Origin: Pseudoclavibacter helvolus
Lineage (GTDB): Bacteria > Actinomycetota > Actinomycetes > Actinomycetales > Microbacteriaceae
Assembly (NCBI RefSeq): GCF_014191305.1
Contig: NZ_JACHWJ010000005.1
Coordinates: forward strand, 62,001-126,000
Length of the DNA: 64,000 nucleotides
Reading direction: 5' to 3'
A program made the position numbers and the translations under genes. This document shows, one piece after another, positions 1 to 64,000 of this stretch (positions within the stretch are counted from its first letter, which is position 1; the number at the start of each line of letters is the position of its first letter). The notes below the pieces were generated by a model, which was not told the DNA's origin, made no database searches, and saw only the letters and a program-made list of their open reading frames with translations.

Positions 1-38
1 CCGGTCGTCACCCTGCAACGACTGCCAAGGAAACACCA

Positions 39-1820
39 GTGCACAGCACTGCATCTCAGATCTCGACACCGGCCGGCCCGATACCGAACGACGCACCACA
101 CTGGAACCGTCAGCGACACTCGCAGATGCCATCCCACAGGTACCTCGACGTGTACTCACGAGTGGATGTGCCCCTCACCGGGAGAGACTGGCCCTCCAAC
201 CGCCTCACAACCGCGCCGCTCTGGGTACCGGTCGACCTGCGCGACGGAAACCAGGCGCTCTCGGAGCCCATGGACCCCGACCGCGAGCGCATCTTCTTCG
301 AGCTCATGATTCGCATGGGCTACAAGGAGATCGAGGTCGGCTACCCCTCCGCCTCCCAGACCGACTACGACTTCGTCCGGCATATCGCCGCGAGCGACAT
401 CGCACCGGACGACGTCACGATCGTCGTCTTCACCTCGGCACGACGGGACCTGATCGAACGCACGGTCGCCTCGATCCAGGGGATCACGAACCCCGTGGTG
501 ATCCACCTCTACACGGCCACGGCACCCGCCTGGCGCGACGTGGTGCTCGGCAAGAACCGCGCGCAGCTTCGGGAACTGATCCTCTCCGGCGGGCGAGACG
601 TGCTCGAACTCGCCGGCCACCTACCGAACGTGCGCTTCGAGTTCTCCCCCGAGGTGTTCAACCTCACCGAACCCGACTACGTCATCGACATCTGCGACGC
701 CATGACGGAACTCTGGGCAGCAACCCCCGAGCGACCGGTCATCCTGAATCTCCCTGCCACCGTCGAAGTCGCGACCCCGAACGTGTACGCGGATCAGATC
801 GAGTACATGCACAAGCGCCTTGCGAGGCGCGACTCCGCGATCCTCTCGGTGCATCCCCACAACGACCGAGGCACGGGGATCGCCTGCGCGGAACTCGCGG
901 TGCTCGCCGGCGCCCAGCGAGTGGAAGGCTGCATCTTCGGCAACGGCGAACGCACCGGCAACGTCGACATCGCTGTACTGGCCCTGAACCTGCACGCGCA
1001 GGGCATCGACCCGATGATCGACTTCTCGGACATCGACGAGATCAGACGCACAGTCGAATACAGCAACCGCCTCGAGATCCACCCAAGGCACCCGTATGTG
1101 GGCGACCTCGTCGATACCGCATTCAGCGGTACGCACCAGGACGCAATCAAGAAGGGGTTCGCCGAGCAGCGCTCCCGTGCCGCGCGCGAGGAGCGTCCAG
1201 AGCACGAAATTGAGTGGCGAGTGCCGTACCTGCCGATCGACCCGGCAGACATCGGGCGCAGCTACGACGCCGTCATTCGCGTCAACTCGCAGTCAGGAAA
1301 GGGCGGCATCGCCTACCTCCTCGAAACCGACTACGGAATCGAACTGCCCCGGCGCCTGCAGATCGACTTCGCCAGGCGCGTCCAGGAACTCACTGACTCG
1401 AGCGGCCTGGAAGTCGGGGCGGCGCAGCTGCTCGAGCTCTTCGAGCGCAGCTACCTGCTGGCCGCGGCACCTGAGCTCGAGCTCCTCGAGCTGAGCGTCG
1501 AGACACGCGACGAGGTGTCACGCACGAGCATCCGCGTCCGCGTCGACGGGAGCGAGCAGAGCGGCAATTACGACGGGATAGGCCCCGTGGAGGCCGTCAC
1601 CCGGCTCCTCCACGAGGTTGGCGTCTCCGTCGACGTCCTCTCGCTGCACCAGACGTCACCCGGAACAGGGAACGACAGCGAGGCGTTGACGCTCCTCGAG
1701 TATCGCGATAGCTCAGGGCCACGCTGGGTCGCCGGCCGTGACCGGTCGGTGCTGTCGTCGACCGTGAACGCAATCCTGAGCGCAGCACGAAGCACCCTCG
1801 CGGAGTTCGCCAGAGCCTGA
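39..1820 (+). CDS. leuA: 2-isopropylmalate synthase
   Basis: Catalyses the first committed step of leucine synthesis, condensing acetyl-CoA with 2-oxoisovalerate in the cytoplasm. The 593-residue product has the HMGL-like barrel, with the N-terminal motif DLRDGNQAL near residue 66 and the metal-binding [10 protein letters not shown] motif near residue 271. A C-terminal LeuA allosteric dimer domain (about residues 430-590) follows, so feedback control by leucine is expected from the family. The length fits the long actinobacterial form. The start is a GTG preceded by AAGG; an internal ATG (MPSHRYL) about 30 codons in is an alternative that would also keep the catalytic domain. Only 38 bases lie upstream in this window, so promoter and leader are not visible. 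A strong hairpin follows the stop, so the gene looks monocistronic. Confidence 0.97.
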
Positions 1821-1836
1821 GCCGGGCCGGGGAACG

Positions 1837-1872
1837 CAAGAACGGCCCAGTCCGAGGACTGGGCCGTTCTTG
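1837..1872. terminator. Bidirectional intrinsic terminator between leuA and rplA
   Basis: A perfect 16-17 bp inverted repeat with a very small loop. The arms begin AAGAACGGCCCAG and end CTGGGCCGTTCTT. It lies between the convergent leuA (+) and rplA (-) stops. Each strand reads out of the stem through TTCTT, so it can serve both directions. Confidence 0.85.
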
Positions 1873-1917
1873 GCAGTGGATGCGAGCATCCACCTGAGCT
1901 ATGCAGCTCGCGACAGA

Positions 1918-2604
1918 CTAGATCGCGTTGACGTCCAGCGGGATGCCGGGGCCGAAGGTCGTCGAGACGACAGCCTTCTGGATGTAGCGACCCTTCGAGC
2001 TCGACGGCTTGAGGCGGACGACCTCGTCGAGGGCTGCGCGGAGGTTCTCTCCGAGCTGCTCCGACGTGAACGCCGACTTACCGACGATGAAGTGCACGTT
2101 GGAGTGCTTGTCGACGCGGAACTCGATCTTTCCGCCCTTGATCTCGGTGACAGCCTTGGCCGGGTCGGTCGTGACCGTTCCGGTCTTCGGGTTCGGCATG
2201 AGGCCACGGGGTCCGAGGACCTTTCCGAGGCGTCCGACCTTGCCCATGAGGTCAGGGGTGGCGACTGCGGAGTCGAAGTCGGTCCAGCCGTCAGCAACGC
2301 GAGCGATGAGCTCGTCGCCGCCGACCTCGTCGGCGCCAGCAGCGATAGCTGCCTCAGCCTTGTCACCCGTCGCGAAGACGATGACCTTGGCCGTCTTGCC
2401 TGTGCCGTTCGGCAGGCTGACGGTGCCACGAACCATCTGGTCAGCCTTGCGCGGGTCTACACCCAGGCGAAGAGCGACCTCGACGGTGCTGTTGAACTTG
2501 GACGAGCCGGTCTCGCGTGCGAGCTCGACGGCCTCGGCGAGACCGTAGAACTTGTCCTCGCCGATCTTCTCTGCCGCGGCACGGTATGCCTTGGACTTAG
2601 CCAT
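1918..2604 (-). CDS. rplA: 50S ribosomal protein L1
   Basis: Large-subunit protein of the L1 stalk, involved in release of deacylated tRNA from the E site. In E. coli it also acts as translational repressor of its own operon. The 228-residue product is full length, with L1 motifs such as [14 protein letters not shown] and a lysine-rich RNA-binding face. The start chosen is the ATG giving [10 protein letters not shown], with AAGGAG seven bases upstream; a slightly longer reading exists but has no better ribosome site. It is the last gene of secE-nusG-rplK-rplA and is followed by the bidirectional hairpin shared with leuA. Confidence 0.97.
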
Positions 2605-2707
2605 GTTGTTCTCCTTCAAGAGTTGCGGTTGCGAGCCTGGCCGGCTCTCCCGCGATGTTCAGTACCGCGCCCGAGGCGCGACGTGTGGTGTTGGGAGCGG
2701 GAAGGCC

Positions 2708-3139
2708 TTAGCCCTCGACCGTGATTCCCATGGAGCGAGCCGTACCGGCGATGATGCGCGAAGCCATGTCGAGGTCGTTCGCGTTCAGGTCGGACTGCTT
2801 CTGCTCGGCGATCTCGCGGACCTGGGCGGCAGTGAGCTTGCCGACCTTGGCCGTGTGAGGCGTCGGGGAGCCCTTCTTGACGCCGGCAGCCTTCTTGATG
2901 AGCTCGGCAGCAGGAGGGGTCTTCAGGATGAAGGTGAACGAACGGTCTTCGTACACGGTGATCTCAACGGGGATCACATTGCCACGCTGCGACTCGGTAG
3001 CCGCGTTGTAAGCCTTGCAGAACTCCATGATGTTGACGCCGTGCTGACCGAGCGCGGGGCCGATAGGAGGAGCCGGGTTAGCGGCGCCAGCCTGGATCTG
3101 AAGCTTGATCAGACCCGAGACCTTCTTCTTGGGTGCCAT
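2708..3139 (-). CDS. rplK: 50S ribosomal protein L11
   Basis: Forms the L11 stalk base at the GTPase-associated centre together with 23S rRNA. In the family it is needed for RelA-dependent stringent response and is the contact point for thiopeptides. The 143-residue protein starts MAPKKKVSG and carries the proline-rich [15 protein letters not shown] segment typical of L11. Spacing to rplA is about 100 bp and to nusG about 110 bp. An AAGGAA ribosome site precedes the ATG. The order nusG-rplK-rplA is the standard actinobacterial one. Confidence 0.98.
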
Positions 3140-3251
3140 GTCTTTTCCTTCTTTCGATTCGAACTCCGCGCTGATGCGCGGCGCTCTCCCGGTGGCCCGG
3201 CGGTTCCGGACTCCGGTGGTTTAGGGGGCAGTCGCCCTGCTGGAGCGAGTG

Positions 3252-4181
3252 CTAGAGCTTCGTGACCTGGTCGAAGCTGAGCTCGACCGGGGTCTCGCGC
3301 TCGAATAGCGACACAAGCACGGTGAGCTTGCCGCTCTCTGGCTTGATCTCGCTGATTGAACCGGTGAGCCCCTCGAAGGAGCCCTCCTTGATCGTGATGG
3401 TCTCGCCGATTTCGAAGTCGATCTCAGCGATGGGCTGGCGCTTCTGAACGCCGCCCTGACCGGAAGCATTCGCCTTCGCGGGTGCTTCGGCGATCTCAAC
3501 AAGACTCTTCAGCATCTCAAATGCCTCGTTGAAGCGCAACGGGGTCGGGTTGTGGGCGTTGCCCACGAAGCCCGTCACACCCGGGGTGTGGCGGACAACC
3601 GACCAGCTGTCTTCGTTGAGCATGAGGCGAACGAGCACGTAGCCGGGGATGCGGACGCGCGTGACCATCTTGCGCTGGCCGTTCTTGATCTCGACCACGT
3701 CTTCCATGGGCACTTCCACCTGGTAGATGAAGTCGCTCATGTTCATGGACTCGGTGCGCTGGTGCAGGTTCTGCTTCACGCGACGCTCGAAGCCGGCGTA
3801 GGTGTGGATGACGTACCACTTGCCTGGCTTGAGGCGCAGCTCGCGCTTGAAAGTCTCGTACGGGTCGACGTCGGGGTCTTCCTCGCGGGCCTCGACCTCT
3901 TCGTCCTCGGTCGCAGCAGCCGCGGCTGCCTCTTCCTCGCTCGTGTCGATCTCGAGGACGTCGTTCACGATCGCGTCGACCTCAGGGTCGACGACATCCG
4001 CGCCTTCGCCATCGTCGAGGTCTTCGTCGGTCACGACTTCGTCGGACTCTTCGATCTCGTGGGCCGCGTCGAGCTCTGCGTCGATGTCGCGGTCACCCTC
4101 CTGAGCCTCTACGACTTCGGAGTCCTGCTCCAGTGCGGTCTCGTAAAGACCGTTCGGGTCGGCGACGTTCGGGTCTGACAC
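3252..4181 (-). CDS. nusG: Transcription termination/antitermination protein NusG
   Basis: Binds RNA polymerase and links it to Rho or to the ribosome. The 309-residue protein has a strongly acidic N-terminal extension of about 115 residues, then an NGN domain starting near KPGKWYVIHTYAG. A KOW domain (FEIGETITIKEGSFEG) occupies the last 55 residues or so. Long acidic extensions are common in actinobacterial NusG and make it longer than the E. coli protein (181 aa). The start is a GTG behind GAGGA. It sits directly downstream of secE and upstream of rplK. Confidence 0.97.
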   Translation of the reverse strand: MSDPNVADPNGLYETALEQDSEVVEAQEGDRDIDAELDAAHEIEESDEVVTDEDLDDGEGADVVDPEVDAIVNDVLEIDTSEEEAAAAAATEDEEVEAREEDPDVDPYETFKRELRLKPGKWYVIHTYAGFERRVKQNLHQRTESMNMSDFIYQVEVPMEDVVEIKNGQRKMVTRVRIPGYVLVRLMLNEDSWSVVRHTPGVTGFVGNAHNPTPLRFNEAFEMLKSLVEIAEAPAKANASGQGGVQKRQPIAEIDFEIGETITIKEGSFEGLTGSISEIKPESGKLTVLVSLFERETPVELSFDQVTKL

Positions 4182-4257
4182 GATTCCTCATCTCGATTCT
4201 GTGGTGCTGGGCTGCTCGCCCGTTGTCGGTGGAGGCTTGTGGGCCGGCGCGCTGCGG

Positions 4258-4569
4258 CTATTCCGTCGGGACCGGCGTCGCCGCCGGCTCGCTCGGGAAG
4301 AGCGAGCTTCCCTGGCCGAAGACCCACGATGCGCCCCACCCGAAGAGCAGGTCGAGCAACGTGACGAGCGCCATCATGAAGATGACGAAGACGAGCACGA
4401 CGCCCGTGAACTTGAAGAGCTCGGAGCGCGTCGGAGTAACGACCTTCTTGAGCTCGCCCATGACCTGACGGAAGAAAAGAGCGATACGGCCGACAAGGCC
4501 GCGCTTGGGCTCGGAGCCTCGCTTTGACTCGGCGACATCTGTCGCTTCGTCTGACTTGCTTGGACTCAC
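4258..4569 (-). CDS. secE: Preprotein translocase subunit SecE
   Basis: Small essential membrane subunit of the SecYEG channel that clamps SecY. The 103-residue product has a charged cytoplasmic head, the conserved amphipathic region (FFRQVMGELKKVVTPTR) and one membrane helix around residues 53-80. The reading frame is open far upstream, across the tRNA. The GTG chosen is backed by GGGAG and by the usual SecE length. It is followed by nusG at about 75 bp. Confidence 0.93.
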   Translation of the reverse strand: MSPSKSDEATDVAESKRGSEPKRGLVGRIALFFRQVMGELKKVVTPTRSELFKFTGVVLVFVIFMMALVTLLDLLFGWGASWVFGQGSSLFPSEPAATPVPTE

Positions 4570-4639
4570 GCGCTCTCCCTTTCGATGGTTGAGACCTTCG
4601 ATGGTGGGCCCCGTAGTGGGTGCGTTCAGCACCGAAATG

Positions 4640-4712
4640 CAGGGCGGACAGGACTCGAACCTGCAACCTGCGGTTTTGGAGACCGCTGCTCTACCAATTG
4701 AGCCACCGCCCT
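4640..4712 (-). tRNA. tRNA-Trp (CCA)
   Basis: A 73-nt cloverleaf can be folded on the minus strand. The acceptor stem is AGGGCGG/CCGCCCT with discriminator G, the T arm contains GGTTCGAATCC, and the anticodon loop is CTCCAAA, giving CCA for tryptophan. The 3' CCA is not encoded. It lies just upstream of secE, the usual place for tRNA-Trp in Actinobacteria. Confidence 0.96.
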
Positions 4713-4903
4713 TTGCGTGAAAACCGGATGCGCGCATCCGTTCACCCTGATACCGTCTGCACCTGCTCCAACGGAACAGTTTCAGGCGCGTTCCAGTATG
4801 TCGCTTTCGGCAACCAGGAAAGCATACGACAGGTGCGAGCCGGAAGTCCAACGCGGGCGCAACTCGCGGACGGCGAAGCGCCTCCGGACCTAGACTCAAA
4901 GCC

Positions 4904-6115
4904 ATGGTTTCCGACTCACGTCTCTCTCCTCGCATCGCCGCGATCGCCGAATCCGCAACGCTCAAGGTCGACGCAAAGGCCAAGGGCCTCAAGGCCGCCG
5001 GCCGACCCGTCATCAGCTACGCAGCTGGCGAGCCTGACTTCCCCACTCCGCAGCACGTCGTCGACGCAGCCCTCGTGGCAGTCAGCGACCCGAAGAACCA
5101 CCGCTACACGCCGGCTCCCGGCCTGCCGGAGCTTCGCGAGGCCATCGCCGAGAAGACCAAGCGCGACTCGGGTTGGGACGTCCCCGCCTCGCAGGTCATC
5201 GTCACGAACGGCGGCAAGCAGGCCGTCTACCAGGCTATCAACACGGTCGTCGGCGCGGGCGACGAGGTCCTCCTCCCCGCCCCCTACTGGACCACCTACC
5301 CCGAGGTCATCCAGCTCGCAGGCGGCACCACCGTCCCCGTGTTCGCTGGAGCCGACCAGGAGTACAAGGTCACCGTCGACCAGCTCGAGGCCGCACGCAC
5401 CCCCGCGACGAAGGCGATGCTCTTCGTCTCGCCGTCCAACCCGACCGGCGCCGTGTACTCCGCCGAGGAGACCCGCGCCATCGGCGAGTGGGCCGCGGAG
5501 CACGGCATCTGGGTCATCGCCGATGAGATCTACCAGAACCTCACCTACGACGGCGTCCGCGCGGTCTCGATCGTCGAGGCGGCCCCAGCTGTCGCCGACC
5601 GCACCATCCTGGTCAACGGCGTCGCGAAGTCGTTCGCGATGACCGGCTGGCGCGTGGGGTGGATGGTTGGCCCCGCTGACGCCATCAAGGGTGCAGGCAA
5701 CCTGCAGTCGCACCTCTCGAGCAACGTCAACAACATCGCGCAGCGCGCAGCCATCGCGGCCCTGACCGGGCCGACCGAGCCCGTCGAGGAGATGCGCCTC
5801 GCCTTCGACCGCCGCCGCAAGACGATGGTCGAGGAGCTCAGCAAGGTCAACGGCTTCCGCGTGCCAACGCCCGAGGGCGCCTTCTACGTCTACGCCGACG
5901 TGCAGCAGCTCATCGGCAAAGAGATCGAGGGCCGCCAGATCACCTCGTCGCTCGACCTCGCCGACCTCATCCTGGATGTCGCCGAAGTGGCAGTCGTCCC
6001 AGGAGAGGCCTTCGGCCCGTCCGGCTACCTGCGCCTGAGCTACGCGCTCGGTGACGAAGCGCTCCTCGAGGGCGTGCAGCGACTGCAGAAGCTCTTCGCT
6101 GGTGTGGAGCTCTAG
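4904..6115 (+). CDS. aspC: Pyridoxal-phosphate aminotransferase, aspartate aminotransferase type
   Basis: Class I/II aminotransferase that probably interconverts aspartate and 2-oxoglutarate with oxaloacetate and glutamate. The 403-residue sequence has the substrate segment [11 protein letters not shown] near residue 38, the [10 protein letters not shown] motif, and the cofactor lysine in [14 protein letters not shown] (Lys242). Length and motifs fit the thermophilic/actinobacterial Ib subgroup. It is divergent from the tRNA-Trp/secE block, an arrangement seen in many relatives. A strong hairpin follows the stop. Prephenate aminotransferase activity is an alternative, since Ib enzymes are often bifunctional. 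Confidence 0.93.
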
Positions 6116-6142
6116 GCAGTACCGCGCAGCCGCTTCACCAAC

Positions 6143-6191
6143 GAGGCCGGCCCCACCCATCCTGACAACCAGGAAAGGTGGGGCCGGCCTC
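6143..6191. terminator. Bidirectional terminator after the aminotransferase gene
   Basis: A 15-bp perfect inverted repeat (GAGGCCGGCCCCACC with its complement) around a 19-base loop. It lies between the convergent aminotransferase gene and the minus-strand membrane-protein gene. It has no long T run, which is common in GC-rich Actinobacteria. Confidence 0.75.
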
Positions 6192-6206
6192 TTCGTGCAC
6201 GCGCCG

Positions 6207-7418
6207 CTAGGGCGTCGTGAAGGAGATCTCCGCGACCTTCTGCGAGATGCGCGAGGTCGGGTCGTCGAGTTCGCCGCCCCACGCGTTCGCCAGAATCGTG
6301 ATCTTCGTGCCGGTCGACGGCATGTAGCGCGTCGCCATCATGCCCTCTGACCCGTCCGACCAGCGGAGGCGCTGCGCGAGCAGCTCCAGCTCGTACCCGC
6401 CCTGCCCCTTGATGACGAGAGGTACCGGGTCGCCGACGGGCTCCGGCTTCGCCGTGAACTGCAGCGAGGCCGAGTTCAGCTCCGAACGCGTCATGTCCTC
6501 GTCGCGGTACTCGTTCTTGTGCAAGTTCTCCTGCGCGACCGAGAAGTAGGCGCCGGACTGGGGGTCGCTCAGGATGTAGAGGTTCGGCTGACGCTCCGAG
6601 ATGTCCTGCTCCCACCCGCCAAGGGGCGGATTCACGACGGTGAGGCCGTTGGGGAACACGACGTCGGTCGTGATCGGGATGTACCCCGGTACCGCGTCCT
6701 GGGGTGCGGCCGGCATGAGCGTACTTGTCGGGACGGGGGTCGACGTCGCGCCCTGCGGATCCGCACCGCCGACGGGGATCGTGGGGTCGTTCGGTGAGTT
6801 GAACGCCATGAAGAGGCCGACGACCAGCGCGAGGATAGCGAGACCGCTCACGCCGATGCCGACAAGCAAGCCGATGGGACGTTTGCGCTGCTTCTGCAGT
6901 TCCGGGTCCTCGCCGAGGTCACGGCGCTTCGGTTGCGCAGCAGCCTGCTGCTGCGGTGCGAAGCGGGGCGGCGGAGCACCAGGCGGCAGGTTCGACGGCG
7001 GCATCTGCCCGAACGGAGCCTGACCGGACCCAGGGACCTGCTGCCCCGGGAACTGCCCCGGCTGCTGCCGTTGATGCCCGGGGTACTGGGCCGGCTGCGG
7101 GAACTGCCCGGGAGGGATCTGTCCTGGCTGCCGCGGCGGCTGCCCTTGCTGGGGCACCTGGCCCGGTGCCGAGAGCTGCCCATTGCCCCAGGCCTGCGGT
7201 GAGCCCTGGGGCTGGCCCGGCGCGGGGTACGGGCCCTGCTGGAGGTACTGTCCACGCTGGGCGGCGCCGGACGGCGCTCCCCACTGGATCTGCCCTGGCG
7301 CCTGCGCCTGACCAGGGCGACCGCTCTGGCCGCTCTGCCCAGCACTTCCTGGCTGCTGCCGGCGCGGGTCTTGGCCGCCGTTCTGACCTGGCGGTGGCGT
7401 GATGGGCGGTTGCGTCAT
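6207..7418 (-). CDS. Membrane-anchored protein with Pro/Gln/Gly-rich cytoplasmic region, unknown function
   Basis: Not recognised as a named family. The 403-residue product starts with about 180 residues dominated by P, Q, G and A (repeats of the GQ-P type). A short charged stretch (KRRDLGEDPELQKQRKRP) and one membrane helix near residues 193-212 (LLVGIGVSGLAILALVVGLF) follow. The rest is an extracytoplasmic domain of about 190 residues with a globular look (GGWEQDISERQPNLYIL and onward). The charge pattern puts the low-complexity part inside the cell. Similar layouts occur in actinobacterial membrane proteins of unknown role. The ribosome site is weak, and the poxB terminator hairpin ends only 10 bases before the ATG. 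The same hairpin therefore lies at, or in, this gene's 5' leader. Confidence 0.8.
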   Translation of the reverse strand: MTQPPITPPPGQNGGQDPRRQQPGSAGQSGQSGRPGQAQAPGQIQWGAPSGAAQRGQYLQQGPYPAPGQPQGSPQAWGNGQLSAPGQVPQQGQPPRQPGQIPPGQFPQPAQYPGHQRQQPGQFPGQQVPGSGQAPFGQMPPSNLPPGAPPPRFAPQQQAAAQPKRRDLGEDPELQKQRKRPIGLLVGIGVSGLAILALVVGLFMAFNSPNDPTIPVGGADPQGATSTPVPTSTLMPAAPQDAVPGYIPITTDVVFPNGLTVVNPPLGGWEQDISERQPNLYILSDPQSGAYFSVAQENLHKNEYRDEDMTRSELNSASLQFTAKPEPVGDPVPLVIKGQGGYELELLAQRLRWSDGSEGMMATRYMPSTGTKITILANAWGGELDDPTSRISQKVAEISFTTP

Positions 7419-7428
7419 GCCTGCGAGA

Positions 7429-7469
7429 GTACCGCCCGCGTCAGGCAGCTGCCTTGACGCGGGCGGTAC
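7429..7469 (-). terminator. Hairpin downstream of poxB
   Basis: A 15-bp perfect inverted repeat, GTACCGCCCGCGTCA and its complement, with an 11-base loop. It lies 18 bases after the poxB stop and directly before the next gene on the same strand. It may end poxB transcripts or isolate the downstream gene. Confidence 0.7.
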
Positions 7470-7487
7470 GATGCCGAGGCTTCGAGC

Positions 7488-9221
7488 TCAGTCGAAGATG
7501 CGGCGCAGGAGGTTGGTGTCGGCGAGGTCCACAAGCTCATCGCCCCGACCGGAGAGCACGGTGCGCAGCGCGTAGAGCGTGAACCCCTTGACCTGCTCGG
7601 CAGTGATGGTCGGCGGAATCGACAGCTCCTGCCGAGCGGTCACGACGTCGATGAGCGCCGGCCCGTCGTGCTCGAAGGCTGCGCGCAACGCGCCCTCAAG
7701 GTCGTTCGGATTCTCGACCCGCTGCCCGTGGATGCCCACGGCCTTCGCGACGTCGGCGAAGTTCGGGTTCTCGAGGTCCGTGCCGTAGTTGACGAAGCCG
7801 GCCGCCTTCATCTCGACCTCCACGAAGTTCAGGGAGGAGTTGTTGAACACGACGATCTTCACAGGGAGCTTGCTCTGCCTGAGCGTGAGCAGCTCGCCGA
7901 GGAGCATCGCCAGCCCGCCGTCGCCCGCGAGCGCGATCACCTGGCGCTCCGGGAACGCGGACTGCGCGCCGATGGCCTGTGGCAGGGCGTTGGCCATCGT
8001 GCCGTGGCTGAACGAGCCGATGAGCCTCCGCTGCCCGTTCATCTCGAGGTAGCGGGCGGCCCAGACGACTGGCGAGCCCACATCCGGGATGAACACCGCA
8101 TCCTGGGTCGCGAGTTCGCTCACGAGTCGTGCGACGTACTGCGGGTGGATGGGAGCGCGCCCGCGGTCGTTGTCCGCCAGCGAGTCCAGCTCCTTGCGTG
8201 CCTTCCGGTAGTGCTTCACGGAGGACTCGAGGTGCTTGCTGCTCTTGTTCTGCTCAAGCAGCGGGATGAGCGCGTCCAGCGTGTCCCCCACGTCGCCGAC
8301 CAGCCCGAGGTCGAGCGGCGTGCGCTTGCCGAGCTGCTCGCCGCGCAGGTCGACCTGGATGATCTTCGCCTTCGACGGGTAGAACTGCTGGTACGGGAAG
8401 TCGGTGCCGAGCATGAGGAGCGCATCGCAGTCTTCGATCGCCCGGTACCCCGACGAAAAGCCGAGCAGCCCCGTCATGCCGACGTCGTAGGGGTTGTCGT
8501 ATTCGATGAACTCCTTGCCGCGCAGCGCGTGCACGATGGGAGCCTGCAACGCCTCGGCCGCCGCGAGCAGCTGCGCGTGTGAGCCCTGTGTGCCGGCGCC
8601 GCCGAGGATCGTGACGTTCTTCGCCGAGTTGAGGATGCCGGCGGCCCTCGCGAGCTCGCTGTCGGCCGGGCGCACCACCGTCTTGGCGGACAGGATGGGC
8701 GCCGACTTGCGTCGCCCGGCGCTCTCCTTCAGGAAGATCTCGCCTGGGATGACAACAACCGCGACGCCGCGCTTCTCAACGGCTGCCCGCATGGCGATCT
8801 CGAGCACGCGAGGCAGCTGCTCCGGCACGCTGACCATCTCGCAGTACACGCTGCTCTCCCGGAACAGCTCCTGCGGGTGCGTCTCCTGGAAGTACCCGCT
8901 GCCGATCTCGGCCGACGGGATGTGCGCCGCGATCGCGAGCACGGGGACACGGCTGCGGTTGGCGTCGTAGAGCCCATTGATGAGGTGCAGGTTGCCTGGC
9001 CCGCAGCTGCCGGCGCACACCGCCAGCTCTCCCGTCAAGGCGGCGTCCGCGGAGGCCGCGAACGCCGCAGCCTCCTCGTGGCGCACGTGCGACCAGGCGA
9101 CGTCGCCGTTTCGGCGGATGGCGTCGGTGAATCCGTTGAGCGAGTCCCCGGGAAGCCCGTAGACCCGCTCAACTCCTGCGTCGTGGAGGATATCGACGAT
9201 CGTGTCAGCGACTGTAGTCAT
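7488..9221 (-). CDS. poxB: Pyruvate dehydrogenase (quinone) / pyruvate oxidase
   Basis: Thiamine-diphosphate and FAD enzyme that oxidatively decarboxylates pyruvate to acetate and passes electrons to the quinone pool at the membrane. The 577-residue product has the N-terminal pyrimidine-binding domain with the catalytic-type glutamate in HVRHEEAAAFA (about residue 50). A central FAD/Rossmann-like domain follows. The C-terminal diphosphate domain has the GDGGLAM to NNSSLNF metal-binding motif near residue 430. The ATG is preceded by AGAGGA. It is bounded by a hairpin downstream and stands alone. The same fold includes acetolactate synthase, but order and length match PoxB. Confidence 0.93.
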   Translation of the reverse strand: MTTVADTIVDILHDAGVERVYGLPGDSLNGFTDAIRRNGDVAWSHVRHEEAAAFAASADAALTGELAVCAGSCGPGNLHLINGLYDANRSRVPVLAIAAHIPSAEIGSGYFQETHPQELFRESSVYCEMVSVPEQLPRVLEIAMRAAVEKRGVAVVVIPGEIFLKESAGRRKSAPILSAKTVVRPADSELARAAGILNSAKNVTILGGAGTQGSHAQLLAAAEALQAPIVHALRGKEFIEYDNPYDVGMTGLLGFSSGYRAIEDCDALLMLGTDFPYQQFYPSKAKIIQVDLRGEQLGKRTPLDLGLVGDVGDTLDALIPLLEQNKSSKHLESSVKHYRKARKELDSLADNDRGRAPIHPQYVARLVSELATQDAVFIPDVGSPVVWAARYLEMNGQRRLIGSFSHGTMANALPQAIGAQSAFPERQVIALAGDGGLAMLLGELLTLRQSKLPVKIVVFNNSSLNFVEVEMKAAGFVNYGTDLENPNFADVAKAVGIHGQRVENPNDLEGALRAAFEHDGPALIDVVTARQELSIPPTITAEQVKGFTLYALRTVLSGRGDELVDLADTNLLRRIFD

Positions 9222-9301
9222 GGCGCGATCCTCTGCCTCGAACCGGTGAGCCAGCTGAGCAATCGGCCGCCTCTTACCGGCCGTGCGTGCTAGGGCGTCG
9301 A

Positions 9302-9706
9302 CTACGCCTGGCTGACCCGAACCATGTTGCCCGACGGGTCGCGGAATGCGGCGTCACGCACGCCCCAGAACTGGTCGGTCGGCTCCTGCAGCACCTCGAC
9401 TCCGCCCGTCGCCTGCACCTTCTCGAAGAGCGCGTCGAGGTCGCTCGTGCGGAAGAGGAGACCAGGCAACTCGCCCTTGGCGAGCATCGCCGAGAGCGTC
9501 TCGCCGTCTTCCTCGGAGCGCCCGGCCTTGGGATGCGAGAGCACGATCTCGAGCTCGGGCTGCTCTTCCGTAGACAGGGTGATCCAGCGGAAGCCCTCGT
9601 TGGGGACCTCGCTGCGCACCTCGAGGCCGAGGGCGTCTCGGTAGAACACGAGAGCCGCATCCGGATCGTCGGTGAACACGTGCACGTGGCTGAGTGAGAG
9701 TGTCAT
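9302..9706 (-). CDS. VOC-family (glyoxalase/bleomycin resistance fold) protein
   Basis: A 134-residue single-domain vicinal oxygen chelate protein starting MTLSLSHVHVFTDDPD, with the paired beta-alpha-beta modules and a C-terminal DPSGNMVRV segment. Substrate unknown. The ATG is preceded by GGAG only two bases away; an upstream GTG has no ribosome site. If the IS110 element just upstream is removed in silico, the start overlaps the stop of the araC-type gene by ATGA. The two were then a translationally coupled pair, and the gene is now cut off from its original promoter. Confidence 0.85.
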   Translation of the reverse strand: MTLSLSHVHVFTDDPDAALVFYRDALGLEVRSEVPNEGFRWITLSTEEQPELEIVLSHPKAGRSEEDGETLSAMLAKGELPGLLFRTSDLDALFEKVQATGGVEVLQEPTDQFWGVRDAAFRDPSGNMVRVSQA

Positions 9707-9759
9707 GGCTCCGATGCTAGGACCGGCCACCGACGTTGATGCTTATAGGGCCTCGTTTT

Positions 9760-9935
9760 GGTCTGACTCTGCCACCGACTGACTTCGTGTCTTTGCTTTG
9801 ATCCGTCGGCTGGGACGGGGCGCTTTGTGAGTGCGCCGACCAGGCGGACATGACCTCATAGGAGCCTGGTCGAAGAGGCCCCATCAACGTCCTGTCTGCC
9901 CGCCCGGTCGGCTGCCGATCCGATCAAGAAGGGCA
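9760..9935 (+). ncRNA. Putative IS110 bridge RNA (left-end non-coding RNA)
   Basis: IS110 elements of the IS621 type encode a bridge RNA in the left end, upstream of the recombinase, with a target loop 5' and a donor loop 3'. Here GCCACCGA (9771-9778) repeats the left target flank plus core (9726-9733), as a left target guide should. ATAGGA (9858-9863) repeats the right end of the element (11153-11158), as a left donor guide should. CATCAACGTC (9882-9891) is the exact reverse complement of the left end (9732-9741), as a right donor guide should be. No clear right target guide was found. The RNA ends are guesses. Confidence 0.6.
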
Positions 9936-9943
9936 GGACCATC

Positions 9944-11146
9944 ATGACAACAAGACTCGAGAAAATCTTCGCGGGTGTCGATACGCACGCGGACACGCAT
10001 CATGCCGCGGTGATCGATTCCAACGGGAAACAACTCGGTGATGCGCAGTTCCCGACCACACCGGCCGGCTACGCGGCGCTGGCCGCGTTCCTGACCGCCT
10101 TCGGGACGGTCGTCCGCGTCGGGGTCGAGGGGACCGGTTCCTACGGGGCTGGGCTGGCGCGTCATCTTGGGGAGGCTGGGTTCGTGGTCGCTGAGGTGTT
10201 GCGCCCGAATCGACAGCTCCGTCGAACGCGCGGGAAGTCCGACCCGTTGGATGCGTACGCCGCTGCCCGCACGGCGCTCGCCCAGGAGGAGCATGCGACA
10301 CCGAAAGCGGGGGCCGGGCAGGTCGAGGCGATCCGGTATCTGCTGGTCGCGCGTCGCAGCGCGGTCAAGGCGCGCACCGCCGCGATAGTCCAGATCAAGT
10401 CTCTCCTGGTCACGGCTCCGGACCTGATCCGGGAGCGTTACCGGTCGCTGGGCGACAAGGCACTGATCGCGGCGCTGGCCCGGTTGCGGCTCTCGACCGA
10501 TCCGTTACTCGCCGCGGTCGGGCAGGGCCTGCGATCGCTCGCGAGGCGTCACCAGCTGTTGGGCGAGGAGGTCAGCGACCTCGATCAAGCGCTGGCGGCG
10601 TTGACTGCGGCCGCGAACCCGGCTCTTGTCGCGGCGAAAGGCATCGGCACGATCACGGCTGCGCAGTTGTTGGTCACCGCGGGCGACAATCCGGACCGGC
10701 TCCGCAGCGAGGCCTCATTCGCGGCTCTCGCCGGGGTGAGCCCGATCCCCGCCTCGTCCGGCAAGACGAACCGGCACCGGTTGAATCGAGGCGGGGACCG
10801 GCAAGCGAACGCCGCGTTGCACCGGATCGCGTTGGTTCGTATGTCGTACGAGCCTCGCACGCGCGACTACGTCGCTCGTAAACGCGCGCTGGGGCACAGC
10901 AACAAGGAGATCATCCGTTGCTTGAAGCGAGCGATCGCGCGCGAGGTGTTCACCCTGCTCACCACGATCGTCGAGGTCCCAGTGACCGATGACCTTCGCC
11001 CGCTGCGACAGGCACGGAAACTGAGCCTCACGACCGTCGCGGAACACTTCAACGTCTGGCCCGCCACGATCTCGAAACTCGAGCGCGGCACGCACCGCGA
11101 TGACGACCTCGCGAACAGCTACCGCGAATGGCTCACCGCGGCTTGA
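9944..11146 (+). CDS. IS110-family transposase (DEDD serine recombinase) with C-terminal HTH
   Basis: A 400-residue recombinase of the IS110 family. The N-terminal RuvC-like DEDD domain shows Asp13 (GVDTHAD), Glu62 (VEGTGSYG), Asp100 and Asp103 (DPLDAYAAART). The C-terminal Tnp domain has AALAGVSPIPASSGK, with the catalytic-serine region at residues 271-272, and NRGGDRQAN. After it, about residues 350-400 read like an XRE-type helix-turn-helix (LRQARKLSLTTVAEHFNVW, then KLERG). That tail is not part of the minimal IS621 enzyme; I recall it from other actinobacterial copies. The frame is intact, so the element could be active given a functional guide RNA. Confidence 0.95.
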   Translation: MTTRLEKIFAGVDTHADTHHAAVIDSNGKQLGDAQFPTTPAGYAALAAFLTAFGTVVRVGVEGTGSYGAGLARHLGEAGFVVAEVLRPNRQLRRTRGKSDPLDAYAAARTALAQEEHATPKAGAGQVEAIRYLLVARRSAVKARTAAIVQIKSLLVTAPDLIRERYRSLGDKALIAALARLRLSTDPLLAAVGQGLRSLARRHQLLGEEVSDLDQALAALTAAANPALVAAKGIGTITAAQLLVTAGDNPDRLRSEASFAALAGVSPIPASSGKTNRHRLNRGGDRQANAALHRIALVRMSYEPRTRDYVARKRALGHSNKEIIRCLKRAIAREVFTLLTTIVEVPVTDDLRPLRQARKLSLTTVAEHFNVWPATISKLERGTHRDDDLANSYREWLTAA

Positions 11147-11640
11147 CAACCAATAGGAGCATCATTCACTTCTTGGAAACTGCTCGAAGCTTCAGCGTCG
11201 GAAGGTTCGGGGCTCAGCTCGCCTTTCTTTGCCCGTTCGTGGACTCGCCGAGGCCGACCCCAGATCTGCGAGGTGCAGCTCGGGATGACGATGCTTCCGC
11301 TGTGACCCCTCGCCTTGTAGGCGCTCGGCGACTCCCCCACGATCTCCGTGAAGCGACTGCTGAGCGACCCAAGGCTCGTGGCCCCAACCGCAGTGCACGC
11401 ATCCGTCACACTCACATCGCCCCTGCGCAGCAGCGCCTTCGCGCGTTCGATGCGCCTCGTCATGAGGTGCGCGTACGGGGTCTCGCCGTAGGCCTCCCGG
11501 AAGCGGCGGCTGAAATGGGCGGTCGACATGTGGGCCGCCTTCGCCATGGCAGGGACATCGAGCGGCCGCGCGTACTCGCGGTCGATGAAGTCCCGAGCGC
11601 GGCGGAGGTGACGCAGCTCGTCGAGGTCGGTCGAGGCCAT
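11119..11640 (-). CDS. AraC-family regulator, 3' end interrupted by IS110
   Basis: Short AraC-type regulator (MASTDLDELRHLRRARDFID) in which the two helix-turn-helix motifs make up most of the protein (AMAKAAHMSTAHFSRRFRE and TDACTAVGATSLGSLSSRF). There is no separate ligand domain. The frame runs into the IS element, so the last codons (after EVNDA) are replaced by an element-derived tail ending SHSR. With the element removed, the protein would end DARWPVLASEP and its TGA would overlap the VOC start. The DNA-binding part is intact and function may survive. The ATG has GGAG seven bases upstream. The gene is divergent from the ABC transporter operon at 11763. Confidence 0.85.
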   Translation of the reverse strand: MASTDLDELRHLRRARDFIDREYARPLDVPAMAKAAHMSTAHFSRRFREAYGETPYAHLMTRRIERAKALLRRGDVSVTDACTAVGATSLGSLSSRFTEIVGESPSAYKARGHSGSIVIPSCTSQIWGRPRRVHERAKKGELSPEPSDAEASSSFQEVNDAPIGCQAAVSHSR

Positions 11641-11762
11641 GTCTCCAGTATGCGCGGACGCCTTGCCCAAAACGCGGCCCGCCGCCGCATCCCCCGATCG
11701 GTGGATGCGAATCAACCGGTCGGCCCCTCCCCGGCGCGAACCGTCAGCCGTTGGATAGAAGC

Positions 11763-12707
11763 ATGAACACACCAGCCGCCATTGAGGTCACCGACCTCGT
11801 CAAGCGCTACGGAGACCGCGACGTCGTCGACGGGCTCTCCTTCGACGTGCGCCACGGCGAGACCTTCGCCCTGCTCGGACCGAACGGCGCCGGCAAGAGC
11901 ACCACGATCGAGATCCTCGAGGGCTTCCGCGCTGCTACGTCCGGCACAGCTCGCGTCCTCGGGCACGACCCGGCACACGGCGACGCCCAGTGGCGGGGAC
12001 GCATCGGCGTCGTCAGCCAGTCGAGCGCCGACATCGAACGCTATTCGGCGAGAGAGGTGCTGCGTCACTTCGCCAGCCTGTACCGGCACCCGCGTGACGT
12101 GGCCGAGACCATCGAGCGCTGCGGCATCGCACCGTTCGCGACGCAGCGCGTCGGATTCCTCTCCGGCGGCCAGAAGCGCCGAGTCGACGTGGCGCTCGGC
12201 ATCGTCGGCAACCCGGAGGTCCTCTTCCTCGACGAGCCCACGACGGGCTTCGACCCCAACGCACGCCGCGAGTTCTGGGGGCTCATCCAGCAGCTGAAGG
12301 GCGAGGGCATGACCATGGTGCTCACGACGCACTACCTCGACGAGGCCGAGCAACTCAGCGACCGAGCCGGAATCATCGCGGCAGGCAAGCTCGTGGAGAT
12401 CGGCGACATCACGACGATCGGCGGTCCGGCGTCGCGCACGCCCCGAGTGCGCTGGCAGGAACCGGATGGCCAGTGGCGCGAGGAGAAGACGGACGCGCCA
12501 GCTCAGCTCGTAGCCGCGCTCGCCAACCGGCTCGGCCCGGAGCCGGTCGGCCTCACCATCACGCGGCCATCACTCGAGGACGTGTACCTCGAGATCATCG
12601 GCGAGCATCCGAGCGCTGAGACCGACGGCGAGCCAGCTGCAAAGGCTGGCCGCGCCGACACCCATCACGCAGCACACGCTGCCGCATTCGCCGGAGGCTC
12701 GAAATGA
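11763..12707 (+). CDS. ABC transporter ATP-binding protein (DrrA type)
   Basis: A 314-residue ATPase of an ABC-2 exporter. It shows Walker A LLGPNGAGKSTT, signature LSGGQKRRV, Walker B VLFLDEPTTGFDP and a late H-loop (TTHYLDEAE). The long C-terminal region after residue 225 is typical of DrrA/CcmA-like exporter subunits. The ATG chosen gives MNTPAAIEV; a TTG four codons earlier is possible. Its stop overlaps the permease start by ATGA, and a histidine kinase and response regulator follow. The operon therefore resembles antibiotic or cell-wall-stress export modules with their own sensor. Confidence 0.93.
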   Translation: MNTPAAIEVTDLVKRYGDRDVVDGLSFDVRHGETFALLGPNGAGKSTTIEILEGFRAATSGTARVLGHDPAHGDAQWRGRIGVVSQSSADIERYSAREVLRHFASLYRHPRDVAETIERCGIAPFATQRVGFLSGGQKRRVDVALGIVGNPEVLFLDEPTTGFDPNARREFWGLIQQLKGEGMTMVLTTHYLDEAEQLSDRAGIIAAGKLVEIGDITTIGGPASRTPRVRWQEPDGQWREEKTDAPAQLVAALANRLGPEPVGLTITRPSLEDVYLEIIGEHPSAETDGEPAAKAGRADTHHAAHAAAFAGGSK

Positions 12708-13588
12708 CTCAGATCGCCGCAACCGGTCGAGGGGCCAGCGCGCCTCACCGTGTCCCACCGAAGCGCACGCCCGAGCAGCCCAAGTCGACGGTCGGCAACG
12801 GGCTGCGCCGTATCTCCTTCGAGCTGCGCGGCTACTTCCGCCAGACCGACCAGGTCTTCTTCGTCTTCCTGTTCCCGCTCGTCATGTTCGCGCTGTTCGC
12901 GTCGATCTTCAGCGGTGAGACGGTGGTCGACGACCCGAGGTTCGCCGACGTGACGATGTCTCACTACTACCTGACGGGCATGCTCGCGATGGCCATCCTG
13001 CTCTCCGGCATGCAGTTCCTCGGCATCGACATCGCCACGGAGAAGCACGAGGGTGGGCTCGCGCGCCTCGGCGCGACGCCGCTCAGCCCTGTGTCGTTCT
13101 TCATGGGGAAGATCGGGCTTGTTCTCATCACCTGCACGCTCCAGCTCGCGCTCGTCATGACACTCGGCGTCGTCGCGTTCGACATCACGCTGCCGGATTC
13201 CAGCGAACTGTGGATGCGGTTCGCCTGGCTGTCGCTGCTCGGCATCTTCTGCTTCGCCTCGCTTGGCATCGCGATCTCGGCGATCCCCCGGTCAGCGCGG
13301 TCGGCATCCGCCATCGTCCTGCCGCTTGTACTCGTGCCGCAGTTCCTGTCCGGCATCTACGTGCAGTTCTCCGTGCTCCCCGAGTGGATGCAGCAGCTCT
13401 CGAACCTCTTCCCGCTCGCCGGGCTCGTGCGCGGCATGCGCAGCGTGTTCCTGCCAGACGCCTTCGCGGCGGCGGAGGTTGGCGGGACGTGGGGCCTCGG
13501 CTCCGCGGCGCTCACGCTCGGCGTGTGGACGGTCATCGGGCTCGTGGCGAGCCTGCTCACGTTCCGGTGGAGTCGGGGGCGCAGCTAG
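12704..13588 (+). CDS. ABC-2 type permease
   Basis: A 294-residue integral membrane protein with an N-terminal cytoplasmic stretch (about 45 residues) and six predicted helices. An ABC-2 signature region (AIPRSARSASAIVLPLVLVPQFLSG split across helices 4-5) is visible. It is the membrane partner of the preceding ATPase, with start and stop overlapping by four bases. The substrate cannot be read from sequence; family members export drugs, lipids or peptides. The two-component genes begin 55 bp downstream on the same strand. Confidence 0.92.
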   Translation: MTQIAATGRGASAPHRVPPKRTPEQPKSTVGNGLRRISFELRGYFRQTDQVFFVFLFPLVMFALFASIFSGETVVDDPRFADVTMSHYYLTGMLAMAILLSGMQFLGIDIATEKHEGGLARLGATPLSPVSFFMGKIGLVLITCTLQLALVMTLGVVAFDITLPDSSELWMRFAWLSLLGIFCFASLGIAISAIPRSARSASAIVLPLVLVPQFLSGIYVQFSVLPEWMQQLSNLFPLAGLVRGMRSVFLPDAFAAAEVGGTWGLGSAALTLGVWTVIGLVASLLTFRWSRGRS

Positions 13589-13643
13589 GCCCCTCAGGCG
13601 TCCGGGTGTTGATGTCGGTGGGACGCGAGAGGATGAGGGCGTG

Positions 13644-14897
13644 ATGGACTTCCTGGTTCGAAACGGGCGCTGGTGGCACGTGCTCATCGTGGGCACGGCG
13701 CTCGCGAACGTGCTCGTTGCGGGGTTCGTCGCGGTCGGCGCCGAGACCCAGGCCGAGCGCGCGGAGGCCCTTGTCGCCGTGGGAGCGCTGCTGCTCATCC
13801 CGTTGGTGTGGCTCGCGTTCGGCGTCAGGTCCATCGGGGATCCGCGCAAGGGCGCGGTGCTCATAGCGCTCGTCACGCTGCTCGTGACCGTGGCGATGGT
13901 GCTTGTGCCATGGACCGGGTTTGTGCAGACACTGATCTACCCGCTGGTCTGGCTGGTCTGCGTGAGCGCGCGCCGGAGCATCCTCGTGTCGATCGCCATC
14001 GCGTTCGGGATCGGCGTCGTATCTGCCCTCTACAACGGCGTCGACGAGATCCCCGACATCCTCCCCGGCCAGCTGTTCAGCGTCGCGGCGACGTGCGGCA
14101 TCGGGCTGTCGATCACCCGGGCCTGGCGCGTAGCTGACGAGCGCCGCGAGCTGCTCGAACAGCTGACCGCGTCGCAGGAGCACGTGCAGGAGCTGTCTCG
14201 GCTGAGCGGCGCATCCCTCGAACGCGAACGCATCTCGCGCGACCTGCACGACACGCTCGCGCAGACGCTCGCCGGGCTCGCCATGCTCGCAGACCGCAGC
14301 GCGAAGGAGATCGGTCGCCTGCGAGAAGAAGAGGCCGCAGCCGGGGCGGACGCGCAGGCCGCACTGCGGGCTCAGGAGGAACGCGCCGACCTCATCGCGT
14401 CACTCGCCCGGGACGCGCTTGCCGAGGCGCGCGTGCTCATCGCCGAAAACGCTCCAGTGCGGTCGACGGACTCCGCTGATACTGGCGACTCCGCGGAGGC
14501 AACGTTCTCGGATGCGCTCCGACGCCTCGTCGAGAGGTTCCGCCGCGAGACCGGCGTGCTCGCTGAGGCGCGCATCGACCTGGCGCCGACCGCGCTCAAC
14601 CGGGAGAGCGAAGTGGTGCTGCTCAGGTGCGCGCAGGAATCGCTCTCGAACGCTCGTCGCCACTCTGGAGCCTCCAACGTGCACCTCTCCGTCGAGGCTC
14701 AGGACGGCGACGTCGTGCTGCAGGTCGCCGACGACGGACGGGGCTTCGAGCTCGCCGACGAGCCGATCGGCTACGGCCTCGCGAGCCTGCGCGACCGCGC
14801 GAACGCCATCGATGGCGGCGTCGAGATCTCCAGCACGCCCGGCCGTGGCACGATCGTGACCGTGACGATTCCGGCGAAGGCGGGTGGTGGGGCGTGA
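13644..14897 (+). CDS. Sensor histidine kinase, HisKA_3 (NarL/DesK) type
   Basis: A 417-residue membrane kinase. About five hydrophobic helices occupy the first 150 residues with almost no extracytoplasmic loop, as in intramembrane-sensing kinases. A coiled linker and the HisKA_3 box ERERISRDLHDTLAQTLAG follow, with phospho-accepting His near residue 200. The HATPase has LRCAQESLSNARRHSG (N box) and VADDGRGFEL. The frame is open far upstream over the permease gene. The ATG (or GTG one codon earlier) is preceded by GAGAGGA. The stop overlaps the response regulator's GTG. It likely controls the adjacent exporter. Confidence 0.92.
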   Translation: MDFLVRNGRWWHVLIVGTALANVLVAGFVAVGAETQAERAEALVAVGALLLIPLVWLAFGVRSIGDPRKGAVLIALVTLLVTVAMVLVPWTGFVQTLIYPLVWLVCVSARRSILVSIAIAFGIGVVSALYNGVDEIPDILPGQLFSVAATCGIGLSITRAWRVADERRELLEQLTASQEHVQELSRLSGASLERERISRDLHDTLAQTLAGLAMLADRSAKEIGRLREEEAAAGADAQAALRAQEERADLIASLARDALAEARVLIAENAPVRSTDSADTGDSAEATFSDALRRLVERFRRETGVLAEARIDLAPTALNRESEVVLLRCAQESLSNARRHSGASNVHLSVEAQDGDVVLQVADDGRGFELADEPIGYGLASLRDRANAIDGGVEISSTPGRGTIVTVTIPAKAGGGA

Positions 14898-15559
14898 TCC
14901 GCATCCTGGTCGCCGACGACCATCCGATCGTTCGAGCTGGCCTGGTCGGCATCTTCGAGGACGAGCAGGACATCGAGGTCGTCGCGGAGGCATCGGACGG
15001 AGCTGAGGCCGCAGCCCGCGCCCTCGCGACGACGCCGGCGGTTGTTGTCATGGATCTCCGCATGCCCGGCACGGACGGGGTCGCAGCGACGCGGCTGATC
15101 CTGAAAGCTCTACCCGAAACGCGCGTGCTGGTCGTGACCACCTACGACAGCGACGACGCGATCATCGGGGCCATCGAAGCCGGCGCGAGCGGGTACCTGT
15201 TGAAGACGGCGAGCGGTGCGGAGCTCGTCGAAGCCGTGCGCCGTGTGGCGGCCGGCGAACTTGCGCTCGCGCCCTCCGTGACGGCCAAGCTCGTCGCGCA
15301 GACCCGGGCCGCAGGGGCGGGTGGCGAGCATCCGGTTACTGGCTCCCCAGGCTCGGTGCCGGCACTCAGCGGCCGCGAACTGCAGGTGCTGCAGCTCGTG
15401 GCCGACGGTCTCTCAAACCCCGAGATCGCGGCGCGACTCCACATCGGCGAAGCAACCGTGAAGACGCACCTCGGGAAGGTCTTCGCGAAGCTCGAGGTCA
15501 ACTCGCGGGTTCGGGCCGTGACGCGCGGCCTCGACCTTGGGCTGCTCCGGCGGCGGTAG
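14894..15559 (+). CDS. Response regulator, NarL/LuxR family
   Basis: A 221-residue regulator. Receiver domain: IRILVADDHPIVRAG, phospho-accepting Asp in VVVMDLRMPGTDG, and Lys in GYLLKTASG. The C-terminal LuxR helix-turn-helix is LSGRELQVLQLVADGLSNPEIAARL (residues about 155-205, spanning more than one helix). The start is the GTG overlapping the kinase TGA. It is the last gene of the exporter/two-component operon; no clear hairpin was seen in the 60 bases to the convergent next gene. Confidence 0.93.
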   Translation: MIRILVADDHPIVRAGLVGIFEDEQDIEVVAEASDGAEAAARALATTPAVVVMDLRMPGTDGVAATRLILKALPETRVLVVTTYDSDDAIIGAIEAGASGYLLKTASGAELVEAVRRVAAGELALAPSVTAKLVAQTRAAGAGGEHPVTGSPGSVPALSGRELQVLQLVADGLSNPEIAARLHIGEATVKTHLGKVFAKLEVNSRVRAVTRGLDLGLLRRR

Positions 15560-15619
15560 ACCCCCATCGCGGCCACGCCGCCCAGCACCCCGCACCGAGC
15601 CGGGCCCGGGCCTCCGATG

Positions 15620-16069
15620 TCAGCGGTCGCGCCAGTCAAGCCTTGATGACCGAGTCTGCTCGAACGCTGCACGCAGCAACGCGCGAAGGCGACCGATGGC
15701 CGCGTGCAGCGGCAGGCCGAGGAGCGCATCCGCCTCGACCCCCAGGTCGCGACCGCGGCGAGCGAGCAGGTCGGTGATCGACTCACCTTCGAGGCGAGCC
15801 TCGCTCAGCTGCCACTCCGGCGCGCAACTGACCTCGACGATGACGTCGGTGCACTCGCCGTCACCCCATTCCAGGTGCGGCGCTAGGCGAGGGAGGCGAA
15901 GGTGAAAGACGTCAGACGGCGCGCAGAAGACGATGTCGAACTTCACGACATCGGCTGGCAGGTCCATGCCACCTTGGCCCTCTTGGAAGCCGAACTCCAC
16001 CATGAGGGGATCCAGGGTCTCGCAGACGAGGTTGGCGGCCTGCTGCGGCGTCAGCTGTCGTGATCCCAT
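15620..16069 (-). CDS. Hypothetical protein
   Basis: A 149-residue cytoplasmic protein that I do not recognise. It starts MGSRQLTPQQAANLVCETLD, has no signal or membrane helix, and looks globular with two segments rich in F/V/W/L (MVEFGFQEGQGGMDLP and HLEWGDGECTDVIVEVSC). Codon use matches the neighbours. It is convergent with the response regulator and divergent from the lipoprotein at 16130, with 60 bp between them. Confidence 0.75.
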   Translation of the reverse strand: MGSRQLTPQQAANLVCETLDPLMVEFGFQEGQGGMDLPADVVKFDIVFCAPSDVFHLRLPRLAPHLEWGDGECTDVIVEVSCAPEWQLSEARLEGESITDLLARRGRDLGVEADALLGLPLHAAIGRLRALLRAAFEQTRSSRLDWRDR

Positions 16070-16129
16070 GACTTCATTCTCCTGCTGTCCACCTCAACTT
16101 CGGAGTGTGGAAGTTCTAGGCTGGCAGCC

Positions 16130-16573
16130 ATGAAGCCTGCACGCAGCGCCCTGCTCGCGCTCCCCCTAATCGCCGTCGCCACTCTCGGGCTGAGTGGATG
16201 CGCACCCGCCACCCCGCCAACGAGCGTCGCGACAAGCAACTACGGGGGACTGCCAGCAGGCCAGTCGACGGATGTGGACGTCGACATGGAAGGCCCGCTT
16301 GTGCAGTGGCTCGACCAGGGTTCTTCGATCACGGTCACGACCTGGGGGAGCTCGGGCTGCCCTGCAATCCTCACCGAGGTCAACGCCGTCGATGCGCAGA
16401 CGCTCGACCTGCAGTACCTCGAGGCGACGGCGTACCCCGACCAGGCGTGCACCGCGGACTACGCACCGCACACGAGCGAGATCGAGCTGCCCTCCGACGT
16501 GACCGGCACGCCCCTCACGGTCACCGTCAGCTTCGACGGGAAGGGCCCGCGCGCGTCCGTCATCCTCGGCTGA
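16130..16573 (+). CDS. Small secreted lipoprotein
   Basis: A 147-residue protein with a lipoprotein signal peptide (MKPARSALLALPLIAVATLG and lipobox LSGC, Cys at about residue 24). It should be anchored to the outer face of the membrane. The mature domain is small, beta-rich and holds two further cysteines (SSGCPAI and DQACTADY) that could form a disulfide. No family recognised. A comparable lipoprotein with another sequence occurs at 61101. Confidence 0.8.
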   Translation: MKPARSALLALPLIAVATLGLSGCAPATPPTSVATSNYGGLPAGQSTDVDVDMEGPLVQWLDQGSSITVTTWGSSGCPAILTEVNAVDAQTLDLQYLEATAYPDQACTADYAPHTSEIELPSDVTGTPLTVTVSFDGKGPRASVILG

Positions 16574-16631
16574 GCCGCGCGCCTGCGCGGTTGTCCGCTG
16601 TGACGAGCCAACGATCTCTTGGAGTGCCTCG

Positions 16632-17147
16632 ATGACGTCAGCCTTCACGGTTCGACCTGCCCGTATAGACGACGCGGCGGCGATCGCGCTTGTGCACGCA
16701 ACGTCTTGGCGCGAGACCTATCGCGGGACTCTCGTCTCCGATTCAGTCCTCGATGCCCCGACGTTCCTTCCCGATCGGGAACTCTTCTGGACGCGCGCGC
16801 TCACCGAGGAACGTTGGGCACACATGCGAGTTGCGGTCAGCGTGCACCAGGGCGAGATCACCGGCATAGCCATGTCTGGCCCGTCCGACCCGGATGCCGC
16901 ATCCCAGCACCTCTTTGTGCTCTACGCACTGGCCAGGCACCACGGCGACGGAAGCGGAACCGCCCTGCTCCACGCGGTGACACGTCACGACGAAGACACG
17001 ACGCTCTGGGTGGGCGACCCCAACCCCCGAGCGCAGGCGTTCTACCGGAAACATGGCTTCGTCCCAGACGGCACGGTCAAGGTCGAGGACGGCATCCGTG
17101 AGATCCGGATGCTCCGAGCCGCCAGCGCGCGCGGCACCTCTGCGTGA
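16632..17147 (+). CDS. GNAT-family N-acetyltransferase
   Basis: A 171-residue acetyltransferase with the GNAT fold: N-terminal FTVRPARIDDAAAIALVHA, motif A region LYALARHHGDGSGTALLHA (acetyl-CoA pyrophosphate loop, degenerate) and the C-terminal NPRAQAFYRKHGFVPDG. The substrate is unknown; similar enzymes modify small molecules or protein N-termini. It has its own ATG behind a weak GGAG. It precedes the leader-controlled small gene, which has its own promoter at 17207. Confidence 0.9.
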   Translation: MTSAFTVRPARIDDAAAIALVHATSWRETYRGTLVSDSVLDAPTFLPDRELFWTRALTEERWAHMRVAVSVHQGEITGIAMSGPSDPDAASQHLFVLYALARHHGDGSGTALLHAVTRHDEDTTLWVGDPNPRAQAFYRKHGFVPDGTVKVEDGIREIRMLRAASARGTSA

Positions 17148-17206
17148 GGCCCTCCCCCACTCCGGGCCCTCCCTCACATCGGAAAGGGCGCCTCGCCCGA
17201 ATGCCA

Positions 17207-17235
17207 TTGACCCTCGACTGCAGAATCGATAGGGT
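17207..17235 (+). promoter_or_regulatory. Sigma-A-type promoter for the leader ORF and small gene
   Basis: TTGACC (17207-17212), a 17-bp spacer and TAGGGT (17230-17235) fit the actinobacterial housekeeping consensus closely. Transcription would start near 17242, giving a leader of about 265 nt before the 91-aa gene at 17507. Confidence 0.7.
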
Positions 17236-17267
17236 CGCAACACGCGCCTAGACAGAGAGGAGTCCCG

Positions 17268-17336
17268 ATGATGCGTACGTTCACATTTAGCAACCAGCCG
17301 TTGGTGACTCGTCCCCTGGGCGCCCACATCTCCTAA
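17268..17336 (+). CDS. Leader peptide ORF (22 aa)
   Basis: ATG ATG start with a strong GAGAGGAG ribosome site (17255-17262) and a TAA stop. The predicted peptide is 22 residues, beginning MMRTFTFSNQP and ending RPLGAHIS. It lies just after a near-consensus promoter and about 170 bases before the gene at 17507. Several hairpins and a terminator-like stem with a T run lie in between. A leader peptide of this kind usually senses translation. No run of one amino acid is seen, so ribosome stalling by a small molecule is more likely than classical amino-acid attenuation. The peptide is not one I recognise. Confidence 0.6.
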   Translation: MMRTFTFSNQPLVTRPLGAHIS

Positions 17337-17409
17337 GCTCCGTGTCCTGGGTGGAGTCTGTCCCCACCCGTGACGGATGCCCTTCGGCGCAGTAGCCGTC
17401 GCTTCCGTC

Positions 17410-17477
17410 GACTGCACGGCAGTCACGTTTCTCGCGCTGCGTTCACGCGGCCCCGCTCCATCGAGCGCCTCCTTTTT
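17410..17477 (+). promoter_or_regulatory. Attenuator-like hairpins in the 5' leader
   Basis: A tight stem GACTGC-ACG-GCAGTC (17410-17424) is followed by CGCTC-CATC-GAGCG (17454-17467) and then a pyrimidine stretch with five T (17473-17477). The second stem plus T run looks like an intrinsic terminator placed before the ribosome site of the 17507 gene. Upstream GGGTGG/CCACCC pairing (17349-17369) could compete. Confidence 0.5.
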
Positions 17478-17506
17478 GCATGCCTTCTGCAGGAGAAACA
17501 CCTCTC

Positions 17507-17782
17507 ATGAATCACGTCCTGACCACCGTCACCACCTCCAATCCGAGCAGCCTGCTCGTCACCATCACGCCAACTTCCGCGACGACCGAAACAGGGAAAC
17601 CATCGCTGCTGCACCGCATCGAGCTGCGCATCGCGCTCTGGCTGCTCCTGCGCAACGCTCGGCGTCAAGAAGTCGCCCTCGACCACGCTGAGCAGGGCCG
17701 CCGCCTCGCGAACAGCGCCGCGCGAGCCCGCCGTGAGCACGACGCGCTCCGCGCCTGGTGCACGCAGTCCATGCATCACTAG
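17507..17782 (+). CDS. Small protein behind a leader peptide, unknown function
   Basis: A 91-residue protein, not assigned to a family. The N-terminal half is rich in T, S and V. A short hydrophobic amphipathic segment (RIELRIALWLLLRN) precedes a helical, strongly charged C-terminal part (HAEQGRRLANSAARARREHD). The ATG has AGGAG about 11 bases upstream; an earlier ATG (17480) lies on the T run and has no ribosome site. The segment LRIALWLLLR resembles small actinobacterial proteins I have seen annotated as hypothetical. The regulated leader suggests the gene is induced under some translational stress, but that is inference. Confidence 0.65.
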   Translation: MNHVLTTVTTSNPSSLLVTITPTSATTETGKPSLLHRIELRIALWLLLRNARRQEVALDHAEQGRRLANSAARARREHDALRAWCTQSMHH

Positions 17783-17814
17783 GACGGGCCCTCACGGGCC
17801 GCCGGCACCAACAG

Positions 17815-17851
17815 GGAAGCCCCGAAGCGCGTGCAGCGCTTCGGGGCTTCC
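17815..17851. terminator. Bidirectional terminator before murB
   Basis: A 16-bp perfect inverted repeat, GGAAGCCCCGAAGCGC and its complement, with a 5-base loop. It lies between the convergent small gene and murB. Confidence 0.8.
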
Positions 17852-17874
17852 GCCTCACCTGGTGTCGTCGGCCC

Positions 17875-18930
17875 TCAGAGCGTCAACCCAACGAGCACGG
17901 GCTCGTTGACGAGCCGCACACCGTACTCCGCTTCGACGCGGGCTCGCACGAAGCGGGCAAGCTCGACGATCTCCTCGGCCGTCGCTCCCCCACGGTTCGT
18001 GATCGCAAGCGTGTGCTTCGACGAGATGGCGGCGTTCGAGCCCGGCAGCGAGTAGCCCTTCTTCACGCCGGCGTGGTCGATCAGCCAAGCTGCGCTCAGC
18101 TTGACGAGCGGCGAACCGTCCTCGTCCTTGCCTGCCTCGAACTTCGGCATCTCCGGCAGCTCGCTCGCGAACGACGAACGCACAACCGGGTTCATGAAGA
18201 ACGAGCCGGACGAAACTGAGTCCTGGTCGTGCGCATCCAGCACCATGCCCTTCGAGGCACGGAGGCGGATGACGGCATCGCGCACGACGTGCACAGGCAT
18301 CCGCTCGCCAAGCGGCACGCCGAGGGCGTTCGCAAGCTGGTCGTACTTGACGGGCTCGCTCTGGCCTTCCGGCATCTCGACGAGGTCGAGCTCCACGCGT
18401 GTGACGATGCCGCGGAGCTCGCCGCGCTTGATCGCGGACGTGCGGTAGCCGAGGCCGAGGTCGGCCGCGTTGATCCAGCGCACGTCGTCGAGGTCGGCGT
18501 CGTAGAACTCGATGCGCGCAAGCACGTCGGACAGCTCCTGCCCGTACGCGCCGATGTTCTGCACGGGGGTCGCGCCGACCGAGCCGGGGATACCGGCGAG
18601 CGCCTCGATGCCGCTCCAGTTGCGGGCCACGGCGTAGTCGACAAGCGCGCTCCACGATTCGCCGGCGTCGACACGAATGCGCGCCTGGCCGACCTTGTCG
18701 ATGGGGCCGTCGAGCTGGTGGATGCCCTTGGTCACGACGTGCAGGACGGGCTCGTCGATGCGGTCGTCGGTGGCGATCGTGTTCGAGCCGCCGCCCAGCA
18801 CAAGCGGCTGCTCGTAGTTCGCGAACAGCTCCCCGGCCGCCGCGACGAGCTCGTCGCGCGTTGCCGGAGCGACGAGGTTCTTCGCCTCGCCCCCGACCTG
18901 CGTGGTCGTCAGCTCGGAGAGCCTCGTCAC
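17875..18930 (-). CDS. murB: UDP-N-acetylmuramate dehydrogenase
   Basis: FAD/NADPH enzyme that reduces UDP-N-acetylenolpyruvoylglucosamine to UDP-MurNAc in peptidoglycan synthesis, in the cytoplasm. The 351-residue protein has the FAD-binding segment LGGGSNTIATDD and GIPGSVGATPVQNIGAYGQE (type I). The catalytic-serine region is SGSFFMNP, and PKFEAGKDEDGSPLVKLSA precedes AWLIDHAGVKKG. The GTG start overlaps the stop of the upstream MaoC-like gene by GTGA, a common arrangement in Actinobacteria. Confidence 0.96.
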   Translation of the reverse strand: MTRLSELTTTQVGGEAKNLVAPATRDELVAAAGELFANYEQPLVLGGGSNTIATDDRIDEPVLHVVTKGIHQLDGPIDKVGQARIRVDAGESWSALVDYAVARNWSGIEALAGIPGSVGATPVQNIGAYGQELSDVLARIEFYDADLDDVRWINAADLGLGYRTSAIKRGELRGIVTRVELDLVEMPEGQSEPVKYDQLANALGVPLGERMPVHVVRDAVIRLRASKGMVLDAHDQDSVSSGSFFMNPVVRSSFASELPEMPKFEAGKDEDGSPLVKLSAAWLIDHAGVKKGYSLPGSNAAISSKHTLAITNRGGATAEEIVELARFVRARVEAEYGVRLVNEPVLVGLTL

Positions 18931-19418
18931 GCGGTGGCCTCTGCGGGCAGAGTTGCCGGGACCTCGCCGCGGAAGTCGGCGCGCACCTGAGACTTCGCGA
19001 GCACGGTCTGTCCGCCGAAAGAGACGACAAGGTCGATGCGACCGACGCCATCCTCCCCGGCGAGCTGACCGATCTTCGCGACGATCGACACCTCGGCACC
19101 TCCCTGCGGGTCGACGACGACGGGGCGCGTGAACCGCACCTGGTAGTCGGCGACACGGCCGGGGTCGCCGAGCGCGTCGACGACGGGCTGCAGCGCGACG
19201 CCCATGGTGAGCATCCCGTGCGCGAGCACGCCGGGGAGCCCGACTGCCTGGGCGACGTCGTCGCGGTAGTGGATGGGGTTGAAGTCGCCGGATGCGCCTG
19301 CGTAGCGCACGAGGTTGTCGCGCGTGAGGGTGACGGTGCGCTCGGCGATGACGGTTCCGGCGTCGAGGCCCGTGAAGTCGGGGCGCGGGAGCACAGCTGC
19401 GGCGGTTGTGTCGGTCAT
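18927..19418 (-). CDS. MaoC-family dehydratase (hotdog fold), HadB-like
   Basis: A 163-residue hotdog-fold protein with the hydratase-2 signature: the catalytic-type dyad in YAGASGDFNPIHYRDD (Asp and His) and GVLAHGMLTMG. Homologues in mycobacteria (HadB) work with HadA as 3-hydroxyacyl-ACP dehydratase. In genera without mycolic acids the substrate is uncertain. The ATG chosen gives MTDTTAAAVLPRP; an upstream in-frame start would overlap the previous gene. It lies between the HadA-like gene and murB with tight spacing, so the three form one operon. Confidence 0.88.
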   Translation of the reverse strand: MTDTTAAAVLPRPDFTGLDAGTVIAERTVTLTRDNLVRYAGASGDFNPIHYRDDVAQAVGLPGVLAHGMLTMGVALQPVVDALGDPGRVADYQVRFTRPVVVDPQGGAEVSIVAKIGQLAGEDGVGRIDLVVSFGGQTVLAKSQVRADFRGEVPATLPAEATA

Positions 19419-19422
19419 GCGG

Positions 19423-19881
19423 TTACTCGCTCTCACTCGGCGTTGCGCGGACCACGAGGGTGGCTGACGCGGTCACGACCTGCTCGCCGGCCGCATCCGT
19501 CAGCACCGTCTCGGCGCTGATCATCGAGTTGCCGCCGAGCGACTTGACGCTCTTCACCTCGAGGGCGGCGCGCAGCTCGTCGCCAGCGACGATGGGGCGC
19601 ACGTACGTGAACCGCTCATCGCCGTGCACGATGTGCGAGAGCTCGATCTGCGCCTCAGGATCGGAGAGCAGCAGCTGCAGCCCCGCGTCCTGCAGCACGG
19701 CAGGGAACGTGGCTGGCGCGACGAGGTCGGCGTAGCCGGCTGCCTGCGCCGCGGCGACGTCGAAGTGCGTCGGGTGCGAGGCCAGCACGGCCTTCGCGAA
19801 CGAACGGATGTGCTCTCGGCCCACGAGGTACGGCTCGGGGAGCTCGTACCGGCGGCCGGCAAGTTCAGGGTTCACAGACAC
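19423..19881 (-). CDS. MaoC-like N-terminal-type dehydratase, HadA-like
   Basis: A 152-residue protein of the FAS1 dehydratase/MaoC N-terminal type, starting MSVNPELAGRRYELPEPYLV. It has LVAPATFPAVLQ and HGDERFTYVRPIVAGDEL, but it lacks the full D..H hydratase motif that the next gene has. This fits an accessory subunit pairing with the HadB-like protein. The frame is open far upstream with shadow sequence; the GTG chosen matches the usual N-terminus of the family but has only a weak ribosome site. Ends four bases before the HadB-like ATG. Confidence 0.85.
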   Translation of the reverse strand: MSVNPELAGRRYELPEPYLVGREHIRSFAKAVLASHPTHFDVAAAQAAGYADLVAPATFPAVLQDAGLQLLLSDPEAQIELSHIVHGDERFTYVRPIVAGDELRAALEVKSVKSLGGNSMISAETVLTDAAGEQVVTASATLVVRATPSESE

Positions 19882-20092
19882 GGCCGCCAGTCTACGTGGC
19901 GGCACCGACAGTGGCGCTGGAGGCCGCCTCAGGAGCACCGCGAGGGCAGTTCTGCCCTTTCCAGTGATGGTGGCCCGTTCTAGGGTGCGGTGACGGCGTT
20001 CGGGTGGAGAGCGCCGCTGCACCAAGTTCCTGGGGTTCCGTCTTGCCACGCACACAAAATCGGCTGAACGGCCGGATCGAGGTGTCGACCTC

Positions 20093-20680
20093 GTGAGCGC
20101 CACAGGCGCGCTCGGCGCGATCGCGCTCGTCTCCGCGCTCGCTCTCGGAGCGCATCCGCTCACCGTTGATTCACCCGACGATCTGCCGGAGCCGACGCAG
20201 GAGATGCTCAACGCCTCTGTCACCCAGTGGAACCCGGACGGCTCGGTCACCCAGTGGTCGCTGGAGGGCAGCGTCGATGAGCTCTCGAAAGAGGTCGACG
20301 AGGGGCCAAACACTGTGGTGACGCTCAAGAGCGACATCCTCTTCGACTTCAACAGCGCGGCTGTGCCGGACACCGCCGGCGTCGCGATCGTCGAGGCCGT
20401 CAAGGGCGCGCCGCAGGGAGCTGCCGTCACGATCGGCGGGCACACCGACAGCGTCGGCGACCCGGCGTCGAACCTGACCCTGTCGCAGCAGCGCGCAGAC
20501 GTGGTCGCCACGATCATCCGCACCGAACGCCCCGACCTGCAGATCACGGCCACGGCTACGGCTACGGCGACACACAATCCATCGCCGAGAACACCACCGG
20601 CGGCGAAGACAACCCAGACGGACGCGCGCAGAACCGCCGCGTCGAGATCACGTACGCGAAGGCCTAGAGCACCATCATGA
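20093..20680 (+). CDS. OmpA-domain protein, C-terminus frameshifted
   Basis: Secreted or membrane-anchored protein with hydrophobic N-terminus (GALGAIALVSALALGA) and an OmpA/MotB peptidoglycan-binding domain from about residue 75. It shows VVTLKSDILFDFNSAAVPD, IGGHTDSVG and LSQQRADVVATI. The last part in this frame is nonsense rich in TATATAT. In another frame the same DNA, from 20548 to a TAG at 20665-20667, gives GYGYGDTQSIAEN and DGRAQNRRVEITYAKA, the expected OmpA end. One missing G in ACG-GGC (read as ACGGCC) explains it. The GTG start is tentative: a charged stretch just upstream in another frame would make a better signal peptide. The next gene starts within 10 bases of the restored stop. 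Confidence 0.75.
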   Translation: MSATGALGAIALVSALALGAHPLTVDSPDDLPEPTQEMLNASVTQWNPDGSVTQWSLEGSVDELSKEVDEGPNTVVTLKSDILFDFNSAAVPDTAGVAIVEAVKGAPQGAAVTIGGHTDSVGDPASNLTLSQQRADVVATIIRTERPDLQITATATATATHNPSPRTPPAAKTTQTDARRTAASRSRTRRPRAPS

Positions 20681-21279
20681 GCAGAACACGCACCACGGCC
20701 CTCGCGGGCCTCCTCTTCGTCGGCGCCCTCACACTCAACGGAAGCTCGCTGTTCGGCGGGAACGGCGACCCCTCGCAGACCACAGGCACCGACAGCACCT
20801 CGCAGACCGACGGCCAGCAGAGCCAGCCTTCAGGCGAACCGGGGGTCGTCGCCTACGACAAGTCGAAGGTCGTCGCGACGCAAGTGGTGACGATGCCGAA
20901 CGGCCTCGGCACCGCGACCGTCGAGATCTACCCGCTCAACGTTGAGGGCAAGACGCAGATCATGACGGCGTTCATCACGCCGCACCTCACGAACCCGGAC
21001 CCGACGGCCGCCCCTAGCGACATGTTCACGCTCTACGACTTCAACGGCGAGCGCAGATGGCAACCTGTCCTTATCGATCAGGGGAATGTCAAGCAGCACT
21101 CACCCCTCGAAAACACCGGTCTGGATTTCTGGACCACCGACTACATCACGGCCGTCGGCACTGACGGCGTCCCGATGCCTGTCTGGGCCGTATTCGCGGC
21201 GCCGCAGGACGGCGCGACGAGCTTCGACGTGGTCATCGGCGAGAGCTACCCGCGCTTCGAGAACATCCCCGTCGAGTAG
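20677..21279 (+). CDS. Secreted protein of unknown function, paired with the OmpA-like gene
   Basis: A 200-residue protein with a signal peptide (MSRTRTTALAGLLFVGALTL). A low-complexity S/T/Q linker follows (residues 28-52, GDPSQTTGTDSTSQTDGQQS), then an extracytoplasmic beta-rich domain (about residues 55-200) with no cysteine. No family recognised. It begins right after the OmpA-like gene and was probably translated with it, suggesting a joint role at the cell wall. Confidence 0.75.
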   Translation: MSRTRTTALAGLLFVGALTLNGSSLFGGNGDPSQTTGTDSTSQTDGQQSQPSGEPGVVAYDKSKVVATQVVTMPNGLGTATVEIYPLNVEGKTQIMTAFITPHLTNPDPTAAPSDMFTLYDFNGERRWQPVLIDQGNVKQHSPLENTGLDFWTTDYITAVGTDGVPMPVWAVFAAPQDGATSFDVVIGESYPRFENIPVE

Positions 21280-21335
21280 CCGACGCTTTCCGCGCAGAGA
21301 GCTCGGCCCGGTCGCGGCCCCGCAGTCTCGGTCTC

Positions 21336-21406
21336 AGTCTCGGGATGGGTTTCGCACTTCCGGATGGCTTGCAACCCATCCGGAAGCGTGGAAGCCATCC
21401 CGAGAC
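21336..21406. repeat. 71-bp palindromic repeat, copy 1
   Basis: Identical base for base to 21791-21861. It folds as a two-tier hairpin: outer arms GTCTCGGGATGG / CCATCCCGAGAC (12 bp), an 8-base internal mismatch on each side, inner arms CTTCCGGATGG / CCATCCGGAAG (11 bp) and an 8-base loop. The last base overlaps the stop codon of the 107-aa gene. Confidence 0.9.
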
Positions 21407-21729
21407 TAGGTTCGCTCTGGCGTCCGCCAGTTCGGGACGACGCCGACCCAGCCGACGCCTTCATCGTCGAAGCGAAACGTCGACCTCGGAGCGCCGTGCG
21501 GCTCGCACACAACCTCCGAGAGGTAGTTCGCGAACGACTCTTCGTCACCGAAGTGACCTTCGATCCAGTGTTCCTCCCGACCAACGGGAAACGTGAGGTA
21601 CGAGTACCGGGCGATGACGTACACCGAGTCCTCATTCGTGACGCCGAGCTCGAGAACTACTGGCGCATGCGGCATCCCCTCGGGCGCAAGGTACCTGCGC
21701 AAGTACTCGGCGACGGTGTCTGAACGCAT
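21406..21729 (-). CDS. Hypothetical protein between two palindromic repeats
   Basis: A 107-residue acidic cytoplasmic protein, not recognised. It starts MRSDTVAEYLRRYLAPEG and contains VVLELGVTNEDSVYVIARYSYL and a C-terminal aromatic stretch (GVGWVGVVPNWRTPERT). Codon use is a little less GC3-biased than in neighbours. No ribosome site precedes the ATG. It is flanked by two exact 71-bp palindromes and may travel with them. A longer upstream reading through repeat 2 exists but is repeat sequence. Confidence 0.6.
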   Translation of the reverse strand: MRSDTVAEYLRRYLAPEGMPHAPVVLELGVTNEDSVYVIARYSYLTFPVGREEHWIEGHFGDEESFANYLSEVVCEPHGAPRSTFRFDDEGVGWVGVVPNWRTPERT

Positions 21730-21790
21730 ACACAGATCATGTCGTACCCCGGTGGGAAGTCGGCACTGACTCCGCAGCATCCCGCCCACG

Positions 21791-21861
21791 AGTCTCGGGA
21801 TGGGTTTCGCACTTCCGGATGGCTTGCAACCCATCCGGAAGCGTGGAAGCCATCCCGAGAC
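21791..21861. repeat. 71-bp palindromic repeat, copy 2
   Basis: Exact second copy of 21336-21406, about 60 bp upstream of the 107-aa gene's start. Since the element is palindromic, the two copies can be read as direct or inverted. Confidence 0.9.
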
Positions 21862-21908
21862 GAAGAAGAATCGCCGAGACGAAGCCGAGCCAATCGAGCC
21901 GACACGAC

Positions 21909-21943
21909 ACGAGACGAGACGAGACGAGACGAGACGAGACGAG
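21909..21943. repeat. GAGAC pentanucleotide tandem repeat
   Basis: Six to seven copies of GAGAC in a row, inside a longer purine-rich stretch (21862-21960) with no gene. Copy number may vary between isolates. Confidence 0.8.
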
Positions 21944-22080
21944 CCAAGCCGAGCAGGAACCCGGGCCGACGGGTTGTGAGACGTTCCTCATGAACGGGTC
22001 ATGAACGGCTTATGAACGGTGACCAGTGTCGTCCTTACGTCGCGGCGACTGGCGCTGCGGCCTCGAGGAGGTCGGCGGAT

Positions 22081-23301
22081 ATGACACAGGTACCCGGGCG
22101 CATTTTGGTCGCCCCAAGCGGTTTCAAGGAGAGCCTCTCGGCCGAGCAGGTCGCCGACGCCATCGCATCCGGTGTGCGCCGAGTGCTGCCAGGCGCGGTG
22201 ATCGACCGCGTCCCCGTTGTCGACGGCGGCGAGGGATCGGCACGAACGCTCGCGGCCGCCACGGGTGGGCGTCTGGTTGAGCGCACAGTCACGGGCCCCG
22301 TCGGCCTCCCGGTGACGGCCGTCCTCGCGCTCCTTGGGGGCGAAGCGAAGGGCACGGCAGTCGTGGAGATGGCGGAGGCTGCTGGCCTGCGTCTTGTGCC
22401 GCAGGACCTGCGGGATCCGGGGGCAACGACCACCCGTGGAGTTGGGGAACTCATCCGCGCCGCGCTGGATGAGGGTGCGAAGCGAATCCTCGTCGGCTGC
22501 GGCGACTCCGGCACCTGCGACGGAGGGGCGGGAGCGCTGCAGGCGTTGGGCGCACGCATCACGGATTCGAGCGGCGCCGAGATCGGAGACGGCGGCAACG
22601 CTCTCGCCGATGTCTCGGCGCTGGATCTCTCCGGGCTCGATGCACGTCTCTCTGGCGTGGACATCTTCGTCGCATGCAACCCGCACAACGTCCTCACGGG
22701 ACCTCGCGGCGTCGCCCGCGTCTTCGGTCCGCAGAAGGGGGCTACGCCCGAGCAGGTCGACGTGCTCGACGCGGCGCTCGAGCGTTGGGCTGGCGTGCTG
22801 AGCCGGGATGGGGTGCAGCCGAAGTCCTACGACCTCGCCACCGGCAGCTGCACCGGAGCGTCCGGCGGCCTCGGTGCTGGGCTCGCGGGCGGCCTCGGCG
22901 CACGCCTCATGCCGCGGTTCGAGGTCATGCTCGACCACGTCGACCTCGACGCGCTTGTCAGGCTCGCCGACCTCGTCATCACGGCCGAAGGTTCCATCGA
23001 CGAGCAGACACCGCACGGCAAGGTGCCCGCCGAGGTCGCGCGACGCGCAAAGGAGCAGGGGAAGCCGGTGTTCGCCCTCGCCGGCACCATCGGCCGTCAT
23101 GCGCGGGACGTGCACGACATCGGCATCGACGCGATCGTCTCGATCGTGCCGCTCCCCCTGACCCTTGAGGAGTCGATCGCCCGATCGCCGCAGCTGCTCA
23201 CCGATGCGGCCGAGCGTTCGATGCGGCTCATGATGATCGGCTGCCAGCTCGGACAGGTCGAGCATCCCGAGCCAGTCCCGCTGCTGCGGAGCGTGTCGTG
23301 A
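22081..23301 (+). CDS. glxK: Glycerate kinase
   Basis: Phosphorylates D-glycerate, linking glyoxylate or serine/sugar-acid breakdown to glycolysis. The 406-residue protein has the GlxK/GarK family N-terminus RILVAPSGFKESLSAEQVA, the glycine-rich VVDGGEGSARTL, and GCGDSGTCDGGAGALQALG. TAEGSIDEQTPHGKVP lies near the C-terminus. It is slightly longer than the usual 370-385 residues through its C-terminal tail. The ATG is backed by GAGGAGG. The stop overlaps the start of a transporter gene (GTGA), so glycerate or a related carboxylate is a likely transported substrate. Confidence 0.93.
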   Translation: MTQVPGRILVAPSGFKESLSAEQVADAIASGVRRVLPGAVIDRVPVVDGGEGSARTLAAATGGRLVERTVTGPVGLPVTAVLALLGGEAKGTAVVEMAEAAGLRLVPQDLRDPGATTTRGVGELIRAALDEGAKRILVGCGDSGTCDGGAGALQALGARITDSSGAEIGDGGNALADVSALDLSGLDARLSGVDIFVACNPHNVLTGPRGVARVFGPQKGATPEQVDVLDAALERWAGVLSRDGVQPKSYDLATGSCTGASGGLGAGLAGGLGARLMPRFEVMLDHVDLDALVRLADLVITAEGSIDEQTPHGKVPAEVARRAKEQGKPVFALAGTIGRHARDVHDIGIDAIVSIVPLPLTLEESIARSPQLLTDAAERSMRLMMIGCQLGQVEHPEPVPLLRSVS

Positions 23302-24818
23302 GCGGGCCGGTTGCGGTGGCGCACGACCAGGCCCGAGCGGCGAGTCCGGCGGGGAAGAGCGAGCAAGGAGAGCGACCAGGTCGCCCCTTCCGCTTTCGGG
23401 CTCCCCTCCGTGCGTGGATGCGCCTCTCCCTCCGCACGCGCTGGGCGGTCGCCCTCATAGCGGTCATCGGCGCCGTGGTCTGCCTGCCCGGAGATCTCCC
23501 GGCGGAGGTGCGCCTGGCGCTGTTCGCGTTCGCCGCCGCCACGGTGCTGTGGACGTTGACGGACCTGGAGCCCGGCTACGTAGCGCTCGGTGCGGGCCTG
23601 CTGGCGTGCATCCCGACCGGACGCCAGGAGGAGTTCTTCTCCGCGCTCGGCAACGACGTCGTGTGGCTCATCGTGGGGGCCTTCATCATCGGCGGTGCGA
23701 CCGCAGGCTCGGGACTCGCGGCCCGCTTGACCGGCGCGATCATCGGCAGGGCACGATCGGTGCGCGGACTGATGTGGCTGGTCACGGCCGCAATCGTGCC
23801 GCTGTCGTTTCTCGTGCCGTCAACATCCGGTCGCGCCGCCGTGCTGCTCCCCGTCTACCGATCCCTGACGGAGCGGCTGGGCGACGTGCGGGTCTCCAAA
23901 GCGCTCGGCCTGCTCATGCCAACCGTGGTTCTCGTCTCGACGACCGCGACTCTTGTCGGCGCCACCTCCCACCTCGTCGCCGTCGACCTCCTGCAGCAGG
24001 CGACCGGTGACACCATCTCGTACCTGCAGTGGGCGCTGTGGGGTGCCCCGTTCGGCATCGCCGCGAGCGTCCTCGTGTGCGTCGCCGTGCAGGTCCTGTT
24101 CCTCCGTCGCGAGGAGCGGCGGCGGCCGATCGCGCAGCCGCCGGCGGCCGCGACAAGCGGCCGCGCTCCGCTCACGCGTGCCGAGCGCACCGTCGCCGCC
24201 GTGGTCGGGCTGGCGCTTGTGGGCTGGCTCACGGAGCCGCTGCACGGGCTGGGGATCGCGGCCGTCACGATCATCGCCGCGATCGTGCTCTGCGCGCCGG
24301 GTATCGGCGTGATGAAGTGGAAGGAAGGCGTGGCCTCGGTGTCGTGGCCACTCGTGCTGTTCGTCGCCGGGGCGCTCGCGCTCGGCAGCGCGCTCGTGGA
24401 GACGGGGGCAGGCGACTGGATCGTGTCGAGCCTCTTCGCGCTGAGCGGCATCGACCAGCTGGCCTCGACTCTCGCCCTAGTCGCGATCATCGCCCTGCTT
24501 TCCGTGACAGCGCACGTCTACGTCACATCGCACACGGTGCGGGCGATTGCGCTCATCCCGCCGTTCCTCGCGCTCGCCGCGACGGCCGACCTCTCACCCG
24601 TCGCCGTGGTGTTCGTCGTGAGCATCGGGCTCGACTACTGCCTCACCCTGCCGGTGAGCTCGAAAGCACTGCTCGTCTTCACCGATGCGGAGGGTCGCGG
24701 AGAGGGGCTCGCCCCTCGCGACCTGCTCCGGCTCTCGCTTGTGGTGCTCCCGCCCTACATCGGCCTGATGGTCGTCATGTACGAGGTGTGGTGGAAGCAC
24801 ACGGGCCTGGCCTTGTAG
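23298..24818 (+). CDS. SLC13/DASS-family anion:sodium symporter
   Basis: A 506-residue membrane protein with an N-terminal cytoplasmic stretch of about 45 residues and roughly 12 hydrophobic segments. It has DASS features such as GNDVVWLIVGAFIIGGAT, PTVVLVSTTATLVGATSH (first SNT-like hairpin) and SVTAHVYVTSHTVRAIAL with SIGLDYCLTLPVSSKAL in the second half. Translationally coupled to glycerate kinase, so uptake of glycerate or a dicarboxylate is the best guess; the family also moves citrate and sulfate. The start is the GTG overlapping the kinase TGA. Confidence 0.87.
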   Translation: MSGPVAVAHDQARAASPAGKSEQGERPGRPFRFRAPLRAWMRLSLRTRWAVALIAVIGAVVCLPGDLPAEVRLALFAFAAATVLWTLTDLEPGYVALGAGLLACIPTGRQEEFFSALGNDVVWLIVGAFIIGGATAGSGLAARLTGAIIGRARSVRGLMWLVTAAIVPLSFLVPSTSGRAAVLLPVYRSLTERLGDVRVSKALGLLMPTVVLVSTTATLVGATSHLVAVDLLQQATGDTISYLQWALWGAPFGIAASVLVCVAVQVLFLRREERRRPIAQPPAAATSGRAPLTRAERTVAAVVGLALVGWLTEPLHGLGIAAVTIIAAIVLCAPGIGVMKWKEGVASVSWPLVLFVAGALALGSALVETGAGDWIVSSLFALSGIDQLASTLALVAIIALLSVTAHVYVTSHTVRAIALIPPFLALAATADLSPVAVVFVVSIGLDYCLTLPVSSKALLVFTDAEGRGEGLAPRDLLRLSLVVLPPYIGLMVVMYEVWWKHTGLAL

Positions 24819-24847
24819 GCCAAGCCCCGCGCATCCCGCCGCGCGAC

Positions 24848-25738
24848 TCAGACGGCGACGAGGTGCGGCGGCGTGGATGCGGCGACCGAGGCAGATCCCG
24901 AGACGGAGGCGCGTGCCTCTGCCGCGCTCGAGAAGAGCGCGCGCTGCGTGAAGTCGAGCGACTCGAGGTCGACGCGCGAGATGGTGTCCTCGGGAACCGA
25001 GGTCCAGCCGGCCGTGTCGATGCCGGTTGACGAGAAGACGGTCGTGCCGTCGGCTGCGCGGAGCATGCTCAGTCGGTAGTACTCGTCGGTGTGCCCGTTT
25101 GGCAGCGTGGAGGCGTCGATGCCATAGCGCGCGAACGTCTCCTCGGTGACGTGCGCCGTGCTCGAGGCATGCACAACAACCAGCTCGTCTGCGGAGAGGA
25201 TGGTCGCGTTGAGGCTCGACTCGGGGAACTCTGCGCGCAGCACACGGACGGCTGCGGCAGCCGCGTCCTCGAGCGAGAGCTCGTCGCGCACGTTCTGACG
25301 GACGAGGCCGAAGTACAGCTCGCTGTCGGTGTCGCCGGCGACTGTCGCGCGGATGTCCGGGCGGAGCAGATCATCGAAGCGCCACGTGGGAACGATAGAG
25401 CCGTTGTGCGCAAACGCGAGGCCGTCGGCGACGAACGGGTGCGTGTTGACCTTGGTGCGCTTGAAGTCGTCGGTCGCGAGGCGCAGGTGCACGATGCGCG
25501 CGTTGGAGGGCGCATCCGCGAGTAGCGTCGAGAGCAGCGGGTCGTTCTGGCCGGGCGTCGAAATGCGCAGCGATTCAATCTCGCGCTCGGTCTCACCGAA
25601 GCCTGCCGCGAGCCACGCGGTGCCCCAGCCGTCGTTGTGCACGCTGGTCATGCGCTGGAAGGCGTCGCTGTTCATGTCTCCGATCACCTTCGTGACGGTG
25701 GTGTCACGTGGGGCTGCGTAAGCGAGCAGACGGCACAT
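24848..25738 (-). CDS. Class II glutamine amidotransferase
   Basis: A 296-residue N-terminal-nucleophile amidotransferase. The initiator Met is followed by Cys2 (MCRLLAYAAP), the expected catalytic residue after Met removal. HNDGWGTAWLA, HLRLATD and FAHNGSIVPTWR are family motifs. It resembles YafJ and EgtC (ergothioneine) proteins, but no egt genes are nearby, so the substrate is open. It is convergent with the symporter gene and divergent from the ABC gene at 26034, with a 295-bp spacer in which I see no gene. Confidence 0.9.
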   Translation of the reverse strand: MCRLLAYAAPRDTTVTKVIGDMNSDAFQRMTSVHNDGWGTAWLAAGFGETEREIESLRISTPGQNDPLLSTLLADAPSNARIVHLRLATDDFKRTKVNTHPFVADGLAFAHNGSIVPTWRFDDLLRPDIRATVAGDTDSELYFGLVRQNVRDELSLEDAAAAAVRVLRAEFPESSLNATILSADELVVVHASSTAHVTEETFARYGIDASTLPNGHTDEYYRLSMLRAADGTTVFSSTGIDTAGWTSVPEDTISRVDLESLDFTQRALFSSAAEARASVSGSASVAASTPPHLVAV

Positions 25739-26033
25739 GTGCGAACTCCTTCCAATGTTGTCGAGCGGGCTGATGTGTGTTGTTCGGAGCCGAGCGGCTC
25801 ACGAGCATCTGTCCATCCTGTGACAGTGCCGTCGCGCCGTCCACCTTCGCGACGTTGTGTGACGGACGATTGCGGCGGCCTACGGAGCTCGGCTCTACGG
25901 CCTCTGTCCAACATGAGTGCAATTTCGGGCGTTATCCGGCTCCAGCCGTCGAAACGGGCTGATAATGCACTGAAGTTGGTCACGCGCGACACCTCCCAGC
26001 GTGGCGACGCGTCGGCTCGCTACGTTGGGGCGC

Positions 26034-26972
26034 ATGCCAGAACGCGGAATCCCAGAGCGCGGAATCATCGTCGAGAACGTCAGGCGCTCCTTCGGGGCAG
26101 CGCATGCGGTCCGAGACGTGAGCTTCAGTGCCCGCGCCGGCGCGGTCACGGGTCTCGTCGGGCCGAATGGTTCCGGCAAGACGACGCTGCTGCTCATGCT
26201 CGCGTCGCTCCTGCAGCCTGATGCCGGCACGATCCGCATCAACGGGCTGGACCCGGCGACGTCGACCGCGGAGGTGCGGGCGCAAGTCGGGTGGATGCCA
26301 GACTCGCTCGGCGCCTGGCCCTCGCTCACGGTGCACGACACCCTCGTGACGACCGCCCGCCTCTACGACCTGCCACGCGCCGCGACCGATGCGCGCGCGA
26401 CCGAGCTGCTGGCAAGGGTCGGCCTCAGCGACCTCGCGAAGGTACAGGCTCGAGTGCTGTCCCGCGGCCAGAAGCAGCTGCTCGGCCTCGCTCGCTCTCT
26501 TGTGCACAGCCCCAACGTGCTCCTGCTCGACGAGCCGGCGTCTGGTCTGGATGCGCGGGCCCGGGTCGGCTTGCGCGAGCACCTGCGAGAGCTCGCGGCG
26601 GACGGCTGCACGATCCTCATCTCGAGCCACGTCCTCTCGGAGCTCGACGAGATCGTCGACGACGCCGTCTTCATCGAGGCGGGTGTGACGGTGAGGGCCG
26701 ACCGGCTGGCGCGGGCGTCTGCGCGCGAGCGGCAGTGGCGAGTTCGAGTGCTCACGGAGAACGTCGGGCCCGACCAGCTTGCTGCAGTCCTGGGGGCCGC
26801 GACCCCGAGCATCCGCGTCGAACGGACGGGCTTCCTCGTGCCGTTCTCCTCGGATGCCGCAGCTGCCGCCGGGCTGCGGACGATCCTCACGGCAGGCATC
26901 GATGTCGCCGAGTTCGCGCCCGCCCTCGGCGACATCGAGCACACCTACCTCGACCTCGGAGACCAGTCATGA
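26034..26972 (+). CDS. ABC transporter ATP-binding protein
   Basis: A 312-residue exporter ATPase. It shows Walker A GPNGSGKTT, signature LSRGQKQLLGLARSL, Walker B VLLLDEPASGLDARA, the H-loop in ILISSHVLSEL, and a C-terminal extension typical of ABC-2 exporters. The start MPERGIPERGIIVENV is preceded by TACGTT eight bases upstream, which could be a -10 box for a leaderless transcript; there is no ribosome site. Overlaps the permease by ATGA. Confidence 0.93.
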   Translation: MPERGIPERGIIVENVRRSFGAAHAVRDVSFSARAGAVTGLVGPNGSGKTTLLLMLASLLQPDAGTIRINGLDPATSTAEVRAQVGWMPDSLGAWPSLTVHDTLVTTARLYDLPRAATDARATELLARVGLSDLAKVQARVLSRGQKQLLGLARSLVHSPNVLLLDEPASGLDARARVGLREHLRELAADGCTILISSHVLSELDEIVDDAVFIEAGVTVRADRLARASARERQWRVRVLTENVGPDQLAAVLGAATPSIRVERTGFLVPFSSDAAAAAGLRTILTAGIDVAEFAPALGDIEHTYLDLGDQS

Positions 26973-28036
26973 GCCCCGCCCGCATCACGACGCTCGTCAA
27001 CCTCGAACTGCGCCAGCGCCTGCGCAACGTCGCCTGGTACGTGCTGCTCGGCATCTTCGCCGTGCTGCTCCTCGGAATGACGGCGCTGTCGCTTGCGGTG
27101 TTCGGTGACCTGCAGGAGTCGGGCTCGTGGATGTACTCGATCATCGTGTACTTCGTGTTGCTGCTCGCCCTGCTGGTGTCGCCGACGCTCAGCGGCAACG
27201 CGATCAACGGCGATCGGGATGCGGCGACGCTCGCGCCCATCCAGGTGACCCTCGCGACGACCGCCGAGATCGTGGCGGCGAAGTTCGTTGCCGCCTGGAT
27301 CACGGGCCTCGCGTTCCTTGTCGTCGCCGCACCCTTCCTCATTTTCGCCGGGGTCGTAGGCGCCGTCGCGCCGATCCAGGTGGTCGTCTCGCTGCTCGTG
27401 CTGCTCGTGGAAGTCGGCATCGTCGCTGCCATCGGGGTGGGCTTCAGCGGCATCCTCGCGCGTCCCCTCTTCTCGGTTGCGGCGAGCTACCTCACGATCG
27501 CTGCACTCACCGTGGGCACCGGCATCGCGTTCGGGCTCGGTGGTGCGGCCGTGACGGCCGAGGTGACAAACACTTCGCGCTACCCGGTGTACGAGGAACT
27601 TGCACCGGACGAGGAGTTCGACGAGGACAACTTCACGTGCGGCCCCTGGGAGACCTACACCTACGAGGTGCCCCGCTACGACCTGGTTTGGGGAGTGCTG
27701 GCCGCGAACCCGTTCGCGGTGCTCACCGACGCCACCCCGGTCACCTTCGGCGAGTGGGGTCAGCCCGACGACTTCTTCGCAGGCGCCAAGCTCCTCCTCC
27801 GCCAGGCGCAGATCGGCCCAGAGACGGGCGAGCAGCGCTACGACGGCTGCGTCGACCCCAACGCGATGAACTACGACGCGGGGCCGACGCCCGACGAGGT
27901 CATGGCGTCGACGGTGCCAAGCTGGTTTGTCGGCCTCGCGCTCCAACTGCTGCTCGCCGGTGGCTTACTCGGAGGTGCCTGGGCCCGCACGAGGACGCCA
28001 GCGAAGCGCCTCCCGCCGGGCACGCGCGTAGCCTGA
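26969..28036 (+). CDS. ABC-2 type permease with a large extracytoplasmic loop
   Basis: A 355-residue membrane protein. An N-terminal amphipathic stretch and six or so helices are seen, with a loop of about 120 residues between the last two (from TAEVTNTSRYPVYEEL to PDEVMASTVPSW). The loop is rich in acidic and aromatic residues and has two cysteines (NFTCGPW and YDGCVDPN) that could be disulfide-bonded. It is the partner of the preceding ATPase. Substrate unknown. The two hairpins at 28133-28173 probably end the operon. Confidence 0.9.
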   Translation: MSPARITTLVNLELRQRLRNVAWYVLLGIFAVLLLGMTALSLAVFGDLQESGSWMYSIIVYFVLLLALLVSPTLSGNAINGDRDAATLAPIQVTLATTAEIVAAKFVAAWITGLAFLVVAAPFLIFAGVVGAVAPIQVVVSLLVLLVEVGIVAAIGVGFSGILARPLFSVAASYLTIAALTVGTGIAFGLGGAAVTAEVTNTSRYPVYEELAPDEEFDEDNFTCGPWETYTYEVPRYDLVWGVLAANPFAVLTDATPVTFGEWGQPDDFFAGAKLLLRQAQIGPETGEQRYDGCVDPNAMNYDAGPTPDEVMASTVPSWFVGLALQLLLAGGLLGGAWARTRTPAKRLPPGTRVA

Positions 28037-28132
28037 CCGGGCGACGCGATGTTCGCCCTCGCAGACGTGGTGGCGTCGAGGCGACCAGCGCCGCCGCCGA
28101 GGGTGCGCGCTGCGTCGAAGGCTCGCCCGTGC

Positions 28133-28173
28133 CCGTGCGGACTTTTCGCACGGCTGATGGGATCTTTCCCATC
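28133..28173. terminator. Two adjacent hairpins between convergent genes
   Basis: CCGTGCG-N7-CGCACGG (28133-28153) and GATGGG-ATCTTT-CCCATC (28156-28173). They lie between the convergent ABC permease and pabAB genes and probably terminate one or both transcripts. Confidence 0.55.
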
Positions 28174-28238
28174 TCCGTCTGCAGAAACCCCGCACGCACA
28201 TCCGAGCAACCCCTCAGCGCTGCAGGCCCCCCACACGC

Positions 28239-30491
28239 TCAGCCCCGCGCGGCCCTCGCGAACGCGCGGCGCAGGGCGCTCGCCTTCAGCTCGACCTCGA
28301 GCGTCTCGGCCTCCGGGTCGCTCGCCAGCACGATCGCGCCTCCCGCGCCGATCGACCAGCCCCGCGCATCCCGCACGGCTGTGCGAATGACGATGCTCAG
28401 CTCAGTTGAACCGTCGGCGCCGAGCACGCCGAGCGCGCCCGCGTAGACGCCCCGATCGCGACGTTCGATATCGCGCAGCAGCTCGACGCTGCGCAGCTTG
28501 GGAGCCCCGGTCATGGACCCGCCGGGGAACAGCGCCCGCACGACGTCGAGCGGTGGCACCCCGGGCGCCGAGCCACGCACGGTGGTGACGAGTTGGTGCA
28601 CGGTCGCGTACGACTCGACGGCCATGAGGCTCGGCACGTGCACGGACCCCGGCGTGCAGACGCGGCCGAGGTCGTTGCGCAGCAGGTCGACGATCATGAG
28701 GTTCTCGGCGAACACCTTCGGGTCGTTCGCGAGGTCGCGGGCGGCCGCCGCGTCGACGAGCGGGTCGGATGCGCGCTCCGCGGTGCCCTTGATCGGCTTG
28801 GTCTCGTAGTCGCCGCCTGTTGTGCCGCGCAAGAACCGCTCAGGTGAGGCGCTCACGACGGCACCGCCGTCGAACTCGAGCAGCGCCGCGTATGGCGCCG
28901 GATCGGAGGCGCGCAGTTCGAGGAACAGGTCGAGCGCGTCAGGATCTGCGTCGGTGTCTGGCCTGAACTCGTTCGTGAGGCACAGCTCGTAGGAGTCGCC
29001 CGCGAGCAGGTACTCGCGGCAGCGCGCGATGTCGGCGGCGTACTGCTCGCGAGACGTGCGCCAGGTGCCCCGGACGAGGGTGCCGCCGGCGTCGGGCAAG
29101 TCGCCGCTGTCGACTCGGCCGGATGCGCGAGCCGAGTCGAGCGCGCGGGCCGAGTCGGCCGAGCGGGCCGAGGCGAGCGCGCGGGCCGAGCGCGCCGCGC
29201 GGCTCGCCCGAACACCGTCTTCGTTGTCGAGCGCGGCGTCCACCTCCGCGGCGAAGAGCTCGGCCGCCGCCTCCGCGAGCGCGAGGGTCGAAGCGGTCGC
29301 GATGACGGTGACGGCCCCGGTCGCCCGGTCGACGAGCACGGCCCTGCGCGGGTCGAGCCACCAAGCGTCTGGCAGTGTTTCCGCGTTGTCATCGCCGCCC
29401 GTTGTCGGCTCGAGTCCGAGCATCCGCAGCCCGAGCTCGTAGCCGAAGTAGCCGAGCAGACCACCCCGGAACGCGAGACCTTCGGCGCCGACGGGTCGCA
29501 TCTGTTCGAGCGTGCGCTGCGCGGCCTCGAAGCTGCCGTCACCGAGCAGCCTCAGCACTCGGGCCGGTTCGCTGGTCGACTGCCCGTCCGAGATCGGTGC
29601 GTCGTCGGCGAGGATGCTCCACCGCGCTTGCCTGCCGTTCTCGTCCGGCACGTCGACCCAGACGCTCGCGGACGCACGCCTGAGCACGTCGCGGTAGACG
29701 ATCGTCGCGGCGGACTCGGCGGCAGCTCGCCCGTCTGCCCGAGGGCCCCGGACGAGGCGGCTCGCGACGAAGAGCTCGCTGACTTCAGACCGCGCGGAGG
29801 CTCCCCCGTCGGCGGTCGCGTCGACGCCCTCTCTGTCTGGCGAATCCCGGTGGGCGTGGTCCGCCGGGCCGTGCCCCACCGCATCCGCCGCATCGACTGC
29901 CGCCACGAAGTTCGCGACGAGCTGCCGTCCGTGCTCGCTCGCGATCGACTCGGGATGGAACTGCACGCCCCAGACGGGCCGACCTTCGACTTCGAGGCCC
30001 TGCACGACGCCATCTTCGCTGCGCGCGGTCACGCGGAGGCCAGCCGGAAGCGGCTCGCGCACGGCGAGCGAGTGGTAGCGGGTGACGAGGGTGCCCTGCG
30101 GGATTCCGGCGAAGAGGCCGACCCCGTCGTGCCGGAGCGGCGAGCGCCAGCCGTGCTTCGCCTCGGGAGCCGCGACGACCTCGCCGCCGAGGGAGAGGGC
30201 AATGCCCTGGTGCCCGAGGCACACCCCGAAGACGGGCAGGTTCGATCTTGGCGCGAGTGCAGCATCCAGCACCCTCGCCGAGCCTTCGAAATCGATCAGA
30301 TTCGCGGGATGCCCAGGGCCGGGTGAGATGACAAGGCCCGAGACGAGGCCGGCGGAGATCCAGCCGAGGCAGTCGCAGATCGCGGCCGGGTCACCGGCAT
30401 CGACAACACGCACCTCGTGGTCGCTCAGCTCGAGCAGGAGCTGCACGAGGTTGTAAGTGTAGGAGTCGCGGTTGTCGACGACGACGATCAC
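28239..30491 (-). CDS. pabAB: Aminodeoxychorismate synthase, fused amidotransferase and synthase subunits
   Basis: Makes 4-amino-4-deoxychorismate from chorismate and glutamine for folate. The 750-residue fusion begins with a PabA/TrpG-type amidotransferase: IVVVDNRDSYTYNLVQLL, GPGHPANL, nucleophile Cys in FGVCLGHQGIAL, and GVQFHPESI. A variable linker follows (about residues 195-270), then the PabB chorismate-binding domain with ETKPIKGTAERASDPLVDA and FPGGSMTGAPKLRSVELL. The KPIKGT lysine motif favours PabB over TrpE. Residues about 423-463 are an Ala/Arg/Ser-rich insert. The GTG start overlaps the stop of the upstream lyase gene. The long N-terminal open frame is shadow sequence. Confidence 0.93.
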   Translation of the reverse strand: MIVVVDNRDSYTYNLVQLLLELSDHEVRVVDAGDPAAICDCLGWISAGLVSGLVISPGPGHPANLIDFEGSARVLDAALAPRSNLPVFGVCLGHQGIALSLGGEVVAAPEAKHGWRSPLRHDGVGLFAGIPQGTLVTRYHSLAVREPLPAGLRVTARSEDGVVQGLEVEGRPVWGVQFHPESIASEHGRQLVANFVAAVDAADAVGHGPADHAHRDSPDREGVDATADGGASARSEVSELFVASRLVRGPRADGRAAAESAATIVYRDVLRRASASVWVDVPDENGRQARWSILADDAPISDGQSTSEPARVLRLLGDGSFEAAQRTLEQMRPVGAEGLAFRGGLLGYFGYELGLRMLGLEPTTGGDDNAETLPDAWWLDPRRAVLVDRATGAVTVIATASTLALAEAAAELFAAEVDAALDNEDGVRASRAARSARALASARSADSARALDSARASGRVDSGDLPDAGGTLVRGTWRTSREQYAADIARCREYLLAGDSYELCLTNEFRPDTDADPDALDLFLELRASDPAPYAALLEFDGGAVVSASPERFLRGTTGGDYETKPIKGTAERASDPLVDAAAARDLANDPKVFAENLMIVDLLRNDLGRVCTPGSVHVPSLMAVESYATVHQLVTTVRGSAPGVPPLDVVRALFPGGSMTGAPKLRSVELLRDIERRDRGVYAGALGVLGADGSTELSIVIRTAVRDARGWSIGAGGAIVLASDPEAETLEVELKASALRRAFARAARG

Positions 30492-31375
30492 GCGGAGCGC
30501 CCGTCTGGCTGCGGGCCTTCGAACAGAGGAACTGCGCTCGCCTCTTCGAGTCGCGGCCGCCACCGCCGCACGCGAGCCACGTCGAGGCCGAGGCGCGTGC
30601 CGTCGAGCATCGAGACTGGGCTGATGCCATGGAGGGTATTGAGGTACCAGAGTTCGTCCCAGCCGCGGTCGGCGGATGCGGCCAGCGGGTCGGCGAGCAG
30701 CTCGCCCTCGACCCGGGGCACACCCGCCGTGGCGAGCAGCTTCTCGAGGACGCCGAGCGTGGTTCCCGGTACGCGCCGACTCGCGGCTGGGACGACGAGG
30801 GTCTCGCCGCGCCAACCCACCACTGTCCCGTGGGCGGCCTCGGTGATCACGCCGCGCTCGTCGACAAGGAGCGCGTCTGCGGCCCCTGCTTCGACCGCGC
30901 CCGCCCTGAGCGTTGCAAGGTAGGGGAAGTCGGGCCCCTTGACGGTCGGCCATCGTCGCTCGTCGAGCCGTGTCACGAGCTTGGTGAGGGGCCTCGCCTC
31001 GGGGGCAGGCCGCAGGTTGAGCTCGACGAGCACGCGATCCCCGTCGAGCCTGGCGGAGAGTCGTGGGAACCAGGTGTCGGCGAGGGGCACGCTCTCAGAC
31101 ACATCGGTCCAGACGCGCGCCCAGTCGGCATCGCCGGCGTTGTTCCCCGCGGGGCTCCCCGTCCAGAGCAGCGACCGCTCGGTCGCGGCCTCCCCGAACA
31201 GCTCGCCGACGGAACGCTCGAAGCGCTCCCGGTGGGCGGCATGCGCGATGACGCGACCTGACTCGACCCGCCATGACTCGACGACGCTCACGGCCGTGTT
31301 CTGGGCCGCGTGCTGATGCGTGTTGTCGTCACCCGCGGCGCCATCGTCGCGTTCGGCTGCGTCTTGACCCTGCAT
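30488..31375 (-). CDS. pabC: Class IV aminotransferase fold, aminodeoxychorismate lyase
   Basis: Releases pyruvate from aminodeoxychorismate to give p-aminobenzoate. The 295-residue product has a short polar N-terminal tail, then the fold-type IV pattern: VKGPDFPYLATLRAGA (cofactor lysine), ADALLVDERGVITEAAHG and the PGTTLGVLEKLL segment. Coupled to pabAB by a 4-base overlap, which supports PabC over branched-chain aminotransferase or D-amino acid aminotransferase. The true start could be a little downstream, since the first 27 residues look non-conserved. Confidence 0.88.
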   Translation of the reverse strand: MQGQDAAERDDGAAGDDNTHQHAAQNTAVSVVESWRVESGRVIAHAAHRERFERSVGELFGEAATERSLLWTGSPAGNNAGDADWARVWTDVSESVPLADTWFPRLSARLDGDRVLVELNLRPAPEARPLTKLVTRLDERRWPTVKGPDFPYLATLRAGAVEAGAADALLVDERGVITEAAHGTVVGWRGETLVVPAASRRVPGTTLGVLEKLLATAGVPRVEGELLADPLAASADRGWDELWYLNTLHGISPVSMLDGTRLGLDVARVRRWRPRLEEASAVPLFEGPQPDGRSA

Positions 31376-31462
31376 CGCCCCATTCTGCCCCAGGTGCCCG
31401 GCGCATCATCGACGCTGTGCAGGCCTGGCCCTCGCTGGCGAGTCACTGAAGCGGCAGCGGAC

Positions 31463-31497
31463 TTGTGGTTGCTTGCAGCGAGTTTTGGCGACCACAA
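31463..31497. repeat. Short palindromic element TTGTGGT...ACCACAA
   Basis: TTGTGGT and ACCACAA are separated by 21 bases including CTTGCAG. The same words (TTGTGG, three bases, CTTGCAG, later CCACAA) recur at 52594-52643 inside the metal-transport operon. It lies in the 180-bp divergent space between pabC and the arsenate reductase gene. Confidence 0.5.
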
Positions 31498-31558
31498 CCC
31501 CGCCCCTCGACGGCAACGAATCGCTGCTCGCGTTACCCGCGTGGCCGAGAATGCTGTC

Positions 31559-31981
31559 ATGAGCGCCTCAAGCACCCCGAGCAATGTCGTCTTCGTCTGC
31601 AAGAAGAACGGCGGCAAATCGCAGATGGCGGCCGCCCTCATGCGTGCGCTCGGCGACGAGTCGGTGAGCGTCGTCTCGGCCGGTACCGCACCGGGCGGCT
31701 CGCTCAATGCCGAGTCCGTCGAGTCGCTTTCTGAACTCGGGATCGATGTGGGCTACGAGCACCCGAAGCCGCTCACGCCCGCGATCCTCGAGGCCGCCGA
31801 CCTGGTCGTGCTGCTGGGCGACGAGGCGCAGCTCCCGGCGGGCGTGACGGTACCCGTCGAGCGGTGGATCACCGACGAGCCGTCGGCGCGCGGCATCACC
31901 GGCATGGAGCGGATGCGGCTCGTGCGCGACGACATCCGCGCCCGCGTCGCGGAGCTACACAAGCGGCTCCGCGACGCGTAA
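31559..31981 (+). CDS. Arsenate-mycothiol transferase-type low-molecular-weight phosphatase
   Basis: A 140-residue LMW-PTPase fold protein. The P-loop reads FVCKKNGGKSQMAAALM: the nucleophile Cys is present but the usual Arg of CX5R is Lys. The same change is typical of actinobacterial arsenate reductases that use mycothiol (Corynebacterium ArsC1/ArsC2 type). Catalytic Asp region WITDEP. It would form an arseno-mycothiol adduct resolved by mycoredoxin. No other ars genes are close, but mshA and mshB lie 4 kb away. Family assignment is firm, arsenate as substrate is inferred. Confidence 0.82.
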   Translation: MSASSTPSNVVFVCKKNGGKSQMAAALMRALGDESVSVVSAGTAPGGSLNAESVESLSELGIDVGYEHPKPLTPAILEAADLVVLLGDEAQLPAGVTVPVERWITDEPSARGITGMERMRLVRDDIRARVAELHKRLRDA

Positions 31982-31992
31982 CGGACGACCAA

Positions 31993-32643
31993 TCAGCCCC
32001 GCTCTGAGCTCCCTGGGCTCGTGAAGCTGGCGAGCCTCGCCACATGCCTGGCGAGGATGTCGGTCTCCACGTTGACCCGGTCGCCCACCTCGAGTGCGCC
32101 CAGCGTCGTCGCGTTGAGCGTCTCGGGGATGAGCGACACCTCGAACCAGTCGCCGTCACCGGGCGCACCGCTCGGTCCCGCCGCCCCGACGGCGCTCACC
32201 GTGAGCGACACCCCGTCAACTGCGACCGACCCCTTATCGACGAGCAGCCTGGCGTGCGCCGGGTCGACGGCGAAGCGGATGCGACGCCACGCGTCGAACC
32301 GCTCAATCTCAAGCACCTCGCTCGTTGTATCGACGTGGCCCTGAACGATGTGCCCGCCGAGCCTGTCGCCCACGCGCATGGCGCGCTCGAGGTTCACGGC
32401 GTTCCCTTCCGAACGGTCGCCGAGCGCGGAGGCGCGCAGCGTCTCCCCCATGACGTCGGCCGTGAAGCCGTCGCCGTGCAGCTCGGCGACGGTGAGGCAC
32501 ACGCCGTCGACGCAGATGGAGTCGCCGACCTGGGCGTCGCTCACGCTGCCCGGCCCGCGCACTGTGAGCCGCGCATCCGAGTCACGCCTGACGATGCCCG
32601 TGATCTGCCCGAGCTCTTCGACGATGCCCGTGAACACGGTCAC
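31993..32643 (-). CDS. ribE: Riboflavin synthase alpha chain
   Basis: Converts two 6,7-dimethyl-8-ribityllumazine molecules to riboflavin. The 216-residue protein has two lumazine-binding repeats. The first starts [14 protein letters not shown] and has [13 protein letters not shown]; the second has [25 protein letters not shown] and [11 protein letters not shown]. The second half holds an extra Gly/Ala/Pro-rich insert ([16 protein letters not shown]). The GTG start overlaps the ribH stop. It is the last gene of the ribDBHE operon. Confidence 0.96.
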
Positions 32644-33134
32644 TCACCTGCCCGTACGGATGCGGTCGGGAAGTCGCGCAGGGCGCCGGCCGTCGCGATC
32701 GCGGCGAGTGCCGCATCAGCCCCCTTGTCTTCGAAGCTGCCGGGCAGGCCGATTCGAGCCTGTACCTGTTCCTCGTCGTCGCAGGTGAGCACGCCGAACC
32801 CGACAGGGATGCCCGTGCGGACGGCGACGTCCGTGAGCCCGTTTGTCGCGGCCGAGCACACGTACTCGAAGTGCGGGGTGCCGCCGCGGATGATGACGCC
32901 GAGGGCGACGATCGCGTCCGGCTGGCTGGCCGCGATCCGGCTGGCGGCGACGGGCAGCTCGAACGAGCCGGGCACGCGCACAACCCGGACGTCGGTGACG
33001 CCGGATGCTGCGAGGGCCCGGTGGGCGCCGTCCAGGAGCGCCGCCATGGCCGTCTCGTGCCACTTGGCCGCGACGATCACAACCCGCATCCCCGTCCCGT
33101 CTGCCTGAACCGCTGGGGCCCCGTGTCCGCTCAT
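32640..33134 (-). CDS. ribH: 6,7-dimethyl-8-ribityllumazine synthase
   Basis: Condenses 5-amino-6-ribitylaminouracil with 3,4-dihydroxy-2-butanone 4-phosphate. The 164-residue protein has [33 protein letters not shown] with the catalytic His, and [15 protein letters not shown]. Forms icosahedral or pentameric shells in the family. The ATG is preceded by GAGGAG and overlaps the ribB TGA by four bases. Confidence 0.96.
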
Positions 33135-33828
33135 CGCCGTGCTCCTCTTGTCAGCGCCTCTGCGGCGCGCGTGCTGGTGTTCTTGTAGTGGTTCTTCACT
33201 GGTGCGTCGGCCTCCGGGAAGCCCGGGTACTGCCTTCGGAACTCGACGATGTCGTCGACGTGCAAGAGCACGAGGCCGGCATTGTTCGCGAGCTCGACGG
33301 CCTCGTCGAACGAGAGCATCTCGCCGTCGTCGCGCACGAGCTCGGCGATGACACCGACTTCGCCCGTGCCCGCGAGGCGCACGAGGTCGACGGCCGCTTC
33401 CGTGTGGCCGGGCCGCTCGAGCACGCCGCCGTCGACGGCCCGGAGGGGCAACACTTGGCCGGGCCGGATCAGGTCGCGTGGCGATGCGTCGACCGCCGCG
33501 AGTGCCCGCACGGTTGTGGCCCGGTCGCTCGCTGAGATGCCGGTTGTCACGCCGACCGCCGCGTCGACGGTGACCGTGTAGGCGGTGCCGCGGGCATCCT
33601 CGCTGCGTTCGACCATGAGCGGTAGCTCGAGCCGGTCGGCCAGTGCACCCGTCAGTGGCGCGCAGAGCAGGCCGGACGAGTGGGGATGATCCACCCCATC
33701 CACTCGGGAGTCGCCGTGTCGGCGGCGAGAATCGCGTCGACCTCGTTCTCGCGCGACGACGCGTCGGCGACAAGCACCGGGCGGCCGGCTCTCAGCGCCT
33801 CCAGCGCGCGGGCGAGCCCGCCGTTCAT
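33131..33828 (-). pseudogene. ribB: 3,4-dihydroxy-2-butanone-4-phosphate synthase, frameshifted
   Basis: Makes the four-carbon precursor of the riboflavin xylene ring. The N-terminal part ([30 protein letters not shown], up to WMGWII) is in one frame and the rest ([33 protein letters not shown]) in another. The junction is at about 33683-33684. The sequence ATCATCCCCACTCG needs one extra base; ATC ATC CGC CAC TCG would restore the family's R-H-x-S-G. The start overlaps the ribD stop (ATGA) and the stop overlaps the ribH start, so the operon is otherwise perfect. The acidic-loop motif reads RENEVD instead of RENEGD. There is no fused GTP cyclohydrolase II domain, unlike many actinobacterial RibBA proteins. 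A sequence error is as likely as a true break. Confidence 0.88.
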
Positions 33829-34931
33829 GCTGCGACCCCTTCGATCCCTGCGGTACGGCTGGGCGCGCTGGCTGCCTGCGGTTCCCGAACCAGGTGGATG
33901 AGCGTGTCCACGCCCAGTGGATGCACCGACTCGGTGGCCCACCGGTTCGCGTCGCGAAGGCTCCCGATGTCGAGCGAGGCGACAGAACTCGCGCCGTCTC
34001 CCAGCAGGATCGGCGCGAGGTAGGCGTCAATCTCGTCGACGAGACCCGCACGGAGGAACGCGGCCGCGATGGTGGGGCCACCCTCGACGATGACGTGGCG
34101 CACGCCCCTCGCCCGAAGCTCTTCGAGCGCGGCGGCAGGGTTGTGGGTTCTCAGGTGTACGAACAGCTCGGGCTGGGCGCGCACGGCCGCGTCGGCGGCA
34201 ACATCACGCAGCCCCATGACCACCCGCAGCGGCTGCGCGGCGACCTTGGACGCGGGGCCGCGAACGGAGAGCGACGGGTTATCCGCGCGCTGCGTGCCCG
34301 TCCCGACAAGAATCGCGCAAGCCTCGGCACGCCGCTGATGCGCGTGCGACCTCGCGGCGTCCGACGTGATCCACTGACTCGATCCGTCGGCGGCGGCGAC
34401 CTTGCCGTCGAGAGTGGATGCGAGCTTGAGCGTCACGAACGGCCGGCGCTCGGTGACGTTGGTGAGCCAGACGCGTAGGAGCGACTCTCCCTCGGCAGCG
34501 CGAAGACCCTCACGCACACGCACCCCGCTGGCGCGGAGCCGCTCGGCTCCCCCGGAGGCGATCGGGTTACGGTCGGCGACGGCGTAAACGACCTCGGCGA
34601 CGCCAGCCTCAAGCAGCGCGTCGGCGCACGACGGCGTCCTGCCGCTGTGGGCGCACGGTTCGAGGGTGACGACGGCCGTCGCGCCCCGCACATCCGCCCC
34701 GTCTGCACGCGCATCCGCGAGCGCGGCGGCCTCGGCGTGCGGCGTTCCCGCGCCGCGGTGGAACCCGCGACCAAGGATGCGGCGCGGCTCGCCGCCCGCA
34801 GCGGGTGGCGCGAGGAGCACGCAGCCGACCTGTGGGTTCGGATCTCGGGCCGGCCCTCGGGCCGCGAGGGAGAGCGCCAGTTGCATGGCGGCGTCGACGG
34901 TATCGACGCGGTTGGGTTGTTGGATCGGCAT
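33825..34931 (-). CDS. ribD: Bifunctional diaminohydroxyphosphoribosylaminopyrimidine deaminase / 5-amino-6-(5-phosphoribosylamino)uracil reductase
   Basis: Second and third steps of riboflavin synthesis. The 368-residue protein has an N-terminal zinc deaminase domain with GTPHAEAAALAD (His-Ala-Glu) and TLEPCAHSGRTPSCADAL (Pro-Cys, Cys). A C-terminal reductase domain begins near FVTLKLASTLDGKVAA, with HVIVEGGPTIAAAFL. The ATG has GGAGGT upstream, and that ribosome site is followed within the leader by the FMN riboswitch. First gene of the rib operon. Confidence 0.96.
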   Translation of the reverse strand: MPIQQPNRVDTVDAAMQLALSLAARGPARDPNPQVGCVLLAPPAAGGEPRRILGRGFHRGAGTPHAEAAALADARADGADVRGATAVVTLEPCAHSGRTPSCADALLEAGVAEVVYAVADRNPIASGGAERLRASGVRVREGLRAAEGESLLRVWLTNVTERRPFVTLKLASTLDGKVAAADGSSQWITSDAARSHAHQRRAEACAILVGTGTQRADNPSLSVRGPASKVAAQPLRVVMGLRDVAADAAVRAQPELFVHLRTHNPAAALEELRARGVRHVIVEGGPTIAAAFLRAGLVDEIDAYLAPILLGDGASSVASLDIGSLRDANRWATESVHPLGVDTLIHLVREPQAASAPSRTAGIEGVAA

Positions 34932-35035
34932 CGCCGGTGACCTCCGCATATCGCGTGCCACGGGGCCATATCCCGGTGCCGGCGCAGCCGGAGATTCCGG
35001 CAGCCGACGCCAACGAAGGCCCTCGCCGAAACGAG

Positions 35036-35162
35036 CGCCTCCCATGCACCTACCATCCGGACTTTAACCGTCGGTCCCAGAATTTCACTGAGTCAACCGC
35101 TCGCGGACGAGCGGGTCGCGGACTCTCACCGCCGGTTCGGACTTTCACCGACCCCGGAGCAT
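35036..35162 (-). promoter_or_regulatory. FMN riboswitch (RFN element)
   Basis: On the minus strand the leader of ribD contains the conserved RFN words in order: GGGGTCGGTGAAAGTCCG, CCGGCGGTGAGAGTCCGCGA, a variable hairpin (CGCTCG-region), TGACTCAGTGAAATTCTGG, GACGGTTAAAGTCCGGATGG and GGTGCATGGGAG. It ends about 105 bases before the ribD ATG. High FMN should switch off the operon; in GC-rich Actinobacteria this often works by hiding the ribosome site or by termination. Confidence 0.96.
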
Positions 35163-35254
35163 GTTGCACGGCGAGCCTAAGCGAGCGTGCTGCGCGATGT
35201 CAGAGTGTGACGCCGGAGATCGTCTGCCACTCGAGGCCACGGGTCAGGTCGGGC

Positions 35255-36034
35255 CTACGCGACGACTTCCCGCAGCCCGATCGCGAGGTGCACGTCCTGC
35301 CGCTGCCCGCCGGAGTGCACAAGACCTGCACCGTCGTCGTCGACCGTGAGCTGCGTGCGGTGGCTGCGGAGCGCCGCGACGACCGCCGCCCGGTGCTGCT
35401 CGAGCTCGAACCATTCGAGGTCGCCGATCTCGGCTGCGAGGCCGCGCTCGCTCTGCTCGACAAGCTCCGCGAAGCGCACTCCGGCCGCCCGCGCGGCGGC
35501 AAGGCTCGCCTCACGGGCCCGAACGTGGTCGGGGTGCCCGTAGCCGCCCGTTGCGTCGTAGCTGATGACCAGGTCTGGGGTGTCGTGCGCGATGACGGCG
35601 GCAAGGTCGCCGATGACCTCCTCGACCGGGGCGACGCTCAGCGCGCGCAGGTCCGTCTCGTCGGCGGGACCCGCGAGCCCCGGCCGCAGCCAGCGCATCC
35701 CGGAGTCGCGGTACTCGCGAGGCTCGAGGCCCGCCGCGCGGGCCGGGGCGGTGCCGAGCCAGCGGTGCTCATCGATACCGAGGGCATCCAGCGAACCGCG
35801 CAGCTCGCGCTCGCGCACTGCCGCGAGCTCCGCGACAGGGGTGTCCTCGGGCAGCACTCCGGCCACGATCTCGCCGAGCTCGCCACGCGTGCAGGTCACG
35901 AGGGTGACGCGGGCGCCGCGATCGTGCAGCTCGCGGAGCAGGGCTCCGCCGGCGAGGGCTTCGTCGTCTGGATGCGCATGCACGACAAGCGCGTGGCGCA
36001 CGGAGTCGAGCAGACTCGGGCTCGCCTCAGGCAT
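35255..36034 (-). CDS. mshB: MshB-like N-acetyl-glucosaminyl-inositol deacetylase (PIG-L family)
   Basis: Zinc deacetylase of the second enzymatic step of mycothiol synthesis. The 259-residue protein shows the zinc motif VHAHPDDEALAGG (His, Asp, Asp), VTCTRGELGEI, YRDSGM and the second metal site YGHPDHVRARE. These fit MshB better than the conjugate amidase Mca. It is shorter than the M. tuberculosis enzyme (303 aa), mainly at the C-terminus. The ATG lies eight bases inside the 3' end of mshA, so the two are co-translated. Confidence 0.85.
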   Translation of the reverse strand: MPEASPSLLDSVRHALVVHAHPDDEALAGGALLRELHDRGARVTLVTCTRGELGEIVAGVLPEDTPVAELAAVRERELRGSLDALGIDEHRWLGTAPARAAGLEPREYRDSGMRWLRPGLAGPADETDLRALSVAPVEEVIGDLAAVIAHDTPDLVISYDATGGYGHPDHVRAREASLAAARAAGVRFAELVEQSERGLAAEIGDLEWFELEQHRAAVVAALRSHRTQLTVDDDGAGLVHSGGQRQDVHLAIGLREVVA

Positions 36035-37289
36035 GCGCCGAGCCCGGCTCAGCCTTGGCGACCAGCTCGCGGAACACGGCCAGCAGCCCCTCGGCGCTGA
36101 GGTCCCACGAGTGGGCAAGCGCGTGCTCGCGGGCGGTGACGCTCATGCGTTCGGCGAGTACCGGGTCACGGAGGATACCGGCGATGGTGGCGGCCCAGTC
36201 CGCCGGCTCGCGACTCTCGAGCAGCGTGCCGGTGACGCCGTCGACGACAGCTTCCCGCAGCCCGCCAGCTGCGGAGGCCACAACCGGCACGCCCGACGCT
36301 GCAGCCTCGAGCGCCACTAGCCCGTACGTCTCGGAGTGCGAGGGGATCAGCACGATGTCGACGAGCCGCAGCTGCGCCGCGAGGGCGTGCCTGCTGAGCG
36401 AGCCAATGTAGTGCACGTGGTCAGCCAGCCCATGCTGTTCGACCGCCTCGTGCAGCTTCGCCTCGTAGGCGCGCCCGTCCTCGTCCGGCGGGGCGGCACC
36501 CACGAGCACGTAGTCGGGGCGGACGTCGTCGTCGATCTCGGCGATCGCGTCGAGGGCGAGGTCGAAACCCTTGAGCGGATGCAAGCGCCCAGCCGACAGG
36601 GCACGCCGCGGTCGCGCCTCGCGCGCGGCTGGCTCGGCCCGCGCATCCCAGGAGGGGAAGAAGAGGTCGGCGTCGACGCCGGGCGGCACGATGTGCGTGA
36701 TCGCCGGGTCGCCGCCGAGTCGCGTGAGGACTGTGTCGCGCTCCGCCCGGCTCACGACCACGATGGCGTCGACCGACTTTGCGAGCATGGCCTCGCCCGC
36801 GAGGCGGCCTGGCGACTCGGCACGCTCGCCGTCGGCGAGAGGCGTGGAGCTGTCGGCGGCGATGGAGTGGAAGCTCTGCACGAGCGGAATCCCCAGCTCG
36901 CGCGCGACGGGGAGCGCGGCCACGCCCGAGAACCAGTGCTGCGCGTGCAGCACGTCGACGGGCAGGGTGTTCAGGAGCGCGGCGAGCGCATCCCGGAACT
37001 CGTCGATGACGCCCTCGTGCTCACCCTTCGCGATGAGCCGCGCCGGGCCGGCGGCGAGGTTGTGGAGCCGCATGTTGTCGCCGAGCTGCACCTTAGGCGC
37101 CGAGTTGGGGTCGCTGCGCCGCGTGATGAGCTCAACCTGGTGGCCGCGAGCCGCGAGCGCCTCCGCCTGGGCTAGCACGACGACGTTCATGCCACCCGCG
37201 TCCTTCGTGCCCGGCTCGTCGAGGGGCGAGGTGTGGAGCACAACAAACGCGATGCGGAGGGGGCGCTCAGCGGGGAGGACGTCAGGCAT
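36027..37289 (-). CDS. mshA: D-inositol-3-phosphate glycosyltransferase
   Basis: First step of mycothiol synthesis: transfers GlcNAc from UDP-GlcNAc to inositol-3-phosphate. GT-B fold, 420 residues. The MshA-like N-terminus is HTSPLDEPGTKDAGGMNVVV. LHAQHWFSGVAALPVA and the donor-site motif SHSETYGLVALEAAASG (E-X7-E type) follow. The ATG gives MPDVLPAERPLRIAF; the open frame continues upstream but is non-conserved. Adjacent mshB supports the assignment. Confidence 0.9.
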   Translation of the reverse strand: MPDVLPAERPLRIAFVVLHTSPLDEPGTKDAGGMNVVVLAQAEALAARGHQVELITRRSDPNSAPKVQLGDNMRLHNLAAGPARLIAKGEHEGVIDEFRDALAALLNTLPVDVLHAQHWFSGVAALPVARELGIPLVQSFHSIAADSSTPLADGERAESPGRLAGEAMLAKSVDAIVVVSRAERDTVLTRLGGDPAITHIVPPGVDADLFFPSWDARAEPAAREARPRRALSAGRLHPLKGFDLALDAIAEIDDDVRPDYVLVGAAPPDEDGRAYEAKLHEAVEQHGLADHVHYIGSLSRHALAAQLRLVDIVLIPSHSETYGLVALEAAASGVPVVASAAGGLREAVVDGVTGTLLESREPADWAATIAGILRDPVLAERMSVTAREHALAHSWDLSAEGLLAVFRELVAKAEPGSAHA

Positions 37290-37376
37290 GCTTCCGACCG
37301 TAGAGCCAGCGGCCGCAGTTCGCCATTCGGGATGCGCTCGGTTACGCGACGGCGGGGGCCGTCCGCCGTTCCTTGC

Positions 37377-37478
37377 CAATTTTCGGGCGAAGTACCAGCC
37401 GCCTTTTTCGGAGACCTGGGAAACCGGGAGTTTCACGGAGGCTGCCGGTCGGCCCAGGTCCATTTCGCCCGAAAATTG
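37377..37478. repeat. About 100-bp element with 15-bp perfect terminal inverted repeats
   Basis: CAATTTTCGGGCGAA (37377-37391) is the exact reverse complement of TTCGCCCGAAAATTG (37464-37478). A second, inner pair GACCTGGG / CCCAGGTC lies inside. The AT-rich ends contrast with the surroundings. It sits upstream of mshA. It could be a miniature transposable element, or a large cruciform regulatory site. No flanking target duplication was evident. Confidence 0.7.
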
Positions 37479-37495
37479 AACGAGAAGCTTCGTGA

Positions 37496-37618
37496 CTACT
37501 CCTCGATCGCCCCGCCGAGTCCGCGCAGGTGCTCGCGGAAGCCGATGCCCCGCTCGGCGCGCGCCCGCAGGTAGTCACCGAAGTGCATCTGCTGACGCAG
37601 CGACGTGCCGCCGTGCAT
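37496..37618 (-). CDS. Possible 40-aa protein or C-terminal gene remnant
   Basis: A short frame with strongly biased third positions: MHGGTSLRQQMHFGDYLRAR, then AERGIGFREHLRGLGGAIEE. It looks like real coding sequence, but there is no ribosome site before the ATG. It may be a small protein or the surviving end of a larger gene. It lies directly beside the inverted-repeat element at 37377. No family recognised. Confidence 0.35.
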   Translation of the reverse strand: MHGGTSLRQQMHFGDYLRARAERGIGFREHLRGLGGAIEE

Positions 37619-37734
37619 GAGGCCAGCCTGTCGGCGTTCGGTAGCCTGTCGTGGGGTCGAGTGCGGTTCGAGTTCAGGGTCCGTGTTCGGGTCGTCTGCA
37701 GAGCGACCCGGATGCGTCGCGTGCACCCGACGGG

Positions 37735-38355
37735 TCAGAAGCAGAACTTCTCCACGAGCAGGACTATGGCGATTCCGATCATGATGCCGCCAGAGGCGCG
37801 CATCACCCAGAGCACCGCGCCAGGGCGCGCACCGAGCACTTTCCTGGCCCCGTACGCGACGCCGAGGTAGACGGCGGAACAGCTTGCGATGTGCACGAGG
37901 CCGAGCGAAATGATCTGCACGGGCAGCGGCAGCACGCCCTGCGGGTCGGTGAACTGGGGCAACAGTGCGAGGAAGAGGAGGAAGACTTTCGGGTTGAGGG
38001 CGCTGATGCCGACACCCTTGCCGAACTGGGCGATGGGCGCCGCCGGGGCGACCGTCGAATCCGAACCGGGGGCGACGCCAGGCGAGCGGAGCATCCCGAT
38101 GCCGAGCCAGATGAGGTAGCCGGCCCCGCCGACCGTGAGCGCAGTCAGTGCGATGGGCCAGCTCGCAACGAGGGCACCAACCCCTGCCGCCACGACGAGG
38201 GTCGCGCCGAGGTGCCCGGTGAGCATGCCTGCGACTGCTGGGATCGGCGACCGATTGCGGAGGCCGGCAGAGATCGCATACGCCCAGTCGGCCCCTGGGG
38301 TGACGATGAAGAGCAGGGAGACGCCCCAAAACGCGGCAAGGGTCGCGAGCGTCAT
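37735..38355 (-). CDS. LysE/RhtB-family amino-acid exporter
   Basis: A 206-residue membrane protein with six hydrophobic helices. The LysE-family start is FWGVSLLFIVTPGADWAYAIS, followed by GHLGATLVVAAGVGAL and GAGYLIWLGIGMLRSPG; the last helix is at the C-terminus. Exports a basic or neutral amino acid. It is divergent from an Lrp/AsnC regulator across 110 bp, the classic lysE-lysG-like arrangement but with an Lrp-type regulator. Confidence 0.92.
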   Translation of the reverse strand: MTLATLAAFWGVSLLFIVTPGADWAYAISAGLRNRSPIPAVAGMLTGHLGATLVVAAGVGALVASWPIALTALTVGGAGYLIWLGIGMLRSPGVAPGSDSTVAPAAPIAQFGKGVGISALNPKVFLLFLALLPQFTDPQGVLPLPVQIISLGLVHIASCSAVYLGVAYGARKVLGARPGAVLWVMRASGGIMIGIAIVLLVEKFCF

Positions 38356-38409
38356 GGTCGTCGCGCGTGGGTGAGAAGCGTCATGCGCGCAGACTATGAG
38401 CGATCCGGC

Positions 38410-38421
38410 GGCAAATTTGCC
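38410..38421. promoter_or_regulatory. Palindrome in the lysE-lrp intergenic space
   Basis: GGCAAATTTGCC is a perfect 12-bp palindrome with an AT core, midway between the two divergent genes. Lrp/AsnC proteins bind such sites, so it is a plausible operator for both promoters. Confidence 0.5.
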
Positions 38422-38465
38422 TCGGTTTACCCACCCGAGCAGAGTTCTGCGGGAGAATAGTTCGC

Positions 38466-38918
38466 ATGGATCGCTTTGACCGGGAAATCCTTGCTGAACT
38501 CCAGGATGATGCTCGCGTGAGCGTCACGGCGCTCGCCGACCGGGTGCACCTGAGCGTCTCCGCCTGCCACCGTCGGCTGCGCGATCTGGAGGCGTCCGGC
38601 GTCATCGCCGCGTACCGCGCGCACCTCGACCCGGCAGCGGTCGACCTCGCCTTCCAGGCCATCGTGTTCGTCACGATGCGCGAGGGCGACTCGCGCATCC
38701 TCGTCGAGTTCGAGACGGCCGTCACAGAGATCGAGGCGGTGACGGATGCGCAGCGACTGTTCGGTCAGCCCGACTACCTCTTGCGCGTGGCCACCAAGGA
38801 CCTCGACTCGTTCCGCCTTCTCTACGACGAGACGCTCGGCGCGCTCCCTGGCGTCCTGCGCCTCAGCACCACGCTTGTCATGAAGAACCTTCTGCAGGGG
38901 CGGCCACTGCCGTTGTGA
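38466..38918 (+). CDS. Lrp/AsnC-family transcriptional regulator
   Basis: A 150-residue regulator. The N-terminal winged helix-turn-helix is MDRFDREILAELQDDARVS with VHLSVSACHRRLRDLEASG. The C-terminal RAM/ligand-binding domain (about residues 65-145) is FQAIVFVTMREGDSRIL and so on. It likely responds to the amino acid exported by the divergent LysE protein. No canonical ribosome site precedes the ATG, so the mRNA may be leaderless. Confidence 0.93.
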   Translation: MDRFDREILAELQDDARVSVTALADRVHLSVSACHRRLRDLEASGVIAAYRAHLDPAAVDLAFQAIVFVTMREGDSRILVEFETAVTEIEAVTDAQRLFGQPDYLLRVATKDLDSFRLLYDETLGALPGVLRLSTTLVMKNLLQGRPLPL

Positions 38919-38993
38919 GCACAACTCCGCGGTGGCGTGCGGGAAGCTGTCCGGGCAAGCTGCGGGAGTGCGGCTCCCTGTCGACGCCTTCGG

Positions 38994-39554
38994 TCAGAGT
39001 CGCTTGATCGGCATCGTGAGGCCGTGCAAAGCAGGCGGATGGGTGCCGCCGGCCACCTCGGGCAACTCGCCCCCGCTGATCCGGGACTTGCCGTCTGAGG
39101 CCCTGCGTGGGCGTTCTCCGAGGTCAACCTCCGATGCTCGTCGCTTGCTGAGCGCCTCGAGGACACGCTCGCGCTTGAGCTCCGACTCCGTCTTCGAAAG
39201 CGCGGCCAGCACGGTGAAGAGCATGGACCCCGCCGGCGTCGCCGTGTCCACGTCGAGCCCGTCGAGGTCGAGCACCCGCAGTGCGACGCCCTCGGCACGA
39301 AGCGCTGCGGCCAGCGTCATCAGGTCGACCGTCGAGCGCCCCAGCCGGTCGAGGGTCGGGACGACCAATGTGTCGCCGCCTTCGAGGACCTGCAGGGCTG
39401 CGTCGAGCGCGGGGAGGGATGCGTGCCCGCCGCTCTCCAACCGGTCGACGTGCAGGTTCTCCGAGGCCACGCCGACTGCGCGAAGGTCAACTTCCTGCTG
39501 ATCGGCGCCCTGCTGTCGGGTCGAGACTCGGGCGTAGCCGATGAGTCTTGCCAC
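38994..39554 (-). CDS. Serine recombinase (resolvase/invertase family)
   Basis: A 186-residue small serine recombinase. The catalytic domain starts VARLIGYARVSTRQQ (nucleophile Ser10), with HASLPALDAALQ and DTLVVPTLDRLGRSTVDLM. The E helix contains GSMLFTVLAALSKTESELKRERV. The usual C-terminal helix-turn-helix after GERPRR is not recognisable: the end (GGTHPPALHGLTMPIKRL) looks degenerate or truncated. The GTG is preceded by GGAGAA. No invertible segment with inverted repeats was found beside it, so its target is unknown. Confidence 0.88.
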   Translation of the reverse strand: MARLIGYARVSTRQQGADQQEVDLRAVGVASENLHVDRLESGGHASLPALDAALQVLEGGDTLVVPTLDRLGRSTVDLMTLAAALRAEGVALRVLDLDGLDVDTATPAGSMLFTVLAALSKTESELKRERVLEALSKRRASEVDLGERPRRASDGKSRISGGELPEVAGGTHPPALHGLTMPIKRL

Positions 39555-39686
39555 GGTTCTCCTGTCGCCGAACCAACGTCGAGACCGTGACTCTACCAAT
39601 CGCGCAGCACTGCCTGGCGGTCCGACAGCACCGCGTAGCGTTGGCCGTGCTTTCCCGGCCGACACATTCACCAATAGGAGCCCCGC

Positions 39687-40328
39687 ATGCCCACCGTTCT
39701 CCTCACCGGCTTCGAACCCTTCGGCGGCGACACCAGCAACCCCTCGTGGACGACCGTGCAGGGTGTGCGCGACACCTGGGTCGGCGACGCCGAGGTTCAC
39801 GTGCGCCAGCTGCCCGTGGACTTCGCGAAGGTGGATGACGCGCTGCGAGCAGCGCTCGCCGAGGTGGACCCCGACGTCGTCGTCTGCGTCGGACTCGCCG
39901 GCGGCTCCGCGTCGCTCGCGGTCGAACGGGTCGCCATCAACGTCGACGACGCCCGCATCCCAGACAACGGCGGATTCCAGCCCATCGACGAGCCGGTTGT
40001 CGACGGCGGCCCCGCCGCGTACTTCAGCACGCTGCCCATCAAGGCGGCCGTCGAGGCCGTCCGCTCGGCAGGCATCCCGGCCGCGGTCTCGCAGACAGCA
40101 GGCACCTACACCTGCAACCACGTCTTCTACCTGCTCATGCACGAGCTCCAGCAGCGGCCAGGCACGCGCGGCGGCTTCGTGCACATCCCATACTCCCCGG
40201 TGGAAGCGGCCGGAACGGACCGCCTCCACTTGAGTCTCGAGCAGCTCACTGCCGGCCTCACCGCCGTGGTGGAAGCCGCGCTCTCGAACCAGACCGACGT
40301 CAAAATCGGCGGTGGCGCCCTCGATTGA
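39687..40328 (+). CDS. pcp: Pyrrolidone-carboxylate peptidase
   Basis: Cysteine peptidase (family C15) removing N-terminal pyroglutamate from peptides in the cytoplasm. The 213-residue protein has VLLTGFEPFGGDTSNPSW at the N-terminus, the Glu region VGLAGGSASLAVERVAIN (about residue 80), Cys143 in GTYTCNHVFY and His166 in GFVHIPYSP. Full length and intact. An ATAGGAG ribosome site precedes the ATG. Confidence 0.95.
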   Translation: MPTVLLTGFEPFGGDTSNPSWTTVQGVRDTWVGDAEVHVRQLPVDFAKVDDALRAALAEVDPDVVVCVGLAGGSASLAVERVAINVDDARIPDNGGFQPIDEPVVDGGPAAYFSTLPIKAAVEAVRSAGIPAAVSQTAGTYTCNHVFYLLMHELQQRPGTRGGFVHIPYSPVEAAGTDRLHLSLEQLTAGLTAVVEAALSNQTDVKIGGGALD

Positions 40329-40472
40329 GGCGCGGAGGGCCCGAACGCTGCACGGGCGGCCCGTACACATCCCGTTCGCTTTCCTCCGCCACGATGGGCG
40401 CCGCATCCGCTCTCCCCACCGCATCCACGCGGAGAACGAGCAGATGCGCTGCACCTGACCCCGGAGGAACGC

Positions 40473-41378
40473 ATGGCTATCGACCAACCCCAGGACCTGC
40501 GCGAGTACATCGAGCACCTCCGCACGCTCGGCTACTCGGTGCGCGACGGCCACACAAACGACCCGGACCTCATCGACCCGCAGGGCAACCCCGTCTACAC
40601 GTGGCAGGAGGGGTACCCGTACGAGGAGCGCCTCAGCCGCGACGAGTATGAGAGCGAGAAGTACCGCCTGCAGGTGGAGCTGCTCAAGTGCCAGTACTGG
40701 ATGGAGGACACGAATCAGCGCGCCGTGATCCTCTTCGAGGGGCGCGACGCGGCCGGCAAGGGCGGCACCATCAAGCGCTTCACGGAACACCTCAACCCCC
40801 GCAAGGCCCGCGTGGTGGCCCTCGCGAAGCCCAGTGACCGCGAGCGCGGCCAATGGTTTTTCCAGCGCTACATCCAGCACCTCCCCACCGACGGGGAGCT
40901 CGTCATGTTCGACCGCTCCTGGTACAACCGCTCCGGTGTCGAGCGGGTCATGGGGTTTGCGACCGACGCTGAGCACTCGCAGTTCATGCAGCAGGCGCCC
41001 GCGTTCGAGAAGATGCTGGTCGACTCTGGCATCCACGTCACGAAGTTCTGGTTCTCGGTCTCCCGCACCGAGCAGCGCACGCGCTTCGCGATCCGCCAGC
41101 TCGACCCGGTGCGCCGCTGGAAGCTCTCCCCCATGGACCTCGCATCCCTCGACCGCTGGGACGACTACACGGCGGCCAAGGAGGAGACGTTCCGCCTGAC
41201 CGACAAGAAGCACGCACCGTGGACGATCATCCGCTCCAACGACAAGAAGCGGGCGCGCCTCAACGCGATGCGCTTCTGGCTCGGCCAGTTCGACTACGAG
41301 GGCAAGGACCACGACGTCGTCACGAAGCCCGACCCGTTGCTCGTCATGCGCGGCAAGCAGGAGACGGCCGACGAGTAG
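40473..41378 (+). CDS. ppk2: Polyphosphate kinase 2
   Basis: PPK2 family kinase using polyphosphate to phosphorylate nucleotides, or the reverse. The 301-residue single-domain protein has Walker A FEGRDAAGKGGTIKRF (from about residue 88), the lid segment RERGQWFFQRYIQHLP and Walker B MFDRSWYNRSGVERVMGF (about residue 145). Size and motifs fit class I PPK2 (ADP/GDP to ATP/GTP). The ATG is preceded by GGAGGA. It is followed by a convergent LysR gene. Confidence 0.95.
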   Translation: MAIDQPQDLREYIEHLRTLGYSVRDGHTNDPDLIDPQGNPVYTWQEGYPYEERLSRDEYESEKYRLQVELLKCQYWMEDTNQRAVILFEGRDAAGKGGTIKRFTEHLNPRKARVVALAKPSDRERGQWFFQRYIQHLPTDGELVMFDRSWYNRSGVERVMGFATDAEHSQFMQQAPAFEKMLVDSGIHVTKFWFSVSRTEQRTRFAIRQLDPVRRWKLSPMDLASLDRWDDYTAAKEETFRLTDKKHAPWTIIRSNDKKRARLNAMRFWLGQFDYEGKDHDVVTKPDPLLVMRGKQETADE

Positions 41379-41409
41379 GCGCCTCGCGCGTCGGGAAGGC
41401 AGGGCGGGG

Positions 41410-42302
41410 TCAGCCCGGGACCTGCCCCCGCATCAGGTCGCGGAAGACGGGCACGAGCGGGTTCTCGGTCGAGCGCAGCGTGCACATCATGACCGTGACC
41501 GGCTCGATGTCGTCGATAGGCACGAACACGATGTCGTCGCGTTGGTAGTGGTGGGCGGCCGAGCTCCCGGCGATGTTGACGCCGACCCCGGCCGCTACGA
41601 GCTCCAGCAGGCCCTCCATACTGTCGGCGGATGTACCGGGCACGATCCGACTCCCGTCCGGCCTCGGGTTCACGACCCACCAGTCCAGGATCTCCTGCGG
41701 GCCCGCCGAGGCGGCGACGAACACTTCATCGTTGGTCTCCGCGATCGACACGGAGGACCGGCCGGCGAGGCGGTGCCCCGCCGGCACCACGAGCATCCGC
41801 CCTTCGGTCCAGAGCGGCTCGCAGGCGACCTCGCCCGAGGCGCTCACAGGCGATGGGGCGAGCACGACGTCGACGCGGTCGCCGACGAGATCGTCGACAA
41901 CCTCGAAGAAGCCCGTGCGCCGCATCTCGAGCCGAGCATCCGGCACCCGCTGCAGCATCGAGCCGATCGCCGACGCCGCCAGGGAACCCGATGCGGAGGC
42001 CACAACGCCGAGCCGCAGCTGTGGCACCGCCTGCTCACCGCCAGCCGCTGCGCCCACGCGAGGATCTCGCGGTGGTCGTCGCGGAGCCGCCGCGCGAGCG
42101 GCAGGAACTCGAGGTCGAACGGCGTGAGCGTCAGCGGCCGCGAGTCGCGGTCGAACAGCTTCACCCCCAGCTGCCGCTCGAGGCGGCCGATCTGCTGGCT
42201 CAGAGAGGGTGTCGCGATGCGGATCCGCTCGGCGGCTCGACCGAAGTGCAACTCCTCCGCGAGCACGCAGAAGTACTGCACGGCGTGGACCGGGATATCC
42301 AT
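41410..42302 (-). pseudogene. LysR-family regulator, frameshifted
   Basis: The N-terminal winged helix-turn-helix ([20 protein letters not shown], then [20 protein letters not shown]) is in one frame. The substrate-binding domain ([19 protein letters not shown] to the end) is in another. The switch is at about 42043-42052, in GCGCAGCGGCTGG: one extra G (GCG CAG GCG GCT) would join AWAQ to [10 protein letters not shown] and give a normal protein of about 297 residues. As read, only the DNA-binding half (ending in shadow sequence) would be made. A single-base sequence error is plausible. It lies between ppk2 and the esterase/cupin pair; no clear target. Confidence 0.87.
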
Positions 42303-42382
42303 GCTCAGAGCACTAGACGGGCAGGCCGAGACCGCCGCCGACCTTCCCGTGCCCGGGGCGGCCGAGGCGACGACGGCAGCCG

Positions 42383-43228
42383 TCAGCGGTTCCCCTGCGA
42401 AGACCGGACCTGCTCGTCGAGGAACCGGAGGGCAGGCGCCAGGACGATCTCGAAGTCGTCGAGCCCCCGCCACATGTGCTCGACCCCTGGCACGAGCTGG
42501 AGCTCGACGTGTGCGCCGACCGCCTCGAGCGCATCCCGGAGCAGCAGGCTCTGCTCGGTCGGCACCATGCTGTCGGCGGTGCCGTGCGCGAGGAGGAACG
42601 GGGGCACTGCGGCGTTGGCCGCGTGCACGGGGCTCGCGGCTCTCGTCAGCTCCGGATGCTCGGCGAGGAGCCCGCCGATCAGCATCTCCTCCCGGCTCGG
42701 CGCCGCGAGCTGCCCAGGTTGCGCGGGCGGCTTCGGGATGGCGGCGAGGTCGCTCGGGCCGTACCAGTCGACGACGGCCCGCACCGGCGTATCGGCTGCG
42801 GTTGCAGCGAGCGCGGCGAGGTGCCCGCCCGCGGATTCGCCCCAGAGCGCAATCCGCGAGGCGTCCAGCCCGAACGCCTCGGAACCCTCACCAGCCACCC
42901 AGCCGATCGCGGCCTCCACGTCGGCAAGCGGGGCTGGGAACGTCGCCTCCCCGCTCAGCCGGTAGTCGATCGACGCGACCGCCCACCCCTCCCGCGTGAG
43001 CCGCCCGAAGGTCTCTGCCTCTGTGCGTCCGGGGCAGAACATCCGCCGGCTTCCGCGGAACCAGCCGCCGCCGTGGACGAACACGATGACGGGTGGATGC
43101 TCGCCCTCCGGCAGGTGCAGGTCGAGGGTCAACGGGCGGAACCCCGGCGGCTCCGAGAACACGAGATCGCGCTCGACCCGGGAGCGCAACGGTGCGGTTG
43201 GGGAGCCAGGAGGCACGTCGCCGCTCAA
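42383..43228 (-). CDS. Alpha/beta hydrolase, esterase/lipase type
   Basis: A 281-residue carboxylesterase of the HSL/BD-FAE-like group. It has the oxyanion motif [10 protein letters not shown] near residue 50, the nucleophile elbow WGESAGGHL, the acid in HGTADSMVP and the catalytic His in GVEHMW near the C-terminus. Substrate unknown. The likely TTG start overlaps the stop of the cupin gene (TTGA), so the two are co-translated; no ribosome site of its own is seen. Confidence 0.9.
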
Positions 43229-43758
43229 TCGAACAGCTCGTATCCCTGCACGAAGTGCACGTCGTGCTTCGCTCCCTCCGGGCCGAAGACCTCCGGGGCC
43301 GGGATGTGGAACTCGGCTTCCGCGGGAATGCCGGGCTTGCTCGTCGGGCGCGCGACGGCGCGGAAGAAGTCGGTGAAGCCGGCGCTCGTGACGCCGAAGA
43401 TCTTCCCAGTGCGCTCGATGCGGTACGAGTGGATGGTGTCCTTCGGCGCGAACCCGAAGCCACCGGCCTCGAGGATGCGCGTCTCACGGTTGCCCCGCTG
43501 GTCATCGATCCACAGTCGTATGGCGCCCTCGAGCACAAAGAACGTCTCGTGCGTCTCGGCGTGGAAGTGCGGCGGAACGGGGCGGCCCGGTCGCCCCTCC
43601 GTGATGAAGGCGTCGAACTGGCCGGCCGTCTGCGGCGACGTCGTGAGCAGAGTGAAGAGCTGGTCGAAGAGCACCAGCTTGTCGCCCTCACCATCGCCGA
43701 GCAGGTACGGCAGCGGAGCTGTGGGGAGCAGGCTCTCGAGCGGGGCGAGTTCTGACAT
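43225..43758 (-). CDS. Cupin-domain protein (quercetin dioxygenase-like)
   Basis: A 177-residue cupin. Metal-binding motif 1 is VPPHFHAETHETFFVLEG (two His and Glu), and motif 2 lies in FAPKDTIHSYRIERTG. Such proteins may be quercetin 2,3-dioxygenases or other small-molecule dioxygenases or isomerases. The start MSELAPLESLL has AAGGAGG seven bases upstream. First gene of a two-gene operon with the esterase. Confidence 0.88.
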   Translation of the reverse strand: MSELAPLESLLPTAPLPYLLGDGEGDKLVLFDQLFTLLTTSPQTAGQFDAFITEGRPGRPVPPHFHAETHETFFVLEGAIRLWIDDQRGNRETRILEAGGFGFAPKDTIHSYRIERTGKIFGVTSAGFTDFFRAVARPTSKPGIPAEAEFHIPAPEVFGPEGAKHDVHFVQGYELFD

Positions 43759-43940
43759 CGGCAACCTCCTTGTTGCGGGCCGGTCGGCCCTGGGCTTCAA
43801 CCTCGCAACTCGGGCCGCCGAGCGCGACGGGGTCCTGCCTAACGCGCGTGAGCCAGCTCCTAACGTCTGGAGATCACCGCGGCCAGACTGCGCCGCACCG
43901 GGGAACTACCATCGGCTTTCATGAGTCACGAGACACCAGC

Positions 43941-44258
43941 ATGACGGGCAGTGGCGCTCCAGCGGGCGACGCGATCAGCCCGGGTGGGCAGCCCGCGGGG
44001 CGTCCACCCGCTCCGCCGTCGATCCACGTTCGGGCCGTGCTGACGTGGCTCGCGATCTTCCCGCTGGTGTCGATCACCTCGATGGCCACCGAGCCGCTCG
44101 TCGGCACGTGGCACCCGATCGCCCGCGCCTGCGTCGTGACGCTGGTCGTCGTACAGCTTGCCGTCTACCTCGTCGTGCCCAACCTCGTGAAGCTCTGGGC
44201 GCATCCGCCGCCGCTGAACGCGCCGGCTTCGGCACCACTTCCTGTGGCGCGTCTCTAG
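43941..44258 (+). CDS. Small two-helix membrane protein
   Basis: A 105-residue protein with a Gly/Pro-rich N-terminus (about 30 residues) and two hydrophobic helices (VLTWLAIFPLVSITSMA and ACVVTLVVVQLAVYLVVP) joined by a short loop. A Pro-rich tail follows. The layout recalls small membrane proteins found beside transporters or redox enzymes. No family recognised. The ATG chosen starts MTGSGAPAG; the frame upstream is shadow. Confidence 0.7.
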   Translation: MTGSGAPAGDAISPGGQPAGRPPAPPSIHVRAVLTWLAIFPLVSITSMATEPLVGTWHPIARACVVTLVVVQLAVYLVVPNLVKLWAHPPPLNAPASAPLPVARL

Positions 44259-44267
44259 GATCTGACC

Positions 44268-45035
44268 ATGCGCCACGCAGAGTTCATCGCAGTGACCGAG
44301 GACGCGGCGACCGGGTTCGCGATGCTGCTCGGATCGGCTGACCTCGAGACGCCAGTGCCCACGTGCCCCGGCTGGTCGCTCGCCCAGCTCGCCGAGCACC
44401 TCGGCGGCGTGCACCGGTGGGCTCGCGCGCAGTTGCTCGCCGGCGGGGCCCAGGTCGACGAGCAGGCAGCGGATGCACCGCTAAGTGACCAGCAGGCGCT
44501 CGCCGCCTGGTTCCGAGAGGGCGCGACCGCTCTCGTGGAGACGCTGCGCGAGTTGCCGGAGGACGCGCCATGCTGGGCCCTCTACCCGCCGGCACGCGCA
44601 TCCACCTGGGCCAAGCGGCAGGCGCTCGAGACGACCCTGCACCTGTGGGACGCGACCGAGGCCCTCGGCATCGCCGTGCCCATCCCGTCACGCATCGCGG
44701 CGGCCGGAGTCGCCGAGGTCGCGAACGACATGTACCCGAGGCAGGTTGCGCTCGGCCGAATGCCGTCGCTCGATGCCGTCGTCGTTTTCAGGCTCAAGGA
44801 CGCCGCCGGGGTCGAAGACGCCACGGCCAGGCCCGTCATTCGGCTCCGCGCGGTCGGGGAACTCGGCGAAGCGTCGGCAGGCGCCCCGACACCTGCCGAC
44901 GCGACGCTCGAGGTCTCCGCCCAGGATGCGCTGCTCCTGCTCTGGAAGCGGCGCGACCTCGCGACGGTGGATGCACGGCTCGCGGGTTCCCGGGACACCC
45001 TCGAGCGTGTGCTCTCGCACCCGCTTGTGCCCTGA
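44268..45035 (+). CDS. DinB-like mycothiol-dependent enzyme (maleylpyruvate isomerase family)
   Basis: A 255-residue protein with the MDMPI N-terminal four-helix domain. The metal-ligand region QLAEHLGGVHRWARA is near residues 44-58 and RQALETTLHLWDATEAL near residues 122-140. A C-terminal MDMPI_C domain follows. Family members use mycothiol as cofactor for isomerisation or thiol transfer; mshA and mshB in this window show that mycothiol is made. Starts 9 bases after the preceding small membrane-protein gene, so the two may share a transcript. Confidence 0.87.
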   Translation: MRHAEFIAVTEDAATGFAMLLGSADLETPVPTCPGWSLAQLAEHLGGVHRWARAQLLAGGAQVDEQAADAPLSDQQALAAWFREGATALVETLRELPEDAPCWALYPPARASTWAKRQALETTLHLWDATEALGIAVPIPSRIAAAGVAEVANDMYPRQVALGRMPSLDAVVVFRLKDAAGVEDATARPVIRLRAVGELGEASAGAPTPADATLEVSAQDALLLLWKRRDLATVDARLAGSRDTLERVLSHPLVP

Positions 45036-45083
45036 GCACTCGGGCCACGAACGCTCAGACCAAGAACGCTCAGGGCCGATCGC

Positions 45084-46256
45084 TCAGGAGCTGAGCGTCG
45101 CCTCGAACGGGTCGCGCTCGTAGTCGACGAGCGGAACCGGTTCGACCGTGCTCGCGATGGCGACGACCTCGCCCGCGGCTGCTGACTCCTCGATGGCGAG
45201 CATGATGTCAAGCACGTGCAGGGCAAGCTCGCCCGTGGCGACGTGTGGGGCCCCCTCGCGGATGCCGCGCGCCATGTCGAGCGCGCCGTAGCCGCGGCCC
45301 GTGACCGTGCCCTCCTCGGGGTAGTCCTCCCAGGTCGGCTCGAGCTTCTCCGCATACGTCTGCGGATGCCTCGCGACTCGTGTTCCCCCGTCGGCGTGAT
45401 TCGGGTCCGGCGTGAGCAGCATGCCACCCTCGCCGATGATCTCGACGGTTCCCATCTCGGCGAGCGGCGAGTCGTTGCTGAAGGTGAGCTGCGCGCTTGC
45501 CCCGCTCTCGAACGTGACAAGGGCATCCACGTGGGTCAGCACATCGACAGGGAACGACTGCCCGGCGTTCGGGCCGATCTTCACGGTGCGGGTCTCCTTG
45601 GCCGTCGAGCCGGTCGCGTACACTTTCGAGACCGGGCCGAACGCGCTCACGAGGGTCGTCACGTAGTACGGGCCCATGTCGAGCAGCGGGCCGCCGCCTC
45701 TCGCGAAAAGGAACGCGGGGTTTGGGTGGAAGAGGTCTGGACCCGAGTAGCGCATCATCGTGCGCGCCGAGATCGGTGTGCCGATCACCCCGGCCGCGAG
45801 GTGCCGCAGGGCGGTCTGGATGCCCGGGTTCAGCACCGTGTCCGGCGCGACCCCCACGCGCAGTCCCGCCGCGTCGGCCGCCGCGAGGAGCGCCTTGGCT
45901 TCCTCTCGGTTGATGCCGATGGGCTTCTCGATCCACACATGCTTACCCGCCGCGATAGCGTCGAGCGCCACCGGCACGTGGGCCGCCGGGATCGTGAGGT
46001 TGATGACGATCTCGACGTCGTCGTTCGCGAGCACCGAGGCGGGCGAACCCGAGAACGGGACCCCGTAGGTCTCGGCCTTCTCGGCAGCGAGCGCCTCGTT
46101 GAGGTCGCCCAGCGCCACAACTCTGACGTCGGGGAACCGCGTCAGGTTGTCGAGGTAGGCATTGCTGATCATGCCCGTTCCGATGATGCCGATGCCGACT
46201 GGGCCCGTCCTCGCACTCGCGACAGAGTCGGCGTTCGTGGCCTGCGCGCTGCTCAT
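45084..46256 (-). CDS. Gfo/Idh/MocA-family oxidoreductase
   Basis: A 390-residue NAD(P)-dependent sugar or inositol dehydrogenase. Rossmann motif GIGIIGTGMISNAYLDN is near residue 22, and the lysine of EKPIGINREEA near residue 110. A C-terminal GFO domain has TMMRYSGPDLFHPNPAFLF and the DMGPYYVTTL motif. It probably oxidises a sugar or cyclitol. The start overlaps the stop of the upstream isomerase gene by ATGA. Part of the TetR-controlled operon. Confidence 0.92.
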   Translation of the reverse strand: MSSAQATNADSVASARTGPVGIGIIGTGMISNAYLDNLTRFPDVRVVALGDLNEALAAEKAETYGVPFSGSPASVLANDDVEIVINLTIPAAHVPVALDAIAAGKHVWIEKPIGINREEAKALLAAADAAGLRVGVAPDTVLNPGIQTALRHLAAGVIGTPISARTMMRYSGPDLFHPNPAFLFARGGGPLLDMGPYYVTTLVSAFGPVSKVYATGSTAKETRTVKIGPNAGQSFPVDVLTHVDALVTFESGASAQLTFSNDSPLAEMGTVEIIGEGGMLLTPDPNHADGGTRVARHPQTYAEKLEPTWEDYPEEGTVTGRGYGALDMARGIREGAPHVATGELALHVLDIMLAIEESAAAGEVVAIASTVEPVPLVDYERDPFEATLSS

Positions 46257-47098
46257 GCGCGGTTCTCCAGGTAATCGAAGCTGGTGGCGATCGCGGCGAA
46301 GATGTCGCCGTCGAAGTGGTCGAACTCGATGACGGCGAACTCGGCGGAGGGCGCAGCCACGAGCGCCGCATCGAGCGGGATGACCCCCAGCCCCGCCGGC
46401 ACCTGGCCGAGCCCGGACGGGTCGAAGGGCGCATCCGTCAGGAACGGGTTCTGGACCTGCGGGCCGTCCTTGATGTGCAGCGCCTTGACTCGGTCGCCGA
46501 GCCGTCGGAGCAGGGCCGGAGCATCCACGCCCCCGATGTGCGCCCAGTACACGTCGACCTCGAGCACCACCTCGTCGTCGAGGAGACCGGCGAAGAACTC
46601 GAGGGCGGGGACGCCGTCAATCGTGTTGCTGAGTTCCCACGCGTGGTTGTGGTACCCGACGCGGAGGCCGTGCTCGGCGGCTGCCTTGGCGGCCTCGTTG
46701 AGCGCGGCCGCCGTCGCCTCGACTGCCTCGCGCGTGGACCAGTCGAAGACGGCCGGGTCGATGACGAACTCCATGCCGAGCTTCTTGGCCGCCTCGAACG
46801 TCGCCGCGTGGCTCGGCACCTGCGTCGTCACGCCCTCGCGGGTGACCTCCTTCGCGACGAGCATGGCGTGGCCCGTTGGAGCTGCGATGCCGTGCCTCGC
46901 GAAGGCCTCGGCGAGCTCGTCGGCCCGGTCGACGAACGCGAACGCCTCCACGTTGCGCAGGCCGATCCCGCTGAGGCGCGCGAGTGTGCCGTCGAGGTCG
47001 GCCTCGAGGTGCGAGTTGATGCTGTAGAGCTGCAGCGAGGTCGCCGGGCGTTGGGCGCCGTGGCCAGCGGAGGGCGCTTCTGGTCGAGTGGTTGGCAC
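46253..47098 (-). CDS. Sugar phosphate isomerase/epimerase (xylose isomerase-like TIM barrel)
   Basis: A 281-residue TIM-barrel protein of the AP endonuclease 2/IolE-type family. It shows LQLYSINSHLEADLDGTL, the metal-binding HNHAWEL, EVDVYWAHIGGVDA and HIKDGPQ. Works with the adjoining dehydrogenase in catabolism of a sugar or inositol derivative. The GTG start (MPTTRPEAPS) has AGGAG upstream. It begins 70 bases from a palindromic operator. Confidence 0.9.
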   Translation of the reverse strand: MPTTRPEAPSAGHGAQRPATSLQLYSINSHLEADLDGTLARLSGIGLRNVEAFAFVDRADELAEAFARHGIAAPTGHAMLVAKEVTREGVTTQVPSHAATFEAAKKLGMEFVIDPAVFDWSTREAVEATAAALNEAAKAAAEHGLRVGYHNHAWELSNTIDGVPALEFFAGLLDDEVVLEVDVYWAHIGGVDAPALLRRLGDRVKALHIKDGPQVQNPFLTDAPFDPSGLGQVPAGLGVIPLDAALVAAPSAEFAVIEFDHFDGDIFAAIATSFDYLENRA

Positions 47099-47157
47099 GG
47101 TGACTCCTGTGTCGGTGGGCGTCCGCCACATCGCGGCTCGCTCTCACTGAAGACGCT

Positions 47158-47187
47158 ACTAGAAAATTGCCAGTTGGCAACTTTCAA
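47158..47187 (-). promoter_or_regulatory. Promoter with embedded TetR-type operator
   Basis: TTGCCA-GT-TGGCAA (47167-47180) is a perfect 6+2+6 palindrome. On the minus strand it sits between TTGAAA (-35, 47187-47182) and TCTAGT (possible -10, 47163-47158; 18-bp spacing), upstream of the isomerase/oxidoreductase operon. Binding there would block transcription, so it is the likely site of the TetR protein encoded just upstream. Confidence 0.7.
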
Positions 47188-47202
47188 TTTGCTGGGGAGG
47201 GG

Positions 47203-47811
47203 TCAGCCGTCGTGGCCGAGACGCTCGAGCAGCCCGAGCGTCGCCGCGACGTCGACACTCGGGTCGAGCAGCCAACGCACCTGGAGCCCGTCCGACGCGG
47301 CCATGATGAGGTCGACGAGCATTGCAGCCTCGGCGCGGCGACCCTCCGGGAGTGCCGCGAGCTGCCCACCCAGTTCGGCCGCGAGCTCGACCCTCGCGCG
47401 GGCGAACCGAGCCGTGAAGAACTCGCGAGCCGGCCCGTCTCCCAGCTCGACGGACTTCGCCAGCATCTCAGTGAAGAGCGAAACCATTCCGGGGAACTGC
47501 ACGTTGAACTCGGCACTCAGGCGCATCCGTTGCACCAACGAAACCGAGGCAGGCATGCGCTCGTCGTTGACGCGGTCGTGCTCACGGATCACCGCGACGA
47601 GCAGACCTTCACGGGAGCCGAAGTAGTGCGTCAGCATGCCGTGGGAGACGCCGATGGACTCCCCGATCGCGCGCAGCGAGGCACCGCTCGCACCCGTGGC
47701 ACGCAGCGTCTCGTAGGCCTGCGCCAGGATCTCGCGTTTCCGCTCGACCCCCTTCGCGTACCGCCCGCGCGTTCCGTCTGCTGCCACGCCATGCATCGTA
47801 GCCGGGGCCAT
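47203..47811 (-). CDS. TetR-family repressor
   Basis: A 202-residue regulator. The N-terminal helix-turn-helix contains RKREILAQAYETLRATG, LRAIGESIGVSHGMLTHYFG and REGLLVAVIREHD. A C-terminal ligand/dimer domain follows (BetI-like C-terminal type). The ATG at 47811 has GCAGG upstream; MHGVAADG five codons later is also possible. It likely represses the downstream isomerase-oxidoreductase operon through the palindrome at 47167. Its start sits exactly where an older gene breaks off. Confidence 0.9.
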   Translation of the reverse strand: MAPATMHGVAADGTRGRYAKGVERKREILAQAYETLRATGASGASLRAIGESIGVSHGMLTHYFGSREGLLVAVIREHDRVNDERMPASVSLVQRMRLSAEFNVQFPGMVSLFTEMLAKSVELGDGPAREFFTARFARARVELAAELGGQLAALPEGRRAEAAMLVDLIMAASDGLQVRWLLDPSVDVAATLGLLERLGHDG

Positions 47812-47960
47812 GACGCCTGCTCGACCATCTCCAAGGCCTCGGTCAGTTTCCCCACCGCGGCGACAGTCGCCTGGTCGACGCCGTGCGGCGGCAGGTGTTG
47901 GGCACTCGGCTTCTCACGCGGATCGTCCTCGGTTGTCGGCACACGCCCGTGATCGCTCAT
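47812..47960 (-). pseudogene. 5' remnant of a conserved actinobacterial gene
   Basis: Starting MSDHGRVPTTEDDPREK, the frame contains LPPHGVDQATVAAVGKLTEA and LEMVEQA. This matches the N-terminus of a conserved actinobacterial family of about 140-160 residues that I recall continuing with a RGHLYSFHQLTG-like segment. Here the match stops at about 47815 and the frame runs into the tetR gene (to a stop at 47631) with no resemblance. The rest of the gene is absent from the window, so this looks like a deletion or replacement scar. Family recognition is from memory. Confidence 0.55.
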
Positions 47961-48318
47961 GCCGTGATTGTGGCGGCCTCGCCTGGGTACCCCGTGCGCT
48001 CGCGCGCAAAGTCACCGCAGCGCCGCGAGCGGGGTCACTCGCACAACAACCGCCGCCGAGCCATTCGCGCAGCCGCCGCGAAGTCACGCACGGCCGGGAG
48101 CGGAGCCACCCGCAGAATCCCCCACACACCCGACCGCGGAACCACCCGCGGAGCCATCCCCTTGCGCGCGGCTCGCCTCGGAGAGCAGTCCACACGCACC
48201 CGATTGGACCTCAAGTCCACCGGCTCGAAAGTGGCACGAGCACTCCCGAACGCCGCTGCCCTACGGTGACGGGACGCGCATCACCCTCGCGCAGCATCCA
48301 CCTCGAAAGGCCCGCATC
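47961..48318. other. 358-bp non-coding stretch
   Basis: No frame with convincing codon bias or ribosome site. The sequence holds imperfect repeats of CCGCGAGCGGGGTCAC / CCGGGAGCGGAGCCAC / CCGCGGAACCAC type, spaced about 60 bases apart. It may be decayed DNA linked to the rearrangement at 47812, plus the promoter of the PhzF gene. Confidence 0.5.
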
Positions 48319-49164
48319 GTGACCACCTCGCGCCCGTTCGCCCAAGTCGATGTCTTCTCGGAGACCCCCTACCTCGGTAACCCCGTCGCGGTCATCCTCG
48401 ACGGCAGCGGACTCACCACCGACGACATGCAGCGCATCGCGAGGTGGACGAACCTCTCCGAGACGACCTTCGTGCTCCCCACGACCGATGACTCCGCCGA
48501 CTACCGGCTGCGCATCTTCACGCCAGGCGGGGAGCTGCCCTTCGCAGGACACCCGACGCTCGGTTCGGCGCACGCCTGGCTCGAACACGGAGGCACGCCG
48601 AAATCCGAGGGACGCGTCGTCCAGGAGTGTGGCGCGGGGCTCGTGGAGGTTCGCATCGACGCTGGCCGTCTGTCGTTCGCGGCCCCGCCGACGATCCGCA
48701 CGGGCCCGCTCGAGCCAGAGCTCCTCGCCCGCATCGTCGCCGCGTACGGCATCACCGCCGACCAGGTCGTGGCACACCAGTGGATCGACAACGGGCCGGG
48801 CTGGGCGATCGTGCAGCTCGCATCCGCTCAGGAAGTGCTCGATCTCGACCCCGACTTCTCGCTGCTTCCCGACGACATGGTCGGGGCTGTCGGCGCGCAC
48901 CCTCCTGGCTCGGCGCACGCGTTCGAGCTGCGCAGCTTCGCCTCCGCGATCGGCGTCGACGAAGACCCGGTCTGCGGCAGCATGAACGCCTCGACGGCCC
49001 AGTGGATGCACTGCACGGGCACCGCGCCCGGCACGAGTTGGCGGGTCTCCCAGGGCGCGCGCCTCGGCCGCGCCGGCGACATCACGGTGACTGTCGACGA
49101 TTCCGGCGCCGTGTGGGTCGGCGGTGTCACGACGACCCTCTTCACGGGGACGGCGCTCGCGTAG
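48319..49164 (+). CDS. PhzF-family isomerase-like protein
   Basis: A 281-residue protein of the PhzF/diaminopimelate-epimerase fold. It has FAQVDVFSETPYLGNPVAVI, the catalytic Glu in NLSETTFVLP, RIFTPGGELPFAGHPTLGSA and the second-half DEDPVCGSMNASTAQWM. Only phenazine producers use PhzF for phenazines; no phz genes are here, so the substrate is unknown. The GTG start is preceded by AAAGG. Upstream open frame is shadow. Confidence 0.9.
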   Translation: MTTSRPFAQVDVFSETPYLGNPVAVILDGSGLTTDDMQRIARWTNLSETTFVLPTTDDSADYRLRIFTPGGELPFAGHPTLGSAHAWLEHGGTPKSEGRVVQECGAGLVEVRIDAGRLSFAAPPTIRTGPLEPELLARIVAAYGITADQVVAHQWIDNGPGWAIVQLASAQEVLDLDPDFSLLPDDMVGAVGAHPPGSAHAFELRSFASAIGVDEDPVCGSMNASTAQWMHCTGTAPGTSWRVSQGARLGRAGDITVTVDDSGAVWVGGVTTTLFTGTALA

Positions 49165-49242
49165 ACGGGCGGAGCATCGAAAAGGGGACTTGCGGTCGTC
49201 AGCCCCGCTTCTGGGCGCGAGGCATGGCCTGCAAGCCCCGCC

Positions 49243-49617
49243 TCAGCCCTGCGGCGCCTTGCACAGACAGAACGGATGCCCCGCGGGGTCGGCGCAGACC
49301 ACGAACTCGTCGGGGCTGCCGGGCCTCTCGCTCTCCTTCAGGAGACGACCGCCAAGCTCGAGCACCCGCTTGCGACCCGCGTCGAGGTCGTCGATGTAGA
49401 GGTCGAGGTGCAGTTGCTGCCGCTGCTGCCCGTCCGGCCACTGCGGCGACACATGGTCGGGTGCCAGCTGGATGCCGAGGCGCCATTCGCCGTCGGCGTA
49501 GATGCTGTGCCAGTCGTCGTCTTTCTCGACCTTTCCCTCGAGCAGCGCAGTCCAGAACGCGCTCTCTGCTTCAATGTCGGCGGCGTCGAACACGACGATC
49601 GTGCGGCGAATCTTCAC
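49243..49617 (-). CDS. VOC-family protein
   Basis: A 124-residue vicinal oxygen chelate domain (MKIRRTIVVFDAADIEAESAFW) with LHLDLYIDDLDAGRKRVLEL and the C-terminal DPAGHPFCLC. Single domain with both halves of the fold; probable function in small-molecule modification or resistance. Monocistronic, convergent with the PhzF gene. Confidence 0.87.
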   Translation of the reverse strand: MKIRRTIVVFDAADIEAESAFWTALLEGKVEKDDDWHSIYADGEWRLGIQLAPDHVSPQWPDGQQRQQLHLDLYIDDLDAGRKRVLELGGRLLKESERPGSPDEFVVCADPAGHPFCLCKAPQG

Positions 49618-49725
49618 GGCTCCTCCAAGAAGTCGGCGATCGGAACGCCGCCAAGCTACGAGAGAACCCTGACGAGCAGCTACCAGCGCGCACGGTGGAT
49701 CCCGAGGCCGCCCCGGCCCCTAGCC

Positions 49726-50694
49726 CTACGCCCAGTGGCGAGGCCTCGTCAGCGAGTCAGGCAGCTGCGTGTGCTCGTCGCCGAACGCCGCCGCGAGCTG
49801 CGTCTGTGTGAGGTGCAGCACGTGGCGCAGGTCCGCACCGTGCAGCTCCGCGTCCCGCAGGTCGGCCCCGAGGAGATCGGCCCAGCGCAGGTCCGCGCCA
49901 CGAAGCTTGGCCGCGATGAGCAGCGCCCCGCGCAGCTCGACGGCCCTGAGATCGCCGCCGGAGAAGTCGGTGCCGAGGTAGACACCGCGCGCCTCGACCG
50001 TCGACCAGGCGCCGGATGCGCGGCGCCGGGGCGCGTGCACCCGCCTCACTTCGCGACTCACGGCTCCGAAGAGTTCGCCAGCGGCTGGCCTGCTCGACTC
50101 GACGGCAGCACGCAGTGCGGCGACGTCGGGGGATGCGGCCTGCGCGTCGATCTCTTCGAAGAGCGCGTCGATGCGTTGGAGCAGGCGCCGGTCGGTGGTG
50201 CGCCGCCTTGCCGCGCTCAAGAGCCACAGCACCTCGTGCAGCTGACGCACCAGCGGGAACACGGCGAACATGGCGTCCCTCAGCTCGTCGCTCTCGCGCC
50301 AGTCGCCTCCCCCGAACGTCTCCTGCGTGACCCGCTGACCCGAACCGTGGCACTCGAAGACGGTGCAGCCGCGGTAGCCGCGCTCGAGCAGCACCGCGTG
50401 GATGCTGCAGCCGAGGTTCGCATCGAGGTTGCGGCAGGGCCGCCCCGCTGGCTTCTCGTGCGCGAAGTCGTCGCCACGGGAGAAGCCGAGCGCGGAGCAG
50501 CAGAGCGCCACGCAGTTCGCGCAGTCGCTCTTGAAGCGGGCTTCGTCGACAGCCGCCCCACGGCCCGCGCCAGCCCCCGGCGCACTTTCCCCGCCTGGGC
50601 CTCCGGCGGGCCGCCCGGAAACGTGCTCGCCAGCCACCGGCATCGGCACGCTCGGCCGGTGCCGCAACTGCTCGCGGGGGTCGTCAGGTGACAT
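49726..50694 (-). CDS. Cys-rich domain plus pentapeptide-repeat protein
   Basis: A 322-residue protein in three parts. A low-complexity Gly/Pro start (about 45 residues) is followed by a cysteine cluster (SDCANCVALCC, GRPCRN, NLGCSIHA, RGCTVFECHGSG). The cluster resembles the metal or Fe-S binding start of YkgJ-type proteins. The C-terminal helical region ends in A(D/E)LRxx repeats (GGDLRAVELRGALLIAAKL onward), a quadrilateral pentapeptide helix of about eight coils. Function unknown; pentapeptide proteins sometimes protect topoisomerases. No ribosome site is seen, and a GTG three codons earlier is possible. Confidence 0.8.
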   Translation of the reverse strand: MSPDDPREQLRHRPSVPMPVAGEHVSGRPAGGPGGESAPGAGAGRGAAVDEARFKSDCANCVALCCSALGFSRGDDFAHEKPAGRPCRNLDANLGCSIHAVLLERGYRGCTVFECHGSGQRVTQETFGGGDWRESDELRDAMFAVFPLVRQLHEVLWLLSAARRRTTDRRLLQRIDALFEEIDAQAASPDVAALRAAVESSRPAAGELFGAVSREVRRVHAPRRRASGAWSTVEARGVYLGTDFSGGDLRAVELRGALLIAAKLRGADLRWADLLGADLRDAELHGADLRHVLHLTQTQLAAAFGDEHTQLPDSLTRPRHWA

Positions 50695-50796
50695 CGTGAC
50701 CACAGACTACGTTCGCATCCACACGAGCTCGCTGTGCACCTTTCACTCTGTGGATCACTCCGCGGGGCCGCAGGGTGAGACGGGCGCGACCCAAAA

Positions 50797-50843
50797 GTTC
50801 GGCGCACCGAACATTGTTGTTCTTCTCGCCGTAGCGCTATGCT
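50797..50843 (+). promoter_or_regulatory. Promoter and DtxR/MntR-type operator of the metal transporter
   Basis: GTTCGG-CGCA-CCGAAC (50797-50812) is a 16-bp palindrome just upstream of TTGTTG (50814-50819) and TATGCT (50838-50843; 18-bp spacing). Transcription would start at or just before the ATG at 50850, so the first gene is probably leaderless. The MntR-like regulator at 53779 is the natural candidate to bind the palindrome. Confidence 0.65.
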
Positions 50844-50849
50844 CAGGTC

Positions 50850-51800
50850 ATGCTGACCCCCGTGCTGCACGCAGCCCGACGGAAGGGCCTCCGCATCGTC
50901 GCGGCTGGCCTCACCCTCGTCGCGCTCGCCTCCCTCACCGCCTGCTCCCCCGCCGCCGAAGAGGATGACCGTCCCGTCGTCCTGACGACCTTCACGGTGC
51001 TCTCCGACATCGCGAGGCAGGTCGCCGGCGACGAGCTCCGCGTCGAGTCGATCACGAAGGTCGGCGCCGAGATCCACGGCTACGAGCCGACCCCCCTCGA
51101 CATCGCGAAGGCCTCGGAGGCCAACCTGATCCTCGACAACGGCATGAACCTCGAAGCGTGGTTCGAGCAGTTCGTCGCGAGCACGGACGTGCCCCACGTC
51201 GTCGTCAGCGACGGCGTCGAAGAGGTGCCCGTCGCGGGAGACGCCTACGCGGGCCTACCCAACCCGCACGCCTGGATGTCGCCGCTCAACGTGCAGCTCT
51301 ACGTCGACAACATGGTCACGCCCTTCTCGGAGCTCGCGCCGGAGAGCGCCAGCGTCTTCGAGGAAAACGCGGCCAGCTACAAGGCCGAGCTGCAGTCCGT
51401 GCACGACGAGCTTGTCGCCGCCATCGAACCGTTGCCCGCCTCGCAACGCGCTCTTGTCACGTGCGAGGGTGCCTTCTCGTACCTGACGAGGGACGCCGGG
51501 CTCGAGGAGGTCTACATCTGGCCAGTCAACGCCGAACAGCAGGCGACGCCGCAGCAGATCGCGGGGGTCATCGACCACGTACGCGACAACAACGTGCCCG
51601 CGGTGTTCTGCGAGTCGACCGTGTCGGATGCGCCGATGCGGCAAGTCGTCGACGCCACCGACGCCGAGTTCGGCGGCACCCTCTACGTCGACTCACTCAG
51701 CGAGGAAAACGGCCCAGTCCCCAGCTACCTGGACCTCATTAGGCATGACGTCGACACGATCGTCGCTGGTCTCACCGGCAAGAAGGGAAACGAGTCGTGA
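50850..51800 (+). CDS. mntA: Metal ABC transporter substrate-binding lipoprotein (Mn/Zn type)
   Basis: Cluster A-I (ZnuA/PsaA-like) binding protein anchored outside the membrane. The 316-residue protein has a lipoprotein signal ending ALASLTAC (Cys about residue 32). Its metal ligands are typical of the family: His in EIHGYEPTP, His in NPHAWMSPLN, Glu in CEGAFSYL and Asp in YVDSLSEENGP. There is no His-rich loop, which favours manganese over zinc. Its stop overlaps the ATPase GTG. Confidence 0.9.
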   Translation: MLTPVLHAARRKGLRIVAAGLTLVALASLTACSPAAEEDDRPVVLTTFTVLSDIARQVAGDELRVESITKVGAEIHGYEPTPLDIAKASEANLILDNGMNLEAWFEQFVASTDVPHVVVSDGVEEVPVAGDAYAGLPNPHAWMSPLNVQLYVDNMVTPFSELAPESASVFEENAASYKAELQSVHDELVAAIEPLPASQRALVTCEGAFSYLTRDAGLEEVYIWPVNAEQQATPQQIAGVIDHVRDNNVPAVFCESTVSDAPMRQVVDATDAEFGGTLYVDSLSEENGPVPSYLDLIRHDVDTIVAGLTGKKGNES

Positions 51801-52573
51801 GCACCGCATCCAGAAACTCACCTGAAACCGTGGCCGCCCCGGCAGCCATCGAGGTCTCGTCACTCACCGTCCACTACGGGGAGGTGCTTGCCCTCGACGG
51901 CGCGAGCCTCGCCATCTCGCCTGGCCGCGTGTGCGGCCTCATTGGCGTGAACGGCTCAGGCAAGTCGACGCTCTTCAAGTCAATCATGGGCGTCGTGCGA
52001 CCCGACGCTGGCACCGTTCGCATCCTCGGCGGCTCCTCGGCGGATGCACGCAAGCGGGGCAGCGTCAGCTATGTCCCGCAGAGCGAGCAAGTCGACTGGG
52101 ACTTCCCGCTCTCGGTGCGCGACGTCGTCATGACGGGCCGCTACGGGCACCTCGGCATCACGAGGAGGCCGAAGGCCCGCGACCACGCGGCCGTCGATGC
52201 CGCGCTGGAGCGCGTCGAGCTCACCGACCTCGCGAGCCGCCAGATCGGGCAGCTCTCCGGCGGGCAGCGCAAGCGAGCCTTCGTGGCCCGCGGCATCGCC
52301 CAGGAAGCGCAGGTGCTCCTCCTCGACGAGCCGTTCGCCGGCGTCGACACCCGTTCCCAAGCCACCATGACGAGGCTCCTCCACGAACTCGCGGCGCAGG
52401 GCGTGTGCATCCTCATCGCGACCCACGACCTCGGCTCGCTGCCGGAACTCGCCGACGAGGCCGTCCTCTTCAACAGGCGCGTACTGCTGCACTCGAGCCC
52501 CGAGGAGATCATCCGGCCAGAGAACCTCGCCCTGGCTTTCGGCATCGAACCGGGCAAGGGTGCGGCCGCATGA
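51797..52573 (+). CDS. mntB: Metal ABC transporter ATP-binding protein
   Basis: A 258-residue importer ATPase. It shows Walker A GVNGSGKST, the manganese-type segment YVPQSEQVDWDFPLSVRDVV, signature LSGGQRKRAFVARGIAQEA, Walker B VLLLDEPFAGVD and H-loop ATHD. Between the binding-protein and permease genes. Its stop is followed by a palindromic 130-bp spacer that can also be read as a small coupled frame. Confidence 0.93.
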   Translation: MSTASRNSPETVAAPAAIEVSSLTVHYGEVLALDGASLAISPGRVCGLIGVNGSGKSTLFKSIMGVVRPDAGTVRILGGSSADARKRGSVSYVPQSEQVDWDFPLSVRDVVMTGRYGHLGITRRPKARDHAAVDAALERVELTDLASRQIGQLSGGQRKRAFVARGIAQEAQVLLLDEPFAGVDTRSQATMTRLLHELAAQGVCILIATHDLGSLPELADEAVLFNRRVLLHSSPEEIIRPENLALAFGIEPGKGAAA

Positions 52574-52707
52574 GCCCCGCATCCGCCGCCAGAGTTGTGG
52601 CAACTTGCAGCTCCCCGCCACCGCAACAGCAAGCATCCACAACTCTGCGCCGCGAGCGCTGCGAGCGCGACGCGCACCGCGAGACCCGAACTGGAGACCG
52701 CGCATGA
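52570..52707 (+). other. 45-codon frame coupled on both sides inside the metal operon, containing a palindrome
   Basis: An ATG overlaps the ATPase TGA (ATGA), and the frame's own TGA overlaps the permease ATG (ATGA). The predicted product (MSPASAARVVATCSSPPPQQ, then charged residues) looks unlike a real protein. The frame contains CAGAGTTGTGG (52590-52600) and its perfect complement CCACAACTCTG (52637-52647), with nested CTTGC/GCAAG. It may be an inserted palindrome that keeps translational coupling. Confidence 0.4.
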
Positions 52708-53582
52708 ACCTCGTCGACCTCCTGCTCGAGCCGCTCGGCTACGAATTCATGGTGCGGGCCCTCATTACGACCGTCATCACGGCCATCGTCTGCGCGCTGC
52801 TCAGCTGCTGGCTCGTGCTCATCGGTTGGTCCCTCATGGGCGACGCCGTCTCGCACGCCGTGCTCCCCGGTGTCGTGCTCGCCTACATCTTGGGGGCGCC
52901 ATTCGCGCTTGGCGCCCTCGTGTTCGGCCTCCTCGCGGTTGGCCTCATCGGCGTCATCCGCGACACCAGCCGCGTGAAGGAGGACGCCGCGATCGGCATC
53001 GTCTTCACAACGCTCTTCGCCTTCGGGCTCGTGCTCATCTCGGTCACGCCGAGCCAGACCGACCTCAGCCACATCCTCTTCGGCAACCTCCTCGGCGTGA
53101 GCAACGCCGACCTCGTGCAGATCGGGATCCTCGCGGCGATCGTCGCGGTTGTCCTCCTCGTCAAGCGGCGAGACTTCACGCTGGTCGCGTTCGACGCCAC
53201 CCACGCCCACGCGATCGGTCTCAACCCGCGCCTCCTGCGTGGCGCGCTCCTCGGGCTGCTCGCCCTGACCGCCGTCGTGGCCCTGCAGACCGTCGGCGTC
53301 ATCCTCGTCGTCGCGATGCTCATCATCCCGGGCGCCACCGCGACGATGCTTACGCGCAGCTTCGCGCGCATGCTTGTCATCGCCCCCATCGTGTCCGTTG
53401 TCTGCTCGGCCATCGGCCTGTACGCGAGCTACTACCTCGACGCCGCATCCGGCGGCATGATCGTGCTCGCCCAGGGCGTCGCGTTCCTGCTCGCCTACCT
53501 GCTCTCGCCCACGCAGGGGCTCGTCACGTCGCGCATCCTGGTGCGGCGCCGCGCCAGGGCGGCGGCACGCGAGTCCGCCTAG
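52704..53582 (+). CDS. mntC: Metal ABC transporter permease (ABC-3 family)
   Basis: A 292-residue permease of the ZnuB/MntC family with about eight helices. It has GDAVSHAVLPGVVLAYILG, the cytoplasmic coupling region LLGVSNADLVQIG, AFDATHAHAIGLNP and the C-terminal LIIPGATATMLTRSFARML. Membrane partner of the two preceding genes. The ATG is preceded by GGAG. Unlike the preceding junction, it is separated from mntB by the palindromic spacer. Confidence 0.92.
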   Translation: MNLVDLLLEPLGYEFMVRALITTVITAIVCALLSCWLVLIGWSLMGDAVSHAVLPGVVLAYILGAPFALGALVFGLLAVGLIGVIRDTSRVKEDAAIGIVFTTLFAFGLVLISVTPSQTDLSHILFGNLLGVSNADLVQIGILAAIVAVVLLVKRRDFTLVAFDATHAHAIGLNPRLLRGALLGLLALTAVVALQTVGVILVVAMLIIPGATATMLTRSFARMLVIAPIVSVVCSAIGLYASYYLDAASGGMIVLAQGVAFLLAYLLSPTQGLVTSRILVRRRARAAARESA

Positions 53583-53735
53583 CGGCGGGGCGCGCAGCCC
53601 GAGTCCGCGTAGCGACGGGGCGTAGCGGCTGGTCGCGCAGCCCGAGTCGCGTAGCGGCGGGTCGCAGCGGCTAGTCGCGCAGCCCGTGTCGCGCAGCGGC
53701 GGGTCGCGCAGCGGCGGGTCGCGCCACCGGAAAAC
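53583..53735. repeat. GC-rich imperfect tandem repeats downstream of the permease gene
   Basis: Repeated words such as GTCGCGCAGCCCGAGTC, GCGTAGCGGCGGGTC and CGCAGCGGCGGGTC fill about 150 bp after the stop. There is no frame of its own with a start and ribosome site. It lies between convergent genes and may include transcription-stop structures. Confidence 0.7.
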
Positions 53736-53778
53736 AGGGCGGCCGGAAAACAGGAATGCCCGAGGGCACGCTCCTGAC

Positions 53779-54495
53779 CTAGCGCTTCGTGACCCAGACG
53801 GCGCGGGCGGCGACGGGGCCGAGCGCAAACGGAGCGGAAACGGGCGACGGGAGCGCGGCATCCGCTGCCCCCACGGCAACCGCATCCGCGACGCTCAGCA
53901 GCATCGACTCCGAGTACGGGTCACTCTCGCCGATCTCGAGGCGCGCCCCGACCGTGACGCCCTTCGCGGCGAAGTACTTGAGCAGCTCCGGGTCGGAATC
54001 CGAGATGCGCTCCACGACGACCCGCGTGCCCGCCCCGAGGCTACTGAGCAGCACAGCCTGAGGGATGCGCACCTCACCGGCGGCCGACGGAATCGGGTCG
54101 CCGTGCGGGTCGCGTTCCGGATGCCCGAGCATCGCGTCGATGCGCTCGACCATGAGGTCGGAGACGGAGTGCTCGAGGTTCTCCGCTTCGTCGTGCACCT
54201 CGTCCCAGCCGTATTGGAGCACTTCCACGAGGAAGGTCTCGAGCAGCCGGTGGCGGCGAATCATGGTGAGCGCATGTGCGCGACCCTCGGCCGTGAGCGA
54301 GATGCTGCCGTAGCGCGCGTGCTCGAGGAGGCCCTGGTCTGCGAGCTTGCGGATGCCCTCCGACACGGTCGAGAGCCGGAGCTGCAGCCGCTCGGCGACG
54401 ATCGTGGCCGTCACCGGCGCATCCGACCACTCCTGCAGGCTCCAGACCACCTTGAGGTAGTTCTGCGCGCTCACCGAGAGTTCTGACACCGACAT
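53779..54495 (-). CDS. mntR: DtxR/MntR-family metal-dependent regulator
   Basis: A 238-residue regulator with the N-terminal helix-turn-helix (LSVSAQNYLKVVWSLQEWSD, LQLRLSTVSEGIRKLADQG). The metal-binding and dimer domain follows (RRHRLLETFLVEVLQYGWDE, then EVHDEAENLEHSVSD with metal-ligand candidates His and Glu). A C-terminal SH3/FeoA-like domain completes it. It is likely the manganese-responsive repressor of the adjoining ABC transporter. Starts MSVSELSVSAQ; a longer open frame upstream lacks conservation. It is convergent with the mnt operon. Confidence 0.93.
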   Translation of the reverse strand: MSVSELSVSAQNYLKVVWSLQEWSDAPVTATIVAERLQLRLSTVSEGIRKLADQGLLEHARYGSISLTAEGRAHALTMIRRHRLLETFLVEVLQYGWDEVHDEAENLEHSVSDLMVERIDAMLGHPERDPHGDPIPSAAGEVRIPQAVLLSSLGAGTRVVVERISDSDPELLKYFAAKGVTVGARLEIGESDPYSESMLLSVADAVAVGAADAALPSPVSAPFALGPVAARAVWVTKR

Positions 54496-54564
54496 GTCGA
54501 CAAGCCTACGGGCACGGTGCACGCCGCCGGGCTGCGAGACCGCGGCCCGGAATGTGGCAGCGGG

Positions 54565-54897
54565 TCAGGCGCTCCAGCGGTCGCCGAAGCGGCTCTCGCC
54601 CGCCAGCATCGTCCACACCGTTGGGCTCAGCGGCGGGTACTCCGTCGCGATGCGGCGCATGAGCTGCGCGTCGTGCGTGCCGCTCTCCGGCGCCTCGTCG
54701 CCGCCCCGCTCCAACGCCTCGGCGCGCATGAGCAGCACAACAAGCTCGTCGACGCTCGGCAGCTCCTGCATGAAGCGCCACGGATCCTCGCCTCGGCGTG
54801 CCCGGCCGTAGATCATGGTCTCGCGCTCGTCCTGCGCTTCGGCGCGCAGGACCTCGAGGCTGGCTCGCCTGGTCAGTTCGTAGCGCTCGGTTTCCAC
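54565..54897 (-). CDS. Hypothetical protein
   Basis: A 110-residue cytoplasmic, mostly helical protein (METERYELTRRASLEVLRAE, then ERETMIYGRARRGEDPWRFM). No cysteine and no membrane segment. Not recognised. Same strand as the metal regulator, 70 bp upstream of it, and divergent from the histidine kinase at 55040. Codon use matches the neighbours. Confidence 0.7.
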   Translation of the reverse strand: METERYELTRRASLEVLRAEAQDERETMIYGRARRGEDPWRFMQELPSVDELVVLLMRAEALERGGDEAPESGTHDAQLMRRIATEYPPLSPTVWTMLAGESRFGDRWSA

Positions 54898-54983
54898 TCG
54901 ACGAGCCTACGCGCCACCTCGCCATCCCGCTTGGTCCTGTGGAATCCGACCGCGCTGCCTTCTCGCGAGGACAACGCCTCTGC

Positions 54984-54999
54984 GTGAGAGTCTTCTCAC
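54984..54999. promoter_or_regulatory. Inverted repeat upstream of the histidine kinase gene
   Basis: GTGAGA-GTCT-TCTCAC, about 40 bp before the kinase ATG, with GATAAT (55028-55033) nearer the start. It could be an operator for the response regulator of the same operon or part of a terminator. Confidence 0.35.
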
Positions 55000-55039
55000 C
55001 TGCCAGGATCCGGACTCCTGGGCCCCAGATAATCAGTGG

Positions 55040-56647
55040 ATGCGGGTGACCACGGCACACAAGGGGCGGCAGGAGCTGCGGCCGCGTGTATCCGTGCGCG
55101 TCCGCATCCTCGCGTCGATCCTGCTCGTCACGCTGCTCGGCATGGTGGCGGCCGGCGCCACGAGCTACGTCGCCGCCCGCGAGCGCGTGCTCAGCGGGGT
55201 TGACGAGCGCCTCATCACCGTGGCCGAGAGCGTGCGCGGGCTCGTAGGCGGGCAGGAGCTCACCGTGCCCACGTCGCCGGGTCCGGCCGAGACTGCGGAC
55301 CCTGCGGACCCAGCGGCCCCGACCGCCTCGGCCAGCCCGACGGTTCCCTCCCCCGATGCCACGCGAACCTTCGCGAGCAGCACCGCGGCGCTCGAGCTTG
55401 TCATGCAGCGCCTCGTCCCGGAACGCAACGAGGGAGCCATCGGTCTCATCGACGGGGTCCCCACGTTCATCCCGTCGACGGCGACACCGTTCTCCATCGC
55501 CGAGCTGCCCGGCCTCGTCGAGCGGGCCGTCGCTGAGACGGCCGACGGTTCCGTGCGCATGGGCACGTTCGTGGATGCCACGCACGCGCTGCGCTACGTT
55601 GCCGTTCCCTTCACGGTGGGCGACGGCGCGAGCACCGCCCTGTACCTCGCCGCCTACGACCTGCGAGCCGAACTCGCGGACACCAACAGCACTTTCCAGA
55701 CCTACTCGCTGGTCGCCGTCGCGGCGCTCATCGTCGTCGGGCTTGTCGGCTGGTTCGTCGCCGGTCGCCTCCTCAGGCCGCTGCGCGAGCTGCGGGAGAC
55801 CGCGGCGTCGATCACTGGCAGCAACCGCTCGGCGCGCATCCCCGTTGTCGGCCACGACGACGTCTCGGCCCTCACTGCCACGATCAACGGGATGCTCGAC
55901 CGCCTCGATGACTCCCTCACTTCCCAGCGGCAACTGCTCGACGACGTGCGTCACGAGCTGAAGACCCCGATCACGATCGTGCGGGGGCACTTCGAGATCC
56001 TTGACCCGAACGACCCCGCCGAGACACGCGAGGCTGTGGCCCTCGCCCTCGACGAGCTGGACCGCATGAGCGAGCTCATCGATGACATCGAGGCGCTTGC
56101 CGTCAGCGAGCAGCAGGGCCTCCTGAGCATCGCTCCGTGCGACGTGCTCGAGCTGACCGAGCAGGTGCACGCCAAGGCGAGCGCCCTCTCCGGCCACAAC
56201 TGGGTGCTCGAGCAGGTTGCACCTGTTGTTGCCGACGTCGACGCGCGCCGCATCACGCAGGCGTGGCTGCAGCTCGCGGACAACGCCGCCAAGTACTCTC
56301 CCGCCGGCTCCACCGTTGGCATCGGCAGCCTCGTGGATGCGCGCGGCGAGCTACGCCTGTGGGTGCGCGACGAGGGCGTCGGCATCCCCACTTCGGCGCA
56401 GGAGCGCATCTTCGACCGCTTCGGGCGAGCCGAGACCGGCCGCAGCCAGACCGGGTCCGGCCTCGGGCTGTCGATCGTGCAGTCCATCGCGCGCGGCCAC
56501 GGCGGCCGCGTCGAGCTCACGAGCCAACCCGGCGTCGGGTCAACGTTCACGATCGTGCTCCCCAGCCTTGGCGAGGACAGCGACCCGGGAATCGGCGACC
56601 CCCGCGTCGACCCGAGCTACGAACCCCAGCGAGAGGACATCGCATGA
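55040..56647 (+). CDS. Sensor histidine kinase, OmpR-linked (HisKA)
   Basis: A 535-residue kinase. The first helix (ILASILLVTLLGMVAAGATS) is near residue 28. A large extracytoplasmic region of about 160 residues with a Thr/Ser/Ala/Pro-rich linker follows, then a second helix (LVAVAALIVVGLVGWFVAG) and HAMP. The HisKA box is LLDDVRHELKTPITIVRGH (phospho-accepting His), and the HATPase has NAAKYSP, DEGVGIP and GSGLGLSIV. The ATG is preceded by GATAAT, so it may be leaderless. Overlaps the regulator gene by ATGA. It faces a group of genes for secreted proteins that may be its targets. Confidence 0.93.
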   Translation: MRVTTAHKGRQELRPRVSVRVRILASILLVTLLGMVAAGATSYVAARERVLSGVDERLITVAESVRGLVGGQELTVPTSPGPAETADPADPAAPTASASPTVPSPDATRTFASSTAALELVMQRLVPERNEGAIGLIDGVPTFIPSTATPFSIAELPGLVERAVAETADGSVRMGTFVDATHALRYVAVPFTVGDGASTALYLAAYDLRAELADTNSTFQTYSLVAVAALIVVGLVGWFVAGRLLRPLRELRETAASITGSNRSARIPVVGHDDVSALTATINGMLDRLDDSLTSQRQLLDDVRHELKTPITIVRGHFEILDPNDPAETREAVALALDELDRMSELIDDIEALAVSEQQGLLSIAPCDVLELTEQVHAKASALSGHNWVLEQVAPVVADVDARRITQAWLQLADNAAKYSPAGSTVGIGSLVDARGELRLWVRDEGVGIPTSAQERIFDRFGRAETGRSQTGSGLGLSIVQSIARGHGGRVELTSQPGVGSTFTIVLPSLGEDSDPGIGDPRVDPSYEPQREDIA

Positions 56648-57300
56648 GCAGCATCCTGGTTGTCGAGGACGAGGCCCGAATCGCCTCGTTTGTCGAGAAG
56701 GGCCTGAAGTCGGCCGGGTACGCCGTGACCGTCGCGGCCAACGGCTCCGACGGCTTCGAGCTCGCCCGCGGCAGCGACTTCGACCTCGTGCTCCTCGACG
56801 TCGGACTCCCCGGCATGGACGGCTTCGAAGTCCTCGACCGGCTGCGCGCCGAGGGGCACACCGTCCCCGTCATCATGCTCACGGCCCGCACCTCCGTCGA
56901 GGCGACCGTGCGCGGCCTCGACGGTGGCGCGAACGACTACCTCGCGAAGCCGTTCAAGTTCGACGAACTGCTCGCGCGCATCCGCCTTCGGCTGCGGGAT
57001 GCGGGGCAGGCGGCGACCACCGAGCTCGTCCACGACGACCTGCTGCTCGACCTCCGAACGCGGCGCGTGCGCGTCAACGGCGCAGACGTCGACCTCTCGG
57101 CGCGCGAATTCGGGCTCGCCGAGCAGTTCTTCGCCAACCCCGGGCAGGTGCTCAGCCGTGAGCAGCTACTGAGCCGCGTGTGGGGCTTCGACTTCGACCC
57201 GGGCTCAAACGTCGTCGACGTGTACGTGCGGTACCTGCGCGGCAAGCTCGGCGCTGACCGCATCGAAACCGTGCGAGGCATGGGCTACCGCCTGCGCTGA
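56644..57300 (+). CDS. Response regulator, OmpR/PhoB family
   Basis: A 218-residue regulator. Receiver: ILVVEDEARIASFVEKG, Asp in LVLLDVGLPGMDGFEV, Lys in NDYLAKPFKFDEL. The C-terminal winged helix is typical (LSAREFGLAEQFFANPGQVL, VDVYVRYLRGKLG, VRGMGYRLR). Overlaps the kinase gene at ATGA. Its stop is 15 bases before the convergent end of the poly-Asp protein gene. Confidence 0.95.
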   Translation: MSSILVVEDEARIASFVEKGLKSAGYAVTVAANGSDGFELARGSDFDLVLLDVGLPGMDGFEVLDRLRAEGHTVPVIMLTARTSVEATVRGLDGGANDYLAKPFKFDELLARIRLRLRDAGQAATTELVHDDLLLDLRTRRVRVNGADVDLSAREFGLAEQFFANPGQVLSREQLLSRVWGFDFDPGSNVVDVYVRYLRGKLGADRIETVRGMGYRLR

Positions 57301-57315
57301 GACGAGCGCGGGCGT

Positions 57316-57696
57316 TCAGTCCCCGTCGTCGTCCCCGTCGTCGTCCCCATCATCATCATCATCATCGTCGTCGTCGTCGATCTGGGCCGGACCGACCGGG
57401 TCGACGGGCACCGGCGCCTGGATGCCCCCGGTCGGGAGCACGGGCTGCGCTTGGTCCGGCACGGCACTCGGCGAGGGTGACGCGGTGGAGACGGGGCCGG
57501 TCGGGGCCGGCGTCACGCTGACCGTCGTCACCGGCGACTGGGCGCCGACGATGGGCCCAAGGTCGACGGCCTCGCCCGGCGAAGAGCGCAGGGACGTGGC
57601 CTGCGCGAACGTGACTCCGGCGAGCACCACGGCAATCGCTCCAGCCCCCGCGAGGGCCAGCACAAGCCAGCGTGGGCGGGGTTTCTCGAGGGTCAT
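57316..57696 (-). CDS. Membrane-anchored protein with Asp-rich C-terminal tail
   Basis: A 126-residue protein with one N-terminal helix (WLVLALAGAGAIAVVLAGV). The extracytoplasmic part is low-complexity and Pro/Val/Thr/Ser-rich; the last 18 residues read IDDDDDDDDDD then GDDDGDDDGD. The motif LRSSPGEAVDLG resembles LEVRDVPGEQLNLS in the protein at 59105, so the two look like paralogues. The Asp tail could bind calcium. Its start overlaps the phosphotransferase stop (ATGA). Confidence 0.8.
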   Translation of the reverse strand: MTLEKPRPRWLVLALAGAGAIAVVLAGVTFAQATSLRSSPGEAVDLGPIVGAQSPVTTVSVTPAPTGPVSTASPSPSAVPDQAQPVLPTGGIQAPVPVDPVGPAQIDDDDDDDDDDGDDDGDDDGD

Positions 57697-58967
57697 CGTC
57701 TCGGCTCCTTCGAGAGTGCGACGGCGAAGTCGAGGATGCGGTCGGGCAGCGCGTCGAGCCCCACACCGCCACGGACCGCCGCGCCGAAGGCGTGCGAGAG
57801 GAGGTGGGTCAGGGCGACGGCGTTCGCGCGGACGCTCAGGTCGGGGTCGTCAGTGACCCTTCCCCCGTCGCCGGGCTGATTCCAGGTGTGCGCGAACTCG
57901 CCCCAGGCGAGCCGCACGAGCTCGGCGAGCTCAAAGGTGGCGGTGCGGACCTCGGCCCGACCGCCCAGGTCGTGGGTGAGGGCCGTCACGATGGCGTGCG
58001 CGTAGAGACCGCCGAGGTCATCGGCGAGGTCACCAACGCCGGCCGTGTCGATGTCGACGACCCCGGTGATCACGCCGCCCCCGGCATGGGCGTTCGGCTC
58101 GACAAAGATCTGCCCGAGGTGCAGATCACCGTGGACGGTCCTGGCCGGTCCCGGCCTGGCCGTGGCGAGCGCCTCGCGGATGTGCGCGGCCACCGCGTCG
58201 ATGTCGCCACCGCGGCTCGGCAGAAGGTCGTGCAGGCGGAGCAGGTACCAGTCGAGTCCCGCCGTCAGGCTCGCCCTGGCCCCTCGGGAGACACGGGCTG
58301 CGCCGATGGACGCAACAAGCGACTGCAGCTCGCGCAGGAACGCGAGCCGCGCATCCGGGGTACGGGGCACGTGGGAGTCGGCGGGCAGACCGGGCATGCG
58401 CTCGAGGGCGACAAGACCCGCATCACTCCAGCCACGGCTGCGCGGCACCGCGACCCCGGCCCCGACAAGCTCTTCGTGGATGCGGTGCAGCGGCTCCGCG
58501 TGCCCGGGGCGGACGACCTTGAAGAACAGGGTTCCGTCCGGGCCAGCGAGACGGAGCACGGCGCGGCGTCCGGGCCGGTACGCGAGCATCTCGAGCTGCC
58601 CCTCACCGACGGCTCCGAAGCGGGCCGCGGTCTCACGCGCGGAGTCGGGGAACGCCGTCGCCGGGAGGGCGGGCAGCGCGGGGTCGTGCGGGTAGCGCCA
58701 CACGCGCACCTGCTCGTGAGTCGCCGGGTTCTGCACGGTGGTCCACTGCTGGGACTCCCCCGCGACCGACGCCGCGGACGGGTTCGTCGCCGTGTCGATG
58801 AACAGGCGGATGCGCTCATCCGGCCCCTGCACGGACGCCAGCTCGACATCGTACCCGGCGAGCACGCCGTCGCCGCTCGGCTCAGCGCAGGCCAGGGTGA
58901 CCGAGGCAACCTCGCGACCGGTGCCCGCGGCGACGGCCTCGATCACCTGCCTGGCTGCTGCGAACAT
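57693..58967 (-). CDS. Phosphotransferase, APH/kinase-like
   Basis: A 424-residue protein whose C-terminal half is an aminoglycoside-phosphotransferase-type kinase: catalytic loop TVHGDLHLGQIF and metal-binding GVVDIDTAG. The N-terminal part (about residues 1-180) is unusual and beta-rich, with repeated aromatic and acidic stretches (WTTVQNPATHEQVRVW). Substrate unknown. It is the middle gene of a short operon with the poly-Asp protein (overlap ATGA) downstream. The ATG is preceded by AGGAGG; the open frame upstream continues over the next gene and is shadow. Confidence 0.85.
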   Translation of the reverse strand: MFAAARQVIEAVAAGTGREVASVTLACAEPSGDGVLAGYDVELASVQGPDERIRLFIDTATNPSAASVAGESQQWTTVQNPATHEQVRVWRYPHDPALPALPATAFPDSARETAARFGAVGEGQLEMLAYRPGRRAVLRLAGPDGTLFFKVVRPGHAEPLHRIHEELVGAGVAVPRSRGWSDAGLVALERMPGLPADSHVPRTPDARLAFLRELQSLVASIGAARVSRGARASLTAGLDWYLLRLHDLLPSRGGDIDAVAAHIREALATARPGPARTVHGDLHLGQIFVEPNAHAGGGVITGVVDIDTAGVGDLADDLGGLYAHAIVTALTHDLGGRAEVRTATFELAELVRLAWGEFAHTWNQPGDGGRVTDDPDLSVRANAVALTHLLSHAFGAAVRGGVGLDALPDRILDFAVALSKEPRR

Positions 58968-59104
58968 GAGCTCCTCCTGCGGAGATAGACCGTCGTATCG
59001 TGCGCTGCTGGCCTGCGCAGCGTCGTCGTTGTGCGTGACCTCGAACCTACCGGGGCAGGTCGAGGCATCTCCGGGGAGCTTGCCAGGCTGTGGAGAACTG
59101 GCGC

Positions 59105-59527
59105 CTACGCGCTCGGCACCGACGGCGGCGTCTGAGCGCTGACGGGGCTCTGTGCGGACACCGGGCTCTGCGCCGACACGGGGCTCTGCGCCGACACGGG
59201 GCTCTGCGCCGACACCGGGCTCTGCGCCGACACCGGGCTCTGCGTCGTCGGGACGCTCTGCGGGGTCTGCGCGGAGACGGGGCTCGGCGAGCTGAAGACG
59301 GGCGTCGCGGTCGGCGACGCGTTGGCGCCGGTGCTCGGCGACGCAGAAGCTGACGGGCTCGCAGACGCTGCCGGGCTGCTCGTCGCCGACGGCGTCGACA
59401 GGTTCAGCTGCTCTCCGGGCACATCGCGCACCTCGAGGGCGTTGGCGACGCCGGCGCCTCCGACGGCGAGGATGCCGAGCCCGAGGGCACCTGCTGATCC
59501 GACGATGATCCAGCTGTTCTTCTTCAT
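59105..59527 (-). CDS. Secreted or anchored protein with SPVSAQ tandem repeats
   Basis: A 140-residue protein with a signal or anchor (MKKNSWIIVGSAGALGLGI). Ser/Pro/Ala-rich sequence follows, with six to seven hexapeptide repeats of the SPVSAQ type near the end. The DNA repeat is 18 bp (GGGCTCTGCGCCGACAC on the plus strand) and nearly exact. Copy number is likely to vary. It shares the LxxxPGExxxL element with the poly-Asp protein. Possibly a cell-wall or surface component; function unknown. Confidence 0.8.
   Translation of the reverse strand: MKKNSWIIVGSAGALGLGILAVGGAGVANALEVRDVPGEQLNLSTPSATSSPAASASPSASASPSTGANASPTATPVFSSPSPVSAQTPQSVPTTQSPVSAQSPVSAQSPVSAQSPVSAQSPVSAQSPVSAQTPPSVPSA
59138..59243. 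repeat. 18-bp tandem repeat inside the SPVSAQ protein gene
   Basis: Six to seven near-identical 18-bp units encode SPVSAQ. Because the unit is 18 bp, slippage would change length but keep the frame. Confidence 0.85.
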
Positions 59528-59685
59528 GGCAGTTGCCTCCTGTTGGCTGCCGAGTCGCGAGTTCGTCTCGGTAGCCCCAAGCTTCGTGAGCGTTCATGAG
59601 ACGCACAGTGCTCCGAAGATGAGAGCGGCCTCATGTTCCGCGACCAGCCCTCAGCTGAACCCGCCTCTCAACTGAGGCCCGGCCC

Positions 59686-60663
59686 TCAGCTGGACGAATC
59701 CAGCAGCAGCTTGCGCAGCTCGGTTTCGCCCGATCCCCTGCGTGCGTCGACCACGCGGCCCTCGTCGTACGCGTCGATGACGCGTGGGTCGATGTAGCTC
59801 GACCTCGCGACGGCAGGGGTGTTGCCCAGCAGCTCGGCGGTGTCCCGCACCGCCTGCGCGACGAGCGACTTCCGCTCCCGCGCCGTGTCGCCGACGCCCA
59901 GCTCGGCCAGGCGCCCCGCCGCGAAGACGGTGCCGTGCAGTGTGCGGAAGTCCTTCGCCGTGAATTCGCCCTTCGTGCGCGCCCTGATGTCGTCGTTCAC
60001 CTCCCGCGCCGAGAGCCGACGCCACACGCGCCCGTCCTTCCACGACAGGATGCGCCGGCCCGGCGCCCCGCTCCCTTTCCGTTCCCCGAGGAACGACACG
60101 AGCTCGACGTCCTCGATGAGTGCGCTCCACGGCACCCCGCTCTTGCCCTTGAACTCGAGCAGCACGAGCTCCTCCTGCAGCGAGATGTGCCGATTCAGGA
60201 GCGTCGTCAGGCCCCTGTGCCCGAACTGCTTCGCCGACCGCTCGCTCCCGACACGCAGGAACGCGGTGTCGAGCAGCTTGAAGCTCGCGGCGAGCGACGC
60301 ATCCCGCCCATCACTCGCCGTGCGGAGGGCGCTTGTCGCCGAGCGCCTCGCGGTCGGCAGCACCCGAGAGAGCTCGAGGGCCCGGTCGAAGGTCACAAGC
60401 TGCCGCTTCGCCGTCCAGTCCGGGTGGTAGATGTACTGGGTGCGTCCGAGCGCATCCACGCCGACCGCGAGCACGTGCGCGTTCTCCCGAGGCGCGATGC
60501 GAACATCCCGCCAGGCAGCTGGAATGGCGAGGGATGCGAGCCGATCGCGCACCTCCGCATCGACGATGCGTTCGCCGTGCTCATCCCGGTAGCTGAAGCC
60601 GCTTCCGGCCGGATGCCGAGTCCACGCGGCGTCCGCAGATGTCCACCTTCGCAGTCGAACCAT
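59686..60663 (-). CDS. DNA topoisomerase IB
   Basis: Eukaryotic/poxvirus-type topoisomerase found in some bacteria; relaxes positive and negative supercoils by a 3'-phosphotyrosine intermediate. The 325-residue protein has YRDEHGERIVDAEVRDRLAS, GRTQYIYHPDWTAKRQ, the catalytic Arg/Lys/His region FRTLHGTVFAAG and the nucleophile Tyr290 in RSSYIDPRVIDAY. Close in length to other bacterial TopIB (about 320-350). The ATG (MVRLRRWTSADAA) has GAGGGG directly adjacent, too close for an ideal ribosome site, so a start further up cannot be excluded. Confidence 0.92.
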   Translation of the reverse strand: MVRLRRWTSADAAWTRHPAGSGFSYRDEHGERIVDAEVRDRLASLAIPAAWRDVRIAPRENAHVLAVGVDALGRTQYIYHPDWTAKRQLVTFDRALELSRVLPTARRSATSALRTASDGRDASLAASFKLLDTAFLRVGSERSAKQFGHRGLTTLLNRHISLQEELVLLEFKGKSGVPWSALIEDVELVSFLGERKGSGAPGRRILSWKDGRVWRRLSAREVNDDIRARTKGEFTAKDFRTLHGTVFAAGRLAELGVGDTARERKSLVAQAVRDTAELLGNTPAVARSSYIDPRVIDAYDEGRVVDARRGSGETELRKLLLDSSS

Positions 60664-60866
60664 CCCCTCTGAGTAGCACTCGAGCGTGCCGTCGGGCAAG
60701 GCCTGGATGCTGCGAAACGAGATGGCGTATTTCTTGGAGGTATCCAGTTTCCAACGATGTCGTGAGAACCATCCACAGATCCCTTGGAAACCGCCCTTCC
60801 GCACATGTCCGTGCGCGAGGATGCGACTATCCGTTCGAGACGGTCGCCAACGACGGCAGGAGCCGC

Positions 60867-61097
60867 ATGCCATTCCCCGTTCCACCCCTCACCGCGAGGA
60901 TGCCCGCAGAGGGCCGCGTCGACCGCCTCTCTGAGAACACGTACCGGGTCGTCAAGGACGGGCGCATCGTCGGTTTCATCAACAAGATCGACGAACTCTG
61001 CGTCGTCTCGGCTGGTTCCGACTCCGGGGCAGCGCTCGAAGTGTTGCAGACTCGCGACTTTGATCGCGCCGTCAAGGGGCTCCAAGACCGAGCCTGA
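60867..61097 (+). CDS. Small hypothetical protein
   Basis: A 76-residue protein starting MPFPVPPLTARMPAEGRVD, with a basic beta-strand segment (ENTYRVVKDGRIVGFINKID) and an acidic/Ala-rich C-terminus. The ATG has AGGAG four bases upstream. Four bases before the lipoprotein gene, so probably one transcript. No family recognised. Confidence 0.65.
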   Translation: MPFPVPPLTARMPAEGRVDRLSENTYRVVKDGRIVGFINKIDELCVVSAGSDSGAALEVLQTRDFDRAVKGLQDRA

Positions 61098-61100
61098 CGT

Positions 61101-61586
61101 ATGACGCCGCCTCGCCGCACCTCCTCGGCCCGCTGGACACCAGCGGGCCTCGGGGTCGTGGTTGCTGTCGTTCTCACGATGAGCGGATGCTCGCTCTTCA
61201 TCGAGAGCGGCCCGGCGATTGAGACGTCTTCTCCCGCACCCGGCGAGACCGTCACGTTGCCGACCTTCGCGGGAGAGGGCAACACCGGCGAGCTCGTGCT
61301 CGCCGCCACCGCAGACGACCGCCACTCGTGGATCACGGCGGAGGCCCGTGTCAAGGGCGTGACACAGTCGGGCACGTGCGAGTACACCGCGAGCGCCGAG
61401 GGTGTCGACACGATCACGCGCACCGCGAAGGCACTGCCGAGCAACTCCGACACCGTCTGCGGCGACATCTCCGTCGAGCTGGGAACGCCCGGCACCTACA
61501 CGATCACCGTCTCGATCTCCGGTCTCACCGACGAGCCGTTGACGGCGAGCACCGAGGTGGAGTTCCTGGGCGCATCGGCCGACTGA
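61101..61586 (+). CDS. Secreted lipoprotein
   Basis: A 161-residue lipoprotein: hydrophobic signal (GLGVVVAVVLTMSGC, lipobox Cys at about residue 30) and a beta-sandwich-like domain with two cysteines (SGTCEYTAS and DTVCGDIS) that could pair. The architecture is similar to the lipoprotein at 16130 though the sequence differs. No family recognised. Follows the 76-residue gene closely. Confidence 0.78.
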   Translation: MTPPRRTSSARWTPAGLGVVVAVVLTMSGCSLFIESGPAIETSSPAPGETVTLPTFAGEGNTGELVLAATADDRHSWITAEARVKGVTQSGTCEYTASAEGVDTITRTAKALPSNSDTVCGDISVELGTPGTYTITVSISGLTDEPLTASTEVEFLGASAD

Positions 61587-61755
61587 CCCCACCAAACTGG
61601 CCACACGCTCCCGGCCCCTCTACTGAGCGTCCGTCACTCACGCGCCCTCCGAGTGCATCTACACGGACAATGCACGTTCGTGTCGTGGTGGATCTGCATG
61701 CCTCGTGTGGATGCGCCCGGCAAGCTCGATGAGGTCCGGGCCGCGCGCGTCCGCC

Positions 61756-62625
61756 TCAGCGGCCGCGGCGCACGAGGTGACTCGCCCGGGCGCCCGCGCC
61801 CCGGAGCAGACGCTCCAGCTCGTCGGACCGGTGCCCGAGCCGCGGCGACTCGAGCGATAGGGCGACCGCGCCGATGACCTCGCCGGAGGCGCTGCGCACC
61901 CCAACCGCCGCGCACGTGTGTCCCGGCACGAACTCCTCGCGCTCCCAGGCGACGCCGCGCAGCCGTACCCGTTCGAGGTGCCGCTCGAGCTCCGCACGCG
62001 ACGTGATGGTCGCATCCGTGAACGCTGGCATGCCGTTCGCGTCGAGGAACGAGTCCCGCTCCTCGACGCTCATGCCAGCCAGGATGATCTTGCCGAACGC
62101 CGTCGCGTGTGTCGCCTCGTGGAAGCCGAACTCAAGGGGCCGGATGCGTTGCGCCCAAGCCGAGTCGGCGACGTGCGCCACGACGACGTCCGTGCCCCGG
62201 TAGACGGCGAAGTACGCGGCCACGTCACCGGCCTCATGCAGGGCCTGCACGACGGCGCGCATCGGCGGCGAGACCCCGAGCTGCTGGTGCAGCGCCCGAC
62301 CGAGCTCGTGCACCTTGTAGCCAAGCTCGAAACGGCGCTCCTCGCGCAGGTGCACGAGATAGTCCGCATCCACCAGCAGCTGGGCCAGCCTGTACACGGT
62401 CGGCAGCGAGAAGCCGAGCGTGTCCTTGATCTCCGTCGCGCTCGCGCCTCCGTTCTGGGCGACAAGCTCAAGCAGCGACAGCGCCTTGAGCGTGCTCGAC
62501 GATGGCACGGCCGACACCTCGGCCAGCATCGGTACTGCGCGTTGGGCGGGGGAATCCACGTCGACACTCACCGCAACAGTATGCGCAGTGAAGACTGGAC
62601 CCGCGGTGAGTGTCGCGTGGCTCAT
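61756..62625 (-). CDS. IclR-family transcriptional regulator
   Basis: A 289-residue regulator. After a variable 40-residue N-terminus comes the winged helix-turn-helix (STLKALSLLELVAQNGGASA, GFSLPTVYRLAQLLVDADYL). The effector-binding GAF-like domain has EATHATAFGKIILAG and GVAWEREEFVPGHTCAAVGV. A start at MLAEVSAVPSS further in is equally plausible. Nine bases after the end of the GMC oxidoreductase gene on the same strand, so it may control the carbon source that enzyme oxidises. Confidence 0.9.
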   Translation of the reverse strand: MSHATLTAGPVFTAHTVAVSVDVDSPAQRAVPMLAEVSAVPSSSTLKALSLLELVAQNGGASATEIKDTLGFSLPTVYRLAQLLVDADYLVHLREERRFELGYKVHELGRALHQQLGVSPPMRAVVQALHEAGDVAAYFAVYRGTDVVVAHVADSAWAQRIRPLEFGFHEATHATAFGKIILAGMSVEERDSFLDANGMPAFTDATITSRAELERHLERVRLRGVAWEREEFVPGHTCAAVGVRSASGEVIGAVALSLESPRLGHRSDELERLLRGAGARASHLVRRGR

Positions 62626-62634
62626 GACGTCCCC

Positions 62635-64000
62635 TTATAGCTCGCCGGCGCGCAACTGAGACGCCAGGTAATCGGCCTGGCGCATTGCAAGCGCCACGAT
62701 CGTGAGCGTCGGGTTCGCCGCGGCACTAGTCGTGAACACCGAGCCGTCGCCCACAAACAGGTTCGGCACGTCGTGGGATGCGCCCCACCTGTCGACCACC
62801 CCGTCCTCCGGCCGCTCGCTCATGCGGGCCGTCCCGAGGTTGTGGGTCGACGGGTACGGCGGGGTGCGGTGCACGTGCTCCGCGCCAACCGCCTCGTAGA
62901 GGAGCGTGCCCCTGTCGTAGCCGTGCTCTCGCATGGCCGCGTCGTTCGGGTGGTCGTCGTAGTGCACGTTCGGGACCGGCAGGCCGTTCACATCCGTGAC
63001 CGAGCGGTTGAGGGTGATGCGGTTCGACTCCTGCGGCAGGTCCTCGCCGACGATCCACATGCCAGCCGTATTCTCGTAGGCGTCGAGCACCGAGGTGAAC
63101 GACTTGCCCCACGCGCCGGGGTCGGCGAAGTTCGCGAGGAACGCAGGCCCGAGCGACAGAGTCTCCATGAAATAGCCGCCGACGAAGCCGCGGCTCGGGT
63201 TGTGGCCGGACTCGTCGCGGATCACACCGGCCATCGTCTCGCCGCGGTACATGCGCACTGGCTTGTCGAAGCGCGCGTAAAGCGAGCCGGTCGTGTGGCG
63301 CATGTAATTGCGGCCGACCTGTCCGGAGGAGTTCGCGAGGCCGTCCGGGAACAGCGAGCTGGCGCTCAGCAGCAGGAGCCGAGGCGTCTCGATCGAGTTG
63401 CCGGCCACGACCACGACTCGGGCGCGCTGGCGCTGGAGGTTGCCGTCCCTGTCGAGGTACAGCACCCCATCCGCTCGCCCGTCGACGTCGTGCGTGACCT
63501 GCACGGCGTGGCTCTCGGTGCGCAGGTCCAGCAGCCCCGTCTCGAGGGCACGCGGGATCTCGCGCACCATCGTGCTCCACTTCGACTTGTTCTTGTCGCC
63601 CTGGAAGTTGAAGCCGTCCTGAATGGATGCGGGCCGACCGTCGTACGGTTCCGCGTTGGTGCCGTACGGGCCCGTCGAGTAGTGCACGTAGCCAGCCCGC
63701 TTCGCCCCCTCGGCGAGGACCTTGTAGTTGTTGTTCGCGGGCAGCGGCGCTCGCCCGCCCGTGTGGGTCGAGCCGATCGCGTCCTCCGCCTTCGCGTACC
63801 AGGGCGCGAGCTCGTCGAGCGTGATCGGCCAGTCGAGCAGGTTCGCGCCGTCGACGCGGCCGTACGTGCTGCGCGCCCTGAACTCGTGCTCGTAGAAGCG
63901 CGGCGTCGCGCCAGACCAGTGCGTCGTCGTGCCGCCGACCGCCTTGACGATCCACGCGGGCAGGTTCGGGAAGTCCTTCGCGATGCGCCACGACCCGCTC
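62635..64000 (-). CDS. GMC oxidoreductase, 5' end beyond the window
   Basis: C-terminal 455 or so residues of a glucose-methanol-choline family FAD enzyme. The open frame runs to the window edge. It has GGTTHWSGATPRFY (near the N-terminal side), AGNSIETPRLLL, GRNYMRHTTGS, and the C-terminal HNLGTARM with the catalytic His, DGSVFTTSAAANPTLTIVAL (FAD-binding end). This subgroup resembles membrane-linked gluconate or fructose dehydrogenase large subunits. The signal and Rossmann motif lie outside. Possibly co-transcribed with the IclR gene downstream. Confidence 0.9.
   Translation of the reverse strand, partial: SGSWRIAKDFPNLPAWIVKAVGGTTTHWSGATPRFYEHEFRARSTYGRVDGANLLDWPITLDELAPWYAKAEDAIGSTHTGGRAPLPANNNYKVLAEGAKRAGYVHYSTGPYGTNAEPYDGRPASIQDGFNFQGDKNKSKWSTMVREIPRALETGLLDLRTESHAVQVTHDVDGRADGVLYLDRDGNLQRQRARVVVVAGNSIETPRLLLLSASSLFPDGLANSSGQVGRNYMRHTTGSLYARFDKPVRMYRGETMAGVIRDESGHNPSRGFVGGYFMETLSLGPAFLANFADPGAWGKSFTSVLDAYENTAGMWIVGEDLPQESNRITLNRSVTDVNGLPVPNVHYDDHPNDAAMREHGYDRGTLLYEAVGAEHVHRTPPYPSTHNLGTARMSERPEDGVVDRWGASHDVPNLFVGDGSVFTTSAAANPTLTIVALAMRQADYLASQLRAGEL

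Follow-up and report, generated by a model that had tools for sequence, protein, structure and literature searches.

The window analysed here, the whole stretch of 64,000 nucleotides from Pseudoclavibacter helvolus, harbors on its forward strand an insertion element of 1429 bp at 9734..11162. Its limits were established from its copies and from empty sites, and run from the shared core base C at 9734 to T at 11162, the last base of the right end (RE); a second copy of the core base, recognized by means of the empty sites, follows at 11163. The element encodes a recombinase of 400 aa (9944..11146, forward strand), which matches PF01548 (E 1.7e-25) and PF02371 (E 1.7e-20), in agreement with the initial annotation of this DNA, which had assigned the element to IS110. 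The DEDD and Ser residues were assigned by alignment to IS621 and ISCro4, and D13, E62, D100, D103 and S271/S272 are invariant in 20 aligned proteins. The non-standard C-terminal tail that had also been proposed is present and HTH-like (residues 351-385), its similarity to HTH_31 staying under the Pfam cut-off. The non-coding ends are distributed as in the IS110 group, with a long left end (LE) of 210 bp and a short RE of 16 bp. The sequence TTGACA at 11143..11148 (forward strand) forms a -35-like box in the RE, overlaps the stop codon of the recombinase and could form a junction promoter in a circular form of the element, for which we predict the junction CCAATAGGAGCAT-C-GTTGATGC; the -10 candidates located 17-18 nt on in the LE are weak (TGATGC/GATGCT, by eye). 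A TTGAC-like stretch is also found in the right ends of the relatives compared.

Six copies of the element reside in its own genome: five are near-full (92-100% DNA identity), and the sixth is degenerate (54% protein identity), its bridge RNA being intact enough to be matched by the covariance model described below. The five near-full copies occupy sites that are all different, have the left junction CCACCGA in common and carry on the right side ATAGGA (ATAGAA in copy L004), followed by GCATCA in all of them. One could read these features as the initial annotation did, with a core GA, an element spanning 9732-11158 and a right target half-site GCATCA: four of the five near-full copies show GA at the two places (in L004 it is AGAA, which ends in A as well), and all five continue with GCATCA. 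The empty sites refute this reading. The joined flanks of all five near-full copies were searched against 149 genomes, and eight empty sites, representing three of the five copies, were read in four genomes of the same genus (one of these sites has CCGCCGA in place of CCACCGA). In all eight CA comes directly after GA and GCAT is missing; therefore GCAT belongs to the element, the right end lies four bases further, and the sole base common to both junctions is C (9734/11163) and not GA, which belongs to the left target. Additionally, a GCATC-like stretch follows ATAGGA in relatives with different left targets, and we give the version with a GA core practically no chance. Ends lying elsewhere in other copies had been named as grounds against the initial proposal; the other five copies have the same left end, and the right end is found four bases later. 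The right end proper, ATAGGAGCAT followed by the core C, occupies 11153..11163 on the forward strand, as read from the own copies, the empty sites and the junctions of relatives. The highest identities among named relatives (67-74%) belong to Leucobacter, Agromyces and one actinobacterial MAG; a close-kin family search of 299 genomes revealed no relative above 52% identity outside the own genome.

A search of positions 8500-12500 of the window against the 4227 families of Rfam gave nothing at E up to 1, therefore a covariance model was built in this analysis. An alignment of 30 elements reached from the left end beyond the donor loop, and 23 of these elements entered the model, the window element (L001), L021, L022, L023, L024, L066 and L077 being left out. 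The initial annotation had suggested a bridge RNA in the left end, to be checked with a covariance model, and the model made without the window element and its close kin bears this out: it finds 9748-9907 (forward strand) at 123.3 bits and E 5.7e-33, the next match in the 64 kb having E 0.2, and it recovers all six copies of the own genome. The predicted RNA is conserved and folds into a consensus structure with two internal loops, in which 21 of 31 pairs are changed on both sides. Paired cells amount to 94.1% compared to 34-46% when the partners are slid, and the covariation score of 0.514 (0.192 in shuffles) was reached by 0/500 shuffles. The structure came from the alignment; a single-sequence fold of 9742-9935 was not informative (z -1.31). 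Between the target guides lies a hairpin, TGACTTCGTGTC (9780..9791, forward strand), which is consensus helix 2 and has four of its six pairs changed on both sides.

The guides were investigated in a collection of 85 loci, namely the five near-full own copies and 80 relatives. Four loci without a donor-loop match, 18 without a left end at the set distance and, by hand, the misaligned L037 were dropped, leaving 62 elements. Thirty-six of the 62 have a right end that is preceded by TTGAC and no more than 400 bp away; these make up the right-end set, which leaves more distant right ends uncounted; the test of the left target guide (LTG) covers 61 elements, as L041 has too little flank. The tests of the LTG, of the right target guide (RTG) and of both handshake guides were made on features that had not been selected on. 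On the forward strand, the LTG GCCACCGAC (9771..9779) equals the left flank plus core and would pair with the bottom strand of 9726-9734. The guides of the 61 elements agree with their own left targets in 7.28 of 9 nt, compared to 5.09 in permuted pairs, and the observed value was reached in 0/500 permutations. The left donor guide (LDG) AUAGGAGC (9858..9865, forward strand) would pair with the bottom strand of 11153-11160, and is the same 8-mer as in the RE in 33/36 elements; it changes in step with the right end, which is ATAGGAGT in L064, L065 and L068 and ATAGGACC in L081. The right donor guide (RDG) CAUCAACG (9882..9889, forward strand) is complementary to the LE sequence CGTTGATG at 9734-9741 and co-varies with it through at least eight forms among relatives. 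Both agreements are partly circular, since the LE was located by its match to the RDG and the RE by a ATAGGAGC-like pattern.

These data support part of what had been noticed at first. The quoted strings are where they were said to be, GCCACCGA at 9726-9733 and 9771-9778, ATAGGA at 9858-9863 and 11153-11158, and CATCAACGTC at 9882-9891 as the exact reverse complement of 9732-9741. LTG, LDG and RDG have the same order and orientation as in IS621, and the guide matches exceed chance, as left target, right target and donor-loop handshake all beat permutation. The covariation of guides with flanks and ends, which had been put forward as a check, holds by permutation for LTG and flanks and in the partly circular manner described for LDG with RE and RDG with LE. 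The match of the left donor guide is longer than had been described, 8 nt (ATAGGAGC). The right target guide, for which no convincing candidate ending in TC had been seen, does exist as CUUUG at 9796..9800 (forward strand), according to the family permutation test, and does not end in TC. It lies on the 3' side of the target loop and is followed by AU, which would pair with the RE end; this accounts for the failure to see an RTG ending in TC. Agreement of RTG and right target is 4.06 of 6 compared to 2.90 in permuted pairs (0/5000; 31 distinct pairs) and amounts to 6-7/8 in L034, L043, L044, L045, L056, L066, L074 and L079, among others. Agreement with the right targets is only 2-3/8 in the window element and its copies: the UG which would pair with the core C 11163 and A 11164 (UG:CA) is constant, and the remainder is mismatched in most copies. 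Copy L004 (contig C3) has altered RTG bases and ATAGAAGC in the right end together with an unchanged LDG, and thus may be impaired.

The two loops contain further short guides, each of which corresponds to the DNA of the other side. In the target loop, AU (9801..9802, forward strand) would pair with the RE end AT at 11161-11162; it matches the element's own RE end in 35/36 cases and the own left target in 0/36. As this guide varies little, its permutation test was reached in 2/5000; L024, L077 and L088 have AC together with a right end GT. In the donor loop, UC (9890..9891, forward strand) would pair with the left target GA at 9732-9733, which is the reason why GA had first been seen in the RDG. 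Both of its bases match the left target end in 50/62 elements and the own RE end in 0/36, and the permuted pairs reached this agreement in 0/5000. Crosswise pairing of this sort is described for the handshake guides of IS621 (PMC11208158).

Only the base C is left in common between donor and target. In 26/36 elements donor and target have different bases after C, a count that includes several copies of one element and is thus not made of independent cases. At this position the RTG agrees with the target base in 34/36 elements and the RDG with the donor base in 36/36, though that match had served to choose the LE. Without exception, the five near-full own copies carry G at the left junction and A at the right one, A being also the base of the empty sites. 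The simplest reading is that strand exchange would occur at the single shared C. IS621 has a shared CT core and is cut after its second base, position 9 (PMC11208158), which favours a reading in which the shared base is part of a dinucleotide core here as well, the second base being determined by repair once strands have been exchanged. We regard this as unlikely, because donor and target differ at position 9 in most of the (not independent) elements just counted, and random repair would have mixed the junctions of the own copies, which are uniform. A one-base core may already be visible in ISAar29, one of six bridge RNAs inspected by hand according to the legend of Extended Data Fig. 10 of PMC11208160.

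Membership of the element in the IS110 group is clear. The recombinase combines a DEDD RuvC-like domain with a Transposase_20 domain that has the catalytic Ser, the left end contains a bridge RNA with two internal loops, LTG and LDG correspond to bottom strands and RTG and RDG to top strands (the RTG weakly so in the window element), and the handshake guides are complementary to the non-cognate DNA. The core dinucleotide that donor and target have in common in IS621 and its orthologues is reduced to one base, C. However, the wording of PMC11208160 for the IS110 family is 'a short core sequence', and therefore a one-base core marks a variant and not an exclusion from the family. The variant features of the element are this core, the tail and the promoter-motif target. 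The IS1111 group was rejected, since the RNA sits in the left end and the inverted repeat GCATC/GATGC has 5 bp; the subterminal inverted repeats of IS1111 elements have 7-17 bp (PMC11208160).

What the initial annotation missed is the identity of the target. The chromosomal target of the window element reads backwards as TGTCGGTG-N8-TAnnnT, which is the RecA-NDp/PafBC DNA-damage promoter motif: the consensus of these promoters is given as tTGTCRgtg - 8 nt - TannnT (PMC5656591), and PafB engages a PafBC-specific -26 motif (PMC11804915). According to the empty sites, the insertion split the motif TGTCGGTG, so that GTCGGTG stands at 9728..9734 on the reverse strand and the first T is now at 11164, beyond the right end. 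The -10 hexamer TAGCAT is located 8 nt after the motif (9714..9719, reverse strand), and the gene of the struck promoter extends over 9305..9706 on the same strand, encoding 134 aa from an ATG at 9704-9706; it is VOC-like by eye and gave no NCBIfam match. The perfect motif TGTCRGTG-N8-TAnnnT is found at five of the six own copies, the exception being L002 with GAGGGT as -10 box. The start codon lies 26-27 nt from the core at five of the six own sites (63 nt in L004); the sixth copy is counted by its ATG, irrespective of reading frame. Two of the seven close-kin sites have the perfect motif (L023, L076), and four have near variants with the start at 26-28 that deviate in motif, -10 box or spacing (L021, L022, L058, L084). 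The Agromyces element L024, a close relative, has a different guide, and the promoter motif is absent there.

The perfect motif occurs 26 times unoccupied in the own genome (sites TGTCRGTGN8TANNNT of genome G000, L242-L267), compared to 0 for a reversed control pattern, which together with the 5 occupied sites gives about 30 perfect sites. At 15 of the 26 free sites an open reading frame begins 28-31 nt away, counted from the motif's first base, and at two there is none within 140 nt. Ten downstream genes, hand-picked from the 26, were scanned, and six matched: RadA, PcrA (a fragment, under the cut-off), DnaX, SbcD, ClpX and FtsH, with E up to 1e-30. The free sites are likely to mark a DNA-damage regulon of this organism, and two tandem WYL genes in its genome resemble PafB/PafC, the names being given by eye. 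Three near-identical motif copies (L249, L250, L256) precede similar genes, one of which was scanned and had no NCBIfam match. Ten genes behind occupied sites of the clade were scanned as well, L058 being left out. Only three of the ten bear repair or replication names, exonuclease III (L005), DNA polymerase III epsilon (L021) and delta' (L076); SerS (L084) and YajQ (L023) were also found, the aldo/keto-reductase-like (L003) and serine-hydrolase-like (L004) matches are both under cut-offs, and the genes at L001, L002 and L022 gave no match.

The exact sequence CCACCGACA is free at 97 sites of the own genome, a few near-identical repeats included, thus the motif is far from saturated. TAnnnT stands at the right place in 19 of these 97 sites and in five of the six occupied ones (p 0.0024; 4/5 and p 0.009 before the sixth copy was added). 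An open frame starts at 25-29 nt from 30 of the free sites, and the start codon is in place at 5/6 occupied sites (p 0.017; p 0.041 with the first five copies only). This excess at occupied sites may reflect selection against insertions in genes. One could go further and argue that the promoter bias as a whole results from such selection and is not coded in the guides, insertions in genes being lost and those just outside surviving; as 39 of the 97 free CCACCGACA sites are promoter-like on at least one of the two features, many sites of the motif lie in promoters anyway. However, selection gives no reason why TGTCRGTG should be written in the very guides of the window element, the degenerate sixth copy, L021, L022 and L023, and we consider this explanation possible but rather doubtful. 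Choice of the motif by the guides and trimming of the rest by selection can both be true.

It is far less probable that the HTH tail and not the RNA recognizes the promoter, or PafBC or RNA polymerase at the promoter. The HTH_31-like stretch at 351-385 would suit such a role, and the -10 box and the start codon, which the guide match does not reach, are found at a nearly fixed distance. This distance, though, follows from promoter architecture itself, and as the guides spell the motif its recognition would need nothing else. We rank targeting by the tail low because the targets are different in L024, L044 and L054, relatives that carry a tail of the same type. Altogether we hold it very probable that the element belongs to the IS110 group, uses a bridge RNA and a one-base core, and is programmed to the PafBC promoter motif. 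The weak agreement of its RTG, the many free CCACCGACA sites, the few repair or replication names behind occupied sites and the deviating L024 speak against this.

Several observations were made on the relatives in passing. In six of the 80 (L026, L042, L048, L060, L063, L087) the bridge-RNA gene is cut inside the LDG, just before AGGAGC, by another IS110 element in the opposite orientation, both junctions of which are seen only in L048 (1284 bp, core CT). The guides of this invader, LTG GCAAGCTCCT and RTG CTCATAG/CTGATAG, match the donor-guide region of the host at the five loci read (all but L042), which suggests one bridge-RNA element aimed at the guide of another. A wider search of 396 genomes yielded relatives of the invader in 10 genomes, at 45-48% identity only, and no report joining IS110 with hyperparasitism was found in the open-licence literature searched. 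In twelve Arthrobacter-type relatives (L029, L030, L031, L036, L039, L049, L050, L053, L057, L061, L067, L080) the next right-end-like sequence is found 0.6-1.9 kb behind the stop codon of the recombinase, separated from it by open reading frames, such as one of 330 aa in L080; this stretch is possibly cargo, or in some of them a neighbour's end. ISAar29, which from its name we take to be of Arthrobacter origin, may be close to the Arthrobacter relatives of the element. In L069 the stretch past the stop holds another IS110 gene. Arthrobacter-type elements are also found on the contigs of L057 and L063 (WNZI01000079/80), which bear the title Vibrio cholerae strain 35D and appear to be contaminants of that assembly. 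By eye, the targets of another clade (L044, L045, L051 and L069) adjoin a sequence like the end of a tRNA T-arm (GTTCGAGTCCC..), and the left flanks of L024 and L096 contain repeats such as ATCGGTGACAGTTCTGC, which resemble the ends of another insertion sequence.

The ends, the empty sites, the copies, the agreement of guides with DNA, the covariation of the RNA and the promoter context were all read from DNA, and for transcription, pairing, strand exchange and recombination, and the effect on the struck promoter we lean on the analogy with IS621. By this analogy the element would be excised as a circle in which its ends abut (..ATAGGAGCAT-C-GTTGATG..), and its left end would be transcribed into the bridge RNA. 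The donor loop would read the circle junction, the LDG with ATAGGAGC and the RDG with CGTTGATG, and the target loop would read the chromosomal site, the LTG with GCCACCGAC and the RTG with CA. Strand exchange by the recombinase would take place at the only base pair in common, C, and the incoming strands would then meet the handshake guides, AU pairing with the RE end and UC with the left-target end. On the opposite strand the target guides spell TGTCGGTG(G), the PafBC-dependent DNA-damage promoter motif, and the element would thus spread into a dispersed set of such promoters. The cut would fall at the outer edge of the motif, so that seven of its eight bases, the -10 box and the start codon stay in place. 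Therein we see a tentative idea, with the arguments nearly balanced: a lineage of bridge-RNA elements with a one-base core may home into DNA-damage promoters, the outer edge of which would serve as a low-cost safe harbour. Perhaps its spread is even coupled to damage, as PafBC and RNA polymerase would open exactly these sites during damage.

From the element one can predict the complete code by which an actinobacterial bridge recombinase recognizes its DNA, both handshake guides being read crosswise across natural relatives. With a core of one base pair, the programmed use of bridge recombinases would be less constrained than by a dinucleotide, and guides aimed at the promoter motif of a transcription factor would tie an RNA-guided parasite to the DNA-damage response. 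The open-licence literature searched contained no report joining PafBC with an insertion sequence, or IS110 with DNA damage and a promoter motif.

Among known systems, IS621 (PMC11208160, PMC11208158) is alike in its DEDD/Ser recombinase, its left-end bridge RNA with two loops carrying LTG/RTG and LDG/RDG, its crosswise handshake guides, the -35 box in the RE and a dispersed family of targets, which are REP elements in that case (PMC11208160). Contrastingly, IS621 has a shared CT core, and here one base, C, is shared and the next one is set separately for donor and target; the HTH-like tail of the recombinase and the promoter-motif target also belong to the element described here. The seekRNA elements ISEc21 and ISEc11 (PMC11187229) are similar in that an RNA from a non-coding end guides the choice of target and no target duplication arises, and differ in their targets and hosts; the same paper counts one copy of the duplicated bases within the element, and considers many listed ends to be wrong. 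Finally, the PafBC/RecA-NDp promoters (PMC5656591, PMC11804915) have the same sequence and the same spacing to the -10 box, but what is a regulatory site there would be an insertion target here.
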